A DNA stretch of 64,000 nucleotides from Corynebacterium amycolatum SK46. GTDB taxonomy: Bacteria > Actinomycetota > Actinomycetes > Mycobacteriales > Mycobacteriaceae. The stretch's first letter is position 1; each line of letters begins with the position of its first letter. The DNA lies in the NCBI RefSeq assembly GCF_000173655.1, contig NZ_ABZU01000009.1, positions 1-64,000 of the forward strand, written 5' to 3'. The notes beneath the pieces were generated by a model. It was given only the letters and a program-made list of their open reading frames with translations, ran no database searches and was not told the DNA's origin. Shown piece by piece: positions 1 to 64,000 of the stretch. Both the position numbers and the translations under genes were made by a program.

Positions 1-48
1 GGGTTTGGGTTCAGTGGGGTTTGGGTTCAGTGGGGTTTGGGTTCAGTG
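1..48. repeat. 16-bp tandem repeat, three perfect copies
   Basis: Three exact head-to-tail copies of GGGTTTGGGTTCAGTG fill positions 1-16, 17-32 and 33-48, followed by a run of G. The array starts at the window edge, so more copies probably lie to the left. The strand is G/T-rich with closely spaced G triplets. No coding frame was recognised over it. Confidence 0.9.
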
Positions 49-318
49 GGGGGGGCTAGTGACTGCGGTTATGGCTGGCGGCGGTGGGTCGATGCGAGTT
101 ACTGACTGCGCTTATGTCAAAACTGGCCCGAAAAATGGCCTGAAAGTGTCATAAACTCACACAGTTTCACATCTGCGGCCCGTACTTCTTGGAGTTGTCA
201 GTTTTTGTGGCTAAGTAGCAAAATGTGTCCGCCAGCGATACGCCAAGCGGACACAATTTTGCTGCCTGCCCCCTGCGCTCTGCCTCCTGCTCAGGAGCTT
301 CCTAAGCTTACGATTTGT
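49..318. other. gene-free stretch downstream of the vWA gene
   Basis: No convincing gene is seen here. Apart from the tandem repeat to its left and the hairpin at 220-260 nothing is recognised. Short open frames here are antisense shadows of the neighbouring vWA gene or lack ribosome sites. Confidence 0.5.
220..260. terminator. bidirectional hairpin terminator candidate
   Basis: Arm 220-232 (AAAATGTGTCCGC) pairs with arm 247-260 (GCGGACACAATTTT), with a 14-nt loop and one bulged base. A and T runs at the outer ends give U-rich tails on both strands. It lies about 60 bp beyond the stop of the minus-strand vWA gene. Confidence 0.6.
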
Positions 319-2418
319 CTACTCCTTGCGCTTCTTGTTCTGGTAGACGATTGCGCCTGCGATGCCAATAAACACGGCGACCACTGCCACAACTGTGCCA
401 ATGACCAACGGGCTCATGCCCTCATCTTCCATGTCCGACGAGGATGCGGATGCCTGAGAATCCGTATCCGAAGAGTCGGATTCCTTCGACGCATCGTCTG
501 ACGAGTCCCTTGACGATTCCTGTTCCGACTCTCCCTTGGCCAGAATCGGCTTATCGGATGGAGTCGGGCCGTTCTTGTCGGTCGGTCGCCAGTCAGGCCC
601 CTTAGTTGGCTTGTTGTCCAGGAGGAATGCGAGCTGGAACGGCTGATCGATACCACTGACCTCTTCATCAGGGCGATAGTTAGCCATTCGGACAGTCGCG
701 TAGTAATAGCCGGCGTTGGCTATAGACTGTCCGCCAACATTGGTGCTTCGGTTGTTGTATTCGACCGGCCGATCTGTTGACAAGTTCAGGTCCTCGGAGT
801 CCTGATAAAAGTGCATCGTTCCATCCGCCACGGAAACCTCGAATGGATTCAACAGCGCAACTCCCATGGAATCGGCATTGTCGCGCTCCGAATTTCCAGT
901 GCGGGCAGCAATCACTGGTCGTTGACCCCACTCGACAGGAATCTTGTAGAACTTCTGCTCACCGGGCACGATTGTGTCGGAGATGGTATCCCCAGATTTA
1001 ACTTCCGGTGCCTGAGCTGCGTTATTGCCACCGCTCACAGGTTTAGCTTCCCCGAAAGTGGCCTTGTTGTAGGCTTTGTCGCCGGAGGATAACCGACCTT
1101 CATTTAGCTTGTCAGCCTCCTGCTTTTTCAGCACTGGCTCAAACTGGACGCTAACCTCAACCTTCACGGGTTCATCACGATAGTCTGCTACTGATTCACT
1201 GTCATAGACCCACACGTTGTTTTCGACGAGCCATTTGGTTTGATCGCAGCTGGATTCGATGCTGTCGCTATCCCATTCAAGAATGCTTGCATCAGCTGAA
1301 TTTGGAGTCCACGAATCGGCAGTTGCTGTGGCTCCGGTCAACGACCCCATGCGACTATCGTCCTGGCATTCTCCGCCGGTTTCATTGATGATTTCTTCAA
1401 TTTCAGTTCGGACCTCTTGCTGCCCCTTACCCTCAGCATCGATGTTCGCTAACACCTTTGAGGTAACAATCGCGTTGTGCCCCTTCGGAACTGCGATTCG
1501 GTAGTAAAGCGGGGTGCGGTCATCATGGGCAACCTCTGGCACCAGCGTCGTCTGGTACTTGCCCTCACCAAGCCATTTCGCGTCCTCCTTAGTCTCGGAG
1601 AACTCGAACGGGGTGCCCGTGGTTTCGTAGCCCTGCACTGACCGCTGAGTCAAGAACTTCATGTGGTCTGCGAGCTGGGTGGCATCGTCCGCAGTCATGC
1701 TCTGTCCACCGGATACCTGCGCAACACACTCCAGCTCGGCGCGAGCTTCTTCATCGACCTTGAAGCCCACTGTGTGAATCGTCAGGCCAACACCCTGCCC
1801 CGCCAATTCTTTCGCAACCTCACACACCGGTGGCGGTGCGCACGTGTCAATTCCATCGGAAACCAAGATGATTGATCGCTCACCGTCTGAGCCGAGCTCG
1901 TCCGCCGCCTTACGCAGTGCATTGCCAATCGGCGTGTAGCCCTGAGCTTCCAACCCGGCAATTCTGCTCTTCAGGCCTTCTTTGTCGACCTTTTGAACCG
2001 GCGACAACACCTCGATGTCCTGGCAACCACGCTCGCGGTTGGATTCATCACTGGATTCGCGCTGGCCATAAACCAGCATGCCAAGCAGCGCATCATCCGG
2101 GAGGGAGTCAATCAGCTCCGTGGATGCGCGCTTTGCCGCATCGAGGCGGGTGCCTCCGGCGTCGTCGGCAAGCATCGAGCCAGACAGATCCATGATTAGC
2201 TCTGCTTTTGCTTTGCCCGTGCCCCCTTCGCCCGTAGGAGCGGGCTGTTCCGCCCCGGACGGCGAAGGCGAATCTTGGGCTGCCGCCTCCGGAGCCGGAA
2301 TCGCACTAAACCCAATCGTCCATGCAGCCAACAACAGAGTGACAACGATGGTTACCCTTAGGCGCTTTGAACTACTTGACGAAAAACTAACTTTAAAAAA
2401 GTCTTGAACTACCACCAT
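319..2418 (-). CDS. secreted, membrane-anchored von Willebrand factor A domain protein
   Basis: The 699-residue protein begins with a hydrophobic signal segment (about residues 20-45) followed by a low-complexity Ser/Pro/Gly stretch. A vWA domain follows, with the metal-ion-dependent adhesion site DLSGSM near residues 77-82, a likely divalent-cation ligand-binding site. The middle part is a large extracellular region without a recognised family. The C-terminus has an acidic Ser/Asp-rich linker, one transmembrane helix (SPLVIGTVVAVVAVFIGIAG region) and a short basic tail, so the protein should sit in the membrane facing out. Start: ATG 2418 with GAGG seven bases upstream; the GTG at 2421 is the alternative. 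It is monocistronic. Substrate or partner is unknown; surface adhesion or cell-envelope assembly are guesses. Confidence 0.85.
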   Translation of the reverse strand: MVVVQDFFKVSFSSSSSKRLRVTIVVTLLLAAWTIGFSAIPAPEAAAQDSPSPSGAEQPAPTGEGGTGKAKAELIMDLSGSMLADDAGGTRLDAAKRASTELIDSLPDDALLGMLVYGQRESSDESNRERGCQDIEVLSPVQKVDKEGLKSRIAGLEAQGYTPIGNALRKAADELGSDGERSIILVSDGIDTCAPPPVCEVAKELAGQGVGLTIHTVGFKVDEEARAELECVAQVSGGQSMTADDATQLADHMKFLTQRSVQGYETTGTPFEFSETKEDAKWLGEGKYQTTLVPEVAHDDRTPLYYRIAVPKGHNAIVTSKVLANIDAEGKGQQEVRTEIEEIINETGGECQDDSRMGSLTGATATADSWTPNSADASILEWDSDSIESSCDQTKWLVENNVWVYDSESVADYRDEPVKVEVSVQFEPVLKKQEADKLNEGRLSSGDKAYNKATFGEAKPVSGGNNAAQAPEVKSGDTISDTIVPGEQKFYKIPVEWGQRPVIAARTGNSERDNADSMGVALLNPFEVSVADGTMHFYQDSEDLNLSTDRPVEYNNRSTNVGGQSIANAGYYYATVRMANYRPDEEVSGIDQPFQLAFLLDNKPTKGPDWRPTDKNGPTPSDKPILAKGESEQESSRDSSDDASKESDSSDTDSQASASSSDMEDEGMSPLVIGTVVAVVAVFIGIAGAIVYQNKKRKE

Positions 2419-2478
2419 CACAGCGCCTCAAACTGTTTTCCCAACTACAAAAATCAATCGTGTTGGTAGTTTTTCACA

Positions 2479-2492
2479 GTGACCCCGGTCAC
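2479..2492. promoter_or_regulatory. GlxR/Crp-like palindrome upstream of vWA gene
   Basis: GTGACCCCGGTCAC is a perfect palindrome that fits GTGA-N6-TCAC, the core of the cAMP-dependent regulator GlxR site (TGTGA-N6-TCACA) known in corynebacteria. It lies about 60 bp upstream of the vWA start. Binding is inferred only. Confidence 0.4.
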
Positions 2493-2583
2493 GCTAGAGG
2501 TGTTTTTAACGGCTAAACAAATGCCGTCTGAACAATTCATGAACCATGAGAAAACCGCGCAGCTGTTGGGGAACCAGCAAAGC

Positions 2584-2626
2584 AAAAACGCAGCCCCTGA
2601 CCAGCGAATACTGACCAGGGGCTGCG
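2584..2626 (-). terminator. Rho-independent terminator of ilvE
   Basis: On the minus strand an 11-bp perfect stem (arms 2616-2626 and 2589-2599, CGCAGCCCCTG) is followed by a run of five T. It sits about 60 bp past the ilvE stop. Confidence 0.85.
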
Positions 2627-2682
2627 AAAGTACTAATTCTCGTAACCACTATTAAATTATTCTTTGCCGACCTACGACGAAA

Positions 2683-3798
2683 CTAAGCCTCCACGAGCTT
2701 GTAAATCCAACCGTGGGTGTCCTCAACCTCGCCGTGCTGGATACCGGTCAGGCGCTCGCGTAGCTTCATAGTCCACTCGCCAGTGTTGCCACTATTAATC
2801 TCAAACTCGCCCTCAGCGGACTTCACAAAACCGACCGGGGTGATGACAGCAGCGGTACCGCAGGCGAATGCCTCGCTCATAACACCGGAGGTGGCATCAT
2901 TCTTCCACTCCTCGGTGGAAATGCGACACTCCTCGACATTCATGCCCAGATCCTTGGCAGCCTGCAGCAGCGATGCCCGAGTAATGCCCGGCAGCAGCGA
3001 ACCAGACAGCTCTGGAGTCACCAGCCGAACACCAGCGTCAGCAGTCTCATCCGGGTAGATGAACGCCAGATTCATTCCGCCCATCTCCTCGATGTACTTG
3101 CGCTCGACAGCGTCCAGCCACACAACCTGGTCGCAGCCCTTTTCCTCTGCCTGCTGCTGGGCCGCCAGCGAAGCTGCGTAGTTTCCCGCAAACTTCGCAG
3201 CGCCGGTGCCGCCCGGCGCGGCACGCACGTACTCGTGGGAGATCCACACGGTCACCGGGTTAATACCACCGGAGAAGTACGCGCCGGCAGGTGAAGCGAT
3301 GAGCAGGAAGGTGTAAGAGTTCGACGGGTGCACACCCAGGGTGCTCTCGGTGGAGAACATGATCGGACGCAAGTACAGGGATTCTTCGCCACCAGCTGGC
3401 GGCACCCATGCTGCATCGACCTCAACCAGCAGGCGGATTGCCTCGAGGAAGGTCTCCTCCGGCAGCTGCGGCATTGCAATGCGGTCAGCGGAGCGCTGGA
3501 AGCGACGAGCGTTCTGCTCCGGGCGGAAAGTAACAATGGATCCATCCGGCATGCGATACGCCTTCAGGCCCTCAAAAATCGACTGCCCGTAATGCAGGAC
3601 CGAAGAAGACGGCTGCATTTCAATCGAACCGTATGCCTGCAGCTTGGCGTCATGCCAGCCCTTGTCTGCAGTCCAGTCAATTCGGACCATGTGGTCGGTG
3701 AAGTGCTTACCAAAACCAGGGTTGGCCAGAATCTCTTCGCGCTCGGCATCAGAGAGTGGATTCGGGTTACGTTCGATTGCAAATTCCAAAGCAGACAT
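2683..3798 (-). CDS. ilvE: branched-chain amino acid aminotransferase
   Basis: This PLP enzyme of fold type IV transfers the amino group between glutamate and the keto acids of leucine, isoleucine and valine, the last step of their synthesis. The 371-residue protein matches the family length and carries typical segments such as [24 protein letters not shown], the lysine region [12 protein letters not shown] and the [13 protein letters not shown] segment near the end. The reading frame is open further upstream, but the start at 3798 (MSALEF...) is preferred because AGGA lies eight bases before it and family members begin there. It is divergent from pepA with a 222-bp shared upstream region and has its own terminator downstream. 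Confidence 0.95.
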
Positions 3799-4020
3799 GT
3801 CTTTCATCCTAAACCGTCGAGGATCGAGTCGTATCAATACTCGCCCCCGAAAGACCGTGTTAGTCAGGGCAATGTCAGCGTCGCGGGCACTAGGCGCGGG
3901 TACATTCCAATAGTCGTGGCGCTGGCTCGTCAGTCCGCTGTCCAGGGGTGAAGGACACGAACCGGCAAATAGGGATACGGTGGTGTACCACATAGTACGA
4001 CTACAAGGAGATGCAACTAC

Positions 4021-5559
4021 ATGTCAGTCCCCGCTAACAATGATTCGGCACAGCTCGGAGCCTCTCGCAACGCCGCTGTTTTGTCCAATTACCTGCCAGC
4101 TATCGGCACTCGCGTGGTCATCGCTGCCGACAAGTCTCTGCCCGCAGACACCGATGCGGTTCTCGTCGCGCTTATCGACGGCGAGGATGGCCTCGAGCTG
4201 GTCGCCCCCGAGGCCATCGGCTCGGTTGCAGAGCAGCTGCTCGCCTCCTTTGAGGCAGTCTCCGCCAGCGCTAAGGCCGAGTCCGTGACCACCATCCCGG
4301 CTCCCGCTGGCCTGGATGTCGACAGTGTCACGGGCGTTGGCGTGGGTTCTGAGGACCTGGATGCAGAGGATATCCGCCGTGCCTGCGGCGCCGCTGCCCG
4401 CCGTATGTCCAAGGCCAAGGTGGTCTTTAATACTCTCGGCGCCATCGATCCGCAGGCTGCAGCCGAGGGCTTTGCGCTGGGCGCTTACGCTTACTCCGGC
4501 CAGAAGAGCACCGAAGAAAGCAACGAGGCCACCCAGAAGGTGGTCGTGTTGGGCGCCGATGACGACGTCGTAAAGCGCGCTGCAGCGATTGTGGATGCCG
4601 TTGCCACCGCGCGCGACTTCGTCAATACAGCATCGTCGCACCTCTACCCCGAGACTTTTGCTGATGCTGCCGCAGCGCTGGGCCGTGACGCTGGGCTCGA
4701 GGTCGAGGTGCTTGACGACGACGCTCTGCGCGCCGGCGGTTTCGGAGGCCTCAATGCCGTGGGTGGTGGATCCTCGCGCGGGCCGCGCCTGGTACGTCTG
4801 ATCTGGAAGGGCGATGAGTCGGCAGAAAATTCGCTGGGCCTGGTCGGTAAGGGCATCACCTTTGATACCGGCGGTATTTCGCTGAAGCCGGGCGCCAGCA
4901 TGGAGAACATGATCTCCGATATGGGCGGCGCTGCGGCTGTTATTGCCACAGTCGTCCTGGCTGCTCGCCTAGGGGTATCCACCCCGGTGACCGCAACCGT
5001 TCCAATGGCGGAAAACATGCCGGGTGGTAAGGCGTACCGTCCGGGCGATGTCATTACGCAGTACGGCGGTAAGACCATTGAGATTCTGAATACCGACGCC
5101 GAGGGCCGCCTCGTTCTCGCAGACGCCATCGTCCGCGCCTGCGAAGACAAGCCGACTCACCTGATTGACACCGCCACCCTGACCGGTGCGCAGCTGGTCG
5201 CTCTTGGCGAGCGCACCCCAGGTGTTCTGGGTAACGACGAGTTCCGTGACCGTGTTGCAGAGCTGTCTCAGAGCATTGGTGAAAATGGTTGGGCAATGCC
5301 AATTCCAGTTGAGCTAGCAGAGGCCCTGAAGTCGCCGGTAGCTGACCTGCGGAATGTCACGAACTCTCGCTTTGGCGGTATGAGCGTTGCAGCTGCATAC
5401 CTGCGCGAATTCGTTGGCGAGGATGTTGAATGGGTTCACATCGATGTTGCCGGTCCGGCCTTCAACACCACCGGCGAGTATGGTTATACCCCGAAGCGGG
5501 GCACTGGTGTTCCGGTTCGGACGATGTTCTCTGTGATTGAGGATTTGGCAACGAAGTAG
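4021..5559 (+). CDS. pepA: leucyl aminopeptidase (M17 family)
   Basis: The 512-residue protein is a cytosolic two-metal aminopeptidase that removes N-terminal residues, with broad preference for leucine. The C-terminal catalytic domain shows the M17 signature [13 protein letters not shown] and the metal-ligand lysine/aspartate segment [16 protein letters not shown]; both metal-binding blocks look intact. The N-terminal third is the variable family domain. ATG 4021 has AAGGAG nine bases upstream. It is divergent from ilvE and upstream of the E2 gene, the same order as ilvE-pepB-dlaT in M. tuberculosis. Confidence 0.95.
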
Positions 5560-5732
5560 CCGGTCATCCGACTGCGCCCCGCCCGGCTGGATTCCTGGCT
5601 GAAATGAGCTATTCCACGCACCAGCCGAAAGCGGGCGCAGCCCACGGGGCAAGCAGAGTATTCAACCTGTAAGCTAGTTTGTAATAACCGTCTTAAAACG
5701 AGATTTCTTAACTTTTCGAGGAGTGCACAAAC

Positions 5733-7343
5733 ATGGCGACCTCTATTGAGATGCCGGAGCTCGGTGAATCAGTTACCGAAGGCACCATTACCACCTGGCT
5801 GAAGAAGGTCGGCGACACCGTCGAGGTCGACGAGCCGTTGCTCGAGGTTTCCACCGACAAGGTCGACACCGAAATTCCATCTCCGGTCGCAGGTGTTCTC
5901 ACCGAGATTCTCTTTGAAGAAGACGACACCGTCGATGTAGGCGAGGTCATCGCAAAGGTCGGCGAGCCGGGCGAAGAACCGGAAGGCGCTGACGATTCCG
6001 CTGAGGAGACCGAGGAAGAGGCTCCGAAGGAAGAAGCTGAAGAGCCAAAGAAGGAAGCACCGAAGGCCGCTTCCGGTTCCGCTACTGACGTTGAGATGCC
6101 GGAGCTCGGCGAATCCGTCACCGAAGGCACCATCACCACCTGGCTGAAGAAGGTCGGCGACACCGTCGAGGTCGACGAGCCGTTGCTCGAGGTTTCCACC
6201 GACAAGGTCGACACCGAAATTCCTTCCCCGGTCGCAGGTACCCTCCTCGAGGTCCTCTACGACGAAGACGACACCGTTGACGTCGGCGAGGTCATCGCTC
6301 GCGTTGGCAGTGGCCAGCCAAAGAAGGACGCACCAAAGAAGGACGCACCAAAGAAGGAAGAGCCGAAGAAGGAAGCTCCAAAGGCAGAGGCTCCGAAGGC
6401 TGAATCCAAGCCTTCCGCTAACAAGGACGTTCCTTACGTCACCCCGCTGGTCCGCAAGCTGGCTGACAAGCACGGTGTTGACCTGACTAAGGTCGAGGGC
6501 TCTGGAATCGGCGGCCGCATTCGTAAGCAGGATGTTTTGCGCGCTGCTGAGGGTGGCCAGGAGACTGCTGCTGAGTCTGGCTCCAACTGGTCCACCAAGG
6601 GCGTTCGCCCTGAGCTGGCTGAGCTGCGCGGCACCACCCAGCGTGTCAATCGCATCCGCGAGATTACCGCTGCCAAGACACTCGAGTCTTTGCAGACTTC
6701 CGCACAGCTGACCCAGGTCCACGAGGCCGACATGACTGCCATCTGGGATCTGCGCGCTACAAAGAAGGCTGAGTTCGAGAAGAAGCACGGCGCGAAGCTG
6801 ACCTTCCTGCCATTCTTTGCAAAGGCAATCGTTGAGGCTCTGGTCAGCCACCCGAACGTCAACGCTTCCTGGAACGAAGAGACCAAGGAGATTACCTACC
6901 ACGAGCAGGTCAACCTGGGTATCGCTGTCGATACCGAGCGTGGTTTGCTCTCCCCGGTCATCCACAACGCTCAGGATATGTCCCTGCCGGAACTGGCTGC
7001 TGCTATCGCGGACATCGCAGACCGCGCTCGCAACAACAAGCTGACCCCGAACGACCTGTCCGGCGGCACCTTCACCATTACCAACATCGGCTCCGAGGGC
7101 GCGCTGACCGACACCCCGATTTTGGTTCCGCCGCAGGCCGCAATGATCGGCACCGGCGCGATTAAGAAGCGCGCAGTAGTCGTAACCGAGAATGAGGCAG
7201 ATGCCATTGGTATTCGCGCCATGGTCTTCCTGCCAATTACCTACGATCACCGCCTGATCGACGGCGCTGATGCAGGTCGCTTCATGACGACCGTTGTTGA
7301 TCGCCTCGAGGTTGCTAACTTCGAATCGGACCTGCAGCTCTAA
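5733..7343 (+). CDS. sucB: dihydrolipoamide acyltransferase (E2) with two lipoyl domains
   Basis: E2 core of 2-oxoacid dehydrogenase complexes. Order: lipoyl domain 1 (about residues 2-78, lysine in STDKVDTE), acidic Glu/Ala/Pro linker, lipoyl domain 2 (about 117-195, same STDKVDTE), Lys/Pro/Ala linker, peripheral subunit-binding domain ([20 protein letters not shown]), and the C-terminal acyltransferase domain ending with the catalytic [13 protein letters not shown] motif. In corynebacteria this subunit (often called SucB or AceF) serves pyruvate dehydrogenase together with AceE, which lies at 55.1 kb. The lipoyl groups come from LipA/LipB encoded 2.3 kb downstream. ATG 5733 has a GAGGAG site upstream. 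The two lipoyl-domain coding stretches are nearly identical at the DNA level. The substrate (acetyl or succinyl) cannot be decided from sequence. Confidence 0.93.
5748..6310 (+). repeat. direct duplication of lipoyl-domain DNA
   Basis: Two lipoyl-domain coding copies lie about 345 bp apart (centred on 5748-5965 and 6093-6310). An 89-bp block is identical between 5790-5878 and 6135-6223, including every third codon position, which points to recent gene conversion or duplication. Confidence 0.9.
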
Positions 7344-7422
7344 GCCGCCTGCTCCCCTCCTGGGGTAGTAGCGCCGTGGGAATCCAGCTAGCTTGCTAAC
7401 AGGAGGTTCTGTCTCTTCCCGG

Positions 7423-7466
7423 CCCGCGTTAGTCGCACTTTGCGGCTGACGCGGGTATTTCTTTTG
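7423..7466 (+). terminator. Rho-independent terminator of the E2 gene
   Basis: A 15-bp stem with two G-U pairs joins 7423-7437 to 7441-7455 across a CTT loop and is followed by TATTTCTTTT. It ends the E2 transcript about 80 bp after its stop. Confidence 0.88.
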
Positions 7467-7797
7467 CCACATTCGTCCCACAGTTGAACCGAATCAGCGA
7501 TTCCTTCAAATGCGCAGGTACCCTATTCTTGGCTAGTGCTCAGATTTCGCCTAGCCACACATAGCTAACAAAGGCTCCATCGGCACAAAGAATTTACGTG
7601 CTGTTATTGTGCCATTAAGCCACTAGCGGACTGCAGGAGGAGCTAACCGAAAGCAAAGCCGCAAGTAGCAAATGTGCATGCTTTTTGTACTGCCGAAATG
7701 CAAAAACGCCACACACCCCCGCACACAGTTCCGGCTATCGCTTCCAGCTACGCCAACGAGAGCAGAAGATAACGATAATTAAATTCATTATTTGTTA

Positions 7798-7814
7798 ACC
7801 TAGCCGTCACCTAG
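7798..7814 (+). promoter_or_regulatory. possible PhoR-type direct repeat upstream of the PiT gene
   Basis: ACCTAG occurs at 7798-7803 and 7809-7814, an exact 11-bp period. C. glutamicum PhoR sites are 8-bp direct repeats separated by 3 bp, the same period, and the next gene carries phosphate. The bases only partly resemble that consensus, so this is a weak inference. Confidence 0.25.
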
Positions 7815-7913
7815 TTAGCAATTAGCCTTTACCAATCTAAGAAATCATTAGGCAGCAGGCTTCTTTGGCGTGCCTATTTTTTGCTCTCTGTACGTAACTT
7901 AGAAAGGTGGAGC

Positions 7914-9539
7914 ATGTCCTCGGCTCCAGCGAATACTAGTTCGTCGACCGGGACCACATCGTCTGAGCAATCGAGCTCCTCAGATAAGTGGTGGCACCTC
8001 TTCTTCGGCGGGCTTCTCGCAATCAACATCGTAATTTTTGTCTTCTGGGCTTATGACTTTGTCGGACCGCAGGCAAATACGGCAATTCTTCTGATTACCA
8101 TCGCGTTCGCCATCTTCATGGCGTTCAACATCGGCGGTAACGACGTTGCTAACTCCTTCGGTACTTCAGTCGGTGCCGGCACCCTGAGCATGAAGCAGGC
8201 GCTTGTTGTCGCTTCAGTCTTTGAGGTTTCGGGCGCCGTCCTCGCTGGTGGCGAGGTTACTGACACCGTCCGTTCCGGTATTGTGGACCTGAGCGCAATC
8301 CATGGTTTGGACCCGATGGAGTTCGCCTTCATCATGATGTCCGCACTTCTCGGCGCGGCAGTGTGGCTCCTCGTTGCCACCCGCATGGGTTGGCCGGTCT
8401 CCACTACCCACTCCATCGTCGGCGGTATCGTCGGTGCCGCACTGACGGTCGGTTTCATCACCGGCAAGGGTGGCTGGAGCATGGTCCAGTGGGATCAGAT
8501 CGGTCAGATCGCGATTTCCTGGGTCCTGTCCCCACTGCTCGGTGGCCTAGTCGCGTTCCTCCTGTTCGGCGGCATTAAGAAATCGATTCTCGTCTACAAT
8601 GACAAGGCTTCACAGCAGCTGCAGGCCATCCACCAGGAGAAGGCGAACCTCAAGGCTCAGCACCGCGAGGAATTCGAGAGGCTTCCTGAGCACGATCAGA
8701 TTTCGTACACCAACGCGATGCTTCGGGACGCGACGACGATGCGTGACAACGACTGGACTCCGGATGACCTGGAGTCTGAGTACTTCCGCAAGCTCGTTGA
8801 CATCGAGTCCAAGGTTGACGATGTCCGCGCTCACCGCGCGCTGGAAGCTTGGGTTCCAGGTCTGGCTGCACTGGGTTCCGTTGTCATCTCCGCGATGATG
8901 CTGTTCAAGGGTCTCAAGAACCTGCACCTGGGCCTGTCCAGCCTGGACAGCTTCCTGATTATGGGCATGATCGCCACCGCCGTGTGGCTTGCCGTTTACA
9001 TCTTCGCGCGTACTTTGAAGCGCCAGGATTTGGATCGCTCGACCTTCCTGCTGTTCAGCTGGATGCAGGTCTTCACCGCTTCCGCGTTCGCGTTCTCCCA
9101 CGGCTCGAACGATATTGCTAACGCGCTTGGCCCGTTCGTGGCAATTCTGGATGTTCTCCGTACCAACGAGATCTCTTCCGAGTCCGGTGTTCCGCTGGCA
9201 GTCATGGCCACCATGGGTGTCGCTCTGATTGCCGGTCTGTGGTTCATCGGTCGCTACGTCATTCAGACTGTCGGTTCCGGCTTGACCAAGATGCACCCGG
9301 CATCGGGCTTCGCTGCAGAGCTTTCCGCTGCGGTCGTCGTCATGGTCGCTTCCCTGCTGGGTCTGCCGGTTTCCTCCACCCACATTCTGATTGGTGCTGT
9401 TCTCGGTGTCGGTATCGTTAACCGCGCCGCTAACTGGAACCTGATGAAGCCGATTGGTTTGGCCTGGGTTATTACCCTTCCGGCCGCTGCAGGTATCTCG
9501 GCAATCACTGTTTCCATCCTGCGCGTCGTCTTCGGCTAA
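7914..9539 (+). CDS. pitA: PiT-family low-affinity inorganic phosphate transporter
   Basis: The 541-residue membrane protein is a proton- or metal-phosphate-coupled symporter of the PiT family. The two inverted family signatures are present: [20 protein letters not shown] in the N-terminal half and [18 protein letters not shown] in the C-terminal half, with [13 protein letters not shown] and [13 protein letters not shown] repeats. A long hydrophilic cytoplasmic loop (about residues 225-310, rich in Glu, Gln and Arg) separates the halves, as in other actinobacterial PiT proteins. ATG 7914 is preceded by AAAGGTGG, which decides the start over an in-frame upstream codon at 7881. It is monocistronic between two terminators. 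Confidence 0.93.
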
Positions 9540-9563
9540 GCCCACAAAAGCACGCCACTTTCG

Positions 9564-9601
9564 CCCCGGCGGTCACTTTCTCGTGACCACCGGGGTTTTT
9601 G
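9564..9601 (+). terminator. Rho-independent terminator of the PiT gene
   Basis: A perfect 13-bp stem (9564-9576 with 9583-9595, CCCCGGCGGTCAC) and a six-base loop are followed by a T run. Confidence 0.93.
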
Positions 9602-9653
9602 CGTCTAGCGCTATCCCAGTAACAAGAAATCTGAGCCCCCGAGAAAATCGGCG

Positions 9654-9659
9654 TATCCT
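9654..9659 (+). promoter_or_regulatory. lipB -10 element (short leader or leaderless)
   Basis: TATCCT ends ten bases before the lipB ATG, and no ribosome-binding site precedes that codon. The transcript would begin within a few bases of the start codon. Confidence 0.5.
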
Positions 9660-9669
9660 ATAGGCCACC

Positions 9670-10473
9670 ATGACTGCCCCAAGAAAACCTTTTACTCGCG
9701 CAGATAAATCCATTCGGGAATCAAACTCCGACATCGAGATTCAGCACCTGGGTCTTGTCGACTACGAGGAGACCTGGCGCCTGCAGGCAGACCTTGCTGC
9801 CAAGCGTGCGAAAGACCTGATTCCAGATCAGGTTCTCGTGCTCGAGCACCCGAGTCTTTACACAGCCGGAAAGCGCACCCAGCCGGAGGACCGTCCTACC
9901 AATGGGTTGCCGGTCGTCGATGTCGACCGCGGTGGCCGCATCACCTGGCACGGCCCGGGCCAGCTGGTGATGTATCCCATCATCAAGCTCGCTCAGCCGG
10001 TCGATGTGGTGGACTACGTCCGCCGACTGGAAGAAGCCCTCATTCAAACCGTTCGCCGAGCCGGCATCGCGGCTGCTGGCCGTATCGATGGCCGCTCGGG
10101 GGTATGGGTTCCCGCATCAAACGGAAAAAGCGATCGAAAAATCGCCGCACTGGGCATCCGCGTCACTCATGGTGTGACCATGCATGGACTCAGCCTGAAC
10201 TGCGATAATTCCATGGAGTTCTACAACTACATCATCCCGTGTGGCATCTCCGACGCTGGAGTGACCACCCTATCCCGGGAGCTTGACCGAGATGTTAGCG
10301 TGTCAGAGATGACAGAGCCGCTTCTGGCGGATTTGCAAGATGCTTTGGAGGGCCGTCTGACCGTTGCCAACCATTCTTTCGGCTCCGCGCCCGACCCCAC
10401 GAGGGACCTGCCACACCGGGTGAAGCACAACTCCACCACCGGCATATTCGAGTACTCGTCAACAAAAAAGTAG
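9670..10473 (+). CDS. lipB: lipoyl(octanoyl) transferase
   Basis: LipB moves the octanoyl group from acyl carrier protein to the lysine of lipoyl domains. The 267-residue protein has the family segments [31 protein letters not shown] (substrate site) and [22 protein letters not shown] (catalytic lysine in KIAALG and cysteine in NCD). The ATG at 9670 fits the family N-terminus. It has no ribosome site, but TATCCT lies ten bases upstream, so a leaderless or near-leaderless message is likely. lipA follows after nine bases. The two products modify the E2 protein encoded upstream. Confidence 0.95.
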
Positions 10474-10482
10474 GATGAAACT

Positions 10483-11541
10483 GTGACTGTTAAGCCAGAA
10501 GGACGTAAGTTACTGCGCGTCGAGGCACGAAATGCCCAGACCCCTATTGAGAACAAGCCCCGGTGGATTCGCAACCAAGTCCGTCCGGGCCCCAGCTACA
10601 AAGACATGAAAAACCGTGTCTCGGGCGCCTCCCTGCACACAGTTTGTCAGGAGGCTGGCTGCCCAAACATTCACGAGTGCTGGGAAGACCGCGAGGCCAC
10701 CTTCCTTATCGGCGGCGATAAATGCACCCGCCGCTGCGACTTCTGCCAAATTAACTCGGCCAAGCCCGACCCATTAGATAAGGATGAGCCGCGTCGAGTT
10801 GCGGAATCCGTCCGCGAGATGGGTCTTCGTTACGCCACTATCACCGGTGTCGCCCGCGACGATCTGCCCGACGGCGCATCCTGGCTCTACGCCGAAACCT
10901 GCCGCCAGATCCACGAACTCAACCCGAATACCGGTGTCGAGCTCCTTGTCGACGACTTCCGTGGCGACGAATCCGCCGCACAGCAGGTTTTCGACGCCAA
11001 GCCTGAGGTCTTCGCTCACAATCTGGAGACGGTGCCGCGCATCTTTAAGCGCATCCGTCCAGCATTCCGCTACGAGCGCTCCTTGGAGCTCATTACTCGT
11101 GCTCGCGAAGCTGGACTAGTTACCAAGTCCAACCTCATCCTGGGCATGGGCGAATCCTACGACGAAATCATCTCCGCTATGGAAGATTTGCACGGAGCCG
11201 GCTGCGACATCCTGACAATTACGCAGTACCTCCGCCCCACCCCGCTGCACCACCCAATTGAACGTTGGGTCAAGCCGGAAGAGTTCGTCAAGCTATCCAA
11301 GGCCGCTGAAGAGATGGGCTTTGCCGGCGTCATGTCCGGCCCGCTAGTCCGCTCTTCCTACCGCGCTGGACGGCTCTACGCCCGCGCACTGGCGCACCGC
11401 GGTCAGGAACTGCCTGCGCATCTGTCCGCGCTTGCCGACGACAGCGACAACAACCTCGCGCTTCAGGAAGCCTCGACTCTGCTCGACCGCTATGGTGCAT
11501 CAGAGGATACGCCAGTCACTTCGGCTATTCCGGCTTCCTAG
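10483..11541 (+). CDS. lipA: lipoyl synthase (radical SAM)
   Basis: LipA inserts two sulfurs into protein-bound octanoyl groups. The 352-residue protein shows both iron-sulfur motifs: the auxiliary cluster [12 protein letters not shown] and the radical-SAM cluster CTRRCDFC, plus the C-terminal RSSYRAG segment. The start is GTG 10483 just after the lipB stop; the ATG at 10475 is closed by a stop within three codons. It forms an operon with lipB. The C-terminus after residue 325 is a variable extension. Confidence 0.96.
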
Positions 11542-11555
11542 AGGCTGACGGCCGC

Positions 11556-11582
11556 AGCGCCGTCGTAAAGCGAAACGGCGCT
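11556..11582 (+). terminator. hairpin after lipA lacking a T run
   Basis: AGCGCCGT (11556-11563) pairs with ACGGCGCT (11575-11582) across an 11-base loop. There is no T tract, so it may be a transcript-stabilising or weak termination hairpin. Its loop overlaps the CGTCGTAAAGCG word that recurs elsewhere in the window. Confidence 0.4.
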
Positions 11583-11634
11583 ACGGCGCGGTCTATTGCC
11601 TAAAACTACATCGCATGCCCTAAAGTTGGTGATT

Positions 11635-12414
11635 ATGGCGACCAATGATGCGAAAGAAATGAAGAAGGCGAACCGCGCCGCCAAGCGCGCTCAGCGTAAG
11701 CAGACTCGTAGCCAGATGTGGCAGGCGTTTAAGCTGCAGCGCTCGCGGGACAACAAGCTCGTGCCCTACATGGCGCTGGGCTTCTTCGGTCCGATTATCC
11801 TGCTGTTACTGCTTGGTCTGCTGATTGGTGGAGTCTGGCCCTGGGTTCTGACGATCATTGGTATTTCGATCGGCTTTATGGTCGCGATGTACATCTTCTC
11901 CAAGCGTCTTGAGGCTTCCTTCTACACAGAGGCAGAAGGCCAGGCCGGTGCCGCAGCGTGGACGCTGGACAATATGCGTCAGGGCGTTGGCTATGTCTGG
12001 CACGTCAAGACCGGTGTTGTCGCTAATCAGCACATGGATGCTGTTCACCGTGTTATTGGTAACGCCGGTGTTGTACTGGTCGGTGAAGGTGACCCGAACC
12101 GCGTCAAGCAGATGATTGCTCGTGAGAAGAAGTCGCTCGCACGCATTGCGGGCGAAGCTCCGATTTACGACATGATTGCTGGCAGCGACGAGGGCCAGGT
12201 CCCGCCAAAGAAGCTGCAGCGCGAACTCATGCGTCTGCCGCGCAACCTAAATAAAGATCAGGCCAATGCTCTGAATGAGCGCATCCAGTCGATGGACCGT
12301 ATTCGCGATGCGCGCGCGAACATGCCCAAGGGGCCGATGCCGAAGGGCGCTAACCCACAGGCCGGCATGAACCGTCGTGCACGCCGTGCCGCCAATCGCG
12401 GCAAGAAGCACTAG
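11635..12414 (+). CDS. DUF4191 membrane protein
   Basis: The 259-residue protein has a very basic N-terminus (KKANRAAKRAQRKQTR), two adjacent transmembrane helices at about residues 40-85 (ALGFFGPIILLLLLGLLIGG and WVLTIIGISIGFMVAMYIF), a cytoplasmic domain and a basic Arg/Lys tail. This matches the actinobacterial DUF4191 family that commonly follows lipA; its function is unknown. ATG 11635 is chosen because TAAAGT ends eight bases before it, the leaderless arrangement seen at many genes here; an upstream in-frame TTG at 11596 is less likely. A strong bidirectional terminator follows. Confidence 0.85.
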   Translation: MATNDAKEMKKANRAAKRAQRKQTRSQMWQAFKLQRSRDNKLVPYMALGFFGPIILLLLLGLLIGGVWPWVLTIIGISIGFMVAMYIFSKRLEASFYTEAEGQAGAAAWTLDNMRQGVGYVWHVKTGVVANQHMDAVHRVIGNAGVVLVGEGDPNRVKQMIAREKKSLARIAGEAPIYDMIAGSDEGQVPPKKLQRELMRLPRNLNKDQANALNERIQSMDRIRDARANMPKGPMPKGANPQAGMNRRARRAANRGKKH

Positions 12415-12479
12415 AGGTTTTAGCTAGGATGAACCAGGTCGGTTGCTCGGGCAACCCGCCGAGGGGCAATCTAGGTTGA

Positions 12480-12517
12480 AGCACAAAAAAGGGGCTTTCG
12501 GGCCCCTTTTTTGTGCT
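12480..12517. terminator. bidirectional Rho-independent terminator
   Basis: AGCACAAAAAAGGGGC (12480-12495) is the exact reverse complement of 12502-12517, with a six-base loop and T/A runs within the stem ends, giving termination signals on either strand. Confidence 0.93.
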
Positions 12518-12669
12518 CTAAAGCTCTGCAACGAAGTCCAAACCATGCCTTCAAACACAGCTACTGATGTCTTGTTGAAGTGTTTGCTCCCACTTATCAC
12601 GACGTCAGCAAAGGTTATATCCTTGCTGGAAAACAATGCTTAATGAAGATTACTGCTAGTTGTGTCACC

Positions 12670-14298
12670 ATGGGATATGTGCAACTCTTGGCTGAAAATG
12701 AACTCTTAGCGCTTCTAGTGATTTTGTTTCTTGGCCTGGCAATTGGCCAGATCAAGATCTTCGGCTTCAAGCTTGGCGTGGCTGCCGTCCTCTTCGTCGG
12801 CCTTATCCTCGCAACTATAGAGCCGGAAATTCAAATCTCCCCGTTGATTTACATCGTGGGCCTTGCATTATTCGTCTACACCATCGGGTTGGAGGCGGGC
12901 CCCGAGTTCTTCAGCTCGTTACGCTCGCGCGGTATCAAGCACAACCTGTTCGGCATTGGTGTGCTCGCAGTTGTCACTATCGAGTCTTTCTTGCTAATCA
13001 AGTTTTTGCCTATCGACCCGGTGGAGGGCGCAGGCGCCTTCACAGGCGCCCTGACCAACACCCCGGCTATGGCAGCAATCGTCGATGCTCTTCCTAGCCT
13101 CATTTCGGATAAGGGCGAGCTGGCCGCTGCCCACGATATGCCGGTGATTGGATACTCCCTGGCCTACCCAATCGGTGTGCTGGCAGTGATTGCCTCTATC
13201 GGTATTATGTCGAAGGTCTTCCGCGTCGATCACGATCAGGAAGCTATTGACGCAGGTGTCGCCGCGCTTCCGCTGCATACTCGGGACATCAAGGTCCTCA
13301 AGGAGGATTTGCCTTCCATCACCGATCTTCCGTCGAAGTTCGGTTTGGACATCACGGTTTCACGCATCGAGTACAAGGGCCACCTCTACATTCCATCTCC
13401 GGGTGACACTGTCTCCGTCGGCGATATTGTTTCCGTCGTCGGTACAGAGGAAGAAATTGCTCGTGCCTCCGAGTACATTGGCGAGCTTATGCCAGGTGAT
13501 CCGACACACGACGGCCGCCTGGACTTCCGCCGCATCTTCGTCTCTGCATCTGACGTGGTTGGCGTACCCATTGCGGAGCTTCAGACTCGCATGGACGGCA
13601 TGATCATTACGCGTATTCGCCGCGGCGACCACGACATCGTCGCGGAACCAAACATGCGCCTTGAGCTTGGCGACCGCGTCCGTGTGGTTGCAACGCCCGA
13701 GAAAATCAAGGACGCAACAAAGTTCTTCGGCGACTCCTACAAGAAGCTTTCCGACGTCAACCTCTTGCCACTCACCCTTGGGCTTACGCTGGGTGTCTTG
13801 GTGGGTCTCATCAAGATTCCGCTTCCGGGCGGCAGCTCGCTCGCCCTGGGATCTGCTGGTGGTCCACTGGTTGTGGCGCTGATTCTGGGTGCTGTCGGCC
13901 GCACTGGCCCGTTGGTCTGGCCTATCCCCTACTCGGCTAACCTGGCGTTCCGCACGATGGGGCTAGCGCTGTTCCTGGCTGGTATCGGCACCACTGCCGG
14001 TAAGGGATTCCAGGCTGCGTTGTCTGACCCGGCATCACTGACAGTTCTGGGCCTTGCCGCCATCATCGCGTTCAGCTCCGCGCTGTTGACCCTCATTGTC
14101 GGTCACCGAGTGCTGAAGATTCCGTTCGGCCAGACGGCGGGTATTCTCTCGGGTCTACAGACTCACCCGGCAGTGCTCTCATACGTCAACGACCAGGCCA
14201 AGAACGAGTTGCCGGCAATGGGGTACACAACGGTGTATCCAATGGCCATGATCATGAAGATCATTCTCGCCCAAGTTCTGGTCGTGTTGGTGCTATAG
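12670..14298 (+). CDS. AspT/YidE-type transporter with TrkA-C domains
   Basis: The roughly 542-residue membrane protein has about five N-terminal helices (residues 5-180), two cytosolic TrkA-C-like regulatory domains (about residues 205-290 and 295-365, each with a hydrophobic core and EELGDRVRV-type strands), and five or more C-terminal helices. This is the architecture of aspartate:alanine exchanger (AAEx) family transporters. The substrate cannot be assigned from sequence; candidates include amino or organic acids. The start ATG 12670 fits homologues that begin a few residues before ENELLALLVI; ATG 12643 is an in-frame alternative with TATATC upstream. It is convergent with the RDD gene. 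Confidence 0.8.
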   Translation: MGYVQLLAENELLALLVILFLGLAIGQIKIFGFKLGVAAVLFVGLILATIEPEIQISPLIYIVGLALFVYTIGLEAGPEFFSSLRSRGIKHNLFGIGVLAVVTIESFLLIKFLPIDPVEGAGAFTGALTNTPAMAAIVDALPSLISDKGELAAAHDMPVIGYSLAYPIGVLAVIASIGIMSKVFRVDHDQEAIDAGVAALPLHTRDIKVLKEDLPSITDLPSKFGLDITVSRIEYKGHLYIPSPGDTVSVGDIVSVVGTEEEIARASEYIGELMPGDPTHDGRLDFRRIFVSASDVVGVPIAELQTRMDGMIITRIRRGDHDIVAEPNMRLELGDRVRVVATPEKIKDATKFFGDSYKKLSDVNLLPLTLGLTLGVLVGLIKIPLPGGSSLALGSAGGPLVVALILGAVGRTGPLVWPIPYSANLAFRTMGLALFLAGIGTTAGKGFQAALSDPASLTVLGLAAIIAFSSALLTLIVGHRVLKIPFGQTAGILSGLQTHPAVLSYVNDQAKNELPAMGYTTVYPMAMIMKIILAQVLVVLVL

Positions 14299-14350
14299 CA
14301 CTCGCTCGTCGCAGCGCTCCCGGTTACTGAAGCGCTAGCCGAAACTGCGG

Positions 14351-14869
14351 CTAACCCAAAATGACGGCTGTGCCAGTGGCACGGTCGTGCATGCCGCGCA
14401 TATCCGAGTCGGTGATTGCTGGCGGCAGCAGGAAAAGAGTAAGCAAGCTGCGGAAGAAGGCACGAACAAAGCCAACTCGCTCGCCGGGCTTGTCCACGCG
14501 AGCGACGCCCATCTTCATCATCCACTGGCCCGGAGTGCGGGCGAACAGCCAAACCGACACCGTGCCAATAATGAGGAAGACAACTGGCGTATAGGTTGCA
14601 AGGAATGACTGCCAAGCGATAAACGAATCCCCGAACTGTTCAATCTGCTCCTCGCTCGAGCCGAAGAACATCGAAAAAGCGCCGGCAATCATCAAGGAAA
14701 TGATCCAGTCAATGAGAATGCCGCCGACGCGACGCATCAGCGTCGCTTGCGAGCCTGGGCCATCGGGGGCGAGACCCAACGCCTGGCCGGGATAGTCCGA
14801 GAGCTTGTCCGGATTATCGAACTCTCCCGGAATCTGAGGGCCATCTAGCCAACTGTGCTTTTCTTCCAT
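14351..14869 (-). CDS. RDD-domain membrane protein
   Basis: The 172-residue protein has an N-terminal hydrophilic part with the WLDGPQIPG motif and then an RDD domain: LMRRVGGILIDWIISLMI (helix 1 with the Arg and Asp that name the family), a second helix near YTPVVFLIIGTVSVWLF and QWMMKMGVARVDKPG. Homologues sit between lipA and glnA1 in mycobacteria (Rv2219-like). Function is unknown. ATG 14869 has TAGACT eight bases upstream on the minus strand and no ribosome site, so the mRNA is probably leaderless. Confidence 0.88.
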   Translation of the reverse strand: MEEKHSWLDGPQIPGEFDNPDKLSDYPGQALGLAPDGPGSQATLMRRVGGILIDWIISLMIAGAFSMFFGSSEEQIEQFGDSFIAWQSFLATYTPVVFLIIGTVSVWLFARTPGQWMMKMGVARVDKPGERVGFVRAFFRSLLTLFLLPPAITDSDMRGMHDRATGTAVILG

Positions 14870-14877
14870 GGGGTCAT

Positions 14878-14883
14878 AGTCTA
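14878..14883 (-). promoter_or_regulatory. -10 element of leaderless RDD gene
   Basis: TAGACT on the minus strand ends eight bases before ATG 14869, placing the transcription start at or next to the start codon. Confidence 0.55.
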
Positions 14884-15082
14884 ATGCAGCAACCCGGCTA
14901 TCAAATCACGGGCTGGGACAGCCACACAGCGCGTGCGGGGGTAATTCGGGGGCGATGTTGCGTCGCCTTTTCCATTTTCTTATCAGCATGGGAGCGAAAG
15001 GCTCGTCGTAAAGCGTGTGTGACGCGAATGCGCAGGGTATTGCCTTGTTTCCACAAACAGATAACTTGCTCCCTATTTGCGT

Positions 15083-15097
15083 AATACGTTCCGTATT
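15083..15097. promoter_or_regulatory. inverted repeat upstream of glnA1
   Basis: AATACG-TTC-CGTATT is a perfect 6-bp palindrome about 180 bp before the glnA1 start. A classical AmtR site (CTAT-N6-ATAG) was looked for and not seen. It may be an operator for another regulator. Confidence 0.35.
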
Positions 15098-15273
15098 GGT
15101 GAATTTATCACGCGCCATGACAGGAATTCGTGGTTCTAATTCCAGAATGATTGCGCAGTTCGTTAAGCTTGAGAGCGTCAACCGGCCAGTCCTTGACAGC
15201 GTGGCAGGCGTACGAAGAGTCGTACAAAAGTCCCCTGCCACGTACGAAACAAGGCCAACTAAGGAGACCGCAC

Positions 15274-16710
15274 ATGTCCTTCAATACTCCCGAGGAAGTA
15301 GTCGCGTATATCGAGGAAGAGGGCGTCGAATTCGTTGACGTCCGATTCACGGATGTTCCCGGCACCGAGCAGCACTTCACCATCCCGGCATCCGCATTCG
15401 ACGAGGACGCGATGACCGAGGGTTTGGCGTTCGACGGCTCTTCGGTTCGTGGCTTCACTTCCATCGACGAGTCCGACATGGCGCTGCTGCCTGACCTGAG
15501 CACCGCGCGCATTGACCCGTTCCGCAAGGCAAAGACCCTGAACGTTAAGTTCTTTGTCCACGATCCATTTACCCTCGAGCCATTCTCCCGCGACCCACGA
15601 AACGTCGCCAAGAAGGCAGAGGAATACCTAATTTCCACCGGTATCGCCGACACCTGCTTCTTCGGCGCTGAGGCAGAGTTCTACATTTTTGACAACGTCA
15701 AGTTCGAAACCGACACCAACCGCGGCTTCTACGAAGTTGACTCCGTTGAAGGTTGGTGGAACCGCGGCAAGGACGAGAACCCGGACGGTTCTGCAAACCT
15801 TGGATACAAGACCCGCCTGAAGGGCGGCTACTTCCCAGTCGCTCCATATGATCACTACCAGGATCTGCGCGATAAGATGTGCCTCCAGCTGGCCAATGCC
15901 GGCTTCGAGCTGGAGCGTGCCCACCACGAGGTCGGCACCGGTGGCCAGCAGGAAATCAACTACAAGTTCAACACGATGCTGCACGCCGCAGACGACCTGC
16001 AGTCCTTCAAGTACATCATCAAGAACACCGCCTGGGAAGAGGGCAAGTCGGTCACCTTCATGCCGAAACCACTGTCTGGCGATAACGGCTCGGGCATGCA
16101 CGCCCACCAGTCGCTATGGAAAGACGGCAAGCCCCTGTTCCACGATGAGGCCGGTTACGCAGGTCTGTCGGACATCGCTCGCTGGTACATCGGCGGCATC
16201 CTGCACCATGCCGGTGCGGTACTGGCCTTCACCAACCCGACCCTGAACTCCTACCACCGCCTGGTCAAGGGCTTCGAGGCTCCGATTAACCTGGTCTACT
16301 CGCAGCGCAATCGCTCTGCCGCTGTTCGTATTCCAATCACCGGCTCCAACCCGAAGGCAAAGCGCATCGAGTTCCGCGCCCCGGACCCGTCGGGCAACCC
16401 GTATCTTGGCTTCGCTGCCATGATGATGGCCGGACTGGACGGCGTGAAGAACCGCATCGAGCCGCACGCTCCGGTCGACAAGGACCTCTACGAGCTCCCG
16501 CCAGAGGAAGCCGCCGACATCCCACAGGCTCCAACCTCTCTCGAGGCCGCGCTCGAGGCTCTGCGCAACGACCACGAGTTCCTGCTCGAGGGCGATGTCT
16601 TCACCGAGGACCTCATCCAGACCTACATCGACTACAAGTACGAAAACGAGATCGAGCCGGTTCGCCTGCGCCCGACTCCGCAGGAATTCGAAATGTACTA
16701 CGACTGCTAA
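15274..16710 (+). CDS. glnA: glutamine synthetase type I, adenylylatable
   Basis: This dodecameric cytosolic enzyme makes glutamine from glutamate, ammonia and ATP. The 478-residue product shows the family blocks [28 protein letters not shown], the ATP-binding segment [13 protein letters not shown], and [15 protein letters not shown]. The segment [16 protein letters not shown] carries the tyrosine that GlnE adenylylates, so activity should be nitrogen-controlled. The modifying enzyme gene glnE is at 36.7-39.8 kb. ATG 15274 has AAGGAG eight bases before it; an upstream in-frame codon at 15151 is non-homologous. A strong terminator follows. Confidence 0.97.
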
Positions 16711-16784
16711 AGTTTTCGCTTCACGACGGCCACAGCGAGCAGCACCCAATGCTTCTCATGGCCGCCCAACGGGCTTGTTAGATG

Positions 16785-16820
16785 CCGCCTGACCACAGTT
16801 AATGTGGCCAGGCGGTTTTT
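16785..16820 (+). terminator. Rho-independent terminator of glnA1
   Basis: Arms 16785-16797 (CCGCCTGACCACA) and 16803-16815 (TGTGGCCAGGCGG) pair with one mismatch and are followed by TTTTT. Confidence 0.9.
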
Positions 16821-16983
16821 CATTGCGGCCATGCTGACTGCGGGTGCCTGGGCCCGCATATGCGCGCGTATGTGAGCACGAATTTGTGCGCGGTTCCGGG
16901 CCACTTCCCTGAACAGAGCCATACACCACCACAAAAGGGCCGAACCTCCTGCACGAGTAGAGTCGCGCTCTCTCCTCCCCAGT

Positions 16984-17179
16984 CTTATCGATGCAATATT
17001 CACTTGTCGATGCGCTATAGCGTGGCCATAAGTGAACAGCGCATCGACAAGTGACAGGGTGAGGAGAATACCGCGCGCATAAGAGCCGGAAAGCCGTCGA
17101 TAAGTGACGAAAAATCGTCGACAAGTGAAGGAAAATCATCGATAAGTGCCAGAAAATTGGCCATAAGTGCGAGAGGGGG
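16984..17179. repeat. iteron-like 21-bp repeat array with flanking inverted repeat
   Basis: Core words RTCGAYAAGTG start at 17096, 17117 and 17138, with related words at 17075 (GCGCATAAGAG) and 17159 (GGCCATAAGTG), all exactly 21 bp apart and separated by GAAAATC-rich spacers. Upstream, CACTTGTCGATGCGCT (17001-17016) is a perfect 16-bp inverted copy of 17038-17053, with GGCCATAAGTG inside the loop, and another inverted half-copy lies at 16984-16994. Read on the minus strand the unit gives a seven-residue pattern of the form FPSLVDD. Confidence 0.85.
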
Positions 17180-17338
17180 CGCTAGGGACAACGCGAGGGA
17201 CGGATGCGAGTGACGGATGCGGGGGCGCGGGGCTACCAAGGATGGATGGGGCATGCCGCGAAGGTAGGATGCCAGGCAATCACGCCCGTTGGAATTTTTT
17301 AAGCACAGCAGCCGCATACGGTGGCCGATGAACATTAA

Positions 17339-17455
17339 GAAGGTTTAGGCTCCCAGGCTTCCACTCAGAAGGCTGTCGATTGGCTTAAGAACGAGTTCCC
17401 TCAGCTTGAAGAGGTCCGTATAACTGAGACATGCTGTTATAGTCGGCACAATTAG
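17339..17455 (+). pseudogene. possible decayed coding remnant
   Basis: A 38-codon open stretch without a start codon reads KAVDWLKNEFPQLEEVRI in its middle, which looks like natural protein sequence, bounded by stops at 17336 and 17453. The family is not recognised. It may be a fragment of a gene lost here. Confidence 0.25.
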
Positions 17456-17492
17456 TAGAGCTAGCACCACTGCGAACTAAACGGATCAGGGC

Positions 17493-17498
17493 TACCCT
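17493..17498 (+). promoter_or_regulatory. -10 element of leaderless pspC gene
   Basis: TACCCT ends eight bases before ATG 17507; no ribosome-binding site is present. Confidence 0.5.
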
Positions 17499-17506
17499 CG
17501 ATAAGT

Positions 17507-17701
17507 ATGAACAACAAGTCACTGACCCGTTCCACCAATAACAAAATGGTCGCCGGCGTGCTCGGTGGGTTCGCTGAGTATTTCGACTGGGATGCGACTT
17601 TGCTGCGCGTTATTTTTGTCGCGTCTTTCCTGATGCCTGGTCCGCAGTTTCTTCTCTACCTGGCAGCATGGATTATCATGCCAAAGGAAACTTACGTATA
17701 A
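17507..17701 (+). CDS. small PspC-domain membrane protein
   Basis: The 64-residue protein is essentially one PspC domain: a basic N-terminus (SLTRSTNNKMVAGVLGGFAEYFDWD) and one or two hydrophobic helices (LLRVIFVASFLMPGPQFLLYLAAWIIMP). PspC proteins are inner-membrane stress sensors in other bacteria; the role of such single-domain forms in corynebacteria is unknown. A second PspC gene follows 51 bp downstream, so they likely form a pair. The message is probably leaderless. Confidence 0.85.
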   Translation: MNNKSLTRSTNNKMVAGVLGGFAEYFDWDATLLRVIFVASFLMPGPQFLLYLAAWIIMPKETYV

Positions 17702-17752
17702 GCGCGTTCTACTGAAAAATACTTAAAAGCCATACCTTGGAGAATTTATCTA

Positions 17753-18043
17753 ATGAGCGACGTCGCTCCCGAAAAATCCACCAAGAAAATTTACCGCTCG
17801 CGCCATGATCGCCTCCTCGGCGGCGTCCTCGCAGGAATCGCGGAAAGCCAAGGCTGGGATATCACATTCACACGAATGGTCTACATCATCCTTCCCTGCG
17901 TTGGATCGATGCTCGGCTGGAAAATTGGCGCTGGATTCCTCGCTCTTTACCTCTTGGCCTGGTTCGTCCTGCCAGATGGCGAGTACACGCTTGACGACGA
18001 TGCCCGCGGCTCCAACCCCGCAGGGAAAGAAAATAAGCAATAA
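17753..18043 (+). CDS. PspC-domain membrane protein
   Basis: The 96-residue protein has the PspC pattern (YRSRHDRLLGGVLAGIAESQGWD) and a hydrophobic pair of segments (FTRMVYIILPCVGSMLGW; AGFLALYLLAWFVLPDGEY), with a hydrophilic tail. It starts at ATG 17753 with TTGGAGA upstream, unlike the leaderless pspC before it. It probably functions with that neighbour in membrane-stress response; this is inference from family membership. Confidence 0.85.
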   Translation: MSDVAPEKSTKKIYRSRHDRLLGGVLAGIAESQGWDITFTRMVYIILPCVGSMLGWKIGAGFLALYLLAWFVLPDGEYTLDDDARGSNPAGKENKQ

Positions 18044-18352
18044 ACGTCAAGCTTAATAAGATTGATACCTTTCCGTTACTCGCAACGCCCTCACCAGCGC
18101 TATTCCAATTTCGCAATCACGCAAATTTGGTAACAAATAGTGCATAAAGTGCACAGATTCACGCCTCTTGACTTGCGCAAGCCTCAGAATTACCTAGTGT
18201 TCCTGCTGTACGGCTTTGAAGCCACGACCTCTTCCAATGCCTGATATTCAAAAGAATTGTCAATTTCTCTTTGAATTTAATTCGGGCAAATAGTGGAAGA
18301 TACCAATAATTGAATAGGTAACTTAGTTAGCTCTAAAGAAAGTGATTTTGAA
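18044..18352 (+). other. 309-bp intergenic region with promoter for the lipoprotein gene
   Basis: No gene is seen. A promoter candidate is TTGACT (18168-18173), a 17-bp spacer and TACCTA (18191-18196). Just upstream is the inverted repeat GTGCA-N5-TGCAC (18140-18154). The resulting leader would be about 150 nt. Confidence 0.45.
18168..18196 (+). promoter_or_regulatory. sigma-70-type promoter for the lipoprotein gene
   Basis: TTGACT and TACCTA are separated by 17 bp, the optimal housekeeping spacing. Confidence 0.45.
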
Positions 18353-19000
18353 ATGCAGAACAAGAAGATGACCCGTATCGCTACCGCAATCGTTGGCTCC
18401 GCTACTCTTCTCGGCGGCCTGGCTGCATGTTCTTCCGATGATGCACAGGATGCTGCTAACAACGCCAAGGATCAGGCTGGCCAGGTAGCAACCGACGCCA
18501 CTGATAAGGCTGGCGACGCTAAGGACAAGGCCGGCGAGGCTGCTGATGGCGCTAAGGACAAGGCCGGCGAGGCTGCTGATGGCGCTAAGGACAAGGCTAA
18601 CGAGGCTATGAACGGTCTGGGTCTGGGCGACGCTGCTGGCGAGGATGTGGCAGAGGCTGACCTGCCTGAGTCCATCACCGAGGCAGCTTCTTCCTTCACC
18701 TCCCCGTACGGCACTGAGGCTGGCGAGTTCAAGTCCGCTAAGAAGGTCGGCGATGCAGTTGCCGCTGAATACGAGAACGTCACCTTCGTTGAGTCCCCGG
18801 AGACCAACGGTGCACAGCCGCTGATTGGTAAGATTCGCGAGACCTGGGTTGCCAACGGTGCACTGGAAAACGAGATTGGTCTGCCGACCGCTCCGGAGTC
18901 CGAGATTGAAAACGGCTGGGAGCAGCCGTTCACTAAGGACACCATGAAGTGGACCTCTGAGGACGGCCAGAACTACTCCGACTCCTACGAGAACAAGTAG
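18353..19000 (+). CDS. lipoprotein with 11-residue repeats and LGFP-like C-terminus
   Basis: The 215-residue product starts with a signal peptide ending in the lipobox LGGLAAC (Cys at about residue 26), so it should be lipid-anchored outside the membrane. Residues 35-90 are Ala/Lys/Asp/Glu repeats with an 11-residue period (AKDKAGEAADG, two perfect copies plus degenerate ones), as in amphipathic helical rods. The C-terminal 60 residues contain GALENEIGLPTAPESE...GWEQPF, resembling an LGFP repeat, a module found in corynebacterial cell-wall proteins. ATG 18353 follows GAAAGTGA. The role is probably envelope-associated. It is monocistronic with its own terminator. Confidence 0.85.
   Translation: MQNKKMTRIATAIVGSATLLGGLAACSSDDAQDAANNAKDQAGQVATDATDKAGDAKDKAGEAADGAKDKAGEAADGAKDKANEAMNGLGLGDAAGEDVAEADLPESITEAASSFTSPYGTEAGEFKSAKKVGDAVAAEYENVTFVESPETNGAQPLIGKIRETWVANGALENEIGLPTAPESEIENGWEQPFTKDTMKWTSEDGQNYSDSYENK
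18518..18616 (+). repeat. 33-bp in-frame tandem repeats inside the lipoprotein gene
   Basis: Copies at 18518-18550 and 18551-18583 are identical; a third at 18584-18616 is diverged. Each encodes 11 residues. Such arrays can change copy number by slippage. Confidence 0.85.
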
Positions 19001-19023
19001 TTCTACACGAACCGAAAGATTTT

Positions 19024-19054
19024 GAGCGTGCCGGGTGGCACGCTCTTTTTCTTT
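19024..19054 (+). terminator. Rho-independent terminator of the lipoprotein gene
   Basis: A perfect 9-bp stem GAGCGTGCC (19024-19032) with 19037-19045 and a GGGT loop is followed by TTTTTCTTTT. Confidence 0.93.
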
Positions 19055-19082
19055 TCCCTAGCTAGTCAAATTCCCTTGTCCC

Positions 19083-19700
19083 CTAGTCAAAAACGCCAAA
19101 GGCACCGCGCCGATGTGCGCCGACAATGTTGATATCGACAATCCCCACGGCAGCCATTGATGCAAAGACCGTGGTGGGGCCTACGAACTTAAAACCAGCT
19201 TTCTTCAATGCCTTGGCAAGCGCCTTGGACTCCTCGGAGGAGCTGGGCACCTCTTCGATTGAACGTGGCTCCGGAGACTTCTCCGGTTTAAACGACCACA
19301 TCAACTCGGCTAAGCCGCCGTTTTCACGCAGAGCAATAGTCGCCGCGGCGTTATTGATTACCGCAGTAATCTTCCTGTGATTCCGAATGATTCGTTCATC
19401 ATTCATCAATCTTTCGACATCTTCGTCATCGAAGTCGGCTACCGCATCGGGGTCGAAGTTGGCGAAGGCCTCCTGGAAAGCGGGACGCTTCTTCAGCACT
19501 GTCTCCCACGACAGTCCCGCCTGAAATACTTCCAGGCTGAGCCGTTCGAATAGTCCTTGCTCATCGCGCACCGGCATCCCCCACTCGGTGTCGTAGTACT
19601 CTCTCAGCAGCTCACTGTGAGCAGCCCATGCCGGTCGAGCCAATCCATCCTCACCGATGATGAGCCCATTGTTTTCCGTGTAGTCCGATCCAATTTTCAT
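19083..19700 (-). CDS. tag: DNA-3-methyladenine glycosylase I without zinc ligands
   Basis: This base-excision enzyme removes 3-methyladenine. The 205-residue protein aligns along the Tag family: DTEWGMPVRDEQGLFERLSLEVFQAGLSWETVLKKR, then LMNDERIIRNHRKITAVINNA, WSF, and ALKKAGFKFVGPTTVFASM. In E. coli Tag a zinc snap uses Cys4, His17, His175 and Cys179. Here the matching positions read as non-Cys, Tyr (in REYYDTEWG), Asn and Ala (in DINIVGA), so zinc binding appears lost. Start ATG 19700 follows GGAAAG. The upstream extension of the frame overlaps panE and is not coding. It lies downstream of panE on the same strand, 52 bp away. Confidence 0.9.
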   Translation of the reverse strand: MKIGSDYTENNGLIIGEDGLARPAWAAHSELLREYYDTEWGMPVRDEQGLFERLSLEVFQAGLSWETVLKKRPAFQEAFANFDPDAVADFDDEDVERLMNDERIIRNHRKITAVINNAAATIALRENGGLAELMWSFKPEKSPEPRSIEEVPSSSEESKALAKALKKAGFKFVGPTTVFASMAAVGIVDINIVGAHRRGAFGVFD

Positions 19701-19752
19701 CAGTCTTTCCAATCCCCCAATTCCGGTTTGACTTAGCTGAGCACCGCAGCTC

Positions 19753-20670
19753 TTAATTCTTATGCTTGTGTTGACGCCCAACCAGAGCGCCATACACCAG
19801 ATCCAGCGTCGGCGTTTCCACTTTCGCCTTCTGCCCCATCCGGCGGATCGCGCCAATCTGGGCATCGAGCTCATTAGCAAGCCCCGCGGTGTAGTCGCGC
19901 TGCATCGACGAGGTGTTGTCGTACCCCTGAGCATCAGTAAAGGCCAAGGTCCGCGACACGATGTCCTCTGGCAGCGCGACGCCGCAGGCTCGACCAACTG
20001 CCTCGGTTTCTTCAAACATCCGCGTCAAGCTGTCGCGCATTTCCGAACGCAAGTAACCAATCGGACTATCAGCCAGGGCACCTAGTGCACCGAGGTTGGC
20101 CACGAACATCGCTTTTGCCCAGATATCGACCCAGATATCCGGGAGCTGTTCGCCACCGAGCCCAGCCGTGAGTAATGCCTCGATAACTTCCCCGACCAGG
20201 TCATTAGTGGAGCCATCGAATGTGCCGATGTTCAGGCTCATCGGTCCTGGTCGGAAGGTGACTTCTGCCGGGCCAGTGTGGATAAAGAAACCGCGGATAA
20301 CACCCGGGAACACCTTGTCCTCACCGAACCGCCCCGCTGCCAAATAAGGGATTTCCACCGAGTTATGGGTGATCACCACTGCTGCACCAGCCGGAACTTG
20401 TGGGAAAGGATCGTTGCCCGGCAGCGCCTTGGTTGCCGCAATCACAACATCGACATCGACTCCATCGGCAGTGAGCTCACCCCAGTTGTCGGCTGCCTTG
20501 ACGGGGATAATGCTGCGTTCCCCGTGCTCGTCGATAAGCGTGAGCCCCACCTCACAAAGACGTGTCAGGGTCTCACCGCGGGCGAGAAAGACGACATCGT
20601 AACCAGCTTCAACGAGGCGACCGCCGAACCAGCCTCCGACGGCTCCTACACCTAAAATTCCGATCCTCAT
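19753..20670 (-). CDS. panE: 2-dehydropantoate 2-reductase (ketopantoate reductase) family
   Basis: The 305-residue protein begins with the NAD(P)-binding Rossmann motif GILGVGAVGGWFGGRL and has the ApbA/PanE C-terminal helical domain with KAMFVANLGALGAL, a conserved lysine and asparagine region, and the SSMQRDYTAGLANELDAQIG signature. It would reduce ketopantoate to pantoate using NADPH for coenzyme A synthesis; panB is in the same window at 41.4 kb. Other family members act on different 2-keto acids, so the substrate is likely but not certain. ATG 20670 follows AAGGTGG; the GTG at 20679 lies inside that ribosome site. Confidence 0.85.
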   Translation of the reverse strand: MRIGILGVGAVGGWFGGRLVEAGYDVVFLARGETLTRLCEVGLTLIDEHGERSIIPVKAADNWGELTADGVDVDVVIAATKALPGNDPFPQVPAGAAVVITHNSVEIPYLAAGRFGEDKVFPGVIRGFFIHTGPAEVTFRPGPMSLNIGTFDGSTNDLVGEVIEALLTAGLGGEQLPDIWVDIWAKAMFVANLGALGALADSPIGYLRSEMRDSLTRMFEETEAVGRACGVALPEDIVSRTLAFTDAQGYDNTSSMQRDYTAGLANELDAQIGAIRRMGQKAKVETPTLDLVYGALVGRQHKHKN

Positions 20671-20832
20671 AGCTGCCACCTTACGGCTTCCGCACTGCGC
20701 GCGAAGTAGGTTGCATGCGGTTGTCCACAGGCAATCCGGGCTATCCCCAAATGTGAAAATTTGGGCTTGAATTACTGCCTTGTCAAAACTATGTAAAGCG
20801 GAGTAGGGTCGAAGTCAATAGATATCAACCCA

Positions 20833-20860
20833 GGGTTGTTACTCTTTCGAGGCAAGACCT
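20833..20860 (+). promoter_or_regulatory. ribonucleic antiterminator (RAT) for BglG/LicT-type regulator
   Basis: The stretch GGGTTGTTACTC at 20833-20844, then TTTCGAGGCAAGACCT to 20860, matches the RAT consensus (GGATTGTTACTG...GGCAAAACC). Its last six bases (AGACCT) are also the first arm of the terminator that follows, so RAT folding excludes termination. Confidence 0.85.
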
Positions 20861-20895
20861 GAGGCCCACATTTCGTGGTGCCTCGGGTCTTTTTT
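20855..20895 (+). terminator. attenuator terminator in the PTS leader
   Basis: Arm 20855-20865 (AGACCTGAGGC) pairs with 20880-20890 (one G-U pair) and is followed by TTTTT, ending the leader before the EIIBCA gene unless the RAT is stabilised. Confidence 0.9.
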
Positions 20896-20933
20896 GCGTT
20901 TAACGGCCCTGTCTACCGTGAAAGAAGGTCACG

Positions 20934-23045
20934 ATGGGATCATCAAAAGATTCCAGCGCGAGGTCAATAGTTGAAAACCTCGGTGGGCCAGGGAACATCA
21001 CCAGTCTGACGCACTGTGCGACGCGTCTGCGCTTTGAACTCGGTGATGTCTCCAAGATCAACGAGGACAAAATTGACAAGGTGCCGGGCGTGCTCGGCGT
21101 CGTTCACCAGGGCGATAACCGCTACCAGGTCATCTGTGGCGGTGGCGTCGAATCGATGTACACGGCAATTAAGCACCTACCGGAAATGAAGGGTGCCGGC
21201 GCAGTCGCCACTAAGTCCGACGCAGATGTAAAGGAAGAAGCCCGTTCAAAGGCACGCGGCAAGTACGCGTGGATGGACAACTTCTTCGAGTACCTCTCGG
21301 ATTCGTTCCGTCCAATCCTGGGCGTGCTGCTCGGCGCATCACTGATTATCGCTATTGCCGCGGTTCTCGACGGCCTCAACATCGTCGACTTCCGCGCTGA
21401 GGATAAGTCCGCCACCTGGGTTTTCGTCGATGCCATGTGGCGCAGCGTCTTCTACTTCCTGCCAATCATGGTCGCCTACAACGCAGCGAAGAAGCTGCAG
21501 GTAGATCCGTGGCTGGGCGCAGCCATCATGACTGCTCTAATGACGCCGGAGTTTATGAGTCTGCAGGATACCGAGCGCTTCTCGGACACTATCAAGACAG
21601 TCAACGAGGAACTCGGTACCGAAAACTTCACCGCCAACATCTTCGGTCTGCCAATGCAGCTCAATGATTACGGCGGACAGGTCTTCGTACCACTAATCAT
21701 GGTGGCCATCCTGGCAGTGGTTTACCACGGTTTGAAGAAGATCTTCCCGGAGAATGTTCAGATGGTCTTCGTACCGTTTATCTCCATGCTGATTATGATT
21801 CCGCTGACCGCCTTCCTCATCGGCCCACTGGGCATCTGGCTTGGTAACGGCATCGGCTCCGGTCTGGCATGGATGAACTCGAACGCACCGTTCGTGTTCG
21901 CAATTCTGATCCCGATGCTCTACCCGTTCCTCGTACCGCTTGGCCTGCACTGGCCACTGAATGCGCTGATGCTGGTCAATATCCAGACTCTCGGCTACGA
22001 CTTCATCCAAGGCCCGATGGGTGCCTGGAACTTCGCCTGCTTCGGAGCAACTGCCGGTGTGCTGGTTCTTTCCATGCGCGACCACGACACTCAGATGCGC
22101 CAAACTGCAACGGGTGCACTCGCTGCCGGTCTCTTCGGTGGTATCTCCGAGCCGTCCCTCTACGGTATTCACCTGCGCTTTAAGAGGATCTACCCACGCA
22201 TGCTGCTCGGTTGTTTCGCCGGCGGTCTGACCATCGCCATCCTCTCCGCCCCGTACGGTGGCGTGACAACCAACGCCTTCGTCTTCACCTCCCTGATCAC
22301 CACCGTCGTGTTCAAGCCGATGTGGGTCTACCTAATCTCCATCGCTGTGGCGTTCTTCGTTGCCATGTTCGCCATCATTCTCACCGACTACCGCACGCCG
22401 GAAGAGAAGGCGGAGGCCGCACACGCCGCAGAGCTTGACGACGAGCCCAGCGACGACACCCCGCGTGCTTCGAGCAACTCCGATTCCGCTCCGGCGGAGG
22501 CTTCCAGCGACAACGGTGCCAACGTCGAGGCTGCCGCACCGGCTGCTGTGGCTGCTGGCATCGGTGGCATCGCAACTGCCGTTGATACCAAACCTGTACA
22601 GGTTCAGGCCCCGGTTGCCGGTGAGGTTGTCAGCCTTGCCGAGGCCGGCGACGCGGTCTTTGCCTCCGGTGCTCTCGGTGACGGTGTCGGTATCAAGCCG
22701 ACCAGTTCTACCGTGGTCGCACCCGTATCGGGCACGCTGATGACTGTGGCAAAGACCGGTCACGCCTTCGGCATCAAGACCGATGACGGTGTAGAGGTAC
22801 TCGTCCACGTCGGTATCGACACTGTCAAGATGGCCGGTGAAGGCTTCGATGTCCAAGTTTCCAAGAAGCAGCACGTCGAGGCCGGCGATGTTCTTGCCGA
22901 GGTCGATTTCGACAAGGTCAAGGAAGCTGGTTACCCAACCACGACACTGATGACCATCACCAATACCAAGAAGCTGAACAAGGTCTCCCCGGTCACCGGC
23001 ATCTCCGTCCAAGCCGGCGACATGGTCATCGAAGTTCAGCCATAA
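20934..23045 (+). CDS. PTS sugar transporter EIIBCA, glucose/beta-glucoside type
   Basis: The 703-residue membrane permease imports and phosphorylates a sugar. Order: EIIB (residues 1-80, phosphorylated Cys28 in LTHCATRLRF), EIIC with about ten helices (110-490, including GGISEPSLYGIH), a Ser/Ala/Asp-rich linker (500-550), and EIIA (560-703, active His near 625 in VLVHVGIDTVKM). BCA order and the antiterminator control are typical of the sucrose/beta-glucoside group, though glucose permeases of corynebacteria share it. The sugar cannot be decided. ATG 20934 has GAAGG six bases before it. It is the first gene of a PTS operon with the antiterminator-HPr and EI genes. Confidence 0.92.
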   Translation: MGSSKDSSARSIVENLGGPGNITSLTHCATRLRFELGDVSKINEDKIDKVPGVLGVVHQGDNRYQVICGGGVESMYTAIKHLPEMKGAGAVATKSDADVKEEARSKARGKYAWMDNFFEYLSDSFRPILGVLLGASLIIAIAAVLDGLNIVDFRAEDKSATWVFVDAMWRSVFYFLPIMVAYNAAKKLQVDPWLGAAIMTALMTPEFMSLQDTERFSDTIKTVNEELGTENFTANIFGLPMQLNDYGGQVFVPLIMVAILAVVYHGLKKIFPENVQMVFVPFISMLIMIPLTAFLIGPLGIWLGNGIGSGLAWMNSNAPFVFAILIPMLYPFLVPLGLHWPLNALMLVNIQTLGYDFIQGPMGAWNFACFGATAGVLVLSMRDHDTQMRQTATGALAAGLFGGISEPSLYGIHLRFKRIYPRMLLGCFAGGLTIAILSAPYGGVTTNAFVFTSLITTVVFKPMWVYLISIAVAFFVAMFAIILTDYRTPEEKAEAAHAAELDDEPSDDTPRASSNSDSAPAEASSDNGANVEAAAPAAVAAGIGGIATAVDTKPVQVQAPVAGEVVSLAEAGDAVFASGALGDGVGIKPTSSTVVAPVSGTLMTVAKTGHAFGIKTDDGVEVLVHVGIDTVKMAGEGFDVQVSKKQHVEAGDVLAEVDFDKVKEAGYPTTTLMTITNTKKLNKVSPVTGISVQAGDMVIEVQP

Positions 23046-23110
23046 TTGATTTCTAGAAGGCATACCGGCCTGAAATCCCTCAACTTATGGAGGAGTTCAC
23101 GGTTACCGAC

Positions 23111-24385
23111 ATGGAAATCCTGAGAGTATTCAATAACAACGTGGTCCTGGCCAAGGACGCTACCGGTGAAAAAATCCTCACCGGCCGCGGCATTGGCTTC
23201 AAGGCCCGCCCGGGACAGTCGGTTGATTCGAGCAAAGTTGTTCGCGTCTTTGTCCCCGCGGAAGGCCGCGATCCGGACTATATTGCCACGATGCTCACAG
23301 AAATTCCGCTGGCTCACATCACCCTTGTGACCGATGCGGTAACCGCAGCCGGCCTGCCGGAATCAATGACGAAGAACGCTTCCCTCCTTGTGGCGTTGGC
23401 CGATCACATTGGTTTCGCCATCATGAGGGCAGCTAACGGGCAGCGCGCCGATTACCCACTGCTCGCAGAAGTCAGCCAACTTTATAGTGAAGAATACGCG
23501 CAGGCGCAGGCAATTTTGTCGTATATCAATCGCGCCCTCAATGACCGTCGTATAGCGCCATTACCCCGCTCAGAAGCGGTGGCGATTACGTTACACCTGG
23601 TCAATGCCGGTTTTTCCACGGGTGATTTGAGCTTCACCTACACCATGACAGGCATGCTGCAGCAGCTGCTCGCAATCATTGAAAGTGATTTTGGCATCGC
23701 ACTGGAGCCAGAGACTGTCAATGTGGGGCGCTTCATCACGCACCTGCGCTACCTGTTCGTCCGGATCGCCAAGCATGAGCAGTTGAAAGATCACTCCTCC
23801 GCTATTGGCCGGGCTATCCGTGACTCCGCCCCAGAGGCGTTTCGCTGCGCACAGCGCATCTCCGCAGTCATTGAACTGCGTCTGGGGGCGGGGTTGACGG
23901 AAGACGAAGTTTCCTACCTCACCCTGCACATTGCACGCATCGTGCAGGCAGCGGCTGTATCTCCCACCGCCTCCAGGGCTTCCCGGAGCGTGCGCGACGT
24001 TGATGCTAAGCAAGCACCAACGAGCGATGCACCAGCGGGCGGCGCACCCGCGGTGGGGTGTACAGGCACTGTGCCTGAGTCAGAAAATTTCACATATTCG
24101 ACCCGAAAGGATTCAACCATGATTACTCGTACCGCTACCATCGGTTCCTCCGTAGGCCTGCACGCTCGCCCGGCTTCCCTGTTCACTCAGGCTGCCGCTG
24201 AGTACGACTACGACATTGTCATTTCCCTTGACGACGAAGAGGCCGATGCCGCTTCGATTCTGGAGGTCATGACTCTCGGCGCTAAGCATGGTGACGAAGT
24301 TACGCTCAGCTGCGAGGACGACTCCGCGACTGCAGCTCTGGACGAGCTTGCTGCGATGCTCGAGCGCGACCTGGATGCCGAGTAA
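23111..24385 (+). CDS. BglG/LicT-type transcriptional antiterminator fused in frame to HPr
   Basis: The protein (about 424 residues) has an RNA-binding CAT domain (MEILRVFNNNVVLAKD), PRD1 (about 60-165) and PRD2 (about 170-280), with the four PRD histidines present in ADHIGF, TLHLVN, ITHLRY and TLHIAR. A proline/alanine-rich linker (about 285-335) leads without a stop into a complete HPr domain (last 88 residues). It should bind the RAT at 20833-20860 and be controlled by phosphorylation of the PRDs by EIIB and HPr. The start is uncertain: ATG 23111 fits the family; GGAGGAG lies 15 bases upstream; ATG 23087 is in frame without a ribosome site. Fusion of antiterminator and HPr is unusual. Confidence 0.85.
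   Translation: MEILRVFNNNVVLAKDATGEKILTGRGIGFKARPGQSVDSSKVVRVFVPAEGRDPDYIATMLTEIPLAHITLVTDAVTAAGLPESMTKNASLLVALADHIGFAIMRAANGQRADYPLLAEVSQLYSEEYAQAQAILSYINRALNDRRIAPLPRSEAVAITLHLVNAGFSTGDLSFTYTMTGMLQQLLAIIESDFGIALEPETVNVGRFITHLRYLFVRIAKHEQLKDHSSAIGRAIRDSAPEAFRCAQRISAVIELRLGAGLTEDEVSYLTLHIARIVQAAAVSPTASRASRSVRDVDAKQAPTSDAPAGGAPAVGCTGTVPESENFTYSTRKDSTMITRTATIGSSVGLHARPASLFTQAAAEYDYDIVISLDDEEADAASILEVMTLGAKHGDEVTLSCEDDSATAALDELAAMLERDLDAE
24119..24385 (+). CDS. ptsH: HPr phosphocarrier, internal start within the fusion
   Basis: ATG 24119 is in frame with the antiterminator and has GAAAGGA seven bases before it. From here the 88-residue product is a normal-length HPr with active histidine in GLHARPAS and a SILEVMTLGAKHGDEV block. 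Free HPr could therefore be made from the same mRNA as well as the fused form. EI, which phosphorylates it, is the next gene. Confidence 0.75.
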   Translation: MITRTATIGSSVGLHARPASLFTQAAAEYDYDIVISLDDEEADAASILEVMTLGAKHGDEVTLSCEDDSATAALDELAAMLERDLDAE

Positions 24386-24473
24386 GCCCAGCTAAAACAC
24401 TCCTGGATAACACCACGGCACACCACGCCCGACGAGTATCCCCGCAGAGGTCCCGAAAAGGAGATCGGAAGCA

Positions 24474-26165
24474 ATGAACGAGCAGCACACTGTCATCTAT
24501 GGCATCGGTGTCTCGACCGGTACGGCCAGCGCTGAAGTAGTAAAGGTACTCCCCGCTCCGGGAGTTGATACCAAAGAGCCGTCGTCGACCGATCCTGTCG
24601 CCGATGGTGAGCGTGTCCGCGAAGCGATGGCCAACGTCGCAGAGTCGCTGAAGAAGCAGGCTGAGCACTCCAGCCCGAAGGCACGTCCGATTCTGGAGGC
24701 CACCGCGCAACTGGCTTCCGATAGGGCGCTCGCCAAGGCTGTGGTGAAGAAACTCAAGGCGGGCTCCGGTGTCACCCAGGCCGTTCACGATGCCGTTGAG
24801 GACTACGCGCAGCTCCTTGCAAGTCTCGGTGGCTACATGGCTGAACGTGTAACCGACCTCTACGATGTTCGCGACCGCACGATTTGCGAGCTGCGTGGCC
24901 TGCCAAAACCGGGCGTCCCGGATGTCACCACCCCAACTATCCTGCTTGCCGACGATCTCGCGCCCGCCGAAACCGTGGGTCTTGACCCCGAGTTGGTCGT
25001 AGGCATCGCCACCGCTGGTGGCGGGCCGACCAGCCACACGGCTATCCTCGCAGCACAGCTGGGCATTCCGGCCGTCGTTAAGGCGAAGGGCGTCATGGAA
25101 CTTGGGGCCGGTACCTTTGTCGCCATTGACGGTGGCGCCGGTGAGGTGATTGCGAATCCGACCGCCGATGAGGTCGCCGAGTTGGAAGAGCGCGCTCGAC
25201 GCCGGGAAGCTGCCCTGTCGCAGTCTGTGGGCGCAGGCAAGACCGCTGATGGTTACCCGGTGAATCTGCTGGCCAACATTGGTACGGCGGAAGATGGTGA
25301 GTCTGCGGCAGCGCAGGATAATGAGGGCACCGGCCTGTTCCGTACTGAGTTCCTTTTCCTCGACCGAGACAAGGCTCCGAGTTTGGAGGAACAAACGGAA
25401 ACCTACACTCGTGTGCTGAAGGCATTCGGTGAGCGACGGGTGGTTGTGCGCACACTGGATGCGGGTGCGGATAAGCCGCTGAGCTTTGCCGACCTAGGCG
25501 AGGAAGAAAACCCGGCGCTGGGTCGCCGCGGACTGCGTCTGTCGCAGGCTCGGGAAGATTTGCTGGATACGCAGCTGGATGCACTCGCCGCTGCATTTGA
25601 CGCCACCGGCCGCAAGGCTGACCTGCGGGTTATGGCTCCGATGATCGCAACGGTCGAAGAAACAAAGTGGTTTGCGGACAAGGCACGGGAGCGTGGTCTG
25701 CCGAAGGTCGGCATCATGATTGAGGTCCCCGCAGCAGCAATTCGCGCGAAGCAGCTGCTGTCCATTGTGGACTTTGCCTCCATTGGTACTAACGACTTGT
25801 CGCAGTACACTATGGCGGCCGACCGTATGCAGGGGGCTCTGGCGGATCTGCTTTCCCCGTGGCAACCAGCGGTACTGCAAATGATTAAGTCCGCATGCAA
25901 GGGCGGCAATGCTACCGGCAAGCCCATTAGTGTCTGCGGTGAAGCCGGCGGTGACCCGCTGCTGGCACTGGTCCTGGTGGGCCTCGGCGTGAGCTCGCTG
26001 TCCATGGCTTCCAAGAAAGTGCCGGCCGTCCGCGCCGCTCTCCGCCTCCACGACCGCGCTACCTGCCAGCAGATGGCAGCATACGCTGTCGATGCCGAAA
26101 CTGCGGCCGATGCGAAGGCCGCAGTGACCGCGCTGGTGGATCCGAAGGTGAAGGATCTGCTGTAG
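24474..26165 (+). CDS. ptsI: PTS enzyme I (phosphoenolpyruvate-protein phosphotransferase)
   Basis: EI takes phosphate from phosphoenolpyruvate and passes it to HPr. The 563-residue protein has the N-terminal HPr-binding helices, the phosphohistidine site GGGPTSHTAILAAQLGIP (His near residue 189), and the PEP-binding C-terminal barrel with GLFRTEFLF, LGRRGLRLSQAREDL, MIEVPAAA, SIGTNDLSQY and CGEAGGDPL. ATG 24474 follows AAAGGAGAT. Together with the two preceding genes it completes a sugar phosphorelay in one cluster. A terminator follows. Confidence 0.96.
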   Translation: MNEQHTVIYGIGVSTGTASAEVVKVLPAPGVDTKEPSSTDPVADGERVREAMANVAESLKKQAEHSSPKARPILEATAQLASDRALAKAVVKKLKAGSGVTQAVHDAVEDYAQLLASLGGYMAERVTDLYDVRDRTICELRGLPKPGVPDVTTPTILLADDLAPAETVGLDPELVVGIATAGGGPTSHTAILAAQLGIPAVVKAKGVMELGAGTFVAIDGGAGEVIANPTADEVAELEERARRREAALSQSVGAGKTADGYPVNLLANIGTAEDGESAAAQDNEGTGLFRTEFLFLDRDKAPSLEEQTETYTRVLKAFGERRVVVRTLDAGADKPLSFADLGEEENPALGRRGLRLSQAREDLLDTQLDALAAAFDATGRKADLRVMAPMIATVEETKWFADKARERGLPKVGIMIEVPAAAIRAKQLLSIVDFASIGTNDLSQYTMAADRMQGALADLLSPWQPAVLQMIKSACKGGNATGKPISVCGEAGGDPLLALVLVGLGVSSLSMASKKVPAVRAALRLHDRATCQQMAAYAVDAETAADAKAAVTALVDPKVKDLL

Positions 26166-26632
26166 AGCGACGGAATTAGTACTAAGCCTGGCGTACACAC
26201 GCAGTCAGCGTAAATGTGTGTGCCAGGCTCTTTCTCTTTTGTTCGCTGCCCCATTCCAGGCAGCAAACTTTCTGGGAATTTTCTTGATTTTCCCTCTCTC
26301 GAACGCCCCATTAGGATAAATAGAGTGCCTTCGTCAGCACCACCAACGCCGTCGAAGCCCCTTAATAATTCAAATAAAGACGGCTCATACAAGCCGCAAC
26401 TCAATTCACGCATCAGGCTCCACCCAGCCCGTGAAAATTCACAATTTCACATTAAAAGTGTCAGTTTTCGACATCGTGGCCCTTCATCTACAGGGGCACG
26501 CGAACTGCAATTGGGCTGCTGTAACGGGCGTTTGCGCCACCACAGCACCGGCAACAACGGCGTCGCCACAGCAGCATGCAGCATCGCCCTTGACCTTACG
26601 GGCGACACTAATTTAGAAAGAACACAATTCTC
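26166..26632 (+). other. 467-bp region between ptsI and brnQ
   Basis: It contains the ptsI terminator, a TAGGAT promoter element (26312-26317), an open frame running into brnQ, an imperfect palindrome GTGAAAATTCAC at 26431-26442, and a hairpin TCGCCC/GGGCGA at 26584-26605 just before brnQ. Confidence 0.5.
26185..26240 (+). terminator. Rho-independent terminator of the PTS operon
   Basis: AGCCTGGC with ACACAC pairs with GTGTGTGCCAGGCT across a loop, ending at 26229, followed by a CTTTCTCTTTT tail. Confidence 0.85.
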
Positions 26633-26636
26633 ATGA
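26325..26636 (+). CDS. putative leader ORF overlapping brnQ start
   Basis: The frame opens with GTG 26325, seven bases after TAGGAT, the leaderless arrangement used elsewhere here, and stays open for 103 codons to a TGA that overlaps the brnQ ATG (ATGA). No family is recognised; the composition is Ser/Asn/Pro/Arg-rich. If translated, it would couple brnQ translation to its own. It could equally be chance openness of a high-GC leader. No clear run of Leu, Ile or Val codons was seen near its end. Confidence 0.3.
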   Translation: MPSSAPPTPSKPLNNSNKDGSYKPQLNSRIRLHPARENSQFHIKSVSFRHRGPSSTGARELQLGCCNGRLRHHSTGNNGVATAACSIALDLTGDTNLERTQFS

Positions 26637-28036
26637 CCAAGTCGAGCGGAGTGGAGTCCCCGAAGTCTTTCGCTTCCATTATCGTTGTTACAGCTCTCAT
26701 GCTGTTTTCGATGTTCTTCGGCGCGGGCAACCTTATCTTCCCGCCGAAGCTCGGAGTGGATTCCGGTACCAACTTTGGCCCCTCAATCACCGGCTTCCTG
26801 CTCACCGGTGTGGCATTGCCAGTTCTGGCCATCATCGCCATTGCCATTTCAGGCAACAACCTGCGTGACTTAGCGTTCCGCGCGGGCCGCATCTTTTCCC
26901 TGGGCTTCCCGGTAATCGCATACCTTTCCATCGGTGCTTTCTACGCTCTGCCGCGTACCGGTGCTGTGTCGTACGAAACTGGTGTCCAGCCGATTTTCGG
27001 CAGTGATTCGCTGGCCGCCGCTGCGGCCTTCTACTTCGTTTTCTTCGGTATCGCCTTAGCATTGGCGTGGAATCCGAATGAAATTGTGTCCAAACTGGGC
27101 AAGATTCTCACCCCGGCTCTGCTTATTCTCTTGGTTGTGTTGGTTGGAATGTCCGCATTCAAATTCGATGCCGCTCCGGCTACGCCAACTGAGAAGTACT
27201 CCTCTACCCCCTTTGCCTCCGGCCTAGTCGAGGGCTACCTCACCATGGACTCCATCGCCGGCCTGGCATTCGGCATCATTGTCATTTCTTCCCTCCGCGT
27301 CAGCGGTGTCCCAGAGGGCAAGCGTATGGTTCGCGGCACAATGATCTCAGGCCTGTTCGCCGGCATTTTGCTGGCCATCATCTACTTGGGCCTGGGCTAT
27401 ATCGGCCAGGTGCTGCCGAATGCCGCCTCCTTCGATAACGGCTCGGGCATTCTCGCGGAGGCTTCCAAACAGGCCATGGGTCAGGGCGGTCAGGTCGTCT
27501 TCGGTCTCATCGTTCTGCTCGCATGTATGACCACGGCTGTCGGCCTGATTGCCGCCACCAGTGAATTCTTCAACCTGCTGCTTCCGGGGATCAGTTACAA
27601 GGCCTGGGCCATTATCTTCACGGTCATGTCCTTCGCAATGGCAACACAGGGGCTGTCTCAGGTATTGGCGATTGCCGCGCCGATTATCACCTTTATTTAC
27701 CCGCCGGCTATCACGCTGATCGCACTGACTCTTCTCGACCCGGTCATTTCCTACTCCTTCAAGCTGCATTACACCTACCGCCTGGGCGTCTGGGTTGCCA
27801 CCATCTGGTCGGGTATCTCAGTACTCTCCGGTTTGGGTGTCGGCGGTTCTGCGTTGGCGGACTTCCTCAGTCTCGTACCTGGTCAGGCCATCGAGTTCGG
27901 ATGGTTCCTGCCGACTCTGGCAGCGACGGTGATTGGTTACGCAATTGACGTCGTCACGCGAAAGCAGCGCGCAAATCGCCCGGCGAGTGTGCTTGCCGAC
28001 GCGGCCGTTGCAGAAGAGGTAGCCGAAAAGGCGTAA
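26633..28036 (+). CDS. brnQ: branched-chain amino acid:cation symporter (BrnQ/LIVCS family)
   Basis: The 467-residue protein has about 12 hydrophobic helices and starts with the family signature MLFSMFFGAGNLIFPPKLG; SGVPEGKRMVRGTMISG and CMTTAVGLI are further family blocks. It should import leucine, isoleucine and valine with a cation. ATG 26633 is chosen; it overlaps the stop of the upstream open frame. It lies in front of a DAACS symporter with an inverted repeat between them. Confidence 0.93.
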   Translation: MTKSSGVESPKSFASIIVVTALMLFSMFFGAGNLIFPPKLGVDSGTNFGPSITGFLLTGVALPVLAIIAIAISGNNLRDLAFRAGRIFSLGFPVIAYLSIGAFYALPRTGAVSYETGVQPIFGSDSLAAAAAFYFVFFGIALALAWNPNEIVSKLGKILTPALLILLVVLVGMSAFKFDAAPATPTEKYSSTPFASGLVEGYLTMDSIAGLAFGIIVISSLRVSGVPEGKRMVRGTMISGLFAGILLAIIYLGLGYIGQVLPNAASFDNGSGILAEASKQAMGQGGQVVFGLIVLLACMTTAVGLIAATSEFFNLLLPGISYKAWAIIFTVMSFAMATQGLSQVLAIAAPIITFIYPPAITLIALTLLDPVISYSFKLHYTYRLGVWVATIWSGISVLSGLGVGGSALADFLSLVPGQAIEFGWFLPTLAATVIGYAIDVVTRKQRANRPASVLADAAVAEEVAEKA

Positions 28037-28049
28037 AACCACACCCGGT

Positions 28050-28073
28050 TATTTGCGTTGCATAACGTAAATA
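28050..28073. promoter_or_regulatory. inverted repeat between brnQ and the dicarboxylate symporter gene
   Basis: TATTTGCGTT (28050-28059) and AACGTAAATA (28064-28073) form a 10-bp palindrome with one G-T mismatch and a four-base centre, 43 bp before the next start. It may be an operator. A terminator is less likely because no T run follows. Confidence 0.4.
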
Positions 28074-28116
28074 CCGCACGCTAGAAAAGTAATTTCCATC
28101 CGAACAAGGATTGACT

Positions 28117-29361
28117 ATGAGTACCCGAATGCGTTTTACGCAAACGCTCCTATTCCGCGTTATTGTCGCGATTATTCTGGGCATTGTCTGCAGCTTTTTC
28201 TTCCCAGAATGGCTGGCTCGAATTTTTGTCACTTTCAATGGCCTCTTTGGTAACTTCCTGGGCTTCTTTATCCCGGTGCTGATTTTTGCCCTCATCACGC
28301 CGGCAATTGCCAGCCTGGGACGCGGCGCCGGAAAGTGGCTGGGGATTACCACTGCTATCGCCTACGGCTCGACGGTGTTTTCGGGTCTATTGGCCTACGC
28401 CGCCACCCAGGGGCTCTACCCTTGGCTGCTCGGCGCTGACCAAGCCGGCGCATCGGTGGATATTGATGAGGGCGCGCTGGAGAGCTTCTTCAATGTGGAG
28501 ATGCCACCGCCGTTTGACGTCATGACCGCCCTACTGCTGGCTTTCACAGTCGGTGTGGCGATGACCACCGTGAAGTCGGACTCGCTCTACCGCGGTGCGA
28601 CGCAGCTGCGCGACGTGATTATGAAGATCATCTCGGCGTTTATCATCCCGCTGCTGCCGATTTACATCTTCGGCATGTTCCTGTCTATGGGCATGAACGG
28701 CAACCTGACCACGACGCTGTCGATGTTCTTCAAGGTGCTGGTTCTGGCCGTCATCGGAACCGTGCTCCTGTTGGCTATCCAGTTCTCTATCGCAGGTGCC
28801 ATCGCGGGCCGCAGCCCGTGGACGTCCCTGAAGAATATGCTTCCGGCCTACGCCACTGCACTGGGCACGTCGTCCTCGGCCGCTACCATTCCGGTGACGT
28901 ACAAGGCCGCGCTGAAGAATGGTGTCTCGGAGAAGGTCGCTGGCTTTACCGTGCCGCTGTGCGCGACCATTCACCTGGCCGGTTCGATGATGAAGATCAC
29001 GCTGTTCGCGTTTGCGGTGATGTTCATGGCGGACAAGCCGCTTTCGCCGGGCATGGCCATCGGCTTCATTCTCACTTTGGGTATCACCATGATTGCTGCT
29101 CCGGGCGTTCCGGGTGGCGCAATTATGGCTGCGGTCGGTGTGCTGCAGTCCATGCTGGGCTTCGATCAGGAGCAGGTCGCTTTGATGATCGCCGCCTACA
29201 TCGCCATCGACTCCTTCGGTACCGCATGTAATGTCACGGGTGACGGTGCAATTGCCATGATTGTTAACCGCTTTGCCAAGGATGATGTCATCGACCGTTC
29301 CGAAGAGCTCAGCTTCGATGCTGAAGAGGCCAATTCCGCATCTTCAGCAACCGAGGCCTAA
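28117..29361 (+). CDS. dicarboxylate/amino acid:cation symporter (DAACS)
   Basis: The 414-residue membrane protein has the DAACS fold: about eight helices, the serine-rich stretch GTSSSAATIPVTYKAALKNG, the GAIMAAVGVLQSMLG re-entrant region and DSFGTACNVTGDGAIAMIVNR near the C-terminus. Members carry glutamate, aspartate, serine/threonine or C4 dicarboxylates with sodium or protons. The lack of the usual DxxRTxxNV motif (here DSFGTACNV) suggests a substrate other than aspartate/glutamate, possibly serine/threonine. thrC follows. ATG 28117 has AAGGA upstream; a TTG two codons earlier is the alternative. Confidence 0.85.
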   Translation: MSTRMRFTQTLLFRVIVAIILGIVCSFFFPEWLARIFVTFNGLFGNFLGFFIPVLIFALITPAIASLGRGAGKWLGITTAIAYGSTVFSGLLAYAATQGLYPWLLGADQAGASVDIDEGALESFFNVEMPPPFDVMTALLLAFTVGVAMTTVKSDSLYRGATQLRDVIMKIISAFIIPLLPIYIFGMFLSMGMNGNLTTTLSMFFKVLVLAVIGTVLLLAIQFSIAGAIAGRSPWTSLKNMLPAYATALGTSSSAATIPVTYKAALKNGVSEKVAGFTVPLCATIHLAGSMMKITLFAFAVMFMADKPLSPGMAIGFILTLGITMIAAPGVPGGAIMAAVGVLQSMLGFDQEQVALMIAAYIAIDSFGTACNVTGDGAIAMIVNRFAKDDVIDRSEELSFDAEEANSASSATEA

Positions 29362-29484
29362 CAGGCTTCGGTGCATATGTAAAAATTAAAGAAAACATCC
29401 ACCGGTCAACCCCGTCGCAAACTTTCAAAAGGCCTTCTTATGGGTCGATGCGGCGGGTGTTGGCATACATGTAAGGGGCCCGCC

Positions 29485-30933
29485 TTGGACTTCATTTCGA
29501 CTCGCGACCCAGAGCGCACGCCGCACAAGTTCTCAGACATTCTCCTGGGAGGTCTCGCTAACGACGGTGGCCTCTACCTGCCGGTCGAGTACCCTCAGGT
29601 TGACGATGCCACTTTGACGCGTTGGCGCTCCGTGCTTGTCGACGACGGTTACGCAGCCTTGGCTGCAGAGGTCGTCAGCCTTTTTGTGGACGACATTCCA
29701 CTGGAGGATTTGCGCGGTATCTGCGCACGGGCGTACACCTACCCGAAGTTCTCCGATCCGAATATTGTGCCGGTGACGAAACTGGAAGATCAGCTCTACA
29801 TCGGTCACTTGTCCATGGGCCCCACAGCGGCGTTCAAGGACATGGCGATGCAGCTTCTCGGTGAGTTCTTCGAGTATGAGCTGGCTCGTCGTGGCGAGAC
29901 CCTGAATATCCTCGGCGCCACCTCTGGTGACACGGGTTCCTCGGCCGAGTACGCAATGCGCGGCCGTGAGGGAATCAGCGTGTTCATGCTTACTCCGGCT
30001 GGTCGAATGACAGCTTTCCAGCAAGCTCAGATGTTTGGTCTGCAGGATGCCAACATTCACAACGTCGCCCTCGACGGTGTCTTCGATGATTGCCAGGACA
30101 TCGTTAAGGCGGTCTCCGGTGACTTGGATTACAAGGCCAGCCGCCACATTGGCGCAGTCAACTCCATCAACTGGGCTCGCCTGATGGCTCAGATCGTGTA
30201 CTACGTCTCCTCGTGGATTCGTGTCACTGGCGGCAACGGCGCTGAAGCCGATAACGCGCAGAAGGTCAGCTTCAGTGTGCCGACCGGCAACTTCGGTGAT
30301 ATCTGCGCCGGCCATATTGCACGTCAGATGGGTGTGCCAATTGACCGCCTGATCGTGGCTACCAATGAAAACGATGTCTTGGATGAGTTCTTCCGCACGG
30401 GTGCCTACCGCGTGCGCAGTGCTGCGGAGACGCAGGCTACCTCTTCCCCATCGATGGATATCTCCCGCGCGTCTAACTTCGAGCGTTTCATCTTCGACCT
30501 GCTGGAACGCGATGCTGAGCGCACTGCAGACCTCTTTGGTGTCAAGGTCAAGGAGGGCGGCTTCTCTCTTACTGCTGATCCGATCTTCCCGGAGGCTTCT
30601 GCCCAGTACGGTTTCCTCTCCGGTCGCTCGACTCACGCTGACCGCGTCGAAACCATCAAGGACTGCTGGGAGCGCCTAGAGGTCATGGTCGATCCGCACA
30701 CCGCTGACGGCATCCACGTCGCCCGCGGCTTGGTAGACCAGGTATCCACCCCAATTGTCTGTCTGGAGACTGCCCTGCCGGTAAAGTTCTCCGAGACCAT
30801 CCTGGAGGCCACCGGACGCGAGCCGGATTGCCCGGAGCGTTTCGCGGACATCATGAATGCCCCGCGCCGCGTCACCGAGCTGCCGAATGATGCCGATGTG
30901 GTGAAGAAGTTCATCGACGACAACGTGGCTTAA
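29485..30933 (+). CDS. thrC: threonine synthase
   Basis: This PLP enzyme converts O-phosphohomoserine to threonine. The 482-residue protein matches long corynebacterial ThrC throughout: DFISTRD...HKFSDILLGGLANDGGLYLP, the PLP-lysine segment GPTAAFKDMAMQLLG, LGATSGDTGSSAEYAMRGR, and SVPTGNFGDICAGHIARQMG. The start is taken as TTG 29485 (AAGGGG six bases upstream) because homologues begin at the equivalent of MDFISTRD; ATG 29440 adds 15 residues including three cysteines and also has AAAAGG before it. It sits alone, without homoserine genes adjacent. Confidence 0.9.
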   Translation: MDFISTRDPERTPHKFSDILLGGLANDGGLYLPVEYPQVDDATLTRWRSVLVDDGYAALAAEVVSLFVDDIPLEDLRGICARAYTYPKFSDPNIVPVTKLEDQLYIGHLSMGPTAAFKDMAMQLLGEFFEYELARRGETLNILGATSGDTGSSAEYAMRGREGISVFMLTPAGRMTAFQQAQMFGLQDANIHNVALDGVFDDCQDIVKAVSGDLDYKASRHIGAVNSINWARLMAQIVYYVSSWIRVTGGNGAEADNAQKVSFSVPTGNFGDICAGHIARQMGVPIDRLIVATNENDVLDEFFRTGAYRVRSAAETQATSSPSMDISRASNFERFIFDLLERDAERTADLFGVKVKEGGFSLTADPIFPEASAQYGFLSGRSTHADRVETIKDCWERLEVMVDPHTADGIHVARGLVDQVSTPIVCLETALPVKFSETILEATGREPDCPERFADIMNAPRRVTELPNDADVVKKFIDDNVA

Positions 30934-31068
30934 AACCGGACAGAGCCCAACGTCACCCCCATCCGCGCAGCAACGATGTGGAATAGTGCCCTCTTTTTTA
31001 AGGGCAAACAGCATTATCTTGGGCTATAGGGCTGTTATTACCCCCGTGATTACCTCACAATTGTTCAC

Positions 31069-32805
31069 ATGAGTTTCACTCGAGTTAATAGCCGTCCTAT
31101 GCCCCACGCGCCCGTTTCTTCCCCGCAGGAAGGTTCCCAAAAGACCACAACGGTCTCGCGGGCGCTGGCCGACACACTGGCCCAGCACTGCGACCACTGC
31201 TTCGGTCTCATCGGCAACGCGAACTCCCACTTCACGTCAGCCCTTACTGAATCGGGATTCGGCTACTCCTCCGTCCGACACGAATCGGCTGCTGTGGGTG
31301 CCGCCGATGCCTTTCACCGCGCAGGCGGAGGGCTTGCTATCGCGACCGCCACTTGCGGCGCAGGATTCACCAATGCGCTAACCACTCTGGCCGAGGCTCG
31401 AGTAGCCCGTATTCCGCTGATTTTTGTCGTCGGCACGCACCCGGAACGCCCACGTCCCTTTGACCTCAATCAGGCGGCGCTCCTCGACGCCCTCGACGTC
31501 TGTCATCGCACCGTCACTCCCGAGTCCGCGCTTGACGACGCAAACTTTGCGGTCCAGCACGCACTGAGTTCTCGGCAGCCTGTTGTGCTGCTGCTCCCCT
31601 ATGACATCCAAGAAGCACCGATAACGGCATCTGCGTCTGAAACACAGTCGACGAATCAGGAGCATCTACACACCGGCCGACCAGAATGGTTGGAGTCAAC
31701 TGTCACGTCGCTGGCAGAGGAACTGCAGACTGCCCGTCGCCCACTCATTATCGCTGGTAGAGGTGTGCTGCTCTCTGATACCGCAGACCTAGTCCGCCGC
31801 ATCGGGGACAGTGTGGGGGCACTGTTTATGCACTCAGCGATGGCTCGTCATGTGCTTTCCAGTCCGTGGCAGATTGGCACCGTGGGCGGTTTTGCGCATG
31901 CGTGGCAGGTGGAGCTAGCTCGACAGGCCGATGTGGTGCTGTTCCTGGGAGCAAGCTTCAACGCTTTCCAAAACCGTGGCGGCAACATGTTTGCACCGGA
32001 CGCGAAGATTATCCAGGTTGTCGACGAGCCCCATCCTGCCGCTCAGCCGTCGGTGACACCGTTATTGGCTAAGTTGGAGGAACTTCTGCCCGTACTGGCA
32101 GAGCAGCTGGAGAAGCCCCGGGGATCGTCGTCAAGCACATGGCGTGCGGAGTTGAAGACACTGCCGACGACAGCGGAGGTCGAATCACTGACGTGCGCGG
32201 ATGGCCGGTTGGATCCGCGGGCGTGCCTGCAGTATCTGAATCGTGTCCTGCCCAATCAGCGCGCTGTGTGTACCGACGGTGGCCATTTCCTGGGGTGGGT
32301 TCCGAAGTATCTCGATGTGCCTGGTCCGCAGCAGCAAGTGATTGTGGGCACGGCGATTCAGTCAATTGGTTTGGGCATGGGGTCGCTTGTCGGCCTCGCG
32401 GCGGCGCGGCCCGAGGACTATTGCGTGCTAGTCGCCGGCGACGGTGGCGGCACGATGGGCATTGCGGATTTACCTGCGGCGATCGAGCAGCTGCGGCGTG
32501 GGCGTGGCGGTTGCGTGGTGTTCATTAACGATGCTGCCTACGGCGCGGAGCTGCATCAGTTTGGCGATGTCGGGTTGGACACCTCGTCGATGGAGATTGC
32601 CGACTACGACTTCGCCGCAGTCGGGCGTGCCTATGGCGCCCACGGTTTCAGTGTCGGCACACCTGAGGACTTTGCCCAGCTCGACGCCTATTTCCATGAC
32701 GTGTCCAACTCCGCTGAGGCTTCCGTCGCCGTAATTGATTTCAAGGTCTCACGGCTGGTGGTTGCGGACTTCGTGAAGGAAGTTCTGGCAAAGGCACAAA
32801 GGTAG
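31069..32805 (+). CDS. ThDP-dependent acetolactate-synthase-like enzyme
   Basis: The 578-residue protein has the three-domain fold of the acetolactate synthase/pyruvate oxidase superfamily. The catalytic glutamate is in VRHESAAVGAADAFHR (about residue 68), and the ThDP-Mg motif is GDGGGTMGIADLPAA...INDAAYG near residue 465-490. The central domain is FAD-like but lacks obvious specifics. The exact reaction is not recognisable; candidates are a 2-keto acid decarboxylase, oxalyl- or sulfo-type lyase, or orphan acetolactate synthase. The true start is uncertain: ATG 31069 lacks a ribosome site; ATG 31099 is possible. Adjacent to an MFS transporter, which may carry its substrate or product. Confidence 0.8.
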   Translation: MSFTRVNSRPMPHAPVSSPQEGSQKTTTVSRALADTLAQHCDHCFGLIGNANSHFTSALTESGFGYSSVRHESAAVGAADAFHRAGGGLAIATATCGAGFTNALTTLAEARVARIPLIFVVGTHPERPRPFDLNQAALLDALDVCHRTVTPESALDDANFAVQHALSSRQPVVLLLPYDIQEAPITASASETQSTNQEHLHTGRPEWLESTVTSLAEELQTARRPLIIAGRGVLLSDTADLVRRIGDSVGALFMHSAMARHVLSSPWQIGTVGGFAHAWQVELARQADVVLFLGASFNAFQNRGGNMFAPDAKIIQVVDEPHPAAQPSVTPLLAKLEELLPVLAEQLEKPRGSSSSTWRAELKTLPTTAEVESLTCADGRLDPRACLQYLNRVLPNQRAVCTDGGHFLGWVPKYLDVPGPQQQVIVGTAIQSIGLGMGSLVGLAAARPEDYCVLVAGDGGGTMGIADLPAAIEQLRRGRGGCVVFINDAAYGAELHQFGDVGLDTSSMEIADYDFAAVGRAYGAHGFSVGTPEDFAQLDAYFHDVSNSAEASVAVIDFKVSRLVVADFVKEVLAKAQR

Positions 32806-32822
32806 TTTGTCGCGGGCATAAT

Positions 32823-32843
32823 CGGGGGTCGCCTAGACCCCCG
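32823..32843 (+). terminator. hairpin after the ThDP enzyme gene
   Basis: CGGGGGTC (32823-32830) pairs perfectly with GACCCCCG (32836-32843) across a five-base loop. The tail is GTTCAAC, so termination strength is doubtful. Confidence 0.5.
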
Positions 32844-32880
32844 GTTCAACCCCACTTCAGGCCGGTTGGTTGATGGGGTC

Positions 32881-32886
32881 TACAAT
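32881..32886 (+). promoter_or_regulatory. -10 element of the MFS gene
   Basis: TACAAT ends seven bases before the in-frame GTG 32894, indicating a leaderless message. Confidence 0.5.
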
Positions 32887-32893
32887 GTGGCGA

Positions 32894-34312
32894 GTGGTAA
32901 AGCAGTGTAACGGTAAAGATCAGATTTCATCAACAGATCAGCCCGCCACCACAATGGCAAAGGACCCGCGCGAGCACGTCACTGGCCGCGCGGTTGCCGT
33001 CTGGCTGGCTGCGCTGATTACCTACATCGTTGCCATCGTCGGCCGCACCTCCATGGGTGTCGCTGGCGTCGAGGCGCTCGATCGCTTCCATATCAACGCC
33101 TCCCAACTCGCGCTGTTCACAGCCGTGCAGGTTGGCGTCTACGCCCTGGCGCAGATTCCGACGGGCATCATCATTGACCGCGTCGGCGCCAAGAAAACCA
33201 TGGTCGTCGGCGCACTGATCATGGCGCTGGGCCAGGTCATCATCGCGTTTACGACATCGTATCCGCTGGCTGTCATCGCTCGTGTATTCATCGGCGCCGG
33301 CGATGCCACCGCCTTCCTCGGTGCGATGCGACTGCTTCCCGCATGGTTCCCGCTGCGTGTCACTCCGCTGTTCACGCAGCTCACGGCTGGTCTTGGCCAG
33401 CTCGGCCAGTTCATCTCTGCGGTCCCGTTCCTCGCGATTCTGCACGCCGCGGGGTGGGTGCCCGCGTTCTTGTCGCTGAGCACCGCAGGTCTTCTCATCG
33501 CCATCGTGGGCATGATCGCGCTTGCCGACGTCCCGGAGAACTCCTCCACGGTAAAGATGTCACTTCGTGAACGCCGCGCTGCCAAAAAGGCCGCGAAGAC
33601 GGCTGCTGATGGCGGAGCCCCTGCCGTAGCCGATGAGAAACTGACTATCGGCCAGACGCTCAAGATTGTCACTACCCACCCGGTGTGCTGGCAGGGTTTC
33701 TTCACTCACTGGACTGGTTTGATGCATCAGTGCATCTTCACATTGCTGTGGGGCATGCCTCTGATGATGCTGGGTATGGGTCTTAAGCCCTCCGAGGCCA
33801 GTGTGGTGCTGGTCATTAACACGCTGTCAGTAATTATCGCCGGGCCGTTGATGGGTATGGTCTCGGCACGCACCGGCCGCGACCGTATCAAGGTTGTGGT
33901 CGCAATCGCGTTTATCAACATGGCCGTCTGGATTGTGTTCCTGGCACCGAGCAACCCACCAGCATACTGGGCAATTATTGTGGTCAACATCCTAATGGCC
34001 GGTCTTGGCGCGATGTCCAACTTCGGTTTCGACTCAGTGCGCGAAGAGGTCGATCGAAAGGTACTCGCGACCGGCACTGGGCTGGCGAATATGGGCGGTT
34101 TTGTCGCCACCATGCTCGCAGCACAAGGTGTCGGCTTCCTGCTGGATATTGCAGCTCCCGATGGAAACTACACCTGGGAGACCTTCCGCATTGGCTGGTT
34201 GGCTGTCGTCGGTGTGTGGGCGATTGGTTTCGTTGGCCTACTGGTCGCAAAGCGTGCGGCGGCACGCTTTGTCGCCCAGCAGAGCCGTTTTGAGCTGGAA
34301 CCTACTGAGTAG
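32894..34312 (+). CDS. MFS transporter, nitrate/sugar-phosphate-like subfamily
   Basis: The roughly 472-residue protein has 12 predicted helices starting at VWLAALITYIVAIVGRTSMG, the MFS loop motif IIIDRVGAKKTMVVG between helices 2 and 3, and a central hydrophilic loop (RERRAAKKAAKTAADGG). It resembles the CynX/NarK-glucarate type families, but the substrate is unknown. The start is uncertain: GTG 32894 follows a -10 hexamer by seven bases; ATG 32954 and ATG 32873 are in frame. It lies downstream of the ThDP enzyme. Confidence 0.8.
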   Translation: MVKQCNGKDQISSTDQPATTMAKDPREHVTGRAVAVWLAALITYIVAIVGRTSMGVAGVEALDRFHINASQLALFTAVQVGVYALAQIPTGIIIDRVGAKKTMVVGALIMALGQVIIAFTTSYPLAVIARVFIGAGDATAFLGAMRLLPAWFPLRVTPLFTQLTAGLGQLGQFISAVPFLAILHAAGWVPAFLSLSTAGLLIAIVGMIALADVPENSSTVKMSLRERRAAKKAAKTAADGGAPAVADEKLTIGQTLKIVTTHPVCWQGFFTHWTGLMHQCIFTLLWGMPLMMLGMGLKPSEASVVLVINTLSVIIAGPLMGMVSARTGRDRIKVVVAIAFINMAVWIVFLAPSNPPAYWAIIVVNILMAGLGAMSNFGFDSVREEVDRKVLATGTGLANMGGFVATMLAAQGVGFLLDIAAPDGNYTWETFRIGWLAVVGVWAIGFVGLLVAKRAAARFVAQQSRFELEPTE

Positions 34313-34341
34313 GAACTATAGGAAGCCGAGAGACAGAGCGG

Positions 34342-36555
34342 CTAGAACAGCGAAAGCTGCTCTGGCCCTTCCAGGCCCTCCGAGTCGTCCGAGTCCTCCG
34401 CTTGCTCGGAGGAGCCTGCGTGGCCGCTATCCTCCGTGCGTTCACTGCCATCAGTCTGAGCACCATGAGAAATGCGCTCACCGGTGTCAGTTTCGGGGGC
34501 TGCGTTCTCCGGGACGTCGTCAAGCGAAGGCGTTGGTGTAACGGCCTCACGCTCATACATTTCCTGTAGCTTCTCGGTCTTGGTAATACGGACTAGTTCG
34601 GCGTAGATGACCAGCTTCATAGAACTATTGACCAGTGGTCCCAGCTGGGAAAACAGGACATCGACATCACCGTCAACCGCGAGGCATGCGCGACGCAGGC
34701 TCTCCTCGGAAATAATCCAGCGGGAGGTTTCCGCGCAGGTTTCGCGGTCGCCGATGAAGTCCAATGCGAGGGCAACCTGGTTGCTGGCGACGCCATCCAG
34801 TGTGGCAGCCAGGCGCTCGTTAGGTGCGGCATCCTTGAACAGGCGGGCAATCTGGACTGCTTCCGCCGTCGGCACCTGGCCAGCGGCATACTCAGCGATG
34901 AGTTCGGCCATACGCTGAGCACCGACGTGCTGATCCGTCAGCCAAATGTCGTGCAAGGCATACATGATAGCCATGGCCTGCCAGGAGGCGTGCCCTTGGT
35001 AGAGAATGCCCAAGATGCCGGCCTGCTCCAGCAGCCAACCGACCATCGCTTCCCCATCAGCGCCGTTGCGAGCGCAGAGGTTGTCGACATTCCAAGCCAT
35101 ATGCCCTTCGACGCAGCAGCCATAGAACTTCTGGTCTTCCTCCAGCTGCGCGGCCAGCGACACTACTTCGCGTGCGGCATACGGGTAGCCGTAGGCAAGG
35201 GTGGCATGCGACAAATCATCGACGCCCATAGTCACCCACGGAAACTCGCCGTGCCACGGACCGCGACCAACGAGGAAGCCCGCCGCGAGATACGCCCATC
35301 GGGTCGAGGCATCCGCGTTGTACCAGTACTGCAGTGCGCGTGGAGTCGGATGCCCGCTGTCAGCGTGAATCAATCCGGCGTTGACCAGCATCTCGACGAT
35401 CCAGGGCGCCGCGAAAGCACTCGCACCTATTGATGCTGCGAAGTCCTGAATCCACAGCAGGCTCGATTCCTCATACATGTGCAACGGGTCCTTCAGACGC
35501 CCGTCGCCGCTGCCCGCAGCATCCATAAACGCCGAAGCAAACGCCACCGCAGCCACCGAAGCTTCGGTTAATTCCCTCGACTGCAGCGTTGCCGGGAAAG
35601 ACTCCGTCGGATGGGGCTTACGAATCGACCACATGTCGCCCTTGAGCGCCAACGCGACTGCACCCACCAGGCGGGCAACCACTGTCGATTCGGTGCGTGC
35701 TTCCGATTCTTGCTCGGATACCGGCATCGCCGGTTCTTCTAGCACAGTCAGCAGCAGACGCTCTTCGGCCCAGCGCACCGCGTCGGCACGCAGTTCAGAC
35801 CACATGTAGGAGGGCAAGTACTTCTCGTCGGTTGCCATCCAGCGCAGCTCATTGCGAATATCCACCGGAGCTGTCATCACCAGAGCCCGCACCTTCACCG
35901 GATCGCAGAGGAAGCCTGCAATTTGCTCCACCTGGCGAGCCTGCAAATTTCGCACCGTTAAATCGCTGGCGCTCAGTGCTCGCGATGTGCCCTCTCCCGG
36001 AGCGTTATACGGCTCCAGCCCCATGCGCTCCATACGGCGACTCAGCACATCCGCTGGCATATTCGCCACCAAGTCGGCGACGCGGAAGCTGAGGCTCGGT
36101 TCCGCCGGGAACACCTCCGAAATATGTGGCGGCACATGCCACACACCCGCCGGTTCCTCCCACACGAGCCCCTGACGCTGGCCACGGCGTAGCACATGCT
36201 CAAGCTGCTGCTTGCCGACGCGACGACGCTTGCGGTCAACACCCTTCGGCGTATCGTGCGCCATCACGTCCGCATCCGATGCCCAATAGGCCACTTCCGT
36301 GAGGGTATCCAGCGATGCGGAGTCCTCCAGAATATGAACCAAGTGGGCCACATCGAGAACATCGGGATCACAAAAAGACAGCGCCGTATGCGCTGAATCC
36401 TGTGACATCAGCAATTCCACCGCCTCTTGCCCAGCAGCTGAAGTGTCAGCTGCTGGACACGTGCGGCTCAATAGAAAACGCAGGTCAGTGCCATCGAGGT
36501 TGAGAATGAAATCCTCATACCTAGGGCGTACCGAGTAATCGACGTTGCGTTCCAT
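34342..36555 (-). CDS. unrecognised protein with C-terminal QLSLF (beta-clamp-binding-like)
   Basis: I do not recognise the family with certainty. The 737-residue soluble protein has winged-helix-like segments (for example QLEHVLRRGQRQGLVWEEPAG near residue 115), long alpha-helical stretches, and a Ser/Glu/Asp/Gly-rich disordered tail of about 55 residues ending EGPEQLSLF. QLSLF is the classic consensus for binding the sliding clamp DnaN. The N-terminal half resembles helicase-associated (XPB/Ssl2-like) modules in composition, but helicase motifs such as a Walker A are absent. The gene is divergent from the MFS gene and adjacent to glnE. The start ATG 36555 has CATAAT eight bases upstream (leaderless). 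Confidence 0.75.
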   Translation of the reverse strand: MERNVDYSVRPRYEDFILNLDGTDLRFLLSRTCPAADTSAAGQEAVELLMSQDSAHTALSFCDPDVLDVAHLVHILEDSASLDTLTEVAYWASDADVMAHDTPKGVDRKRRRVGKQQLEHVLRRGQRQGLVWEEPAGVWHVPPHISEVFPAEPSLSFRVADLVANMPADVLSRRMERMGLEPYNAPGEGTSRALSASDLTVRNLQARQVEQIAGFLCDPVKVRALVMTAPVDIRNELRWMATDEKYLPSYMWSELRADAVRWAEERLLLTVLEEPAMPVSEQESEARTESTVVARLVGAVALALKGDMWSIRKPHPTESFPATLQSRELTEASVAAVAFASAFMDAAGSGDGRLKDPLHMYEESSLLWIQDFAASIGASAFAAPWIVEMLVNAGLIHADSGHPTPRALQYWYNADASTRWAYLAAGFLVGRGPWHGEFPWVTMGVDDLSHATLAYGYPYAAREVVSLAAQLEEDQKFYGCCVEGHMAWNVDNLCARNGADGEAMVGWLLEQAGILGILYQGHASWQAMAIMYALHDIWLTDQHVGAQRMAELIAEYAAGQVPTAEAVQIARLFKDAAPNERLAATLDGVASNQVALALDFIGDRETCAETSRWIISEESLRRACLAVDGDVDVLFSQLGPLVNSSMKLVIYAELVRITKTEKLQEMYEREAVTPTPSLDDVPENAAPETDTGERISHGAQTDGSERTEDSGHAGSSEQAEDSDDSEGLEGPEQLSLF

Positions 36556-36563
36556 AGCCCACC

Positions 36564-36569
36564 ATTATG
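36564..36569 (-). promoter_or_regulatory. -10 element of the QLSLF protein gene
   Basis: CATAAT on the minus strand ends eight bases before ATG 36555. Confidence 0.5.
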
Positions 36570-36653
36570 CCCGGTCGCCGTGCTAAGACAAAGGCTGCAC
36601 CCCGCTGCCACATAATCAGCCTCGCAGCGAGGTTCGGCAGACCTCTGCCCGGT

Positions 36654-39600
36654 CTACTCGTGGTCGGGGTTCTCCTCACCCCAAAACACGCGGTTGACGA
36701 CACGGCTGGAGTGACGAGTCAGACGCAAATAATGCTCAATAAAACCGTTGGAATCCGATGCTTCCCACCCCGCCGCACCGGCGACCTGAGTCAGCTGACG
36801 CCCCGGCTGTGGCAGCTGATCCGTGCGCTTACCACGCGTGAGCACCAGCGCATTGCGAGCATTCGTCGCCATCAGCCAGGCATCCCGAAGCGCATCGGTA
36901 TCCTCCGCATCTAGAATTCCGCGGTCTTGCAGCACTTCCAGACACTCCAGCGTCGAAGTGTTGTGCAACTCCGGCACTTCGTGGGCATGCAGCATGATCA
37001 GCAGCTGCACAGTCCATTCAATATCGGTCAGTGCACCGGAACCGAGTTTGGTGTGGGTACGGCGATCAGCTCCGCGAGGCAGTCGCTCGGAATCAACACG
37101 CGCCTTCATACGGCGGACATCGCGGACCATCTTGGCATCAGCTCCGCCCTGTGGGTACCTCAACGGATCGATGGCCTTGAGGAAGCGGGTGCCCAGGTCT
37201 TTATCGCCGGCAATCCAGGTAGCACGTAGCAGTGCCTGAATCTCCCAGGTTTCACCCCAGCGCTCGTAGTAGGTCACATAGGAATCCAGAGTCCTGACAA
37301 TCGGGCCCGAGCGTCCTTCTGGACGCAGGTCCACGTCAACCTCCAATGGCGGGTCCTGGCTTGGCTTTGCCAGCCGACGACGCAACGAGTCACAAATCCT
37401 GGTTGCCCACTTGACCGCCTCGGAATCGTCGACAAGCGGCGTTCCATCGGCGTCCTTGCGGGGTTCACAGATGAACATCACATCGGCATCGGAGCCGTAG
37501 CCCAGCTCAGCACCGCCGAGCCGCCCCATACCAATCACGGAGATAACGCCCGGGACCTCCGAGTCAGGATGCTCCAGCGACCACGCACGGATTTCAGCGG
37601 CGAGGGCAGCTTCGAGCACGTTGTCCCACACCATCGACAGAGAGTGACAGACCTCTTGCACATCCATCAGCCCGAAGAGATCCGCGGAGGCAATGCGCGC
37701 GAGCTCCGCACGGCGCAACGCACGTGCCACGCCAATGGCCTTAGCGGGACTGTTGTGACGGGCAGCCGCTGCGACCAGCGCACGCCCGACTGCATCGGAG
37801 TCGGTATTCAGTAGCTTCGGCCCGGACGCACCGTCGCCGAACCGTTTAATTACGTCCGGTGCACTCATAATCAGATCAGACGCGTACGGCGAAGAACCGA
37901 GCGCACGCATCAGCCGCTGGCCGACGACCCCCTCATCGCGCAGCGTACGCAGGAACCACGTTTCGTCGTGGAGCTTCTCAGAGAGCTTGCGATAATTGAG
38001 CAGACCCGCGTCGGGATCTGACGTCGACGATAACCACTCCATCAGCGTCGGTAGCAGCATCGCCTGAATACGCGACTTGCGCGAGGTCCCCGCCGCCAGC
38101 GCAGAAAGATGCTCGTAGGCGCGATCCGGGTACTGATAGCCCAGCGCGGCCAGCTGGCGCTTTGCCGCATCGGCCGATAGCTGCAGGGTTCCAATGTCCT
38201 GCTCCACCACGGAGTTCAGCAGTGGACGGTAGAAAAGCTTGTTGTGGAGGGAGCGAATCTGTGAGCTGGCCAGTCGAACCTGCTTGGCCAGCGGTTTGCT
38301 GGCATCGGTGCCGCCCTCACCGACGATGCCAGAGGCCCGACCGAGCCACTGAAGAGCTTCGGTGTCGTCCTCGGCAGGCAACAAATGCGTCCGCCGCATC
38401 TTCTGCAGCTGCAGGCGGTGCTCCAGTAGACGGACGAACTCGTAGGCGTTAATCAGCGCGGCACCGTCTTCGCGACCGATGTAGCCAGCCTCGACAAGTG
38501 CGTCGAGCGCCATCACAGTTGGCAGCACGCGGAGGCTATCGTCATAGCGACCATGGACCAGCTGCAGCAGCTGCACCGCGAACTCGACATCGCGCAGTCC
38601 ACCGCGACCGAGTTTGAGCTCTCGGTAGCGAAGCTCTTCAGGGACGTTTTGGACCACGCGGGCGCGCATACGTTGAACATCGTCGACAAAGGATTCCCGC
38701 TGAGAGGCGGTCCACACCATCGGGGCTAGAGCATCGATATATTCGCGGCCCAGCTCGACATCGCCCGTCATCGGCCGCGCCTTCAGTAACGCCTGGAACT
38801 CCCAGGTTTCGGCCCAACGCTTGTAGTAGGCGACGTGGGAATCCACCGTGCGTACAAGCGCACCTGATTTGCCCTCCGGGCGGAGATTCGCGTCGACCTC
38901 AAAGAAGCAGTGACAAGAAATCCGGATAAATTCACTGGCCAAACGGGTGGCTCGGGCATCCGCCGGTTCTGCGACGAATATGACATCCACATCGGAGATG
39001 TAGTTCAGCTCTTCCGCACCGCACTTACCCATGGCGATTACGGCCAGGCGTGTTGAGACCGGCGACGAAGGAAATACCTGTTGCACCGCGACCGAGAGCG
39101 CAGCCGTCAACGCCGCATCAGCCAGATCACTGAGTGCCTCCGAGACCTGACGAAATGGGACTTGTGGCTGTCCCGGACGGCGAGGGCCCCGTGGGTACGT
39201 GCCAGCCAAGTCGTAGCACGCAATACGCATAATCAAATCGCGATAGGCGCACTGCATCGCAACTTCCGCCTCACGGCCGGTGAGCTTCGCACGGTATAAA
39301 CCGGGGCCTTCGAGCGTGGCGGGCGCAACGACGGGCTTGCGATACTCCGGATCCTCCTGCTTTTCCAGGCTGGCCTCATCAGTGAGTTCGATGGCCTCTG
39401 GCACAGCACCGACGCTGGAAAGCATCTCGCGGAACATGTCCGCCTCAGTTGGGAGCTCAGCTTGGAGCAGAACCCACTTTTCTGGGTGTGCGACCAGGTG
39501 ATCGCCCAGTGCACTCGAGCCGCCGAGCAGCGCAAACATACGCGTACGCAGCGGCACCTGCTCGCGCATGGCTTCATCTAGACCGGACCAGGTGGCCCAG

Positions 39601-39836
39601 CCCTCCAGCTTTCCCTGCTGCTCCAGCTCGTCGAGAGCGCCTTTCAGCCGCACTAGCGCCATGAGCGCCAGCTTGGGATCGCTGGCTCCGGCAAGCCCCC
39701 ACAACAGGTGTAGGGACTCCTCGTTGTACCACCCCAAATCTTCCAGGTCAGCGCGCGTCCGATCGTCGTTACGCAAGCCCAGCGCTGCGGGCCGCGGCAC
39801 TGATTGGCGGGATGTGCGAGGTCGATTCATCACCAT
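36654..39836 (-). CDS. glnE: glutamine synthetase adenylyltransferase/deadenylase
   Basis: The 1060-residue enzyme switches GlnA1 activity by adenylylating or deadenylylating its tyrosine. Two nucleotidyltransferase domains are seen: one near residues 265-290 (GKCGAEELNYISDVDVIFV, adenylyl-removase half) and one near 765-795 (GMGRLGGAELGYGSDADVMFI, adenylyl-transferase half), with helical regulatory domains between and after. Both metal aspartate pairs (SDVD, SDAD) are present. The start is MVMNR at 39836, or ATG 39830; neither has a clear ribosome site. The order glnE-glnA2 is as in C. glutamicum and M. tuberculosis. Confidence 0.96.
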   Translation of the reverse strand: MVMNRPRTSRQSVPRPAALGLRNDDRTRADLEDLGWYNEESLHLLWGLAGASDPKLALMALVRLKGALDELEQQGKLEGWATWSGLDEAMREQVPLRTRMFALLGGSSALGDHLVAHPEKWVLLQAELPTEADMFREMLSSVGAVPEAIELTDEASLEKQEDPEYRKPVVAPATLEGPGLYRAKLTGREAEVAMQCAYRDLIMRIACYDLAGTYPRGPRRPGQPQVPFRQVSEALSDLADAALTAALSVAVQQVFPSSPVSTRLAVIAMGKCGAEELNYISDVDVIFVAEPADARATRLASEFIRISCHCFFEVDANLRPEGKSGALVRTVDSHVAYYKRWAETWEFQALLKARPMTGDVELGREYIDALAPMVWTASQRESFVDDVQRMRARVVQNVPEELRYRELKLGRGGLRDVEFAVQLLQLVHGRYDDSLRVLPTVMALDALVEAGYIGREDGAALINAYEFVRLLEHRLQLQKMRRTHLLPAEDDTEALQWLGRASGIVGEGGTDASKPLAKQVRLASSQIRSLHNKLFYRPLLNSVVEQDIGTLQLSADAAKRQLAALGYQYPDRAYEHLSALAAGTSRKSRIQAMLLPTLMEWLSSTSDPDAGLLNYRKLSEKLHDETWFLRTLRDEGVVGQRLMRALGSSPYASDLIMSAPDVIKRFGDGASGPKLLNTDSDAVGRALVAAAARHNSPAKAIGVARALRRAELARIASADLFGLMDVQEVCHSLSMVWDNVLEAALAAEIRAWSLEHPDSEVPGVISVIGMGRLGGAELGYGSDADVMFICEPRKDADGTPLVDDSEAVKWATRICDSLRRRLAKPSQDPPLEVDVDLRPEGRSGPIVRTLDSYVTYYERWGETWEIQALLRATWIAGDKDLGTRFLKAIDPLRYPQGGADAKMVRDVRRMKARVDSERLPRGADRRTHTKLGSGALTDIEWTVQLLIMLHAHEVPELHNTSTLECLEVLQDRGILDAEDTDALRDAWLMATNARNALVLTRGKRTDQLPQPGRQLTQVAGAAGWEASDSNGFIEHYLRLTRHSSRVVNRVFWGEENPDHE

Positions 39837-39898
39837 TGAAACTGGTCACCCAAAAAACAAATTAAAGACGAGAAAAGGAAGGGAGCGGTACGGAGAAG

Positions 39899-41239
39899 CT
39901 AATAATCCAGGGTTGTGCGCAGCTCCCACTGCGTCACCTGACGCTGGAACTCGCGCCACTCGCGCCACTTATTGAGCAGGAAGAACTCGTAAACATGGTC
40001 ACCGAGAGCATCGGCCACCAAATCGGAGCGTTCCATCTCCTGCAGCGCCACCTCCAGGGATGTCGGCAAATCGCGGTAGCCCATCGCACGTCGTTCCCGC
40101 TTGGTCAACTCGGAGATGTTGTCCTCTGCCTGCTCCGGAAGCTGATAGCCCTCCTTAATTCCCTTCAGACCGGCGGCCAAAATCACCGAGTAAGCAAGAT
40201 ACGGGTTACAGGCCGAGTCCAAGGAACGAATTTCCACGCGGCGCGAATGTGCCTTACCCGGCGAGTACATGGGCACACGCACGAGAGCCGAGCGGTTGGC
40301 CATGCCCCAGGTCGCGGACGTCGGAGCCTCATCGCCAAATGCCGTGCGCTTGTAGGAGTTGACCCACTGATTGGTCACAGCGGAAATTTCGCTGGCGTGA
40401 GTCAGAATGCCGGCAATGAAACCCTTTGCGGTGTCGGAGAGCTGGTTTTCATCATCCGGGTCGTGGAATGCATTGGTGTCCCCTTCAAAGAGGGAAATGT
40501 GAGTGTGCATGCCATTGCCCGGCAAATCCTGGAAAGGTTTCGGCATGAATGTCGCCTGCACACCGTTTTTCATTGCAATCTGCTTAATGATGTAGCGGAA
40601 GGACATCACGTTATCCGCCATAGTCAGCGGATCGGCGTAGCGCAGATCGATTTCCTGCTGCCCCGGCGCATTTTCGTGATGGGAGAACTCCACGGGGATC
40701 CCCATGTCCTCCAACACGGTGATCGCTTCTTGGCGAAAGCGCGGTGCGCGGTCGTAGACCGCCTGGTCAAAATAACCGCCATTGTCCGTTGGCACCGGCG
40801 GCTTTCCATCAGTAGCCAGGCTCTCTACTAGGAAAAACTCAATCTCCGGGTGGATGAACGCGTGGAAGCCCTCGTCGGCAAGCGCCTTAATTTGGCGGCG
40901 CAGCACCTGGCGTGGATCTGCCCACGACGGCTGACCGTCGGGCATGACAATGTCGCAGAACATGCGCGCGGAGGTGATTGTGTCTTCTTTATGCAAGCGC
41001 GGCATGACCTGGAACGTCGAGGGATCCGGTTGCGCAATAGTGTCAGCTTCGGAGACACGGGAAAAGCCCTCTACCGCGGAGCCATCGAAACCGATGCCCT
41101 CTTCGAAAGAACCTTCAAGCTCAGCCGGTGCGACGGCAACGGACTTCAGGTACCCCAAAATGTCGGTAAACCACAGACGGATATAGCGGATATCTTGCTC
41201 TTCGATTGCGCGGAGGACGAATTCCTGCTGACTGTTCAT
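39899..41239 (-). CDS. glnA2: glutamine synthetase, GlnA2 type, non-adenylylatable
   Basis: The 446-residue protein is a class I-like glutamine synthetase: [53 protein letters not shown] and [17 protein letters not shown]. The place of the adenylylated tyrosine holds [17 protein letters not shown] instead of a LYxLPPEE segment, so GlnE control is not expected. The start ATG 41239 follows GGAAAG. It is transcribed toward glnE with a 62-bp gap and divergently from panB. It may have a special role (for example polyamine or other amine glutamylation) in some actinobacteria; not decidable here. Confidence 0.93.
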
Positions 41240-41361
41240 ACTTTCCAACGTTACCCAGGTGCCCGGATTCGCGGTACACATTTTGGCCATCCGGCGTGGC
41301 TAGCCAACTGCCGCGCCCGTGCCATTACCGCTGCCCTCGTGGCCTCGAATTGCGAGTGACT

Positions 41362-42189
41362 ATGGCATGCTCTATTGACATGAGCGGAAAAAAGATTCGT
41401 CTGAACAACCTTGCCGAATGGAAGGCTGAGTCTCGCCCCTGGGCGATGTTGACCTGCTACGACTACTCCACCGCGCGTGCCTTTTCCGCCGCCGGTATCG
41501 AGCTGCTGTTGGTCGGTGACTCTGCAGCAAACGTCATCTACGGCTATGACACCACCACTGAGATCACGCTCGAAGAAATGATCCCACTGGTTCGGGGTGT
41601 CGTCCGTGGTGCTGGTAACGCACTGGTTGTGGCCGACTTGCCTTTCGGCACCTACGAGGCCTCCGATGAGCAGGCCGTGCTGTCGGCCGCGAAGATGATG
41701 CGCGAAACGGGCGCGCACATGGTCAAGATTGAAGGTGGCGTGCGTATCGCTCCACGTATCAGAGCACTGGTCAACGCCGGTATTCCGGTAATGGCGCACA
41801 TCGGTTTCACCCCACAGTCCGTCAACGCACTGTCCGGATTCAAGGTTCAGGGACGCGGTGCGGGGGCGGAACAACTGCGTGCCGACGCCCACGCGGTAGC
41901 CGATGCTGGTGCCGCGGCCGTGGTTCTGGAGATGGTGCCTGCGAATCTGGCCACCGAGATTACCCGCGAGCTATCGATCCCGACCTGCGGCATTGGCGCT
42001 GGTAATCAGTGCGATGGCCAGGTTCTCGTCTGGCAGGATGCCTTTGCAGTTCCGGCTGATGGCCGCAGGCCGTCGTTTAGTTCGGTGTTCGAAGAGGTCG
42101 GTGAGATGCTGACCAAGGGAGCTAAGCAGTATGTCGATCAGGTGCACTCCCGCGAGTTCCCAACTGAGGCGCAGAACTTCTCGGGTTAG
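41362..42189 (+). CDS. panB: 3-methyl-2-oxobutanoate hydroxymethyltransferase
   Basis: PanB makes ketopantoate from ketoisovalerate and methylene-tetrahydrofolate. The 275-residue protein shows [60 protein letters not shown]-like [21 protein letters not shown] and [17 protein letters not shown]. The metal and catalytic glutamate sites look intact. The start is ATG 41362 or the fifth in-frame ATG at 41380, which matches the common family length; no ribosome site decides it. The next enzyme, panE, is 20 kb away; panC is not in the window. Confidence 0.93.
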
Positions 42190-42204
42190 CTCTTCGATTC
42201 GGGG

Positions 42205-42210
42205 TAGACT
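42205..42210 (+). promoter_or_regulatory. -10 element of leaderless CYTH-CHAD gene
   Basis: TAGACT ends eight bases before ATG 42219; same hexamer and spacing as at the RDD and small secreted protein genes. Confidence 0.55.
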
Positions 42211-42218
42211 TGGTGCTT

Positions 42219-44051
42219 ATGGCATCTAAGTCTGGTTCTAAGTCCAAAACTCCAACTGCGGCGTTGGAGGTGGAATCTAAGTTCTCAGCTACCCCAGAAG
42301 TGGTAGCCCCATCGTTCGATTTCGTTCCACAGGTTGGCTCCACCACCACTGAGGTGCGAAATCTCTCCGCGATTTACCTGGACACGGCGGACCTGCGTCT
42401 GACCCGGTCTAAGCACACTCTGCGTCGCCGCACTGGCGGCCCCGATGAGGGTTGGCATCTGAAGGCGCCGGGTACCGGCGGTCGCCTCGAATATGGCGTT
42501 GGTCTGGAAGAGGGCTCTGTTAACGGTGAAGGGCGCGATGCCGACTACGTCGTGCCGACTGAGTTGCTTGCCCCGGTCCGTGCAATTGTGCGCAATCACC
42601 CGCTGCAACCAATCGCGCAGGTAGACAATGAGCGCCACGTCACCACTGTGTTTGCCATCGATGGCGCGCCCATGGCGGAGTTCGCGGATGATCACGTCAC
42701 GGCGACTTCCTTCCTCGACGGCGGCGAAACCACTACCTGGCGTGAGTGGGAGATTGAGCTTTTGGGGGATTGGGCAAATCACCCGGACGGCAAGGCCGTA
42801 ATGGCAGCGATGTCCAAGGTCGCTGAGGTGGCCGGCGCCGTGCCGTCGGAAAGCCCATCGAAGTTGGCGACGGCGTTGGGTGACTCCATCAACTCCGCTC
42901 CCCTGCCGCCGGTTCCAGCGAAGCTGCCGAAGGGCACTCCGGGGCGCACCGTGGTCGATGCACTGGCCGCTAACGTGGCCAAGATGGTCGAATACGATCC
43001 GAAGGTGCGCCGCGATGAGTTCGACTCGGTACACCAGATGCGTGTCGCTACTCGTGAGCTGCGCAGTCACATGCAGACCTTCCACGGCATTGTTGTCGGT
43101 GATAAGGTCGCGGATCTCGAAAACAATCTCAAACAACTGGCGGGAGTTCTCGGCGTGGCCCGTGACGCCGAGGTCGTCGCTATGCGCTGGGAAGAGCTGC
43201 TGGCTAGTCGTGATAGCGCCGCTCTGGGTGAAGAGCTACGTGCAAATCTCGTCGCCGATGTACAAAAGGACTATGAGCGCGCTCATCACCGCGTCGTTTT
43301 CGCACTGAATTCCGGTGAGTACCTACAGCTCCTCGACGACCTCGATGAGTTCCTCGCCAACCCGCCGATTGCCGCAAATGCGGAAGAGGCCGAGGCTGCT
43401 GAAAAGAAGCCCAAGAAGAAGGGCGACCCGCTTGGCGACGGCGTGGAGAACGCAGCCACGGCGGATTCTTCGGCAGCAGACGCCAAGGGCACAGCTGAGG
43501 TTGATACTGAGGCCACCACTGAGCCCTCAGACCCGACTCCGCAGGCTGAATCTCAGCCCGCAACAACTAAGACAGCAGCTGCGGAGGAACTCGACACCAC
43601 GGCGGTACTGCTTGACCATCTGGGCAAGGCATTTTCAAAGCTAAGGCGCCGCCACAACTTGGTGCTGGACGGTCGCGAGGATGCCGACCTGCCAGAAGCC
43701 GAGTTAGACGAGCGCTACCACGATGTCCGCAAGGCTGCGAAGAAGCTGCGCTACAGTGCAGAGGCCGCCCAGAATGCGGACTTGCCGACCGAAAAGCTCT
43801 ACGCTGCCTGCAAGAACCTGCAGTCGGTTCTCGGTGACTTCCAGGACACCTGCACTGCGCGTGACTTCGTGCTTGCTCGCGCTAAGCGTGCCTCCCGTGC
43901 AGGCAGGGACACGTTCGGCTACGGCGTGCTCTACCAAATGGAGTACTACGACGGCCTGAAGGCCCTGGATGAGTACGACGATGCCGTGGCAAAGGTTTTC
44001 AAGGCCTTCCGCAAGATGGAAAAGAAGATTAAGAAGGGCAAGAAGGCCTAA
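42219..44051 (+). CDS. CYTH-CHAD domain protein
   Basis: The 610-residue protein has an N-terminal CYTH domain (residues 15-205; EVESKF gives the ExExK signature of the triphosphate tunnel) and a C-terminal CHAD domain (helical, histidine-rich) with VHQMRVATRELRSHMQTFHG and YHDVRKAAKKLRYSAEAA. The pair is linked to polyphosphate binding or hydrolysis of triphosphates. Between the two CHAD halves is an approximately 65-residue low-complexity insertion (Ala/Thr/Asp/Pro-rich, after AEKKPKKKGDPLG). The message is probably leaderless (TAGACT at 42205). Counterpart Rv2226 sits at this place in mycobacteria. Confidence 0.9.
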   Translation: MASKSGSKSKTPTAALEVESKFSATPEVVAPSFDFVPQVGSTTTEVRNLSAIYLDTADLRLTRSKHTLRRRTGGPDEGWHLKAPGTGGRLEYGVGLEEGSVNGEGRDADYVVPTELLAPVRAIVRNHPLQPIAQVDNERHVTTVFAIDGAPMAEFADDHVTATSFLDGGETTTWREWEIELLGDWANHPDGKAVMAAMSKVAEVAGAVPSESPSKLATALGDSINSAPLPPVPAKLPKGTPGRTVVDALAANVAKMVEYDPKVRRDEFDSVHQMRVATRELRSHMQTFHGIVVGDKVADLENNLKQLAGVLGVARDAEVVAMRWEELLASRDSAALGEELRANLVADVQKDYERAHHRVVFALNSGEYLQLLDDLDEFLANPPIAANAEEAEAAEKKPKKKGDPLGDGVENAATADSSAADAKGTAEVDTEATTEPSDPTPQAESQPATTKTAAAEELDTTAVLLDHLGKAFSKLRRRHNLVLDGREDADLPEAELDERYHDVRKAAKKLRYSAEAAQNADLPTEKLYAACKNLQSVLGDFQDTCTARDFVLARAKRASRAGRDTFGYGVLYQMEYYDGLKALDEYDDAVAKVFKAFRKMEKKIKKGKKA

Positions 44052-44062
44052 GGGCGTAGAGC

Positions 44063-44266
44063 CTACTTCTCAGCTGCGCCCCAATCGTCATCCTCTTCAT
44101 CCCAGTCGTCGGCCGCCTTGTTGCGCTCGGCGACTTTTTCCATGGCAGCGCGGGCTTCCTCTTCGGAATCGTAGGGGCCCATTCGGTCGTCCCAACCGGT
44201 TTTCTTCCCCTGAAACACCGTGCCCGTCGACGGCTGGTAGTACCACTTACTGCTGTTGTCGCTCAC
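44063..44266 (-). CDS. small conserved actinobacterial protein, SPOR-like
   Basis: The 67-residue product reads SSKWYYQPSTGTVFQGKKTGWDDRMGPYDSEEEARAAMEKVAERN, a pattern found in short actinobacterial proteins next to panB/glnA2 and sometimes described as SPOR-like. It ends in an acidic Asp/Trp/Glu tail. No enzyme motif is seen; function unknown. GTG 44266 has GAGGAG before it. The gene is convergent with CYTH-CHAD, 11 bp apart. Confidence 0.8.
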   Translation of the reverse strand: MSDNSSKWYYQPSTGTVFQGKKTGWDDRMGPYDSEEEARAAMEKVAERNKAADDWDEEDDDWGAAEK

Positions 44267-44529
44267 GATTCTTCTCCTCTTCTACATCGAGAACATGTCG
44301 AGTTATCAAGCGGTTCTGCCACCGCTAACTCCGCACACAAGCAAACTTGCAAAGACGCAACCTTTTGCCTGCCATGTGCACTGCGGCGACATAAAATCCC
44401 AGTATAGAGGTTTGTCACTCATCCCTGAGGCGGGTATTATCGACGGAATTGTTCACCTTAGAACACAAGCGTTGAACGCGAACACTGCACACCAGCACTA
44501 TGAGTCCGATCTCTGGAGAGGTTTCACCC

Positions 44530-45693
44530 ATGCCCGCCGCACCCGCTGTCGTAAACGACGTCTTCGATGCCGTCGGTTCTAATGCTTCAGTTGCATACGC
44601 CCCGGGTTCCATCAACCTGTTGGGTGAGGACTGCGCGTCCTCCGGCGGCATCCTCCTAGCCACCGCCATTCCGGCCTATGCCGCGGTCGGTATCGAGGAA
44701 ATCGACGAGCAGCAGCTCGTTGTCGTGTACAAGCGCGAAACTACCAAGATGGATTTCCCGGATAGCGTCCCCGCCGCTTTTTCTCAGGTGCCGACCGCTG
44801 TCGCGGCTGCCATCGTCGCATTGCAGCACTCGCTGCATCTCGTTCCGCGCAATAGCAACGGCCTGAAGGTCACCATTGCTTCCACTATCGCGCCAGGTCG
44901 CGGTTTTGGAGAGATTCCGGCAATTCAGTGTGCTCTCGCGCTGGCTCTCAATGCGCGTTTTGGCGACCGCGATGATGTGCCCACCCGCACGCGTATTGCC
45001 ACCGCTCTCCACGAGACCATGGTGCAGATCAAGGGGCAGTCGTGGCCGCTGTACCCCTACACCACGGCACTGCGCAGCCGCCCGGACAGCCTACTGTGCA
45101 TCAACCACTCGGATGAGGCAGTCACGCAGACGGCGTTCCCGCAGTCGTTGGCGCTGACTGTCGCTTACTCCCCCGATGTCACCGGCGGTTCGCCCGACGA
45201 GGAGCGCTACGAGTTCTTCCAGCAAGCCTGCGCCGCTTTTGGCGTGCCGACTCTCGCTAGCCTGCCCGACTCACAGGAGCGGGTCGCGGACTGGGTGCGT
45301 GCTCGTCACGAGGTGCACCCGGACGACGAAGACATCCCTACCATCGGCCGTGCCATTCAGTGGCTCGACGACGCCGACGCATCCTCCGACCGCGCCCGCG
45401 CAGTCATCGGCCACATCCGTCACAGCGATATTCAAGCAGCCATCGCGGGGGTTTCGCGCGACGTCAGTGAACGTGGCTCCGCGCCGTCGGCAAGCTCTGT
45501 GCTGGGGCAGATTGCCGAGCTGACCGACACCATCGACTGCGAGAAGATCGCCCGTTGTGCGCCATGCCCGGGTGCGTCGCTTGTAATGTGGTCCCACGTC
45601 GACGACGCCGATCGGATTGCCTCCGCGCTTAACGACGGAGGTTCCGAGACCATCCGCGTGGAGAACACCTCGGCCGGCGCGGTGGTCGAGTAA
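44530..45693 (+). CDS. galactokinase-like GHMP-family protein with degenerate motifs
   Basis: The 387-residue protein has the N-terminal GHMP block VAYAPGSINLLGEDCASSGGILLATAIP, which in galactokinase is APGRVNLIGEHTDYNxG. The usual arginine and the His-Thr-Asp after the Glu are replaced. The second block, where the ATP loop PxGxGLSSSAA is expected, reads TIAPGRGFGEIPAIQCALAL, so the serine-rich loop is lost. It may be a pseudoenzyme or act on another substrate. ATG 44530 has GGAGAGG eight bases upstream; ATG 44500 is the alternative. It is convergent with rnpB. Confidence 0.8.
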   Translation: MPAAPAVVNDVFDAVGSNASVAYAPGSINLLGEDCASSGGILLATAIPAYAAVGIEEIDEQQLVVVYKRETTKMDFPDSVPAAFSQVPTAVAAAIVALQHSLHLVPRNSNGLKVTIASTIAPGRGFGEIPAIQCALALALNARFGDRDDVPTRTRIATALHETMVQIKGQSWPLYPYTTALRSRPDSLLCINHSDEAVTQTAFPQSLALTVAYSPDVTGGSPDEERYEFFQQACAAFGVPTLASLPDSQERVADWVRARHEVHPDDEDIPTIGRAIQWLDDADASSDRARAVIGHIRHSDIQAAIAGVSRDVSERGSAPSASSVLGQIAELTDTIDCEKIARCAPCPGASLVMWSHVDDADRIASALNDGGSETIRVENTSAGAVVE

Positions 45694-45708
45694 AAAAGCT
45701 TATGTGAA

Positions 45709-46175
45709 CGAGTCGGCCTATGAGCCGGATTCTGTCCCTCGGCGCTCCTTTCGGAAAGCGCCGGGTGGCGATCATCCATCTCGGTCTGCCATTGCTGACA
45801 GCCTGAAGCAGCACACCCGCGAGTATCGGACGGGCAGCCCTCAAACACTCGCGCACGCGCACGACGAAGCATGCGCGATTTTGCCTTGCTCCTGGTGGGG
45901 TTTACCTAGCCGGGGCAATCACTTGCCCCGCTGGTGCGCTCTTACCGCACCTTTTCACCCTCACCGGATCTCCACAGCTTTACGTCGAAGACTTCGGCTG
46001 TGGGCCCGGCGGTCTATTTTCTGTGGCACTATTCCCGCAGGTCACCCTGGGTTGCTGTTAGCAACCACCATGCCCAGTGGAGTCCGGACTTTCCTCGACA
46101 GCGGCCTGGACACACTCTGTAAAAGAGGCGTCCGGTTCCGTTAACTGCCGCGATCACCCGGCCGGCTCGCTCGAA
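45709..46175 (-). ncRNA. rnpB: RNase P RNA, class A
   Basis: Read on the minus strand, the gene has the 5' stem GAGCCGGCCGGGTGATCGCGG, then GAGGAAAGTCCGGACTCCAC, ACAGAAAATAGACCGCC, GGCACGGTG-like segments and the 3' end AGAATCCGGCTCATAGGCCGACT. These are hallmark P RNA blocks (P4 and end pairing). Ends are estimated to within a few bases. It removes 5' leaders of tRNAs. The minus-strand promoter is TTGAAT (46202-46207) with TACACT (46181-46186). Confidence 0.95.
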
Positions 46176-46180
46176 TGGTT

Positions 46181-46207
46181 AGTGTACCCGCCACAACCGC
46201 AATTCAA
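46181..46207 (-). promoter_or_regulatory. rnpB promoter
   Basis: Minus-strand TTGAAT at 46202-46207 and TACACT at 46181-46186 are separated by 15-16 bp and place the transcript start at about 46174, agreeing with the RNA 5' end. Confidence 0.5.
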
Positions 46208-46228
46208 ATAACCCGCCGTGCCCAGCTG

Positions 46229-46918
46229 CTAACCACGCAGGTAGCTGGTGTCGTTAATCAGTCGCACTGATGTCGGCCCATCTGCGTAGAACTCCGCGAT
46301 GGAGAGGCTCGCCAGGTCCAGGTGCAGGCGGGTGAAGATTTCAAAGCCACAGCCGAGCCCCTGGCGCAGCAACGACTTGATTGGCGTGACATGGCTGACT
46401 ACCAGCACATCCGAGGCGCCGAATTGTTGAGCGATGCGCTCACGCGCGGCGCTCACTCGGCTATCGACCGTGCGGAAATCCTCCCCCTCCGGCGGCGCCA
46501 CGGTCGGGTCCGCAAGCCAGGAACTGTGCCGCTCAGGGGTGGCGTTGTGCGCCTCGGAGAAAGTCATGCCCTCCCACTGCCCAAAGTCGGTCTCACGCAG
46601 ATCCTCTTCAACGTGGATGTCCAGGCCGAGCGCTTTGGCTGCCGCCTCTGCGGTCTGCTGTGCACGACGCTGTGGAGAGGCCACAATCGCCGAGAAACTC
46701 AGGTTGCCGCTATCGACCAGCGCCGCCAAGTGACGTGCCGCCGCTTCCGCTTGCTGCCTGCCCACCTCTGTCAGGTCGGGGTTCGAACGGCTTCCCGAGT
46801 ACTCCCGGCGAATCGACATTGGCGACTGCCCATGGCGCAGCAGCACCAGCCGCGTAGGATCCGTAGTCGCACCCGTCCAGCCCGGCGCGCTATCGCGCTT
46901 GTCTGCAGCCTGCCTCAT
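46229..46918 (-). CDS. histidine phosphatase (phosphoglycerate mutase-like)
   Basis: The 229-residue protein has RLVLLRHGQSPMS with the catalytic histidine (RHG), the RAQQTAEAAAKAL helix, the glutamate segment EEDLRETDFGQWEG and the second histidine in VVSHVTPIK. Such proteins are cytosolic phosphatases (CobC/GpmB-like). In mycobacteria the same place holds a fused RNase H-phosphatase (Rv2228c); here only the phosphatase half is present. ATG 46918 directly follows the stop of the zinc-ribbon gene, so the two are translationally coupled. Confidence 0.9.
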   Translation of the reverse strand: MRQAADKRDSAPGWTGATTDPTRLVLLRHGQSPMSIRREYSGSRSNPDLTEVGRQQAEAAARHLAALVDSGNLSFSAIVASPQRRAQQTAEAAAKALGLDIHVEEDLRETDFGQWEGMTFSEAHNATPERHSSWLADPTVAPPEGEDFRTVDSRVSAARERIAQQFGASDVLVVSHVTPIKSLLRQGLGCGFEIFTRLHLDLASLSIAEFYADGPTSVRLINDTSYLRG

Positions 46919-47662
46919 TTACTTGCCTTTCACCTCTCCCAGCGTTTCCGCACGCACGATCATCGCGCCACATTCAGGACAAAACGTCACTTCCTCCGGC
47001 GCGAGCGTGGTGAATTCATGCACGGTTCCGACATCGAGCTCCATGAAGCAGGAACCGCAGGTGCGTCCGTTCAAGCGTGCAACGGGGATGCCGTTAGCAA
47101 GCGCTAGACGACGATAAAGCTTGGCTGCTGAACCATCAATGAGTTTGTCAGCCTCTTCGATTCGGGTCTCAGCGATGGAAATACGCACAATGATGTCAAC
47201 CTCGGCGTCGTTAAGCCTTTGCTTGGCAGCGACGATGTCATCGTGCGCCTCGTCGGCGTCATATTCGTGCTCAGCGTCAACCTGATAGGCCTCCTGCATG
47301 CGCTCATACTGCTGGAGTTCCTGTTCAGCGCGTTCGCGGCGGCGCTTGGTGGAGCGCAGGTCGTGCTCGAGGTCACGGCGCGTGGATGCGTCTTCTGCGG
47401 CGCCGAGCGACAGACGGTCAGCCTTTTCGCGGGCCTTCAGCTTGTTGATGTCTGATTCCAGCTTGGCAATATCGCGGCCGATATCGGAGGCGCTGAGTTT
47501 GGAGCGCGCTGCCTCACTGGCCTGACGGCTGTGCTTTTTTCGCAGCTCCTGCAACTCGGCACGCTCGGGCAGAACGTTCTGGCGGGCGGTGAGCCCATCC
47601 AACAGAGTTTGGTTTTCCGCCTTTTCCAACATCGCCACTTGGATTTGTGGACTAAGCCTCAT
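46919..47662 (-). CDS. coiled-coil zinc-ribbon protein (Rv2229c-like)
   Basis: The 247-residue protein has a long N-terminal coiled coil (residues 15-170, charged Glu/Lys/Arg-rich) followed by a C-terminal CxxC zinc ribbon with CGSCFMELD and CPECGAMIV. It is a conserved family of unknown function, usually encoded next to a Nif3 gene as here. ATG 47662 (MRLSPQ) follows GGAAG; the open frame extends further upstream into nif3 but the homologous part begins here. The stop of nif3 is five bases upstream. Confidence 0.9.
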   Translation of the reverse strand: MRLSPQIQVAMLEKAENQTLLDGLTARQNVLPERAELQELRKKHSRQASEAARSKLSASDIGRDIAKLESDINKLKAREKADRLSLGAAEDASTRRDLEHDLRSTKRRRERAEQELQQYERMQEAYQVDAEHEYDADEAHDDIVAAKQRLNDAEVDIIVRISIAETRIEEADKLIDGSAAKLYRRLALANGIPVARLNGRTCGSCFMELDVGTVHEFTTLAPEEVTFCPECGAMIVRAETLGEVKGK

Positions 47663-47667
47663 GGTCT

Positions 47668-48855
47668 TCACTTCCTTGCCTGTGTCGACGATTCTGCCAC
47701 TGTCCAGGGATCGGTGCGCACCTCCAGGACCTCGGTCGCGACCCCGAGCCTCTCGGCCAGCATGTCTGCGGCCTGGTAGCACCAGGGGAACTCGCTGGCC
47801 CAGTGAGCCGTGTCCACCACGCAGAAGTCCGCGGTCCGCAGCGTCTCATCGACAGGATGATGCCGCAGGTCAGAGGTAACAAACGCATCGACACCCATTT
47901 TCGCCACAGTGTCCAGGAAAGAGTCGCCTGAACCAGATGCGACGGCAACCGTGCGAATCATCCGCTCCGGATCGCCTGCGCCACGCACGCCCCATGCCGT
48001 TGCGGGCAGGCGCTCAGCCACGCGGGCGACGAAATCCTTAAATGGCATCGGCGTATCCAGCGTGCCCACTCGCCCAATGCCCACGGCCTGCTGTGGATCC
48101 AAGCCGGTGGCCTGATTGTCCACGATGTCGAAGGCCGGCTCCTCATACGGATGCGCTGCAACGAGAGCCTTGACAATCGCCGCGCGCACGGCCCGTGGCG
48201 CGACCATCTCCAGGCGCACTTCCTCGACATACTCAACCTGGCCCTCGGCGCCGATGAAGGGATTTGCCCCGCTCAGCGGGCGGAACTGGCCGCGGCCGTT
48301 AATGCGAAACGCACAGCTGTCGTATTCGCCGATAGTGCCCGCGCCCGCCTCAAACATGGCTTGCGCGACCTTATCGACGTAATCTGCCGGAACCTTCACC
48401 GTCCAGGTATCCAAGCCGGGAGCCGGCTGCGGAGCTAGCGGCGCACCCGGTTCAACTCCGAGCACCGTGGCCAACTGGTCGTTGACACCCGGTCGTGCGC
48501 TGTCAGCGTTGGTGTGCGCCGCAAAGAGAGCCACACCTGCCCGAATCAGCTTATGAATAATCCGGCCCTTCGGTGTATCCGCCGCCACGGAATTCACACC
48601 GCGCAGAAGCAGCGGATGGTGCACAACGAGCATCTGAGCACCGGAAGCAATCGCGCGATCTGCGACCTCGTCAGTGCAGTCCAGCGCCAACGCGATGCGA
48701 CGCACCTCATCCTGCGGGTCACCACAGATCAGGCCAACTTTATCCCAGCTCTCCGCCAGTGCCGGTGGGTAGGCCGCATCCATCGCCGCACGCACGTCGG
48801 CAACGGTCACCACCGTGGTATTGCCCTCGGCACGGGTCTGCGCAGAGTCCGTCAT
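47668..48855 (-). CDS. Nif3/YbgI-family dinuclear metal-binding protein
   Basis: The 395-residue protein is a Nif3-type hydrolase-like fold. Metal ligands are visible in VVHHPLLL near residue 80, HTNADSARPG near 113, and DLRHH plus DTAHWASE near the C-terminus. A central insert domain (about residues 150-250) is present as in longer family members. Enzymatic activity is uncertain (GTP cyclohydrolase-like annotation is common). It is followed by zinc-ribbon and phosphatase genes in one operon, as in mycobacteria (Rv2230c). Confidence 0.92.
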   Translation of the reverse strand: MTDSAQTRAEGNTTVVTVADVRAAMDAAYPPALAESWDKVGLICGDPQDEVRRIALALDCTDEVADRAIASGAQMLVVHHPLLLRGVNSVAADTPKGRIIHKLIRAGVALFAAHTNADSARPGVNDQLATVLGVEPGAPLAPQPAPGLDTWTVKVPADYVDKVAQAMFEAGAGTIGEYDSCAFRINGRGQFRPLSGANPFIGAEGQVEYVEEVRLEMVAPRAVRAAIVKALVAAHPYEEPAFDIVDNQATGLDPQQAVGIGRVGTLDTPMPFKDFVARVAERLPATAWGVRGAGDPERMIRTVAVASGSGDSFLDTVAKMGVDAFVTSDLRHHPVDETLRTADFCVVDTAHWASEFPWCYQAADMLAERLGVATEVLEVRTDPWTVAESSTQARK

Positions 48856-48924
48856 ACATCCATCCCTTCAACATGCATTTCTCTCCAGCTTCTCCTCCAG
48901 CGTAGTGAACTCTGCCCCGCCCCA

Positions 48925-50058
48925 TCAGTTCTGCGACAGCAAATCCGCTACTTCCGCAATAAGCCGCCGCACACTCGCCTCGTCCCGCACAGCCAGCCGC
49001 CACCACGAACCGTCCAAACCGGCGAAGGTGTCGCAACGCCGCACGGCTACTCCGCGCGCAGCGAGCCGCTGCCTCAGACGCTCGTGCTTGACGACGTCAA
49101 CCTCCGCAGCGCCCGGACCATCATGCGTGCTCAGGGCAGCATCCGGACGTGCCAGCACAAAGGGAGCCTCGGAATCCAACACCTGCCAACCGGCGGCCAC
49201 TAACAGCTGTGTCATAGCCTCGCGCTGCTGGCCGATCTCAACACGGATTTGTGGCAACAGCTCTCCCTCGCGCCGAGCGATTGCCGCCATAGCGGTAAGT
49301 TGCAGCGTGCCCAGCGGCCAGTGCGGACGCAGTCGCGCCAACTTCGCCAGGAGCTCAGGGGTCCCCAGCGCGTAACCACAGCGCAGACCTGCGATTGCCC
49401 AGGTCTTAGTCATGCTGCGGAAAACGATGACATTTTCGGGGATGCTGTTCGCCTCCCCCGGCCTGCAATCGGCTAGCGAGCACCGCTGAATAATCCCACC
49501 ATCGGCGACATCCATAAACGCCTCATCCACGACCAGGATTCCACAATGGCTGGCGAGCCCCCGCAGGTCATCCGCCGAATGAGCAACGCCGGTGGGGTTG
49601 GTCGGATTGCCGATGATGACCATCCGACCGTCAAGCTGCTGGGAATGCGGGGAGGATACGTTCTCGTGGACGTCGGCAAGCGTAGGCCTGAGTGTGTACG
49701 GCGACGGCAGTACCAGCGAATCCACCTCGACTCCCGCGGCGCGGAATGCGGCTTCAGGTTCGGTGAACTGCGGCTGGACAATGATGGCGGGCAAGCCCAG
49801 GTGTGGCAAGAGCGAGAAGCCCTCAGCGACGCCGTGGAGAAGCAGTACCTCGTCGGCGCTGCGATTGTGGCCCGCGGCAATTGCGGCGCGGACGTCGGCA
49901 TCGAGCTGCTCAGACGGATACGCGGCAAGTTCTCCGAGGGAGGTGGCCAGCGAGTCCTGCAGCCACTGCGGTGTGGTGCCGTGAACATTGACGGCAAAGT
50001 CCAGGTCAGCGCCATGGGCAGCCTGGTCGCCGTGATAGCGCAGCGGGTCGTCTAACAT
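48925..50058 (-). CDS. cobC: CobC-like/Rv2231c-type PLP aminotransferase
   Basis: The 377-residue protein is a fold-type I PLP enzyme, related to histidinol-phosphate aminotransferase and CobC. The cofactor site is SMTKTWAIAGLRCGY with the lysine, and the NPTNPTGV turn and DEAF are present. In mycobacteria the CobC homologue (Rv2231c) sits before PtkA; here the gene lies divergently to the HAD gene with 35 bp between. A role in threonine-phosphate decarboxylation/aminopropanol supply for cobalamin is a guess; the rest of the cobalamin pathway is not in the window except CobD at 53 kb. Confidence 0.85.
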   Translation of the reverse strand: MLDDPLRYHGDQAAHGADLDFAVNVHGTTPQWLQDSLATSLGELAAYPSEQLDADVRAAIAAGHNRSADEVLLLHGVAEGFSLLPHLGLPAIIVQPQFTEPEAAFRAAGVEVDSLVLPSPYTLRPTLADVHENVSSPHSQQLDGRMVIIGNPTNPTGVAHSADDLRGLASHCGILVVDEAFMDVADGGIIQRCSLADCRPGEANSIPENVIVFRSMTKTWAIAGLRCGYALGTPELLAKLARLRPHWPLGTLQLTAMAAIARREGELLPQIRVEIGQQREAMTQLLVAAGWQVLDSEAPFVLARPDAALSTHDGPGAAEVDVVKHERLRQRLAARGVAVRRCDTFAGLDGSWWRLAVRDEASVRRLIAEVADLLSQN

Positions 50059-50080
50059 GCCATCCAGCCTAATGACCTTT

Positions 50081-50086
50081 TAGGAT
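50081..50086 (+). promoter_or_regulatory. -10 element of the HAD gene
   Basis: TAGGAT ends seven bases before ATG 50094. Confidence 0.5.
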
Positions 50087-50093
50087 GAACAAT

Positions 50094-50774
50094 ATGTCCA
50101 CTGGCCATCGCCCCACTGTCCTTATTGATGTCGACGGCACCATCGCCGATTCTCTCCCCGCAATCGCGCATGGATTCCGCCTTGCATTGGAGGCAATTGA
50201 CCACCCACTTCCGCCCGCGAGCTTTATCAACACGATCCCCGGCCCGCCAATGGTGGAGACACTCGCATCCCTCGGACTTTCCGACGAACAGGTCGACCGA
50301 GCCTTCGCTGTGTATATGGAGCATCAACACGCCGGTGCTTGGCAGCGTGCCAAGATGTTCCCCGGCTGGCCGGAGCTCCTGCGCGATTGGCGAGCAGCAG
50401 GCGTACAGCTAGCCACTGCGACTTCCAAGGGCGAGTACTTCGCCCGCAAGACCCTGGACAATTTCGGACTTCTCGATGCCTTTGACTTCATCGGCGCCGC
50501 CAGCGACGACGGCTCACGACAGACAAAGACCGAGGTCATTGAGTACACGCTCAAAGAGTTGGGCATTGAAACCGATGAAACAGTGCGCCCACTTGGTTCG
50601 GTCGTAATGGTCGGCGATCGCATCCATGATTTTGAGGGCGCCGCACAGTTCGGCATCCCCGCCATCGCTGTTAAATGGGGCTACGGCTCAGAATCTGAGT
50701 GGGCATCGGCAGCGGCGGTGGCGTCGTCGCCTGAGGACCTGAATCGAGTTGTCCGGGAAATGTTGTATCTTTAA
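50094..50774 (+). CDS. HAD-superfamily hydrolase (PtkA-like)
   Basis: The 226-residue protein has HAD motif I IDVDGTIADS (nucleophile Asp and +2 Asp), motif II ATATSK, the lysine region and motif IV VGDRIHDFEGA. In M. tuberculosis the homologous position (Rv2232) encodes PtkA, a HAD-type protein tyrosine kinase paired with the phosphatase PtpA; the next gene here is PtpA-like. Kinase activity is inferred only. Start ATG 50094 (leaderless); an ATG nine bases earlier overlaps the -10 element. Confidence 0.85.
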   Translation: MSTGHRPTVLIDVDGTIADSLPAIAHGFRLALEAIDHPLPPASFINTIPGPPMVETLASLGLSDEQVDRAFAVYMEHQHAGAWQRAKMFPGWPELLRDWRAAGVQLATATSKGEYFARKTLDNFGLLDAFDFIGAASDDGSRQTKTEVIEYTLKELGIETDETVRPLGSVVMVGDRIHDFEGAAQFGIPAIAVKWGYGSESEWASAAAVASSPEDLNRVVREMLYL

Positions 50775-50842
50775 GACTCGTCAACGAATAGTGACAATCC
50801 TATTTTTATTTTCCGAGAAGTTTGGTTTTGCCTATTATGCTT

Positions 50843-51346
50843 ATGAACTCGTCGCATCGTACTGAGTCCGTGTACGTCGTGTTTGTCTGCTCCGGAAATA
50901 TCTGCCGCTCCCCCATGGCTGAAATCATCGTCCGTGACGCAGTTGAAGCCAATGCGCTTGCCGACGATGTCCTGCTCGCCTCCTGCGGAATCGGCGGCTG
51001 GCATGTCGGCGAACCCGCCGACGAGCGGGCACAAGCCGAGCTGGAAAATGCTGGCTATGATCCGAACCACACCGCGGCACAGCTGGGCGATGAACACATG
51101 GATGCAACGCTTTTCATCGCCATGGATGAATCGCACATCAATGGTCTACTCCGCGCTGGCGTGCCAAAAGAAAAGATTCGCCTGATGCGTTCCTTCGACC
51201 CGGCATCCCCGAAAGGCGCCGTCGTGGCCGATCCTTACTACGGAGGCCCGGAGGGATTCGTCCGAACTAGAAACGAAATTGAGGCCGCGACGCCGGGTAT
51301 CATCGCATGGTTGCGTGAGACTCTGGCGCTGGCCTCTGAGCGTTAA
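50843..51346 (+). CDS. ptpA: low-molecular-weight protein tyrosine phosphatase
   Basis: The P-loop VCSGNICRSPMAE carries the catalytic Cys and Arg of the CX5R motif; the general acid is in DPYYGG near residue 130. The roughly 167-residue protein is of normal LMW-PTP length. It should dephosphorylate phosphotyrosine or related substrates and likely works with the upstream HAD gene. The start is uncertain: in-frame ATG at 50837 and 50843, close to a TATTAT element. Its stop overlaps the convergent GtrA stop. Confidence 0.92.
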   Translation: MNSSHRTESVYVVFVCSGNICRSPMAEIIVRDAVEANALADDVLLASCGIGGWHVGEPADERAQAELENAGYDPNHTAAQLGDEHMDATLFIAMDESHINGLLRAGVPKEKIRLMRSFDPASPKGAVVADPYYGGPEGFVRTRNEIEAATPGIIAWLRETLALASER

Positions 51347-51918
51347 GGCTTCAAAACAACCTTTTCTTTATTGGCATTGCCGCGGTTTCGGAACGCCCAG
51401 ATTTTATTCAAGATGAAGTTAGCGGGCGTGCCCAAGATGACACCGATGAGGTTTGCCCAGTAGAGGCGGTTCCTCAAACCGGTGGAATCATCGAAAATGT
51501 CCATCGGCAATGCCAGCGGCGAGGTGGGGTTAGTCAGCAGCGTGATGACAATCAGGTTTACGATCAGCGCTGAAACACCGGCAAATAGGAACGGGAAGAA
51601 CTGCCTAAACCAATTCGGGCGATTGTCAGTTCGGAAGGTCCAGGACCGATTGAGCTGGAAGTTCCAGATGTTAGCCACGACAAACGCCAGGGTTGCGTAG
51701 ACGTGGGAATAACGGATATTCCACCGTGTCCCGAACAAGTTCATAAACACATCGTGCTCATTGATGTCCAGACTGAGACCCAACTTGCGGGCAATAATCA
51801 CGACAATCAGGTTGACAACCACACCTGTGCCGCCGACAAGACCGAACTTAATGAACTGGCGCGAGACTGTGCTGAAGCGGCGTGAAGGCGAAGAATTCGC
51901 TGCTTGCGTGCCCACCAC
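51343..51918 (-). CDS. GtrA-family membrane protein
   Basis: The 191-residue protein has four hydrophobic helices in two pairs (FIKFGLVGGTGVVVNLIVVII; ATLAFVVANIWNFQLNRSWTF; FLFAGVSALIVNLIVITLL; ANLIGVILGTPANFILNKIW), typical of GtrA proteins that work in polysaccharide or lipid-linked sugar export across the membrane. GTG 51918 follows GAGAGG; a second GTG follows. Convergent with ptpA, overlapping by 4 bp at the stop codons. Partner glycosyltransferase genes are not adjacent. Confidence 0.88.
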   Translation of the reverse strand: MVGTQAANSSPSRRFSTVSRQFIKFGLVGGTGVVVNLIVVIIARKLGLSLDINEHDVFMNLFGTRWNIRYSHVYATLAFVVANIWNFQLNRSWTFRTDNRPNWFRQFFPFLFAGVSALIVNLIVITLLTNPTSPLALPMDIFDDSTGLRNRLYWANLIGVILGTPANFILNKIWAFRNRGNANKEKVVLKP

Positions 51919-52054
51919 GACACCTCTCTTTCCATCTATCCCCGGGTAGATCCCCCGTCAAATACGCTCAAACAACTTTACCCGAAGTTCACTCAATCTC
52001 CGCACCGCCAACCACCAGCTGCTCTAGTGCCCTCCACGGCACCGGGTAAGCTCA

Positions 52055-53041
52055 ATGAATGTGTTTAAGAATGTGCGCCAGTTTCTGACCCCCGGATGGG
52101 TTCTCACTGCCATTGTCGCCATTGCGTTTTCCTATCTCGCATTTACTGTTCTGGCTCCGTGGCAGTTGGGTAAGAACACCGCGACGCAACATCGCAATCA
52201 GCAGCTTGAGCGCTCATTCGAGCTCGACCCCGTAGACGTCAATGAGCTAATGCCCAAGGGCAAAGGGTTCGTCGAGGGCAACGAATGGCGTCGCGTTACC
52301 GCCACCGGGTCCTTCCTGCCGGATACCCGCGTACTATTGCGTAACCGCCCGGTCAATGGCGCTCCTGCCGTCCAGGTACTCGATGTCTTCGTCGCTAACA
52401 ATGGCGAAAACTACCTGGTCAACCGCGGCTTTGTACGCCCGACAGACTCCAGCACCCCCAATGTTGAGCCAGCCCCGAAGGGCACCTTGACTATCTCGGC
52501 CTTTACCCGCCGAAACGAGATTCCCGCCGAGACCGCCCCAATCCCCGGCACCCCGCCGCAGGTCTACGGAATCAATACCAAGGAAGTGTCCGAGCTAGTC
52601 GACACCGAACTCAACCCCGATTGGCTTCAGCTCTCGGACAAATCCGATGCCGTCATCGAGGCCATTCCGCTGCCCACCCTGGAGTCCGGCCCCTACCTCT
52701 CCTACGGCATTCAGTGGATCTTCTTCGGCGCTCTCGTGCCACTGGCCGTCGTGTGGTTCATTCGCGCCGAGATTGTCGAGCGCAAACGCGACCGCGCGGA
52801 GCAGGAGGAAATGGAGAAGAACCTCCGCGATGCCGAAGCCGCGGAACCAGTAGATGACGCTGATGGCGCCGAGGACGCGGCACCCGAATCGGACGATGCC
52901 ACCACTCCCACTCCTCCGCAGGCTAAGCCCGAAGAGGATCGCGCCGCCGAGCTGCACCGTCAGCGCATGGCGCAGCGCTACGGCAACACTGGCCACCGCG
53001 CCGCAGGTTACCGCGACAACCGGTACGACGAACGATTCTAA
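52055..53041 (+). CDS. SURF1-family protein
   Basis: The 328-residue membrane protein has an N-terminal helix (TPGWVLTAIVAIAFSYLAF), the SURF1 blocks FCLGxWQ-like APWQLGKN, EWRRVTATGSF, LLRNRPVNGAPAVQVL and the NRGFVRP motif, and a C-terminal helix (YGIQWIFFGALVPLAVVWF), followed by a long Glu/Ala/Asp/Pro-rich charged tail. SURF1 proteins assist cytochrome c oxidase (aa3) assembly, probably heme a insertion. Start ATG 52055; TAAGCT lies close upstream. The 3' end overlaps cobD by 4 bp, convergent. Confidence 0.9.
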   Translation: MNVFKNVRQFLTPGWVLTAIVAIAFSYLAFTVLAPWQLGKNTATQHRNQQLERSFELDPVDVNELMPKGKGFVEGNEWRRVTATGSFLPDTRVLLRNRPVNGAPAVQVLDVFVANNGENYLVNRGFVRPTDSSTPNVEPAPKGTLTISAFTRRNEIPAETAPIPGTPPQVYGINTKEVSELVDTELNPDWLQLSDKSDAVIEAIPLPTLESGPYLSYGIQWIFFGALVPLAVVWFIRAEIVERKRDRAEQEEMEKNLRDAEAAEPVDDADGAEDAAPESDDATTPTPPQAKPEEDRAAELHRQRMAQRYGNTGHRAAGYRDNRYDERF

Positions 53042-54006
53042 CTCTCAGCGCGCGCTTTCACGCCTCGGACGCATCCGGCGATTACGGCTGCTCCGGCGCA
53101 GCTGAGCGCAACAGTGTTTTGTACTCGTTTGCTCAGCTCAGCCGCACGCCGCACATCGACCACCTCAGGCCTCCGACCACTGCCCAGCACCGGGCGCATC
53201 TCCACTCCACTGGGATACACCGTCGCGCCTCCCAGCTGCAGCCCCAGCGCGCCTGCAGCGCTTGCCTCCACGACGCCTGCGTTCGGACTTGGGTGATTGC
53301 CGGCGTCTCGTCGCCACGCTGCCAATGCTTGACGACGGTCCGGACCTGCAACCACAGTTGCGACAGCAGTAAGTCTCGCGGGGAGGAACCCGGCGACGTC
53401 GTCAAGCCGTGCACTAGCCCACCCGAACTGGCGATAGCGAGCGTTGCGGTACCCCACCATCGCGTCGAGGGTATTGGCCGCTCGATGAGCGACCACACCA
53501 GGAGCTCCTGCAATGGCGCCCCACATGAGGCTGCCGGTGACTGCGTCGGAGGTGTTTTCGGCGAGCGATTCGACGGTGGCTCGGGCGATACCATCAGCGT
53601 CGAGAGCTTCCGGATCACGCGAGCACAGCCACGGCACTAGCGCACGAGCGGCATCGATGTCACCGGAGGTGAGTCGGTCGGCCATGCGTTCACCAGTGCG
53701 GCGAAGAGTGGTGCCGCCAAGAGACGCCCACGTGACGGCAGCCAGCGTGAGGCTCGGAGCGACTGTGCTGGCCGCGACGGTTAGCGCTACTGGTGTGGCC
53801 ACGGCGATTGAGGTGAAAGCTATCCCGCGCGCTTTGGAGTCGGCGTAGATTCGGCGCTCAAGCTTACTGACAGCCTGCCCGTAGAGGGCCACCGGATGGT
53901 GATTGCTGGGATCTGCGAAAATGCGATCAAGTACATACCCCACAGCGATAGCCGCACCGCGCCGACAGAGGTGTCGGCTTCTGGCATGTTTACGCAATCT
54001 AATCAA
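53038..54006 (-). CDS. cobD: adenosylcobinamide-phosphate synthase (CobD/CbiB)
   Basis: The 322-residue membrane protein has the CobD features VGYVLDRIFADPSNHHPVALYGQAVSKLERRIY, ATVESLAENTSDAVTGSLMWGAIAGAPGVVAHRAANTLDAMVGYRN and SPNAGVVEASAAGALGL. It attaches the aminopropanol side chain to cobyric acid. The ORF has no ATG near its 5' end; TTG 54006 is used, overlapping the stop of the small secreted protein gene by 8 bp, which suggests translational coupling. Other cobalamin genes are absent from the window. Confidence 0.88.
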   Translation of the reverse strand: MIRLRKHARSRHLCRRGAAIAVGYVLDRIFADPSNHHPVALYGQAVSKLERRIYADSKARGIAFTSIAVATPVALTVAASTVAPSLTLAAVTWASLGGTTLRRTGERMADRLTSGDIDAARALVPWLCSRDPEALDADGIARATVESLAENTSDAVTGSLMWGAIAGAPGVVAHRAANTLDAMVGYRNARYRQFGWASARLDDVAGFLPARLTAVATVVAGPDRRQALAAWRRDAGNHPSPNAGVVEASAAGALGLQLGGATVYPSGVEMRPVLGSGRRPEVVDVRRAAELSKRVQNTVALSCAGAAVIAGCVRGVKARAES

Positions 54007-54187
54007 ACTGTCCCTGCAGAACGGCTACGACATCGAGCGGCTCGCCCGCATTTGTGGCCTTGACCATTGCCTTACAGGTGGCCGCGTCAATTATCGGTTT
54101 GCCATCTCCGCCGGTTGCGTAGGCCTGTGGGCCAGCGAGCAGAGATCCGACGAAAACAATGGTGGCAAGCGATTTTGTAAAACGCAC
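53999..54187 (-). CDS. small secreted protein, unknown
   Basis: The 62-residue product has a basic start (MRFTKSLAT), a hydrophobic signal segment and an AYA-T cleavage site at about residue 23, leaving a mature peptide of about 38 residues (GGDGKPIIDAATCKAMVKATNAGEPLDVVAV...). One cysteine is present. No family is recognised. GTG 54187 lies eight bases after TAGACT, so it is leaderless. cobD begins within its last codons. The gene lies between a tRNA terminator and cobD. Confidence 0.55.
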   Translation of the reverse strand: MRFTKSLATIVFVGSLLAGPQAYATGGDGKPIIDAATCKAMVKATNAGEPLDVVAVLQGQFD

Positions 54188-54195
54188 AGACCGGA

Positions 54196-54201
54196 AGTCT
54201 A
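54196..54201 (-). promoter_or_regulatory. -10 element of the small secreted protein gene
   Basis: TAGACT on the minus strand ends eight bases before GTG 54187. Confidence 0.5.
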
Positions 54202-54205
54202 GCAC

Positions 54206-54252
54206 AAACAAAAATCCGCCCGGATTCTCATTTACAAGAATCCGGGCGGATT
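54206..54252 (-). terminator. tRNA-Val terminator
   Basis: A perfect 16-bp stem (arms 54237-54252 and 54213-54228) on the minus strand is followed by a T-rich tail (TTTTTGTTT). Confidence 0.9.
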
Positions 54253-54259
54253 ATGTCTG

Positions 54260-54331
54260 TGCGGCGAGAGGGTTTCGAACCCCCGACCGCTGGTGTGTAA
54301 AACCAGAGCTCTACCGCTGAGCTATCGCCGC
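54260..54331 (-). tRNA. tRNA-Val (anticodon TAC)
   Basis: On the minus strand the cloverleaf reads GCGGCGA-TA-GCTC-AGCGGTA-GAGC-T, anticodon stem CTGGT-TTTACAC-ACCAG (anticodon TAC), T-arm GGGGG-TTCGAAA-CCCTC and acceptor TCGCCGC with discriminator A. CCA is not encoded. Confidence 0.97.
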
Positions 54332-54454
54332 GCTGCTGCGAAACTTTAACACACGGCAAACATAGATTGCCAATTGCGCACTACACACAGCGTTTATACA
54401 AATTATTTCAACAGCTCAGCTAGCAGCCGATTCAAACGGGGCAGCTAACGTCGG

Positions 54455-54865
54455 CTAGCTAGAGCGCTGCACCAGGCAATTGCCCTGCCAATCCCCCAGC
54501 CGAAGCGCCGAGGTGTTGGAGAAACCTGCCAGCTGTGCAGACTCGTCAATCACGCCAGGATCAATGGCGCCCGGCTGACCTGCGCCCGGCGTGAGCAGCC
54601 AAACGCGGCCTTCATCCTCCAAAGGGCGGGAAGCATCCACAAGACCATCGACCAAGTCGCCGTCTTCTTCACGCCACCACAGCAATACGACGTCGACAAC
54701 CTCATCCGTGTCTTCGTCGAGCAGATCTGCATCCAGGAAATTCTCGACCGACTCACTGATTGCTGAGTCACAGTCTGTATCCCAGCCAACCTCCTGGACT
54801 AGCTGACCTTCCTTGATGCCGAGCCTGCTCGCATATTCATGAGCAGCGCCTGTGGCGTTGACCAC
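54455..54865 (-). CDS. DUF3052-family protein
   Basis: The 136-residue protein has LGIKEGQLVQEVGWDTDCDS, an acidic segment DADLLDEDTDEVVDVVLLWWREEDGDLVDGL and a C-terminal hydrophobic part with ALRLGDWQGNCL. This matches the actinobacterial DUF3052 family that sits beside aceE (Rv2239c-like). Function unknown. GTG 54865 follows GGAGGAAAAGGG, a strong ribosome site. It is divergent from aceE across 276 bp. Confidence 0.88.
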   Translation of the reverse strand: MVNATGAAHEYASRLGIKEGQLVQEVGWDTDCDSAISESVENFLDADLLDEDTDEVVDVVLLWWREEDGDLVDGLVDASRPLEDEGRVWLLTPGAGQPGAIDPGVIDESAQLAGFSNTSALRLGDWQGNCLVQRSS

Positions 54866-55141
54866 TTCCCTTTTCCTCCTCTAGAAAAAATATTCAGCTC
54901 GATGTTTCGAACTATGTGGAGAAATTTTACCGCTCAAATACATTTTTCACAGCTGCAAAATAAGAATTTCCCCAAAAAGGTGCAGTTTTCGCAGTGTTCT
55001 TCGCAGTGTTCGTCGTAAAGCGGAGCGGATTATTCGGTGAAAGCGTGTGTAAGAAACGGCTAGGGGCACAACAAACGATTCAGACGTAGAGTGGAGAAAA
55101 ATAACCTTTGCCTTTCCTTCAGGGACTGAAAGGAGCTCACA
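54866..55141 (+). other. 276-bp divergent region upstream of aceE
   Basis: It contains an AT-rich segment and the exact 12-bp tandem repeat at 54988-55011, followed directly by the word CGTCGTAAAGCG (55011-55022). The aceE promoter should lie here but no single sigma-type pair stands out. Confidence 0.5.
54988..55011 (+). repeat. 12-bp direct repeat upstream of aceE
   Basis: TTCGCAGTGTTC is present twice without spacer (54988-54999, 55000-55011). The spacing of about one helical turn fits a tandem regulator site. Confidence 0.85.
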
Positions 55142-57898
55142 ATGTCCGATACCTCGTCAGGTACGCCACAAGCCCACTCCGATGAGTCAAACTTTGCCCT
55201 TATCCGTGACGGGGTCGCCTCCTATCTCACGGATGCAGATCCTGAAGAGACCAAGGAGTGGCTTGAGTCTCTCGACGGCCTGTTAGAAGAGGCAGGTCCG
55301 GAACGCGCACGCTTCCTCATGCTGCGGCTGCTGGAACGTGCCACGGCAAAGCGCGTGGCGCTACCGCCACTGACCTCGACAGACCTCGTCAACACCATCC
55401 CGACTGAGATGGAGCCGGAGTTCCCAGGCGATGAGGACATTGAGCGCCGCTACCGCAAGTGGATCCGCTGGAATGCGGCAATTATGGTCCATCGCGCACA
55501 GCGCCCGGGTATCGGCGTGGGCGGCCATATCTCCACCTATGCGGGCGCCGCACCGCTTTACGAGGTCGGCTTTAACCACTTCTTCCGCGGCAAGGACCAC
55601 CCAGGCGGCGGTGACCACATCTTCTTCCAGGGCCACGCTTCGCCGGGTATGTACGCCCGCGCATTCCTAGAGGGGCGTCTGACCGAAGAGGACCTCGACG
55701 GTTTCCGACAGGAAGTCTCCCTCGGCGAGGGCAATGGCCTTCCCTCCTACCCGCACCCGCATGGCATGCCGGAGTTCTGGGAGTTCCCGACGGTGTCGAT
55801 GGGACTTGGCCCACTCAACGCGATCTACCAGGCCCGCTTTAACCGCTACCTCCATGACCGCGGCATCAAAGACACCTCGCAGCAGCACGTTTGGGCTTTC
55901 CTCGGTGACGGCGAAATGGACGAACCGGAATCCCGTGGCGCCATTCAGCATGCGGCGCTGAACAACCTGGATAACCTGACATTCGTCATTAACTGCAACC
56001 TGCAACGCCTCGATGGCCCGGTGCGCGGTAACACCAGCATCATCCAAGAGCTGGAGTCGTTCTTCCGCGGCGCTGGTTGGAATGTCATCAAGGTCGTTTG
56101 GGGCCGCGAGTGGGACGAGCTCTTCGCTAAGGACAAGGACGGCGCACTAGTCGACCTAATGAATAAGTTCTGCGATGGCGATTACCAGACGCTGAAGGCT
56201 AACAACGGCGCTTGGGTGCGCGAGCACTTCTTCGGACGTGACCCGCGCACTGCCAAGCTGGTCGAGGACATGACCGACGAGGAGATTTGGAACCTCCGTC
56301 GCGGTGGACACGACTACCGCAAGATTTACGCTGCCTACAAGAAGGCCTTGGAGACCAAGGACCAGCCGACCGTCATTCTGGCGCACACGATTAAGGGCTA
56401 TGGCCTCGGCCACAACTTCGAGGGGCGCAACGCGACCCACCAGATGAAGAAGCTGACGCTCGATGATCTGAAGCTTTTCCGCGATAACCAGCGCATTCCA
56501 ATCTCCGACGAGGAGCTGGAGAAGGATCCATACCTGCCGCCGTACTACAACCCGGGCCCGGACTCCGAGGAAGTGCAGTACATGCTGGAGCGACGCAAGG
56601 AGCTCGGCGGTTTCGTGCCAGAGCGCCGCACTAGCTACGAGCCTCTGACAGTGCCAAAGCCTGAGAGCCTGAAAAACCTCCTCAAGGGATCAGGTAAGCA
56701 GAAGGTTGCCACCACTATGGCGACGGTGCGTGTTTTCAGGGACCTGATGCGCGATAAGGACCTCAAGGACCGCTTCGTGCCTATCATCCCTGATGAGGCC
56801 CGTACTTTCGGCATGGACTCCTGGTTCCCGACGCTGAAGATCTACAACCCGCACGGCCAGAACTACACCCCGGTCGACCATGAGCTGATGCTGTCCTACA
56901 AGGAGGCGAAGGACGGCCAGATTCTACACGAGGGCATCTCCGAGGCGGGCTCCGTGGGGTCCTTTACCGCTGTCGGCTCTGCGTACGCCACCCATGGCGT
57001 GGCCATGATTCCGCTCTACATCTTCTACTCGATGTTCGGTTTCCAGCGCACGGCTGACTCCATTTGGGCCGCTGGTGACCAAATGTCCCGCGGCTTCCTG
57101 CTCGGCGCTACTGCTGGCCGCACGACGCTGACAGGTGAAGGCCTGCAGCACATGGACGGTCACTCCCAGCTACTGGCAGCTACGAACCCGTCCGTGGTCT
57201 CCTACGACCCAGCATTCGCCTACGAGATTGCCTACATCGTCTGCGACGGTATCGACCGCATGTACGGCCCGGAGCGCGGCGAAGATGTCATTTACTACCT
57301 GACTATCTACAATGAGCCGACTTCGCAGCCGGCTGTCCCGGAAGATCTCGATGTAGAAGGGCTGCTTGGCGGCATCTACCGCTTCCGCAAGGCCGAGGGC
57401 GACAAGCATGTCAACCTACTGGCTTCCGGCATTGGCATGCAGGAGGCGCTGCGCGCCGCGGACATTCTGGAAGACTACGGCGTGGCATCCTCGATTTACT
57501 CCGTGACCTCGTGGAATGAGCTGGCGCGCGACGGCCACGAGCGTGATACTGAGCGTCTGCACAACCCGACTGAAGAGGTCGAAGACGCCTTCGTTACTCG
57601 CCAGCTGTCCGACACCGATGGGCCGTTCATCGCAGTGACCGACTTCCAGCGTGCAGTGCCGGAGCAGATTCGCAAGTGGGTTCCGGGTGACTACACCGTC
57701 CTCGGCACCGACGGCTACGGCTTCTCGGATACCCGTCCGGCCGCTCGCCGCTACTTCAACTCCGACGGTGAGTCAGTCGCTGTCGCAGCTCTGGCCGCAC
57801 TGGCACGTGCTGGCAAGCTCGACATGAATGTCGCCCAGGAAGCAGCTGAAGAGCTGCAGATTACCGATCCAACCGCAACCACTCAGGACGCTGAATAA
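55142..57898 (+). CDS. aceE: pyruvate dehydrogenase E1, homodimeric type
   Basis: The 918-residue enzyme decarboxylates pyruvate and transfers the acetyl group to the lipoyl E2 at 5.7 kb. The ThDP motif is [14 protein letters not shown]...[13 protein letters not shown] near residue 258-285; [25 protein letters not shown] and [20 protein letters not shown] match the homodimeric E1 family. ATG 55142 has AAAGGAG six bases before it. Its stop overlaps the start of the ACP-like gene by one base, so the two are coupled. Confidence 0.97.
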
Positions 57899-58263
57899 TG
57901 ACCTCTAGTCTTGGAGATCAGCTCAGCGCCCTACTGGGCACACAGGTCACCGGTGCCGGTGACGCTGACGATGCCTCACCCAATGCAGCGAACGCGGGCT
58001 CGAAGAAGGGTTCCGCCGACGCAGACCTGCCTGCAGGTGTGCACGGCGATGTCGCCGCAATCGTCAAAAAGATGGCTAACGACGAGGTGGAGTCCTTAGA
58101 GCTCTCCACTCCACTGACCGACTACGGCTTTGACCGCTTGAGCGTCGTAGAGTTGGCCGTCCGTTGTGAGGAAGAACTGGGAGTCCGCATTGAGGACGAG
58201 GACATTTCCTCGTTTAAGACCCTTGGCGATGTAGTTGACTACATCGCCGCCCGGCGCGGGTAG
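57898..58263 (+). CDS. acpM: AcpM-like acyl carrier protein lacking the phosphopantetheine serine
   Basis: The 121-residue protein has an Ala/Ser/Gly N-terminal extension and then an ACP fold (DGHGDVAAIVKKMANDEV, ELSTPLTDYG, LAVRCEEELGVRIEDEDISSFKTLGDVVDYIAARRG). The motif that holds the 4'-phosphopantetheine is normally DSL; here it is DRL, with CGC (Arg) at residue 80 where AGC (Ser) is one base away. Carrier function is therefore doubtful unless this is a sequencing error. It overlaps aceE by one base and its 3' end overlaps the convergent DUF3145 gene by 25 bp. The AceE-AcpM order is as in mycobacteria. Confidence 0.85.
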   Translation: MTSSLGDQLSALLGTQVTGAGDADDASPNAANAGSKKGSADADLPAGVHGDVAAIVKKMANDEVESLELSTPLTDYGFDRLSVVELAVRCEEELGVRIEDEDISSFKTLGDVVDYIAARRG

Positions 58264-58862
58264 AGCTGCAGCACGTTAGCTGCCTCTATCCCACCGAGGT
58301 CTGCGTTGCCAGCGGTCGAGTTGCCGCTGACACTGTCGGGTCCGGAAGGGGTGGACGTCGTAAAGCACTCTTCGGGGGCGTAGCCTGCCGTCATCATGCG
58401 CATCGGCTCTAACACGCGGTCCCACGGCCCGCCGATGGCCGCGTCGAGGGCGTCTTCGATGTCGCCGCCGCGTGCCATGATGGAACGCAGCGCGTCTTCG
58501 TTGACCACGATGTTTCCGGCGGCATCGGTCTGTCCGGCGAAAGTCCCCAGCTGCGGGGTATGGCAGTAGCGCATGCCATCGATGACGTAGCCGTCATCAT
58601 CCACGGCTGGGTCTTGCGCCAGCTCGAAATAGAGGCGCGGCCACCTAGCCAGTTTGTCCACCAGTGTGGCGATGGTGTCAGCACTTGTAGTGAAAGGCAC
58701 CTCGGCGCACAAAGTGGCATCCTGGTCGGTCTCACGCCAAATATCCCGGCCTGGCTTAGTGCCATCGGGCATGCTGAGTCGGGCCAGCGCCCACGTGATG
58801 TGTGGTTGCAGCGGCCCTGGCATGCTGTGAATCCACAGAACGCCTGAAAGTTGGGTGCGCAT
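58239..58862 (-). CDS. DUF3145-family protein
   Basis: The 207-residue protein starts MRTQLSGVLWIHSMPGPLQPHITWALA and carries DGYVIDGMRYCHTPQLGTFAGQTDAAGNIVVNEDALRS and EDALDAAIGGPWDRVLEPMR, matching the actinobacterial DUF3145 family (usually about 165-180 residues). The last 35 residues are a Ser/Gly-rich extension overlapping the acpM 3' end. Function unknown. ATG 58862 has GAGGACC upstream. Confidence 0.85.
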   Translation of the reverse strand: MRTQLSGVLWIHSMPGPLQPHITWALARLSMPDGTKPGRDIWRETDQDATLCAEVPFTTSADTIATLVDKLARWPRLYFELAQDPAVDDDGYVIDGMRYCHTPQLGTFAGQTDAAGNIVVNEDALRSIMARGGDIEDALDAAIGGPWDRVLEPMRMMTAGYAPEECFTTSTPSGPDSVSGNSTAGNADLGGIEAANVLQLYPRRAAM

Positions 58863-59128
58863 AGACGAAGGTCCTCGGAAAAGTTGCGGTCAATTGGTGT
58901 AAGACGAGATTCGTCTTCCCCTACGAACTCATCCAACGACACTTGCCACACTGCAGAAAAGCACTGCGGTTAAACAACACTTCTGAGGTTTGCGTTGCAC
59001 GTGTTTCTGATTGTTATTTCCGAGACGGCTGCTGGCAACCCTCAAGTTGTCCTTAATCCCCCAGATGTGATTTAGCGCCGAGACGAAAAATCGGCGCCAC
59101 AAGCGACGCCGACTTAGCTCATATCTCC
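58863..59128. other. intergenic region between DUF3145 and the serine hydrolase gene
   Basis: No gene is seen. It holds the upstream region of the DUF3145 gene and the serine-hydrolase terminator near its right end. Confidence 0.4.
59086..59111 (-). terminator. terminator of the serine hydrolase gene
   Basis: On the minus strand TCGGCG (59106-59111) pairs with CGCCGA (59091-59096), and is followed at once by TTTTT. A second overlapping hairpin uses 59075-59081 with 59091-59097. Confidence 0.7.
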
Positions 59129-59983
59129 TTAATCCTCAGCGTGTTCTTCCAGCTCACGCCAGAGTTCATCATTGAAATCTGTCCACAGCGGCTTTGCCCA
59201 CTCGCCGAATGCTCGATCGGTTAAAGCGATCGCCGCCCGTCCGGTTGGACGATGCAACCACAGGAACGTGCCCGCCTGCCCGAAGTGGCCTGCGACATCC
59301 TTGGGCATCGAAGCACCAAACCACAGCCCCTGTTTGGAATCGGGGTGTCCGAAGATCTCAAAGCCCAGGCCCCAATCGGCCGGACGTTGCATACCATAGC
59401 CCGGCACGACACCATTCAGGCCCGGGAACTGCACGGTCAACGCTTCGGTCACGGTATCGGGATGCAGAAGAGTCGGGGTGAAGATCTCATCGACGAAGGC
59501 CATCAAATTAGCGACGCTGCTCCGCGCGCCATGCCCTGCCGAGCCATCCAGCACGGAATCATCCATCCCCAGCGGCTCAAACACTGCCTGGCGCAGGTAT
59601 TCACTAAACGGCATCTCCGCCTCAGCCGCGATTACATCGGCGATGATGTCAAAGCCCGCGGAGGAGTAAATGCGCCGCTCCCCTGGTTCTTTCTCCAGAT
59701 CACGCCTGGCAAACCCCACCCCGCCGGAGTGCGCTAAGAGGTGTCGCACAGTCGCCCCGTGACCGGGTGGCGTGAGCTCTTGGTCGAGCTCCACCGCACC
59801 CTCTTCGACGGCCACAAGCATTCCCACGGCGGCTAGCAACTTGGTCACACTGGCCAGTTCAAAAACGCGACCGCTATCACCGTGGGTGTGCCAACCGCCA
59901 TCGTCGGCACGCACGGCAGCCGCGACCGTGTCAACTGGCCACTGGTCAACTTGCGCAAGAACAGAGGGCTTCCAAGAAGTCAT
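59129..59983 (-). CDS. class C beta-lactamase-like serine hydrolase
   Basis: The 284-residue protein has the SxxK site in FELASVTKLLAA, the Y-x-S/N motif in IYSSAGFD and the active-site loop HSGGVG of the beta-lactamase/D,D-peptidase fold. It lacks a signal peptide, so it is probably cytosolic and an esterase or peptidase rather than an antibiotic-degrading enzyme. ATG 59983 has TAGTCT seven bases upstream (leaderless); that -10 element includes the stop codon of the DctA-type gene 10 bp upstream. Confidence 0.85.
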   Translation of the reverse strand: MTSWKPSVLAQVDQWPVDTVAAAVRADDGGWHTHGDSGRVFELASVTKLLAAVGMLVAVEEGAVELDQELTPPGHGATVRHLLAHSGGVGFARRDLEKEPGERRIYSSAGFDIIADVIAAEAEMPFSEYLRQAVFEPLGMDDSVLDGSAGHGARSSVANLMAFVDEIFTPTLLHPDTVTEALTVQFPGLNGVVPGYGMQRPADWGLGFEIFGHPDSKQGLWFGASMPKDVAGHFGQAGTFLWLHRPTGRAAIALTDRAFGEWAKPLWTDFNDELWRELEEHAED

Positions 59984-59990
59984 ATCCTCA

Positions 59991-59996
59991 AGACTA
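59991..59996 (-). promoter_or_regulatory. -10 element overlapping the dctA-type stop codon
   Basis: TAGTCT on the minus strand ends seven bases before ATG 59983; its first three bases are the TAG stop of the upstream gene. Confidence 0.45.
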
Positions 59997-61346
59997 CGCA
60001 AGCGCGGCGGACGTGGACTTTTCGGCAGGCGCATCCGCAGACTCGTCGGCTGGCGACAGGTCGGCGTTGGCGCTGGCGTCCCACTCGTCCTTGTCCCAGA
60101 TTCCCGCACGCTTTGCGACGACCAACGGGACCACGGCCTGACCGGTGACGTTCACCGCAGTGCGACCCATATCCACGATCGGCTCAACAGCCAGCAGGAG
60201 GCCGACGCCGGCAAGTGGCAGGCCAAGGGTCGACAGGGTCAGGGTCAGCATGACAGTAGCGCCGGTGGTACCAGCAGTTGCAGCCGAACCAATAACGGAG
60301 ACGAAGATGATGAGCAGGTAGTCCGTGAAGTCCAACGGCACACCGTAGAACTGCGAGACGAAGATAGCCGCGATAGCCGGGTAAATGGCGGCGCAACCAT
60401 CCATCTTCGTGGTGGCGCCCAGCGGTACTGCGAAGGAGGCGTACTCATCCGGTACTGCCAGACGACGGGAGACAACACGCTCAGTGACCGGCATGACGCC
60501 CATAGACGAACGGGTGAAAAAGCCGAGCGAGGTCACTGGCCAGACGCGACGGAAGAAGTCGATTGGGCTAATGCCGTGCATCTTCAGAATCACCGGGTAC
60601 ACGACTGCGATAACCAGGAACAGGCCAATGTAGATGGCAATGGCGAACTTGCCCAGGCTGCCGAGTGCTTCCCAACCGTACTCAGCGACCGCATGGCCGA
60701 TCAGAGCCGCAGTACCGATTGGTGCCAGGCGGATGACCCACCACAGCACCTTCTGAACGATGGTCAAAAGAGAACCGGAAAACTCGATGAATGGCTCAGC
60801 CTTCGGACCGACCTTCACTGCAGCAATACCGAAGACAATGGCGATGACCAGCAGCTGCAGGACATTGAAGTTCAGCGAGCCGGAGACAGCACCATCGGTT
60901 TCGCTAATCTTCACTCCAAGGCCGAGGAAGTTCTGCGGGACAATGCTCTGCAGGAATCCCCACCACGAGCCCACGGAATCCGGTTCCTGCGCAGCCGAGG
61001 CATCGACGCCGGAGTTAACGCCCGGTTTGATGACCAAGCCAAGCACGATGGCGATGACCACCGATACAAAGGATGTGATAGCGAACCAAATAAGCGTCGA
61101 AACAGCCAGCTTGGCTGCACCTGCGACCTGGCGCAGGTTGGCAATCGACACCACAACCGCAGTGACCACCAGCGGCGGGATGAGCAGCTTCAACAGCGTG
61201 ACGTAGGTACTGCCGACCTCGTCGAGCGCTGTGCGCAGCGAGGAGTCATCGCCAGTACTGCGGGCCATGAAGCCCAAAATAAGACCAATAATCAGGCCAT
61301 AGACAACTTGGGCACCGAAGCCGGTCGCCCATTTGAATTTATTCAC
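59994..61346 (-). CDS. dicarboxylate/glutamate:cation symporter (DctA/GltP type)
   Basis: The 450-residue membrane protein is a DAACS member. Seen are SSMGVMPVTERVVSRRLAVPDE, the helix GATTKMDGCAAIYPAIAAIF, and DMGRTAVNVTGQAVV, the full DxxRTxxNVxG motif of dicarboxylate and glutamate/aspartate carriers. A charged Asp/Ala/Pro-rich tail ends the protein. GTG 61346 has AGGAGG close upstream, a strong ribosome site. Upstream lies a 327-bp region shared with the MFS gene. Confidence 0.92.
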   Translation of the reverse strand: MNKFKWATGFGAQVVYGLIIGLILGFMARSTGDDSSLRTALDEVGSTYVTLLKLLIPPLVVTAVVVSIANLRQVAGAAKLAVSTLIWFAITSFVSVVIAIVLGLVIKPGVNSGVDASAAQEPDSVGSWWGFLQSIVPQNFLGLGVKISETDGAVSGSLNFNVLQLLVIAIVFGIAAVKVGPKAEPFIEFSGSLLTIVQKVLWWVIRLAPIGTAALIGHAVAEYGWEALGSLGKFAIAIYIGLFLVIAVVYPVILKMHGISPIDFFRRVWPVTSLGFFTRSSMGVMPVTERVVSRRLAVPDEYASFAVPLGATTKMDGCAAIYPAIAAIFVSQFYGVPLDFTDYLLIIFVSVIGSAATAGTTGATVMLTLTLSTLGLPLAGVGLLLAVEPIVDMGRTAVNVTGQAVVPLVVAKRAGIWDKDEWDASANADLSPADESADAPAEKSTSAALA

Positions 61347-61673
61347 TTTTCCTCCTGGATTTTTATTTCTCTGAAAACACTTGTGCCACGCCTTATGCCG
61401 TCTGACAAATGCGTGCGACGGAATCCGAAGCCGCTGAACTCAGTCTCGAAGAGACAGACGCAGCGAGGCGGAAGCCCGAAGTGTTTAGCGACAGGAGGAA
61501 GTGGAGATTCGGCCGTAATCAAGCCAACGCCGCTTTGTGAGCATTTTCATGTTGGTCATTTCTATCTAGCAAGTCCGGTTAAGAGACAAACGATAAGACT
61601 GCCACGATTGATGTTGTGACACCAATTTCCAACACGGATCCTCACCCGAATATTCCGAATCCTTAATTCATCT
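61347..61673. other. 327-bp region between the DctA-type and EmrB-type genes
   Basis: No gene is seen. It is the 3' flank of the EmrB-type gene and the 5' flank of the DctA-type gene. A short perfect palindrome GTCTC-GAA-GAGAC lies at 61443-61455 and may be a regulator site. Confidence 0.4.
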
Positions 61674-63317
61674 TTAATTCGATTTCTCAGCCTGCCTGCG
61701 CAAGTGCAGTACCTTCAGCGAGCAGAGGAAGCCAATAGTCAACGCGCCGACAGCGGAGTACAGCGCAAACTGTGTGGCATGTGCAAACGCATTTGTCAGC
61801 GGCACCAACACACCGTCGAGAGCACCCTGCGCGCGCAGGCCAATCAGTATGGAGCCGGCGGAATCCTTCAACCCCTCCCCCATCTGTTCCAATCCTGGCG
61901 ACAGCTTCGCAATCTCACGATCCAGCCCAATCGTCAGCGCCATGCCGCCGAGCGCAGCACCGAGCGCCGAACCAATCTGCCGAATTGTCGACTGCGTTGC
62001 CGATGCCTGCCCCGACAGCCGCACTGGAATATCACCAAGCACCAGCGAGGTCAGCTGCGCCGATGCCAGACCAAGCCCCAGACCGTAGACAATCAATGCA
62101 AACACAACCAGCCACAGCGGCAGGTCAACGCGCTCTTCCGCCGCCAACTGCAGCGAACCAAAGACCTCGAGCCCCAGCCCCACAATCACCACGCCGGCCG
62201 GGGTAATCCGAGCTGCCAGATGACGCGCCATGGCACCTGCGAAGAACGCACCGAGAGCCATTGCTGCCAGGACCAGGCCGGTTGCAATCGTCGATAAGCC
62301 AATCGCCGACACCAGATAGAGTGGCAGCACGAAGACCAGCGCGAACTCCCCCACCGCGACGAGCATCGCCGTGGTATTTCCCCAGCTGAACGTGGCGTAG
62401 GAGAACATCGACACGTCCAAAAGGGCGGGATCCGCGTTCTTCCGACGACGGTTTTCCCACAGCACGAAGGCGACGAGCACCACCGCACCAATCAAGAGCG
62501 TGACGACGGGTGCGGAGGGAAAAGCAAACCCTATCTTGGCGCCCTGAATGATGCCGAAGACCACGGCACCAAAGCCAATTCCCGACAGCACCAGGCCAAG
62601 GACGTCGAAACCGCCATCGCCATTGGTATCGCCTGCGGTGTTCGGCACCCAGCGCAGCGCAAGGACGAAAAGCACGACTGCGATGGGCACATTGACCCAG
62701 AAGATAGCTTCCCAACCAGCAAACTGCGTAAGCACACCACCCAGGAGCGGGCCGACCGCCGCTGCGCCGGACATGACCGCGCCCCAGATGCCGAATGCAG
62801 TGGCACGATCTTTGTTACGGAACAGTGCGTTCACGCTGGACAGTGTCGACGGCAGAATGCACGCACCACCAATGCCCTGGATGACGCGGGCTATGACCAA
62901 TGGTGCCAAGGCGGTGGAAAGTGCGGCCACGACGGAGCCGACCGTGAAGATGACCAGGCCGACGAGGAAAAGCGTTCGACGGCCGAAGCGGTCACCAGCA
63001 CGTCCGGAAGTTAAGAGCAGTGCAGCAAAGACGACGGAGTAGATCGTGGTAATCCACTGCGCGCCCACGATGTCGAGGCCCAGCTCCGAAATGATGGTCG
63101 GCAATGAAACACCGACGATGGTTCCGTCGAGAACAATCATGCCGAGGCCAACCGCGAGCACGAGCAACCCCCACCATCGCTGTGGCGACGCCGCGAACTC
63201 AGCGATCTGATCCTCGTTGGCGATTGCCGTAGCGGTGGTGCCCTTCACTTTCGCTGTGGCACCGGTTTGTGCGTCGGCTGAGACGTCGGCGCTGCTCAAG
63301 GAAGGTTTCGTACTCAT
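61674..63317 (-). CDS. MFS drug/multidrug transporter, DHA2 (EmrB/QacA) family
   Basis: The 547-residue protein has 14 helices. MIVLDGTIVGVSLPTI is the DHA2 motif D1, SGRAGDRFGRRTLFLVG the loop-2/3 motif A, and GIGGACILPSTLSSV motif C-like. It is a proton-driven efflux pump. ATG 63317 has TAAAAT seven bases upstream (leaderless). The nearby inverted repeat at 63374-63388 could be its operator. No regulator gene adjoins it in the window. Confidence 0.9.
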   Translation of the reverse strand: MSTKPSLSSADVSADAQTGATAKVKGTTATAIANEDQIAEFAASPQRWWGLLVLAVGLGMIVLDGTIVGVSLPTIISELGLDIVGAQWITTIYSVVFAALLLTSGRAGDRFGRRTLFLVGLVIFTVGSVVAALSTALAPLVIARVIQGIGGACILPSTLSSVNALFRNKDRATAFGIWGAVMSGAAAVGPLLGGVLTQFAGWEAIFWVNVPIAVVLFVLALRWVPNTAGDTNGDGGFDVLGLVLSGIGFGAVVFGIIQGAKIGFAFPSAPVVTLLIGAVVLVAFVLWENRRRKNADPALLDVSMFSYATFSWGNTTAMLVAVGEFALVFVLPLYLVSAIGLSTIATGLVLAAMALGAFFAGAMARHLAARITPAGVVIVGLGLEVFGSLQLAAEERVDLPLWLVVFALIVYGLGLGLASAQLTSLVLGDIPVRLSGQASATQSTIRQIGSALGAALGGMALTIGLDREIAKLSPGLEQMGEGLKDSAGSILIGLRAQGALDGVLVPLTNAFAHATQFALYSAVGALTIGFLCSLKVLHLRRQAEKSN

Positions 63318-63324
63318 AGGAACA

Positions 63325-63330
63325 ATTTTA
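63325..63330 (-). promoter_or_regulatory. -10 element of the EmrB-type gene
   Basis: TAAAAT on the minus strand ends seven bases before ATG 63317. Confidence 0.5.
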
Positions 63331-63373
63331 AAAATGCTCTAAGCCCGATTCATCAACCAAAAGTCGTAAATCC

Positions 63374-63388
63374 TCCAAATTAGTTGGA
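63374..63388. promoter_or_regulatory. palindrome upstream of the EmrB-type gene
   Basis: TCCAA-ATTAG-TTGGA is a perfect 5-bp palindrome about 60 bp upstream of the start; possible repressor site. Confidence 0.35.
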
Positions 63389-63536
63389 TAATCTGAAGAA
63401 AAAATCACCGAAAATGCTAACGAAGCCTCTGGATATCGGCCTTTTATCAATGCACGGTGACTGATTGCTATGATGCAATGAGGCCTTGGGCGCTGATTGC
63501 TGGTTCCTTCTTTCCACTTCACAGTTCCCAAGCCTT

Positions 63537-63610
63537 GCCCCTATAGCTCAGTCGGTTAGAGCAGAGGACTCATAATCCTTTTGTCCCAGGTTCGAGCCCT
63601 GGTGGGGGCA
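63537..63610 (+). tRNA. tRNA with CAT anticodon (Met or Ile2)
   Basis: Cloverleaf GCCCCTA-TA-GCTC-AGTCGGTTA-GAGC-A, anticodon stem GAGGA-CTCATAA-TCCTT (anticodon CAT), T-arm CCAGG-TTCGAGC-CCTGG, acceptor TGGGGGC and discriminator A. CCA is not encoded. The sequence around the anticodon (GACTCATAATC) is like E. coli tRNA-Ile2, whose CAT anticodon is modified to read AUA; elongator Met is the alternative. Confidence 0.93.
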
Positions 63611-63630
63611 CTAAAAGCTCCGGGCTCTAC

Positions 63631-64000
63631 TCACGCCCACTTACCCGACATCCGGTTGTAACAGCTGGCACACAGGGAGATGTACTTCGGCGCTTCGAGT
63701 GCCTCAATTTCCACGGTCTCACCGTCGAGGATAATGCTGCCGTCCGGATTCAACCGTGCAGTAAAAATCGCTTTCTGCCCACAGGTGCAAATTGTCTTAA
63801 TTTCCTCAATGGTGTGGGCGACTTCGAGCAAGCGCTGGGAGCCCGGGAAGGCGTGGGTGCGAAAGTCGGTACGCAGGCCATAGCAGAGCACCGGGGTACC
63901 GCGAAGGGTGATGCCCAGCAACTGATCGACCTGGCCAGGGGTAAGAAACTGTGCTTCATCGATGATTAGGCAATCGTAGCCGTCGGCAAGCGAGGAAAGG
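63631..64000 (-). CDS. tdk: thymidine kinase, 3' portion (5' end outside window)
   Basis: The C-terminal part of a type II thymidine kinase: CLIIDEAQFLTPGQVDQLL (Walker B-like), YGLRTDFRTHAFPGSQRLLE, the zinc ribbon CTCGQKAIFTAR and CASCYNR, and the lasso loop DGSIILDGE. It phosphorylates thymidine for DNA synthesis. The frame runs to the window end, so the Walker A part is missing only through truncation of the window. The stop is near the tRNA, 21 bp away. Confidence 0.9.
   Translation of the reverse strand, partial: LSSLADGYDCLIIDEAQFLTPGQVDQLLGITLRGTPVLCYGLRTDFRTHAFPGSQRLLEVAHTIEEIKTICTCGQKAIFTARLNPDGSIILDGETVEIEALEAPKYISLCASCYNRMSGKWA

Follow-up and report, generated by a model that had tools for sequence, protein, structure and literature searches.

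How does an antiterminator come to carry HPr in the same polypeptide, and what might HPr do there? PRD regulators are the textbook example of regulation through phosphate from free HPr and EIIB. In the stretch of DNA analysed here (the window, 64,000 nucleotides of Corynebacterium amycolatum SK46), a BglG-type regulator runs directly into HPr in one reading frame (23111..24385, + strand). A preliminary description of the locus had proposed that the regulator and a complete 88-residue HPr share a stop-free frame; its coordinates prove exact, and translation of the window gives 424 residues plus a stop codon, with zero internal stops and with the domains confirmed by Pfam. The same arrangement is conserved in 14 genomes.

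The protein begins with a CAT RNA-binding domain (residues 1–49, 23111..23257; Pfam PF03123, 62 bits against a cut-off of 25), followed by PRD1 (approximately residues 67–167, 23309..23611, limits set from the helices of the structure model), which contains His 99 and His 162, and PRD2 (residues 184–276, 23660..23938, the best Pfam PF00874 stretch), which contains His 211 and His 273. A linker that is predicted to be disordered (residues 284–336, 23960..24118) then leads into the HPr domain, which is also a potential nested 88-residue gene (24119..24385). PF00874 recognizes PRD in two stretches, HPr at residues 339–418 scores 90 bits with PF00381 (cut-off 23) and 87.3 bits with TIGR01003 (cut-off 47.9), and CAT_RBD, PRD and PTS-HPr all lie above their curated cut-offs. 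The active-site His of HPr is residue 351 of the fusion (24161–24163), within the motif GLHARPAS, and the equivalent of Ser46 is residue 382. Across an alignment of 12 fusions the four PRD His, the HPr His and the Ser46 equivalent are all invariant, and the HPr His is also present in the fusion of G203. Control of Ser46 by HPr kinase is of the Firmicute type and not common to all HPrs; no match to HPr kinase was found in this genome, so Firmicute-type control at Ser46 is not indicated.

The CAT domain, the two PRDs with their conserved His and a RAT-like site over a terminator (described below) place the regulator in the BglG/LicT family on sequence features. LicT and GlcT are the top-ranking NCBIfam models for the antiterminator part, both under their equivalog cut-offs (for LicT, 216 bits versus 300), and the protein is thus not identified as LicT proper. 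Nor is it a multiphosphoryl transfer protein, because the chain partners of HPr are CAT and PRD domains and enzyme I is a separate gene.

We searched 242 Corynebacterium genomes with the 12-fusion alignment, following an earlier search of 201 genomes with a single protein. The in-frame fusion is present in 14 of the 242 (G000, G069, G099, G034, G153, G056, G001, G096, G120, G168, G132, G067, G203 and G241), a count that refers to matches at E ≤ 1e-40 and leaves out partial hits such as G225 (at a contig edge), G212, G155 and G236. A stop codon or frameshift missed in assembly has to be considered since the window comes from a 48-contig draft, but the identical frame in 13 further genomes, and single-contig assemblies in 8 of the 14 cases, reduce the chance of such an artefact to practically nil. 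For most remaining hits in the genus the frame from stop to stop does not exceed 351 residues, which leaves no room for the antiterminator and HPr domains together, and the sequences of those with long open frames (G113, G029, G201, G190 and G169) show no fusion. Outside the genus, no fusion was found among the matches read (E ≤ 1e-40 or 1e-30) in samples of 401 genomes from the family, 396 from the phylum and 394 from the class; these samples overlap, represent a selection of bacteria, and were read for antiterminators whose locus BLAST located, with G441 (a partial match) and G1301 (L132) left out. One antiterminator match in G1199 (L128) is split over two frames (20–192 and 207–282) and is perhaps a frameshifted gene; the ptsHI pair of this genome lies elsewhere.

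When 45 antiterminators are placed on a tree, the 14 fused rows group together as a single clade (support 98/95). This bears on the earlier suggestion that a stop codon had been lost: the fusion and an origin of its linker from a former spacer are supported, whereas a recent event in one strain is ruled out by the tree, the fusion being old and shared by the 14-genome clade. The antiterminators of unfused relatives end just past the last PRD2 helix, within about 30 residues of the last PRD2 His. Eight unfused rows on the tree (L017, L019, L022, L029, L058, L060, L078 and L080) have enzyme I directly 3′ of the antiterminator, with no intervening HPr, and the genomes with this antiterminator–enzyme I arrangement have a single HPr, located elsewhere, in 8/8 searched (G086 among them).

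The HPr sequences give an indication of ancestry. Among the matches listed for the 201 genomes, HPrs at 66–86% identity to that of the window are all in fusions and the others reach at most 58%. Three ptsHI pairs from another actinobacterial family encode HPr and enzyme I proteins that are 57–63% and 60–66% identical, respectively, to those of the window. On a tree of the 14 fused HPrs, these three and 18 of the 21 free Corynebacterium HPrs (one from G034 and two from G132 left out), the fused and ptsHI HPrs separate from the free ones (94/100); elsewhere the tree is poorly resolved, with long branches that meet and a bootstrap that did not converge. Because the fused and ptsHI HPrs lie apart from the free Corynebacterium HPrs, an ancestor with antiterminator, ptsH and ptsI in a row, in which the spacer before ptsH turned coding, is one possible history that suits these sequences.

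How the linker has changed since then is informative. Counted from the LxLH of PRD2 to the HPr start, the 14 linkers measure 62, 57 (three times), 53, 48, 61, 25, 7 (twice), 30, 28, 21 and 17 residues. These 11 distinct lengths between 7 and 62 residues require at least 10 length changes, every one in threes and with the frame kept. Comparison of stop-codon positions across Corynebacterium had been proposed as a check, and as run here it finds the frame still open in all 14 genomes after these changes. The linkers have no stop in 530 codons; base-shuffled linkers have a mean of 15 stops, and none of 2,000 rounds was wholly clean. Reading the linkers in the +1 frame meets only 2 stops over 516 codons, compared with 24 stops in the +2 frame, indicating that GC content accounts for part of the stop-free linkers, so frame-keeping through length changes weighs more than absence of stops.

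Substitutions in close pairs tell a similar story. Raw counts were made for four equal-length pairs, of which three (L003, L004, L005) apply to the linker, the linker lengths of L007/L008 being different. In these three pairs the linker has pS of 0.072–0.145 and pN of 0.055–0.147, the antiterminator pS of 0.147–0.246 and pN of 0.013–0.019, and HPr pS of 0.121–0.257 and pN of 0. With pN/pS near 1 in the linker and strong constraint on the antiterminator and HPr, the linker looks like a tether, nearly free in sequence yet required to stay in frame. Free drift of the linker would also be expected if the attachment were passive, that is, if the attached HPr were simply the HPr of the cell, made mainly from an internal start, with the stop loss tolerated and signalling unchanged. 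Such a passive attachment is harder to reconcile with a frame that survives so many length changes and with the lack of any split version among the matches listed for the 201 genomes, where every HPr at or above 66% identity is fused.

The linker contains one conserved segment that belongs to neither domain. TACAGGC (24061..24067, + strand) is kept in 9 of 14 linkers, those of the window fusion, L003–L009 and L011, where it lies 40 or 58 bases 5′ of the HPr ATG, and its codons ACA GGC are fixed while the surrounding linker drifts. It is missing from G168, G132 and the three fusions without a conserved internal start. The segment is a possible internal promoter or binding site judging by its conservation; a promoter was tried as an explanation, but a sigma-70 scan of 20640–26600 listed two sites against 2.3 expected, neither of them at TACAGGC.

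Another conserved site lies just before HPr. The ribosome-binding site GAAAGGA (24105..24111, + strand) and the ATG at 24119 that had been noticed inside the frame are both there, 7 bases apart, and (C/G)GAAAGGA with its ATG is retained in 11 of the 14 fusions. Ten rows, several of them near-identical copies, have an Arg codon within the site, and all 10 use the rare CGA, as against 14 of 248 Arg codons elsewhere in the fusion genes; this bias indicates that bases rather than residues are conserved. In the rows with a start codon at this position (L010, L042 and L043 have none), calculated ribosome pairing at the internal site is −9.5 to −10.1, which ranks among the best 1.2–2.4% of in-frame positions in these genes. 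Before the antiterminator start it ranges from +0.5 to −9.3, the start of L012 having been set some bases past the probable one. The conserved bases and strong calculated pairing make free HPr a likely product, possibly exceeding the fusion in amount, and the potential for two products from one mRNA is upheld for the 11 fusions. The fixed ribosome-site bases, together with the amino-acid drift in the three close pairs and the ends of unfused relatives just after PRD2, also support the proposal that the linker derives from a former spacer.

An internal site that is fixed in most fusions, and is calculated to be stronger than most antiterminator starts, again fits a passive attachment, as does the reliance of two genomes on the fused copy. 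Each of the 14 genomes has one enzyme I over cut-off; HPr genes number one in two genomes, two in 11 and three in G132. G096 and G120 rely on the fused HPr as their only one, and in each the internal start is retained, which favours a nested gene for free HPr. Another HPr is present in each of the three genomes that lack the conserved internal start (G067, G203 and G241), although numbers are small, and the existence of such genomes shows that two products are not essential everywhere.

In G067 and G203 the linker is 7 residues long, and both the conserved ribosome site and the ATG are missing. Upstream there are in-frame GTG and ATG codons, among them a GTG 45 bases before HPr that is preceded by GAGG, and such GTG codons with GAGG upstream are possible weak alternative starts in G067, G203 and G241. 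The fused HPr of G067 and G203 is still constrained (pS 0.083, pN 0.010), with another HPr available in each genome. A constrained fusion kept despite a spare HPr favours a role for the attachment itself, and with this evidence we consider a purely passive attachment unlikely.

The attachment could matter without catalysis. The attached HPr might dock, block sterically or shape the dimer, while phosphate reaches the PRDs in trans from free HPr. In the AlphaFold2 model of the G067 fusion (mean pLDDT 85.7) the last PRD2 helix (264–281) passes directly into the first HPr strand (284–288), predicting little slack between the domains. In the window model residues 284–335 have pLDDT below 50 and HPr is well predicted. 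The pTM values of 0.58 (G067) and 0.47 (window) describe folded domains with low-confidence placement of HPr relative to the PRDs. Foldseek matches of the G067 model at E ≤ 0.001 are the antiterminators LicT, GlcT and SacY and structures of HPr or Crh, and no listed chain spans both parts.

G241 (L043, L083) is a variant that speaks for a non-catalytic domain. Its HPr motif is GLQARA instead of GLHARP, so that the active-site His is replaced by Gln and the attached domain of this genome cannot be a donor. It still scores 48.9 bits as HPr. The fusion has no enzyme I gene as its neighbour, the genome encoding both enzyme I and a normal HPr at other places. On the HPr tree the branch of the attached domain is very long, and this domain may be repurposed or decaying. 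G241 is one genome, however, and the His is retained in the other 13 fusions, making a non-catalytic role quite unlikely as the general explanation.

The operon around the fusion suggests how a donor function could operate. All its genes lie on the + strand, in the order RAT/terminator, EIIBCA, antiterminator–HPr and enzyme I. The leader contains the sequence GGGTTGTTACTCTTTCGAGGCAAGACCT (20833..20860), a putative antitermination site that we take to be a RAT from its likeness to the RAT consensus; a search of Rfam to E = 1 found nothing. Overlapping it is an intrinsic terminator hairpin followed by six T (20856..20895), recognized from sequence and folding; the stretch 20833–20907 folds at −35.4 kcal/mol with the hairpin, which is absent from the output of a simple terminator scan. 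The first gene encodes a PTS permease, EIIBCA, of the beta-glucoside/glucose family (20934..23045; Pfam PTS_EIIB, PTS_EIIC and PTS_EIIA_1), whose top NCBIfam model, TIGR01995, scores below its cut-off. Enzyme I (24474..26165; Pfam and TIGR01417) is the sole match in the genome, and the terminator scan lists no terminator-like site on the + strand between it and the fusion. Upstream, at 18353–19000, the window also contains a 215-residue frame with a possible lipoprotein signal and KDKAGEAADGA repeats near its start.

We compared the leaders of 12 of the 14 fused genomes (G069 and G099 left out) and four unfused relatives. The RAT/terminator element was matched by pattern in 10 of these 16 leaders, all 10 from fused genomes, and recognized by eye in the other six (two of the 12 fused and all four unfused). 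Because the element recurs in fused and unfused leaders, it is very probable that the antiterminator controls the operon in which its gene lies. The only enzyme I gene detected (24474–26165) thus sits downstream of a RAT/terminator (20833–20895), and the overall PTS capacity of the cell, with the uptake of fructose, may hinge on the antiterminator or else on an internal promoter. The second HPr of the genome, on contig C48, is 41% identical over the match to that of the window and its gene stands behind those for a DeoR-type regulator, a PfkB kinase and a fructose-type EIIA/EIIB, and therefore belongs to a fructose operon. The fructose-operon HPrs of the window genome and five close fused relatives (L036, L112, L113, L114, L117 and L119) cluster on a long branch (99/98, length 0.61) of the HPr tree with its unsettled bootstrap, which reads as if they had been freed from general duty.

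We favour a reading in which the protein is an obligate antiterminator–HPr fusion of the BglG/LicT type with a nested HPr gene, and the attached HPr is a tethered donor for the PRDs. Its probability is in our estimate roughly 55%. Initiation at ATG 23111 would give an antiterminator chain that always bears HPr, and initiation at ATG 24119 would give free HPr that serves the transporters. The antiterminator would bind the leader RAT, block the terminator and so switch on its own operon, which comprises its own gene and those for EIIBCA and enzyme I. The attached HPr would receive phosphate from the enzyme I made there, and the charged domain would donate to the PRDs of its own or the partner chain. 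In the classical scheme, as given in the available parts of PMC6148471 and PMC8560693, HPr(His~P) activates via PRD2 and the cognate permease inhibits via PRD1; with the donor attached, activation would follow enzyme I~P instead of the free HPr pool. From these features we infer synthesis of both products, transfer of phosphate from the attached HPr to the PRDs and an effect on induction.

A tethered donor is favoured because the fusion stays in frame within one clade, through all 11 linker lengths and with no break, and because the PRD and HPr His are invariant in the 12 aligned fusions. Counting against it are the related antiterminators of the genus that have no attached HPr, some with enzyme I directly behind them, the loss of the His in G241 and the low-confidence placement of HPr in the models; the partial explanation of stop-free frames by GC content weakens the argument from the frame. 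A further-reaching version of the tethered donor, which we put forward tentatively and as somewhat doubtful, is an antiterminator that charges itself: enzyme I~P would be read within the chain or dimer, forming a closed loop over the sole enzyme I detected, and an HPr of the G241 type would be purely regulatory.

On sequence evidence the architecture is real, conserved and unusual. It would provide a clade with a covalently attached donor, in which natural variants (linkers of 7–62 residues, with or without the internal start, with or without the HPr His) offer material to separate local concentration, catalysis and docking in the action of HPr on PRDs. Should both products be made, a gene for a general metabolic protein would lie nested, in frame, within a longer one. 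The sole enzyme I gene detected in the genome also appears to be under the control of the antiterminator.

No PRD–HPr fusion was found in full-text searches of a library of open papers, a scope that excludes most subscription papers and all preprints. The accessible part of PMC2405797, on the evolution of enzyme I and HPr, describes fusions of HPr with EIIA and enzyme I, and the word 'antiterminator' is absent from that part. The multiphosphoryl transfer proteins and the HPr fusions of the FPr/DhaM type likewise contain HPr within a longer chain, but its partners are transport-chain domains, EIIA and enzyme I, whereas in the window the partner is an RNA-binding regulator. The ptsHI pairs of G724, G1199 and G1227 resemble the window in having similar, adjacent HPr and enzyme I genes and differ in that HPr is a separate gene; the stretches examined beside them contain no antiterminator match. 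With the BglG/SacY/LicT-type antiterminators (LicT and GlcT of Bacillus, BglG of E. coli) the window protein shares the CAT domain, two PRDs and four His, and its operon shares the RAT-like site over a terminator and the EIIBCA gene. It differs from them in its C-terminal HPr, in scoring under the LicT and GlcT equivalog cut-offs and in an operon that also holds the only enzyme I detected in the genome. LevR, MtlR, AtxA and Mga, as presented in the available portions of PMC8560693 and PMC6148471, are likewise PRD regulators with a PTS-derived domain, but what they carry in addition resembles EIIA or EIIB and accepts phosphate, whereas the extra domain of the window protein is HPr, the putative donor.
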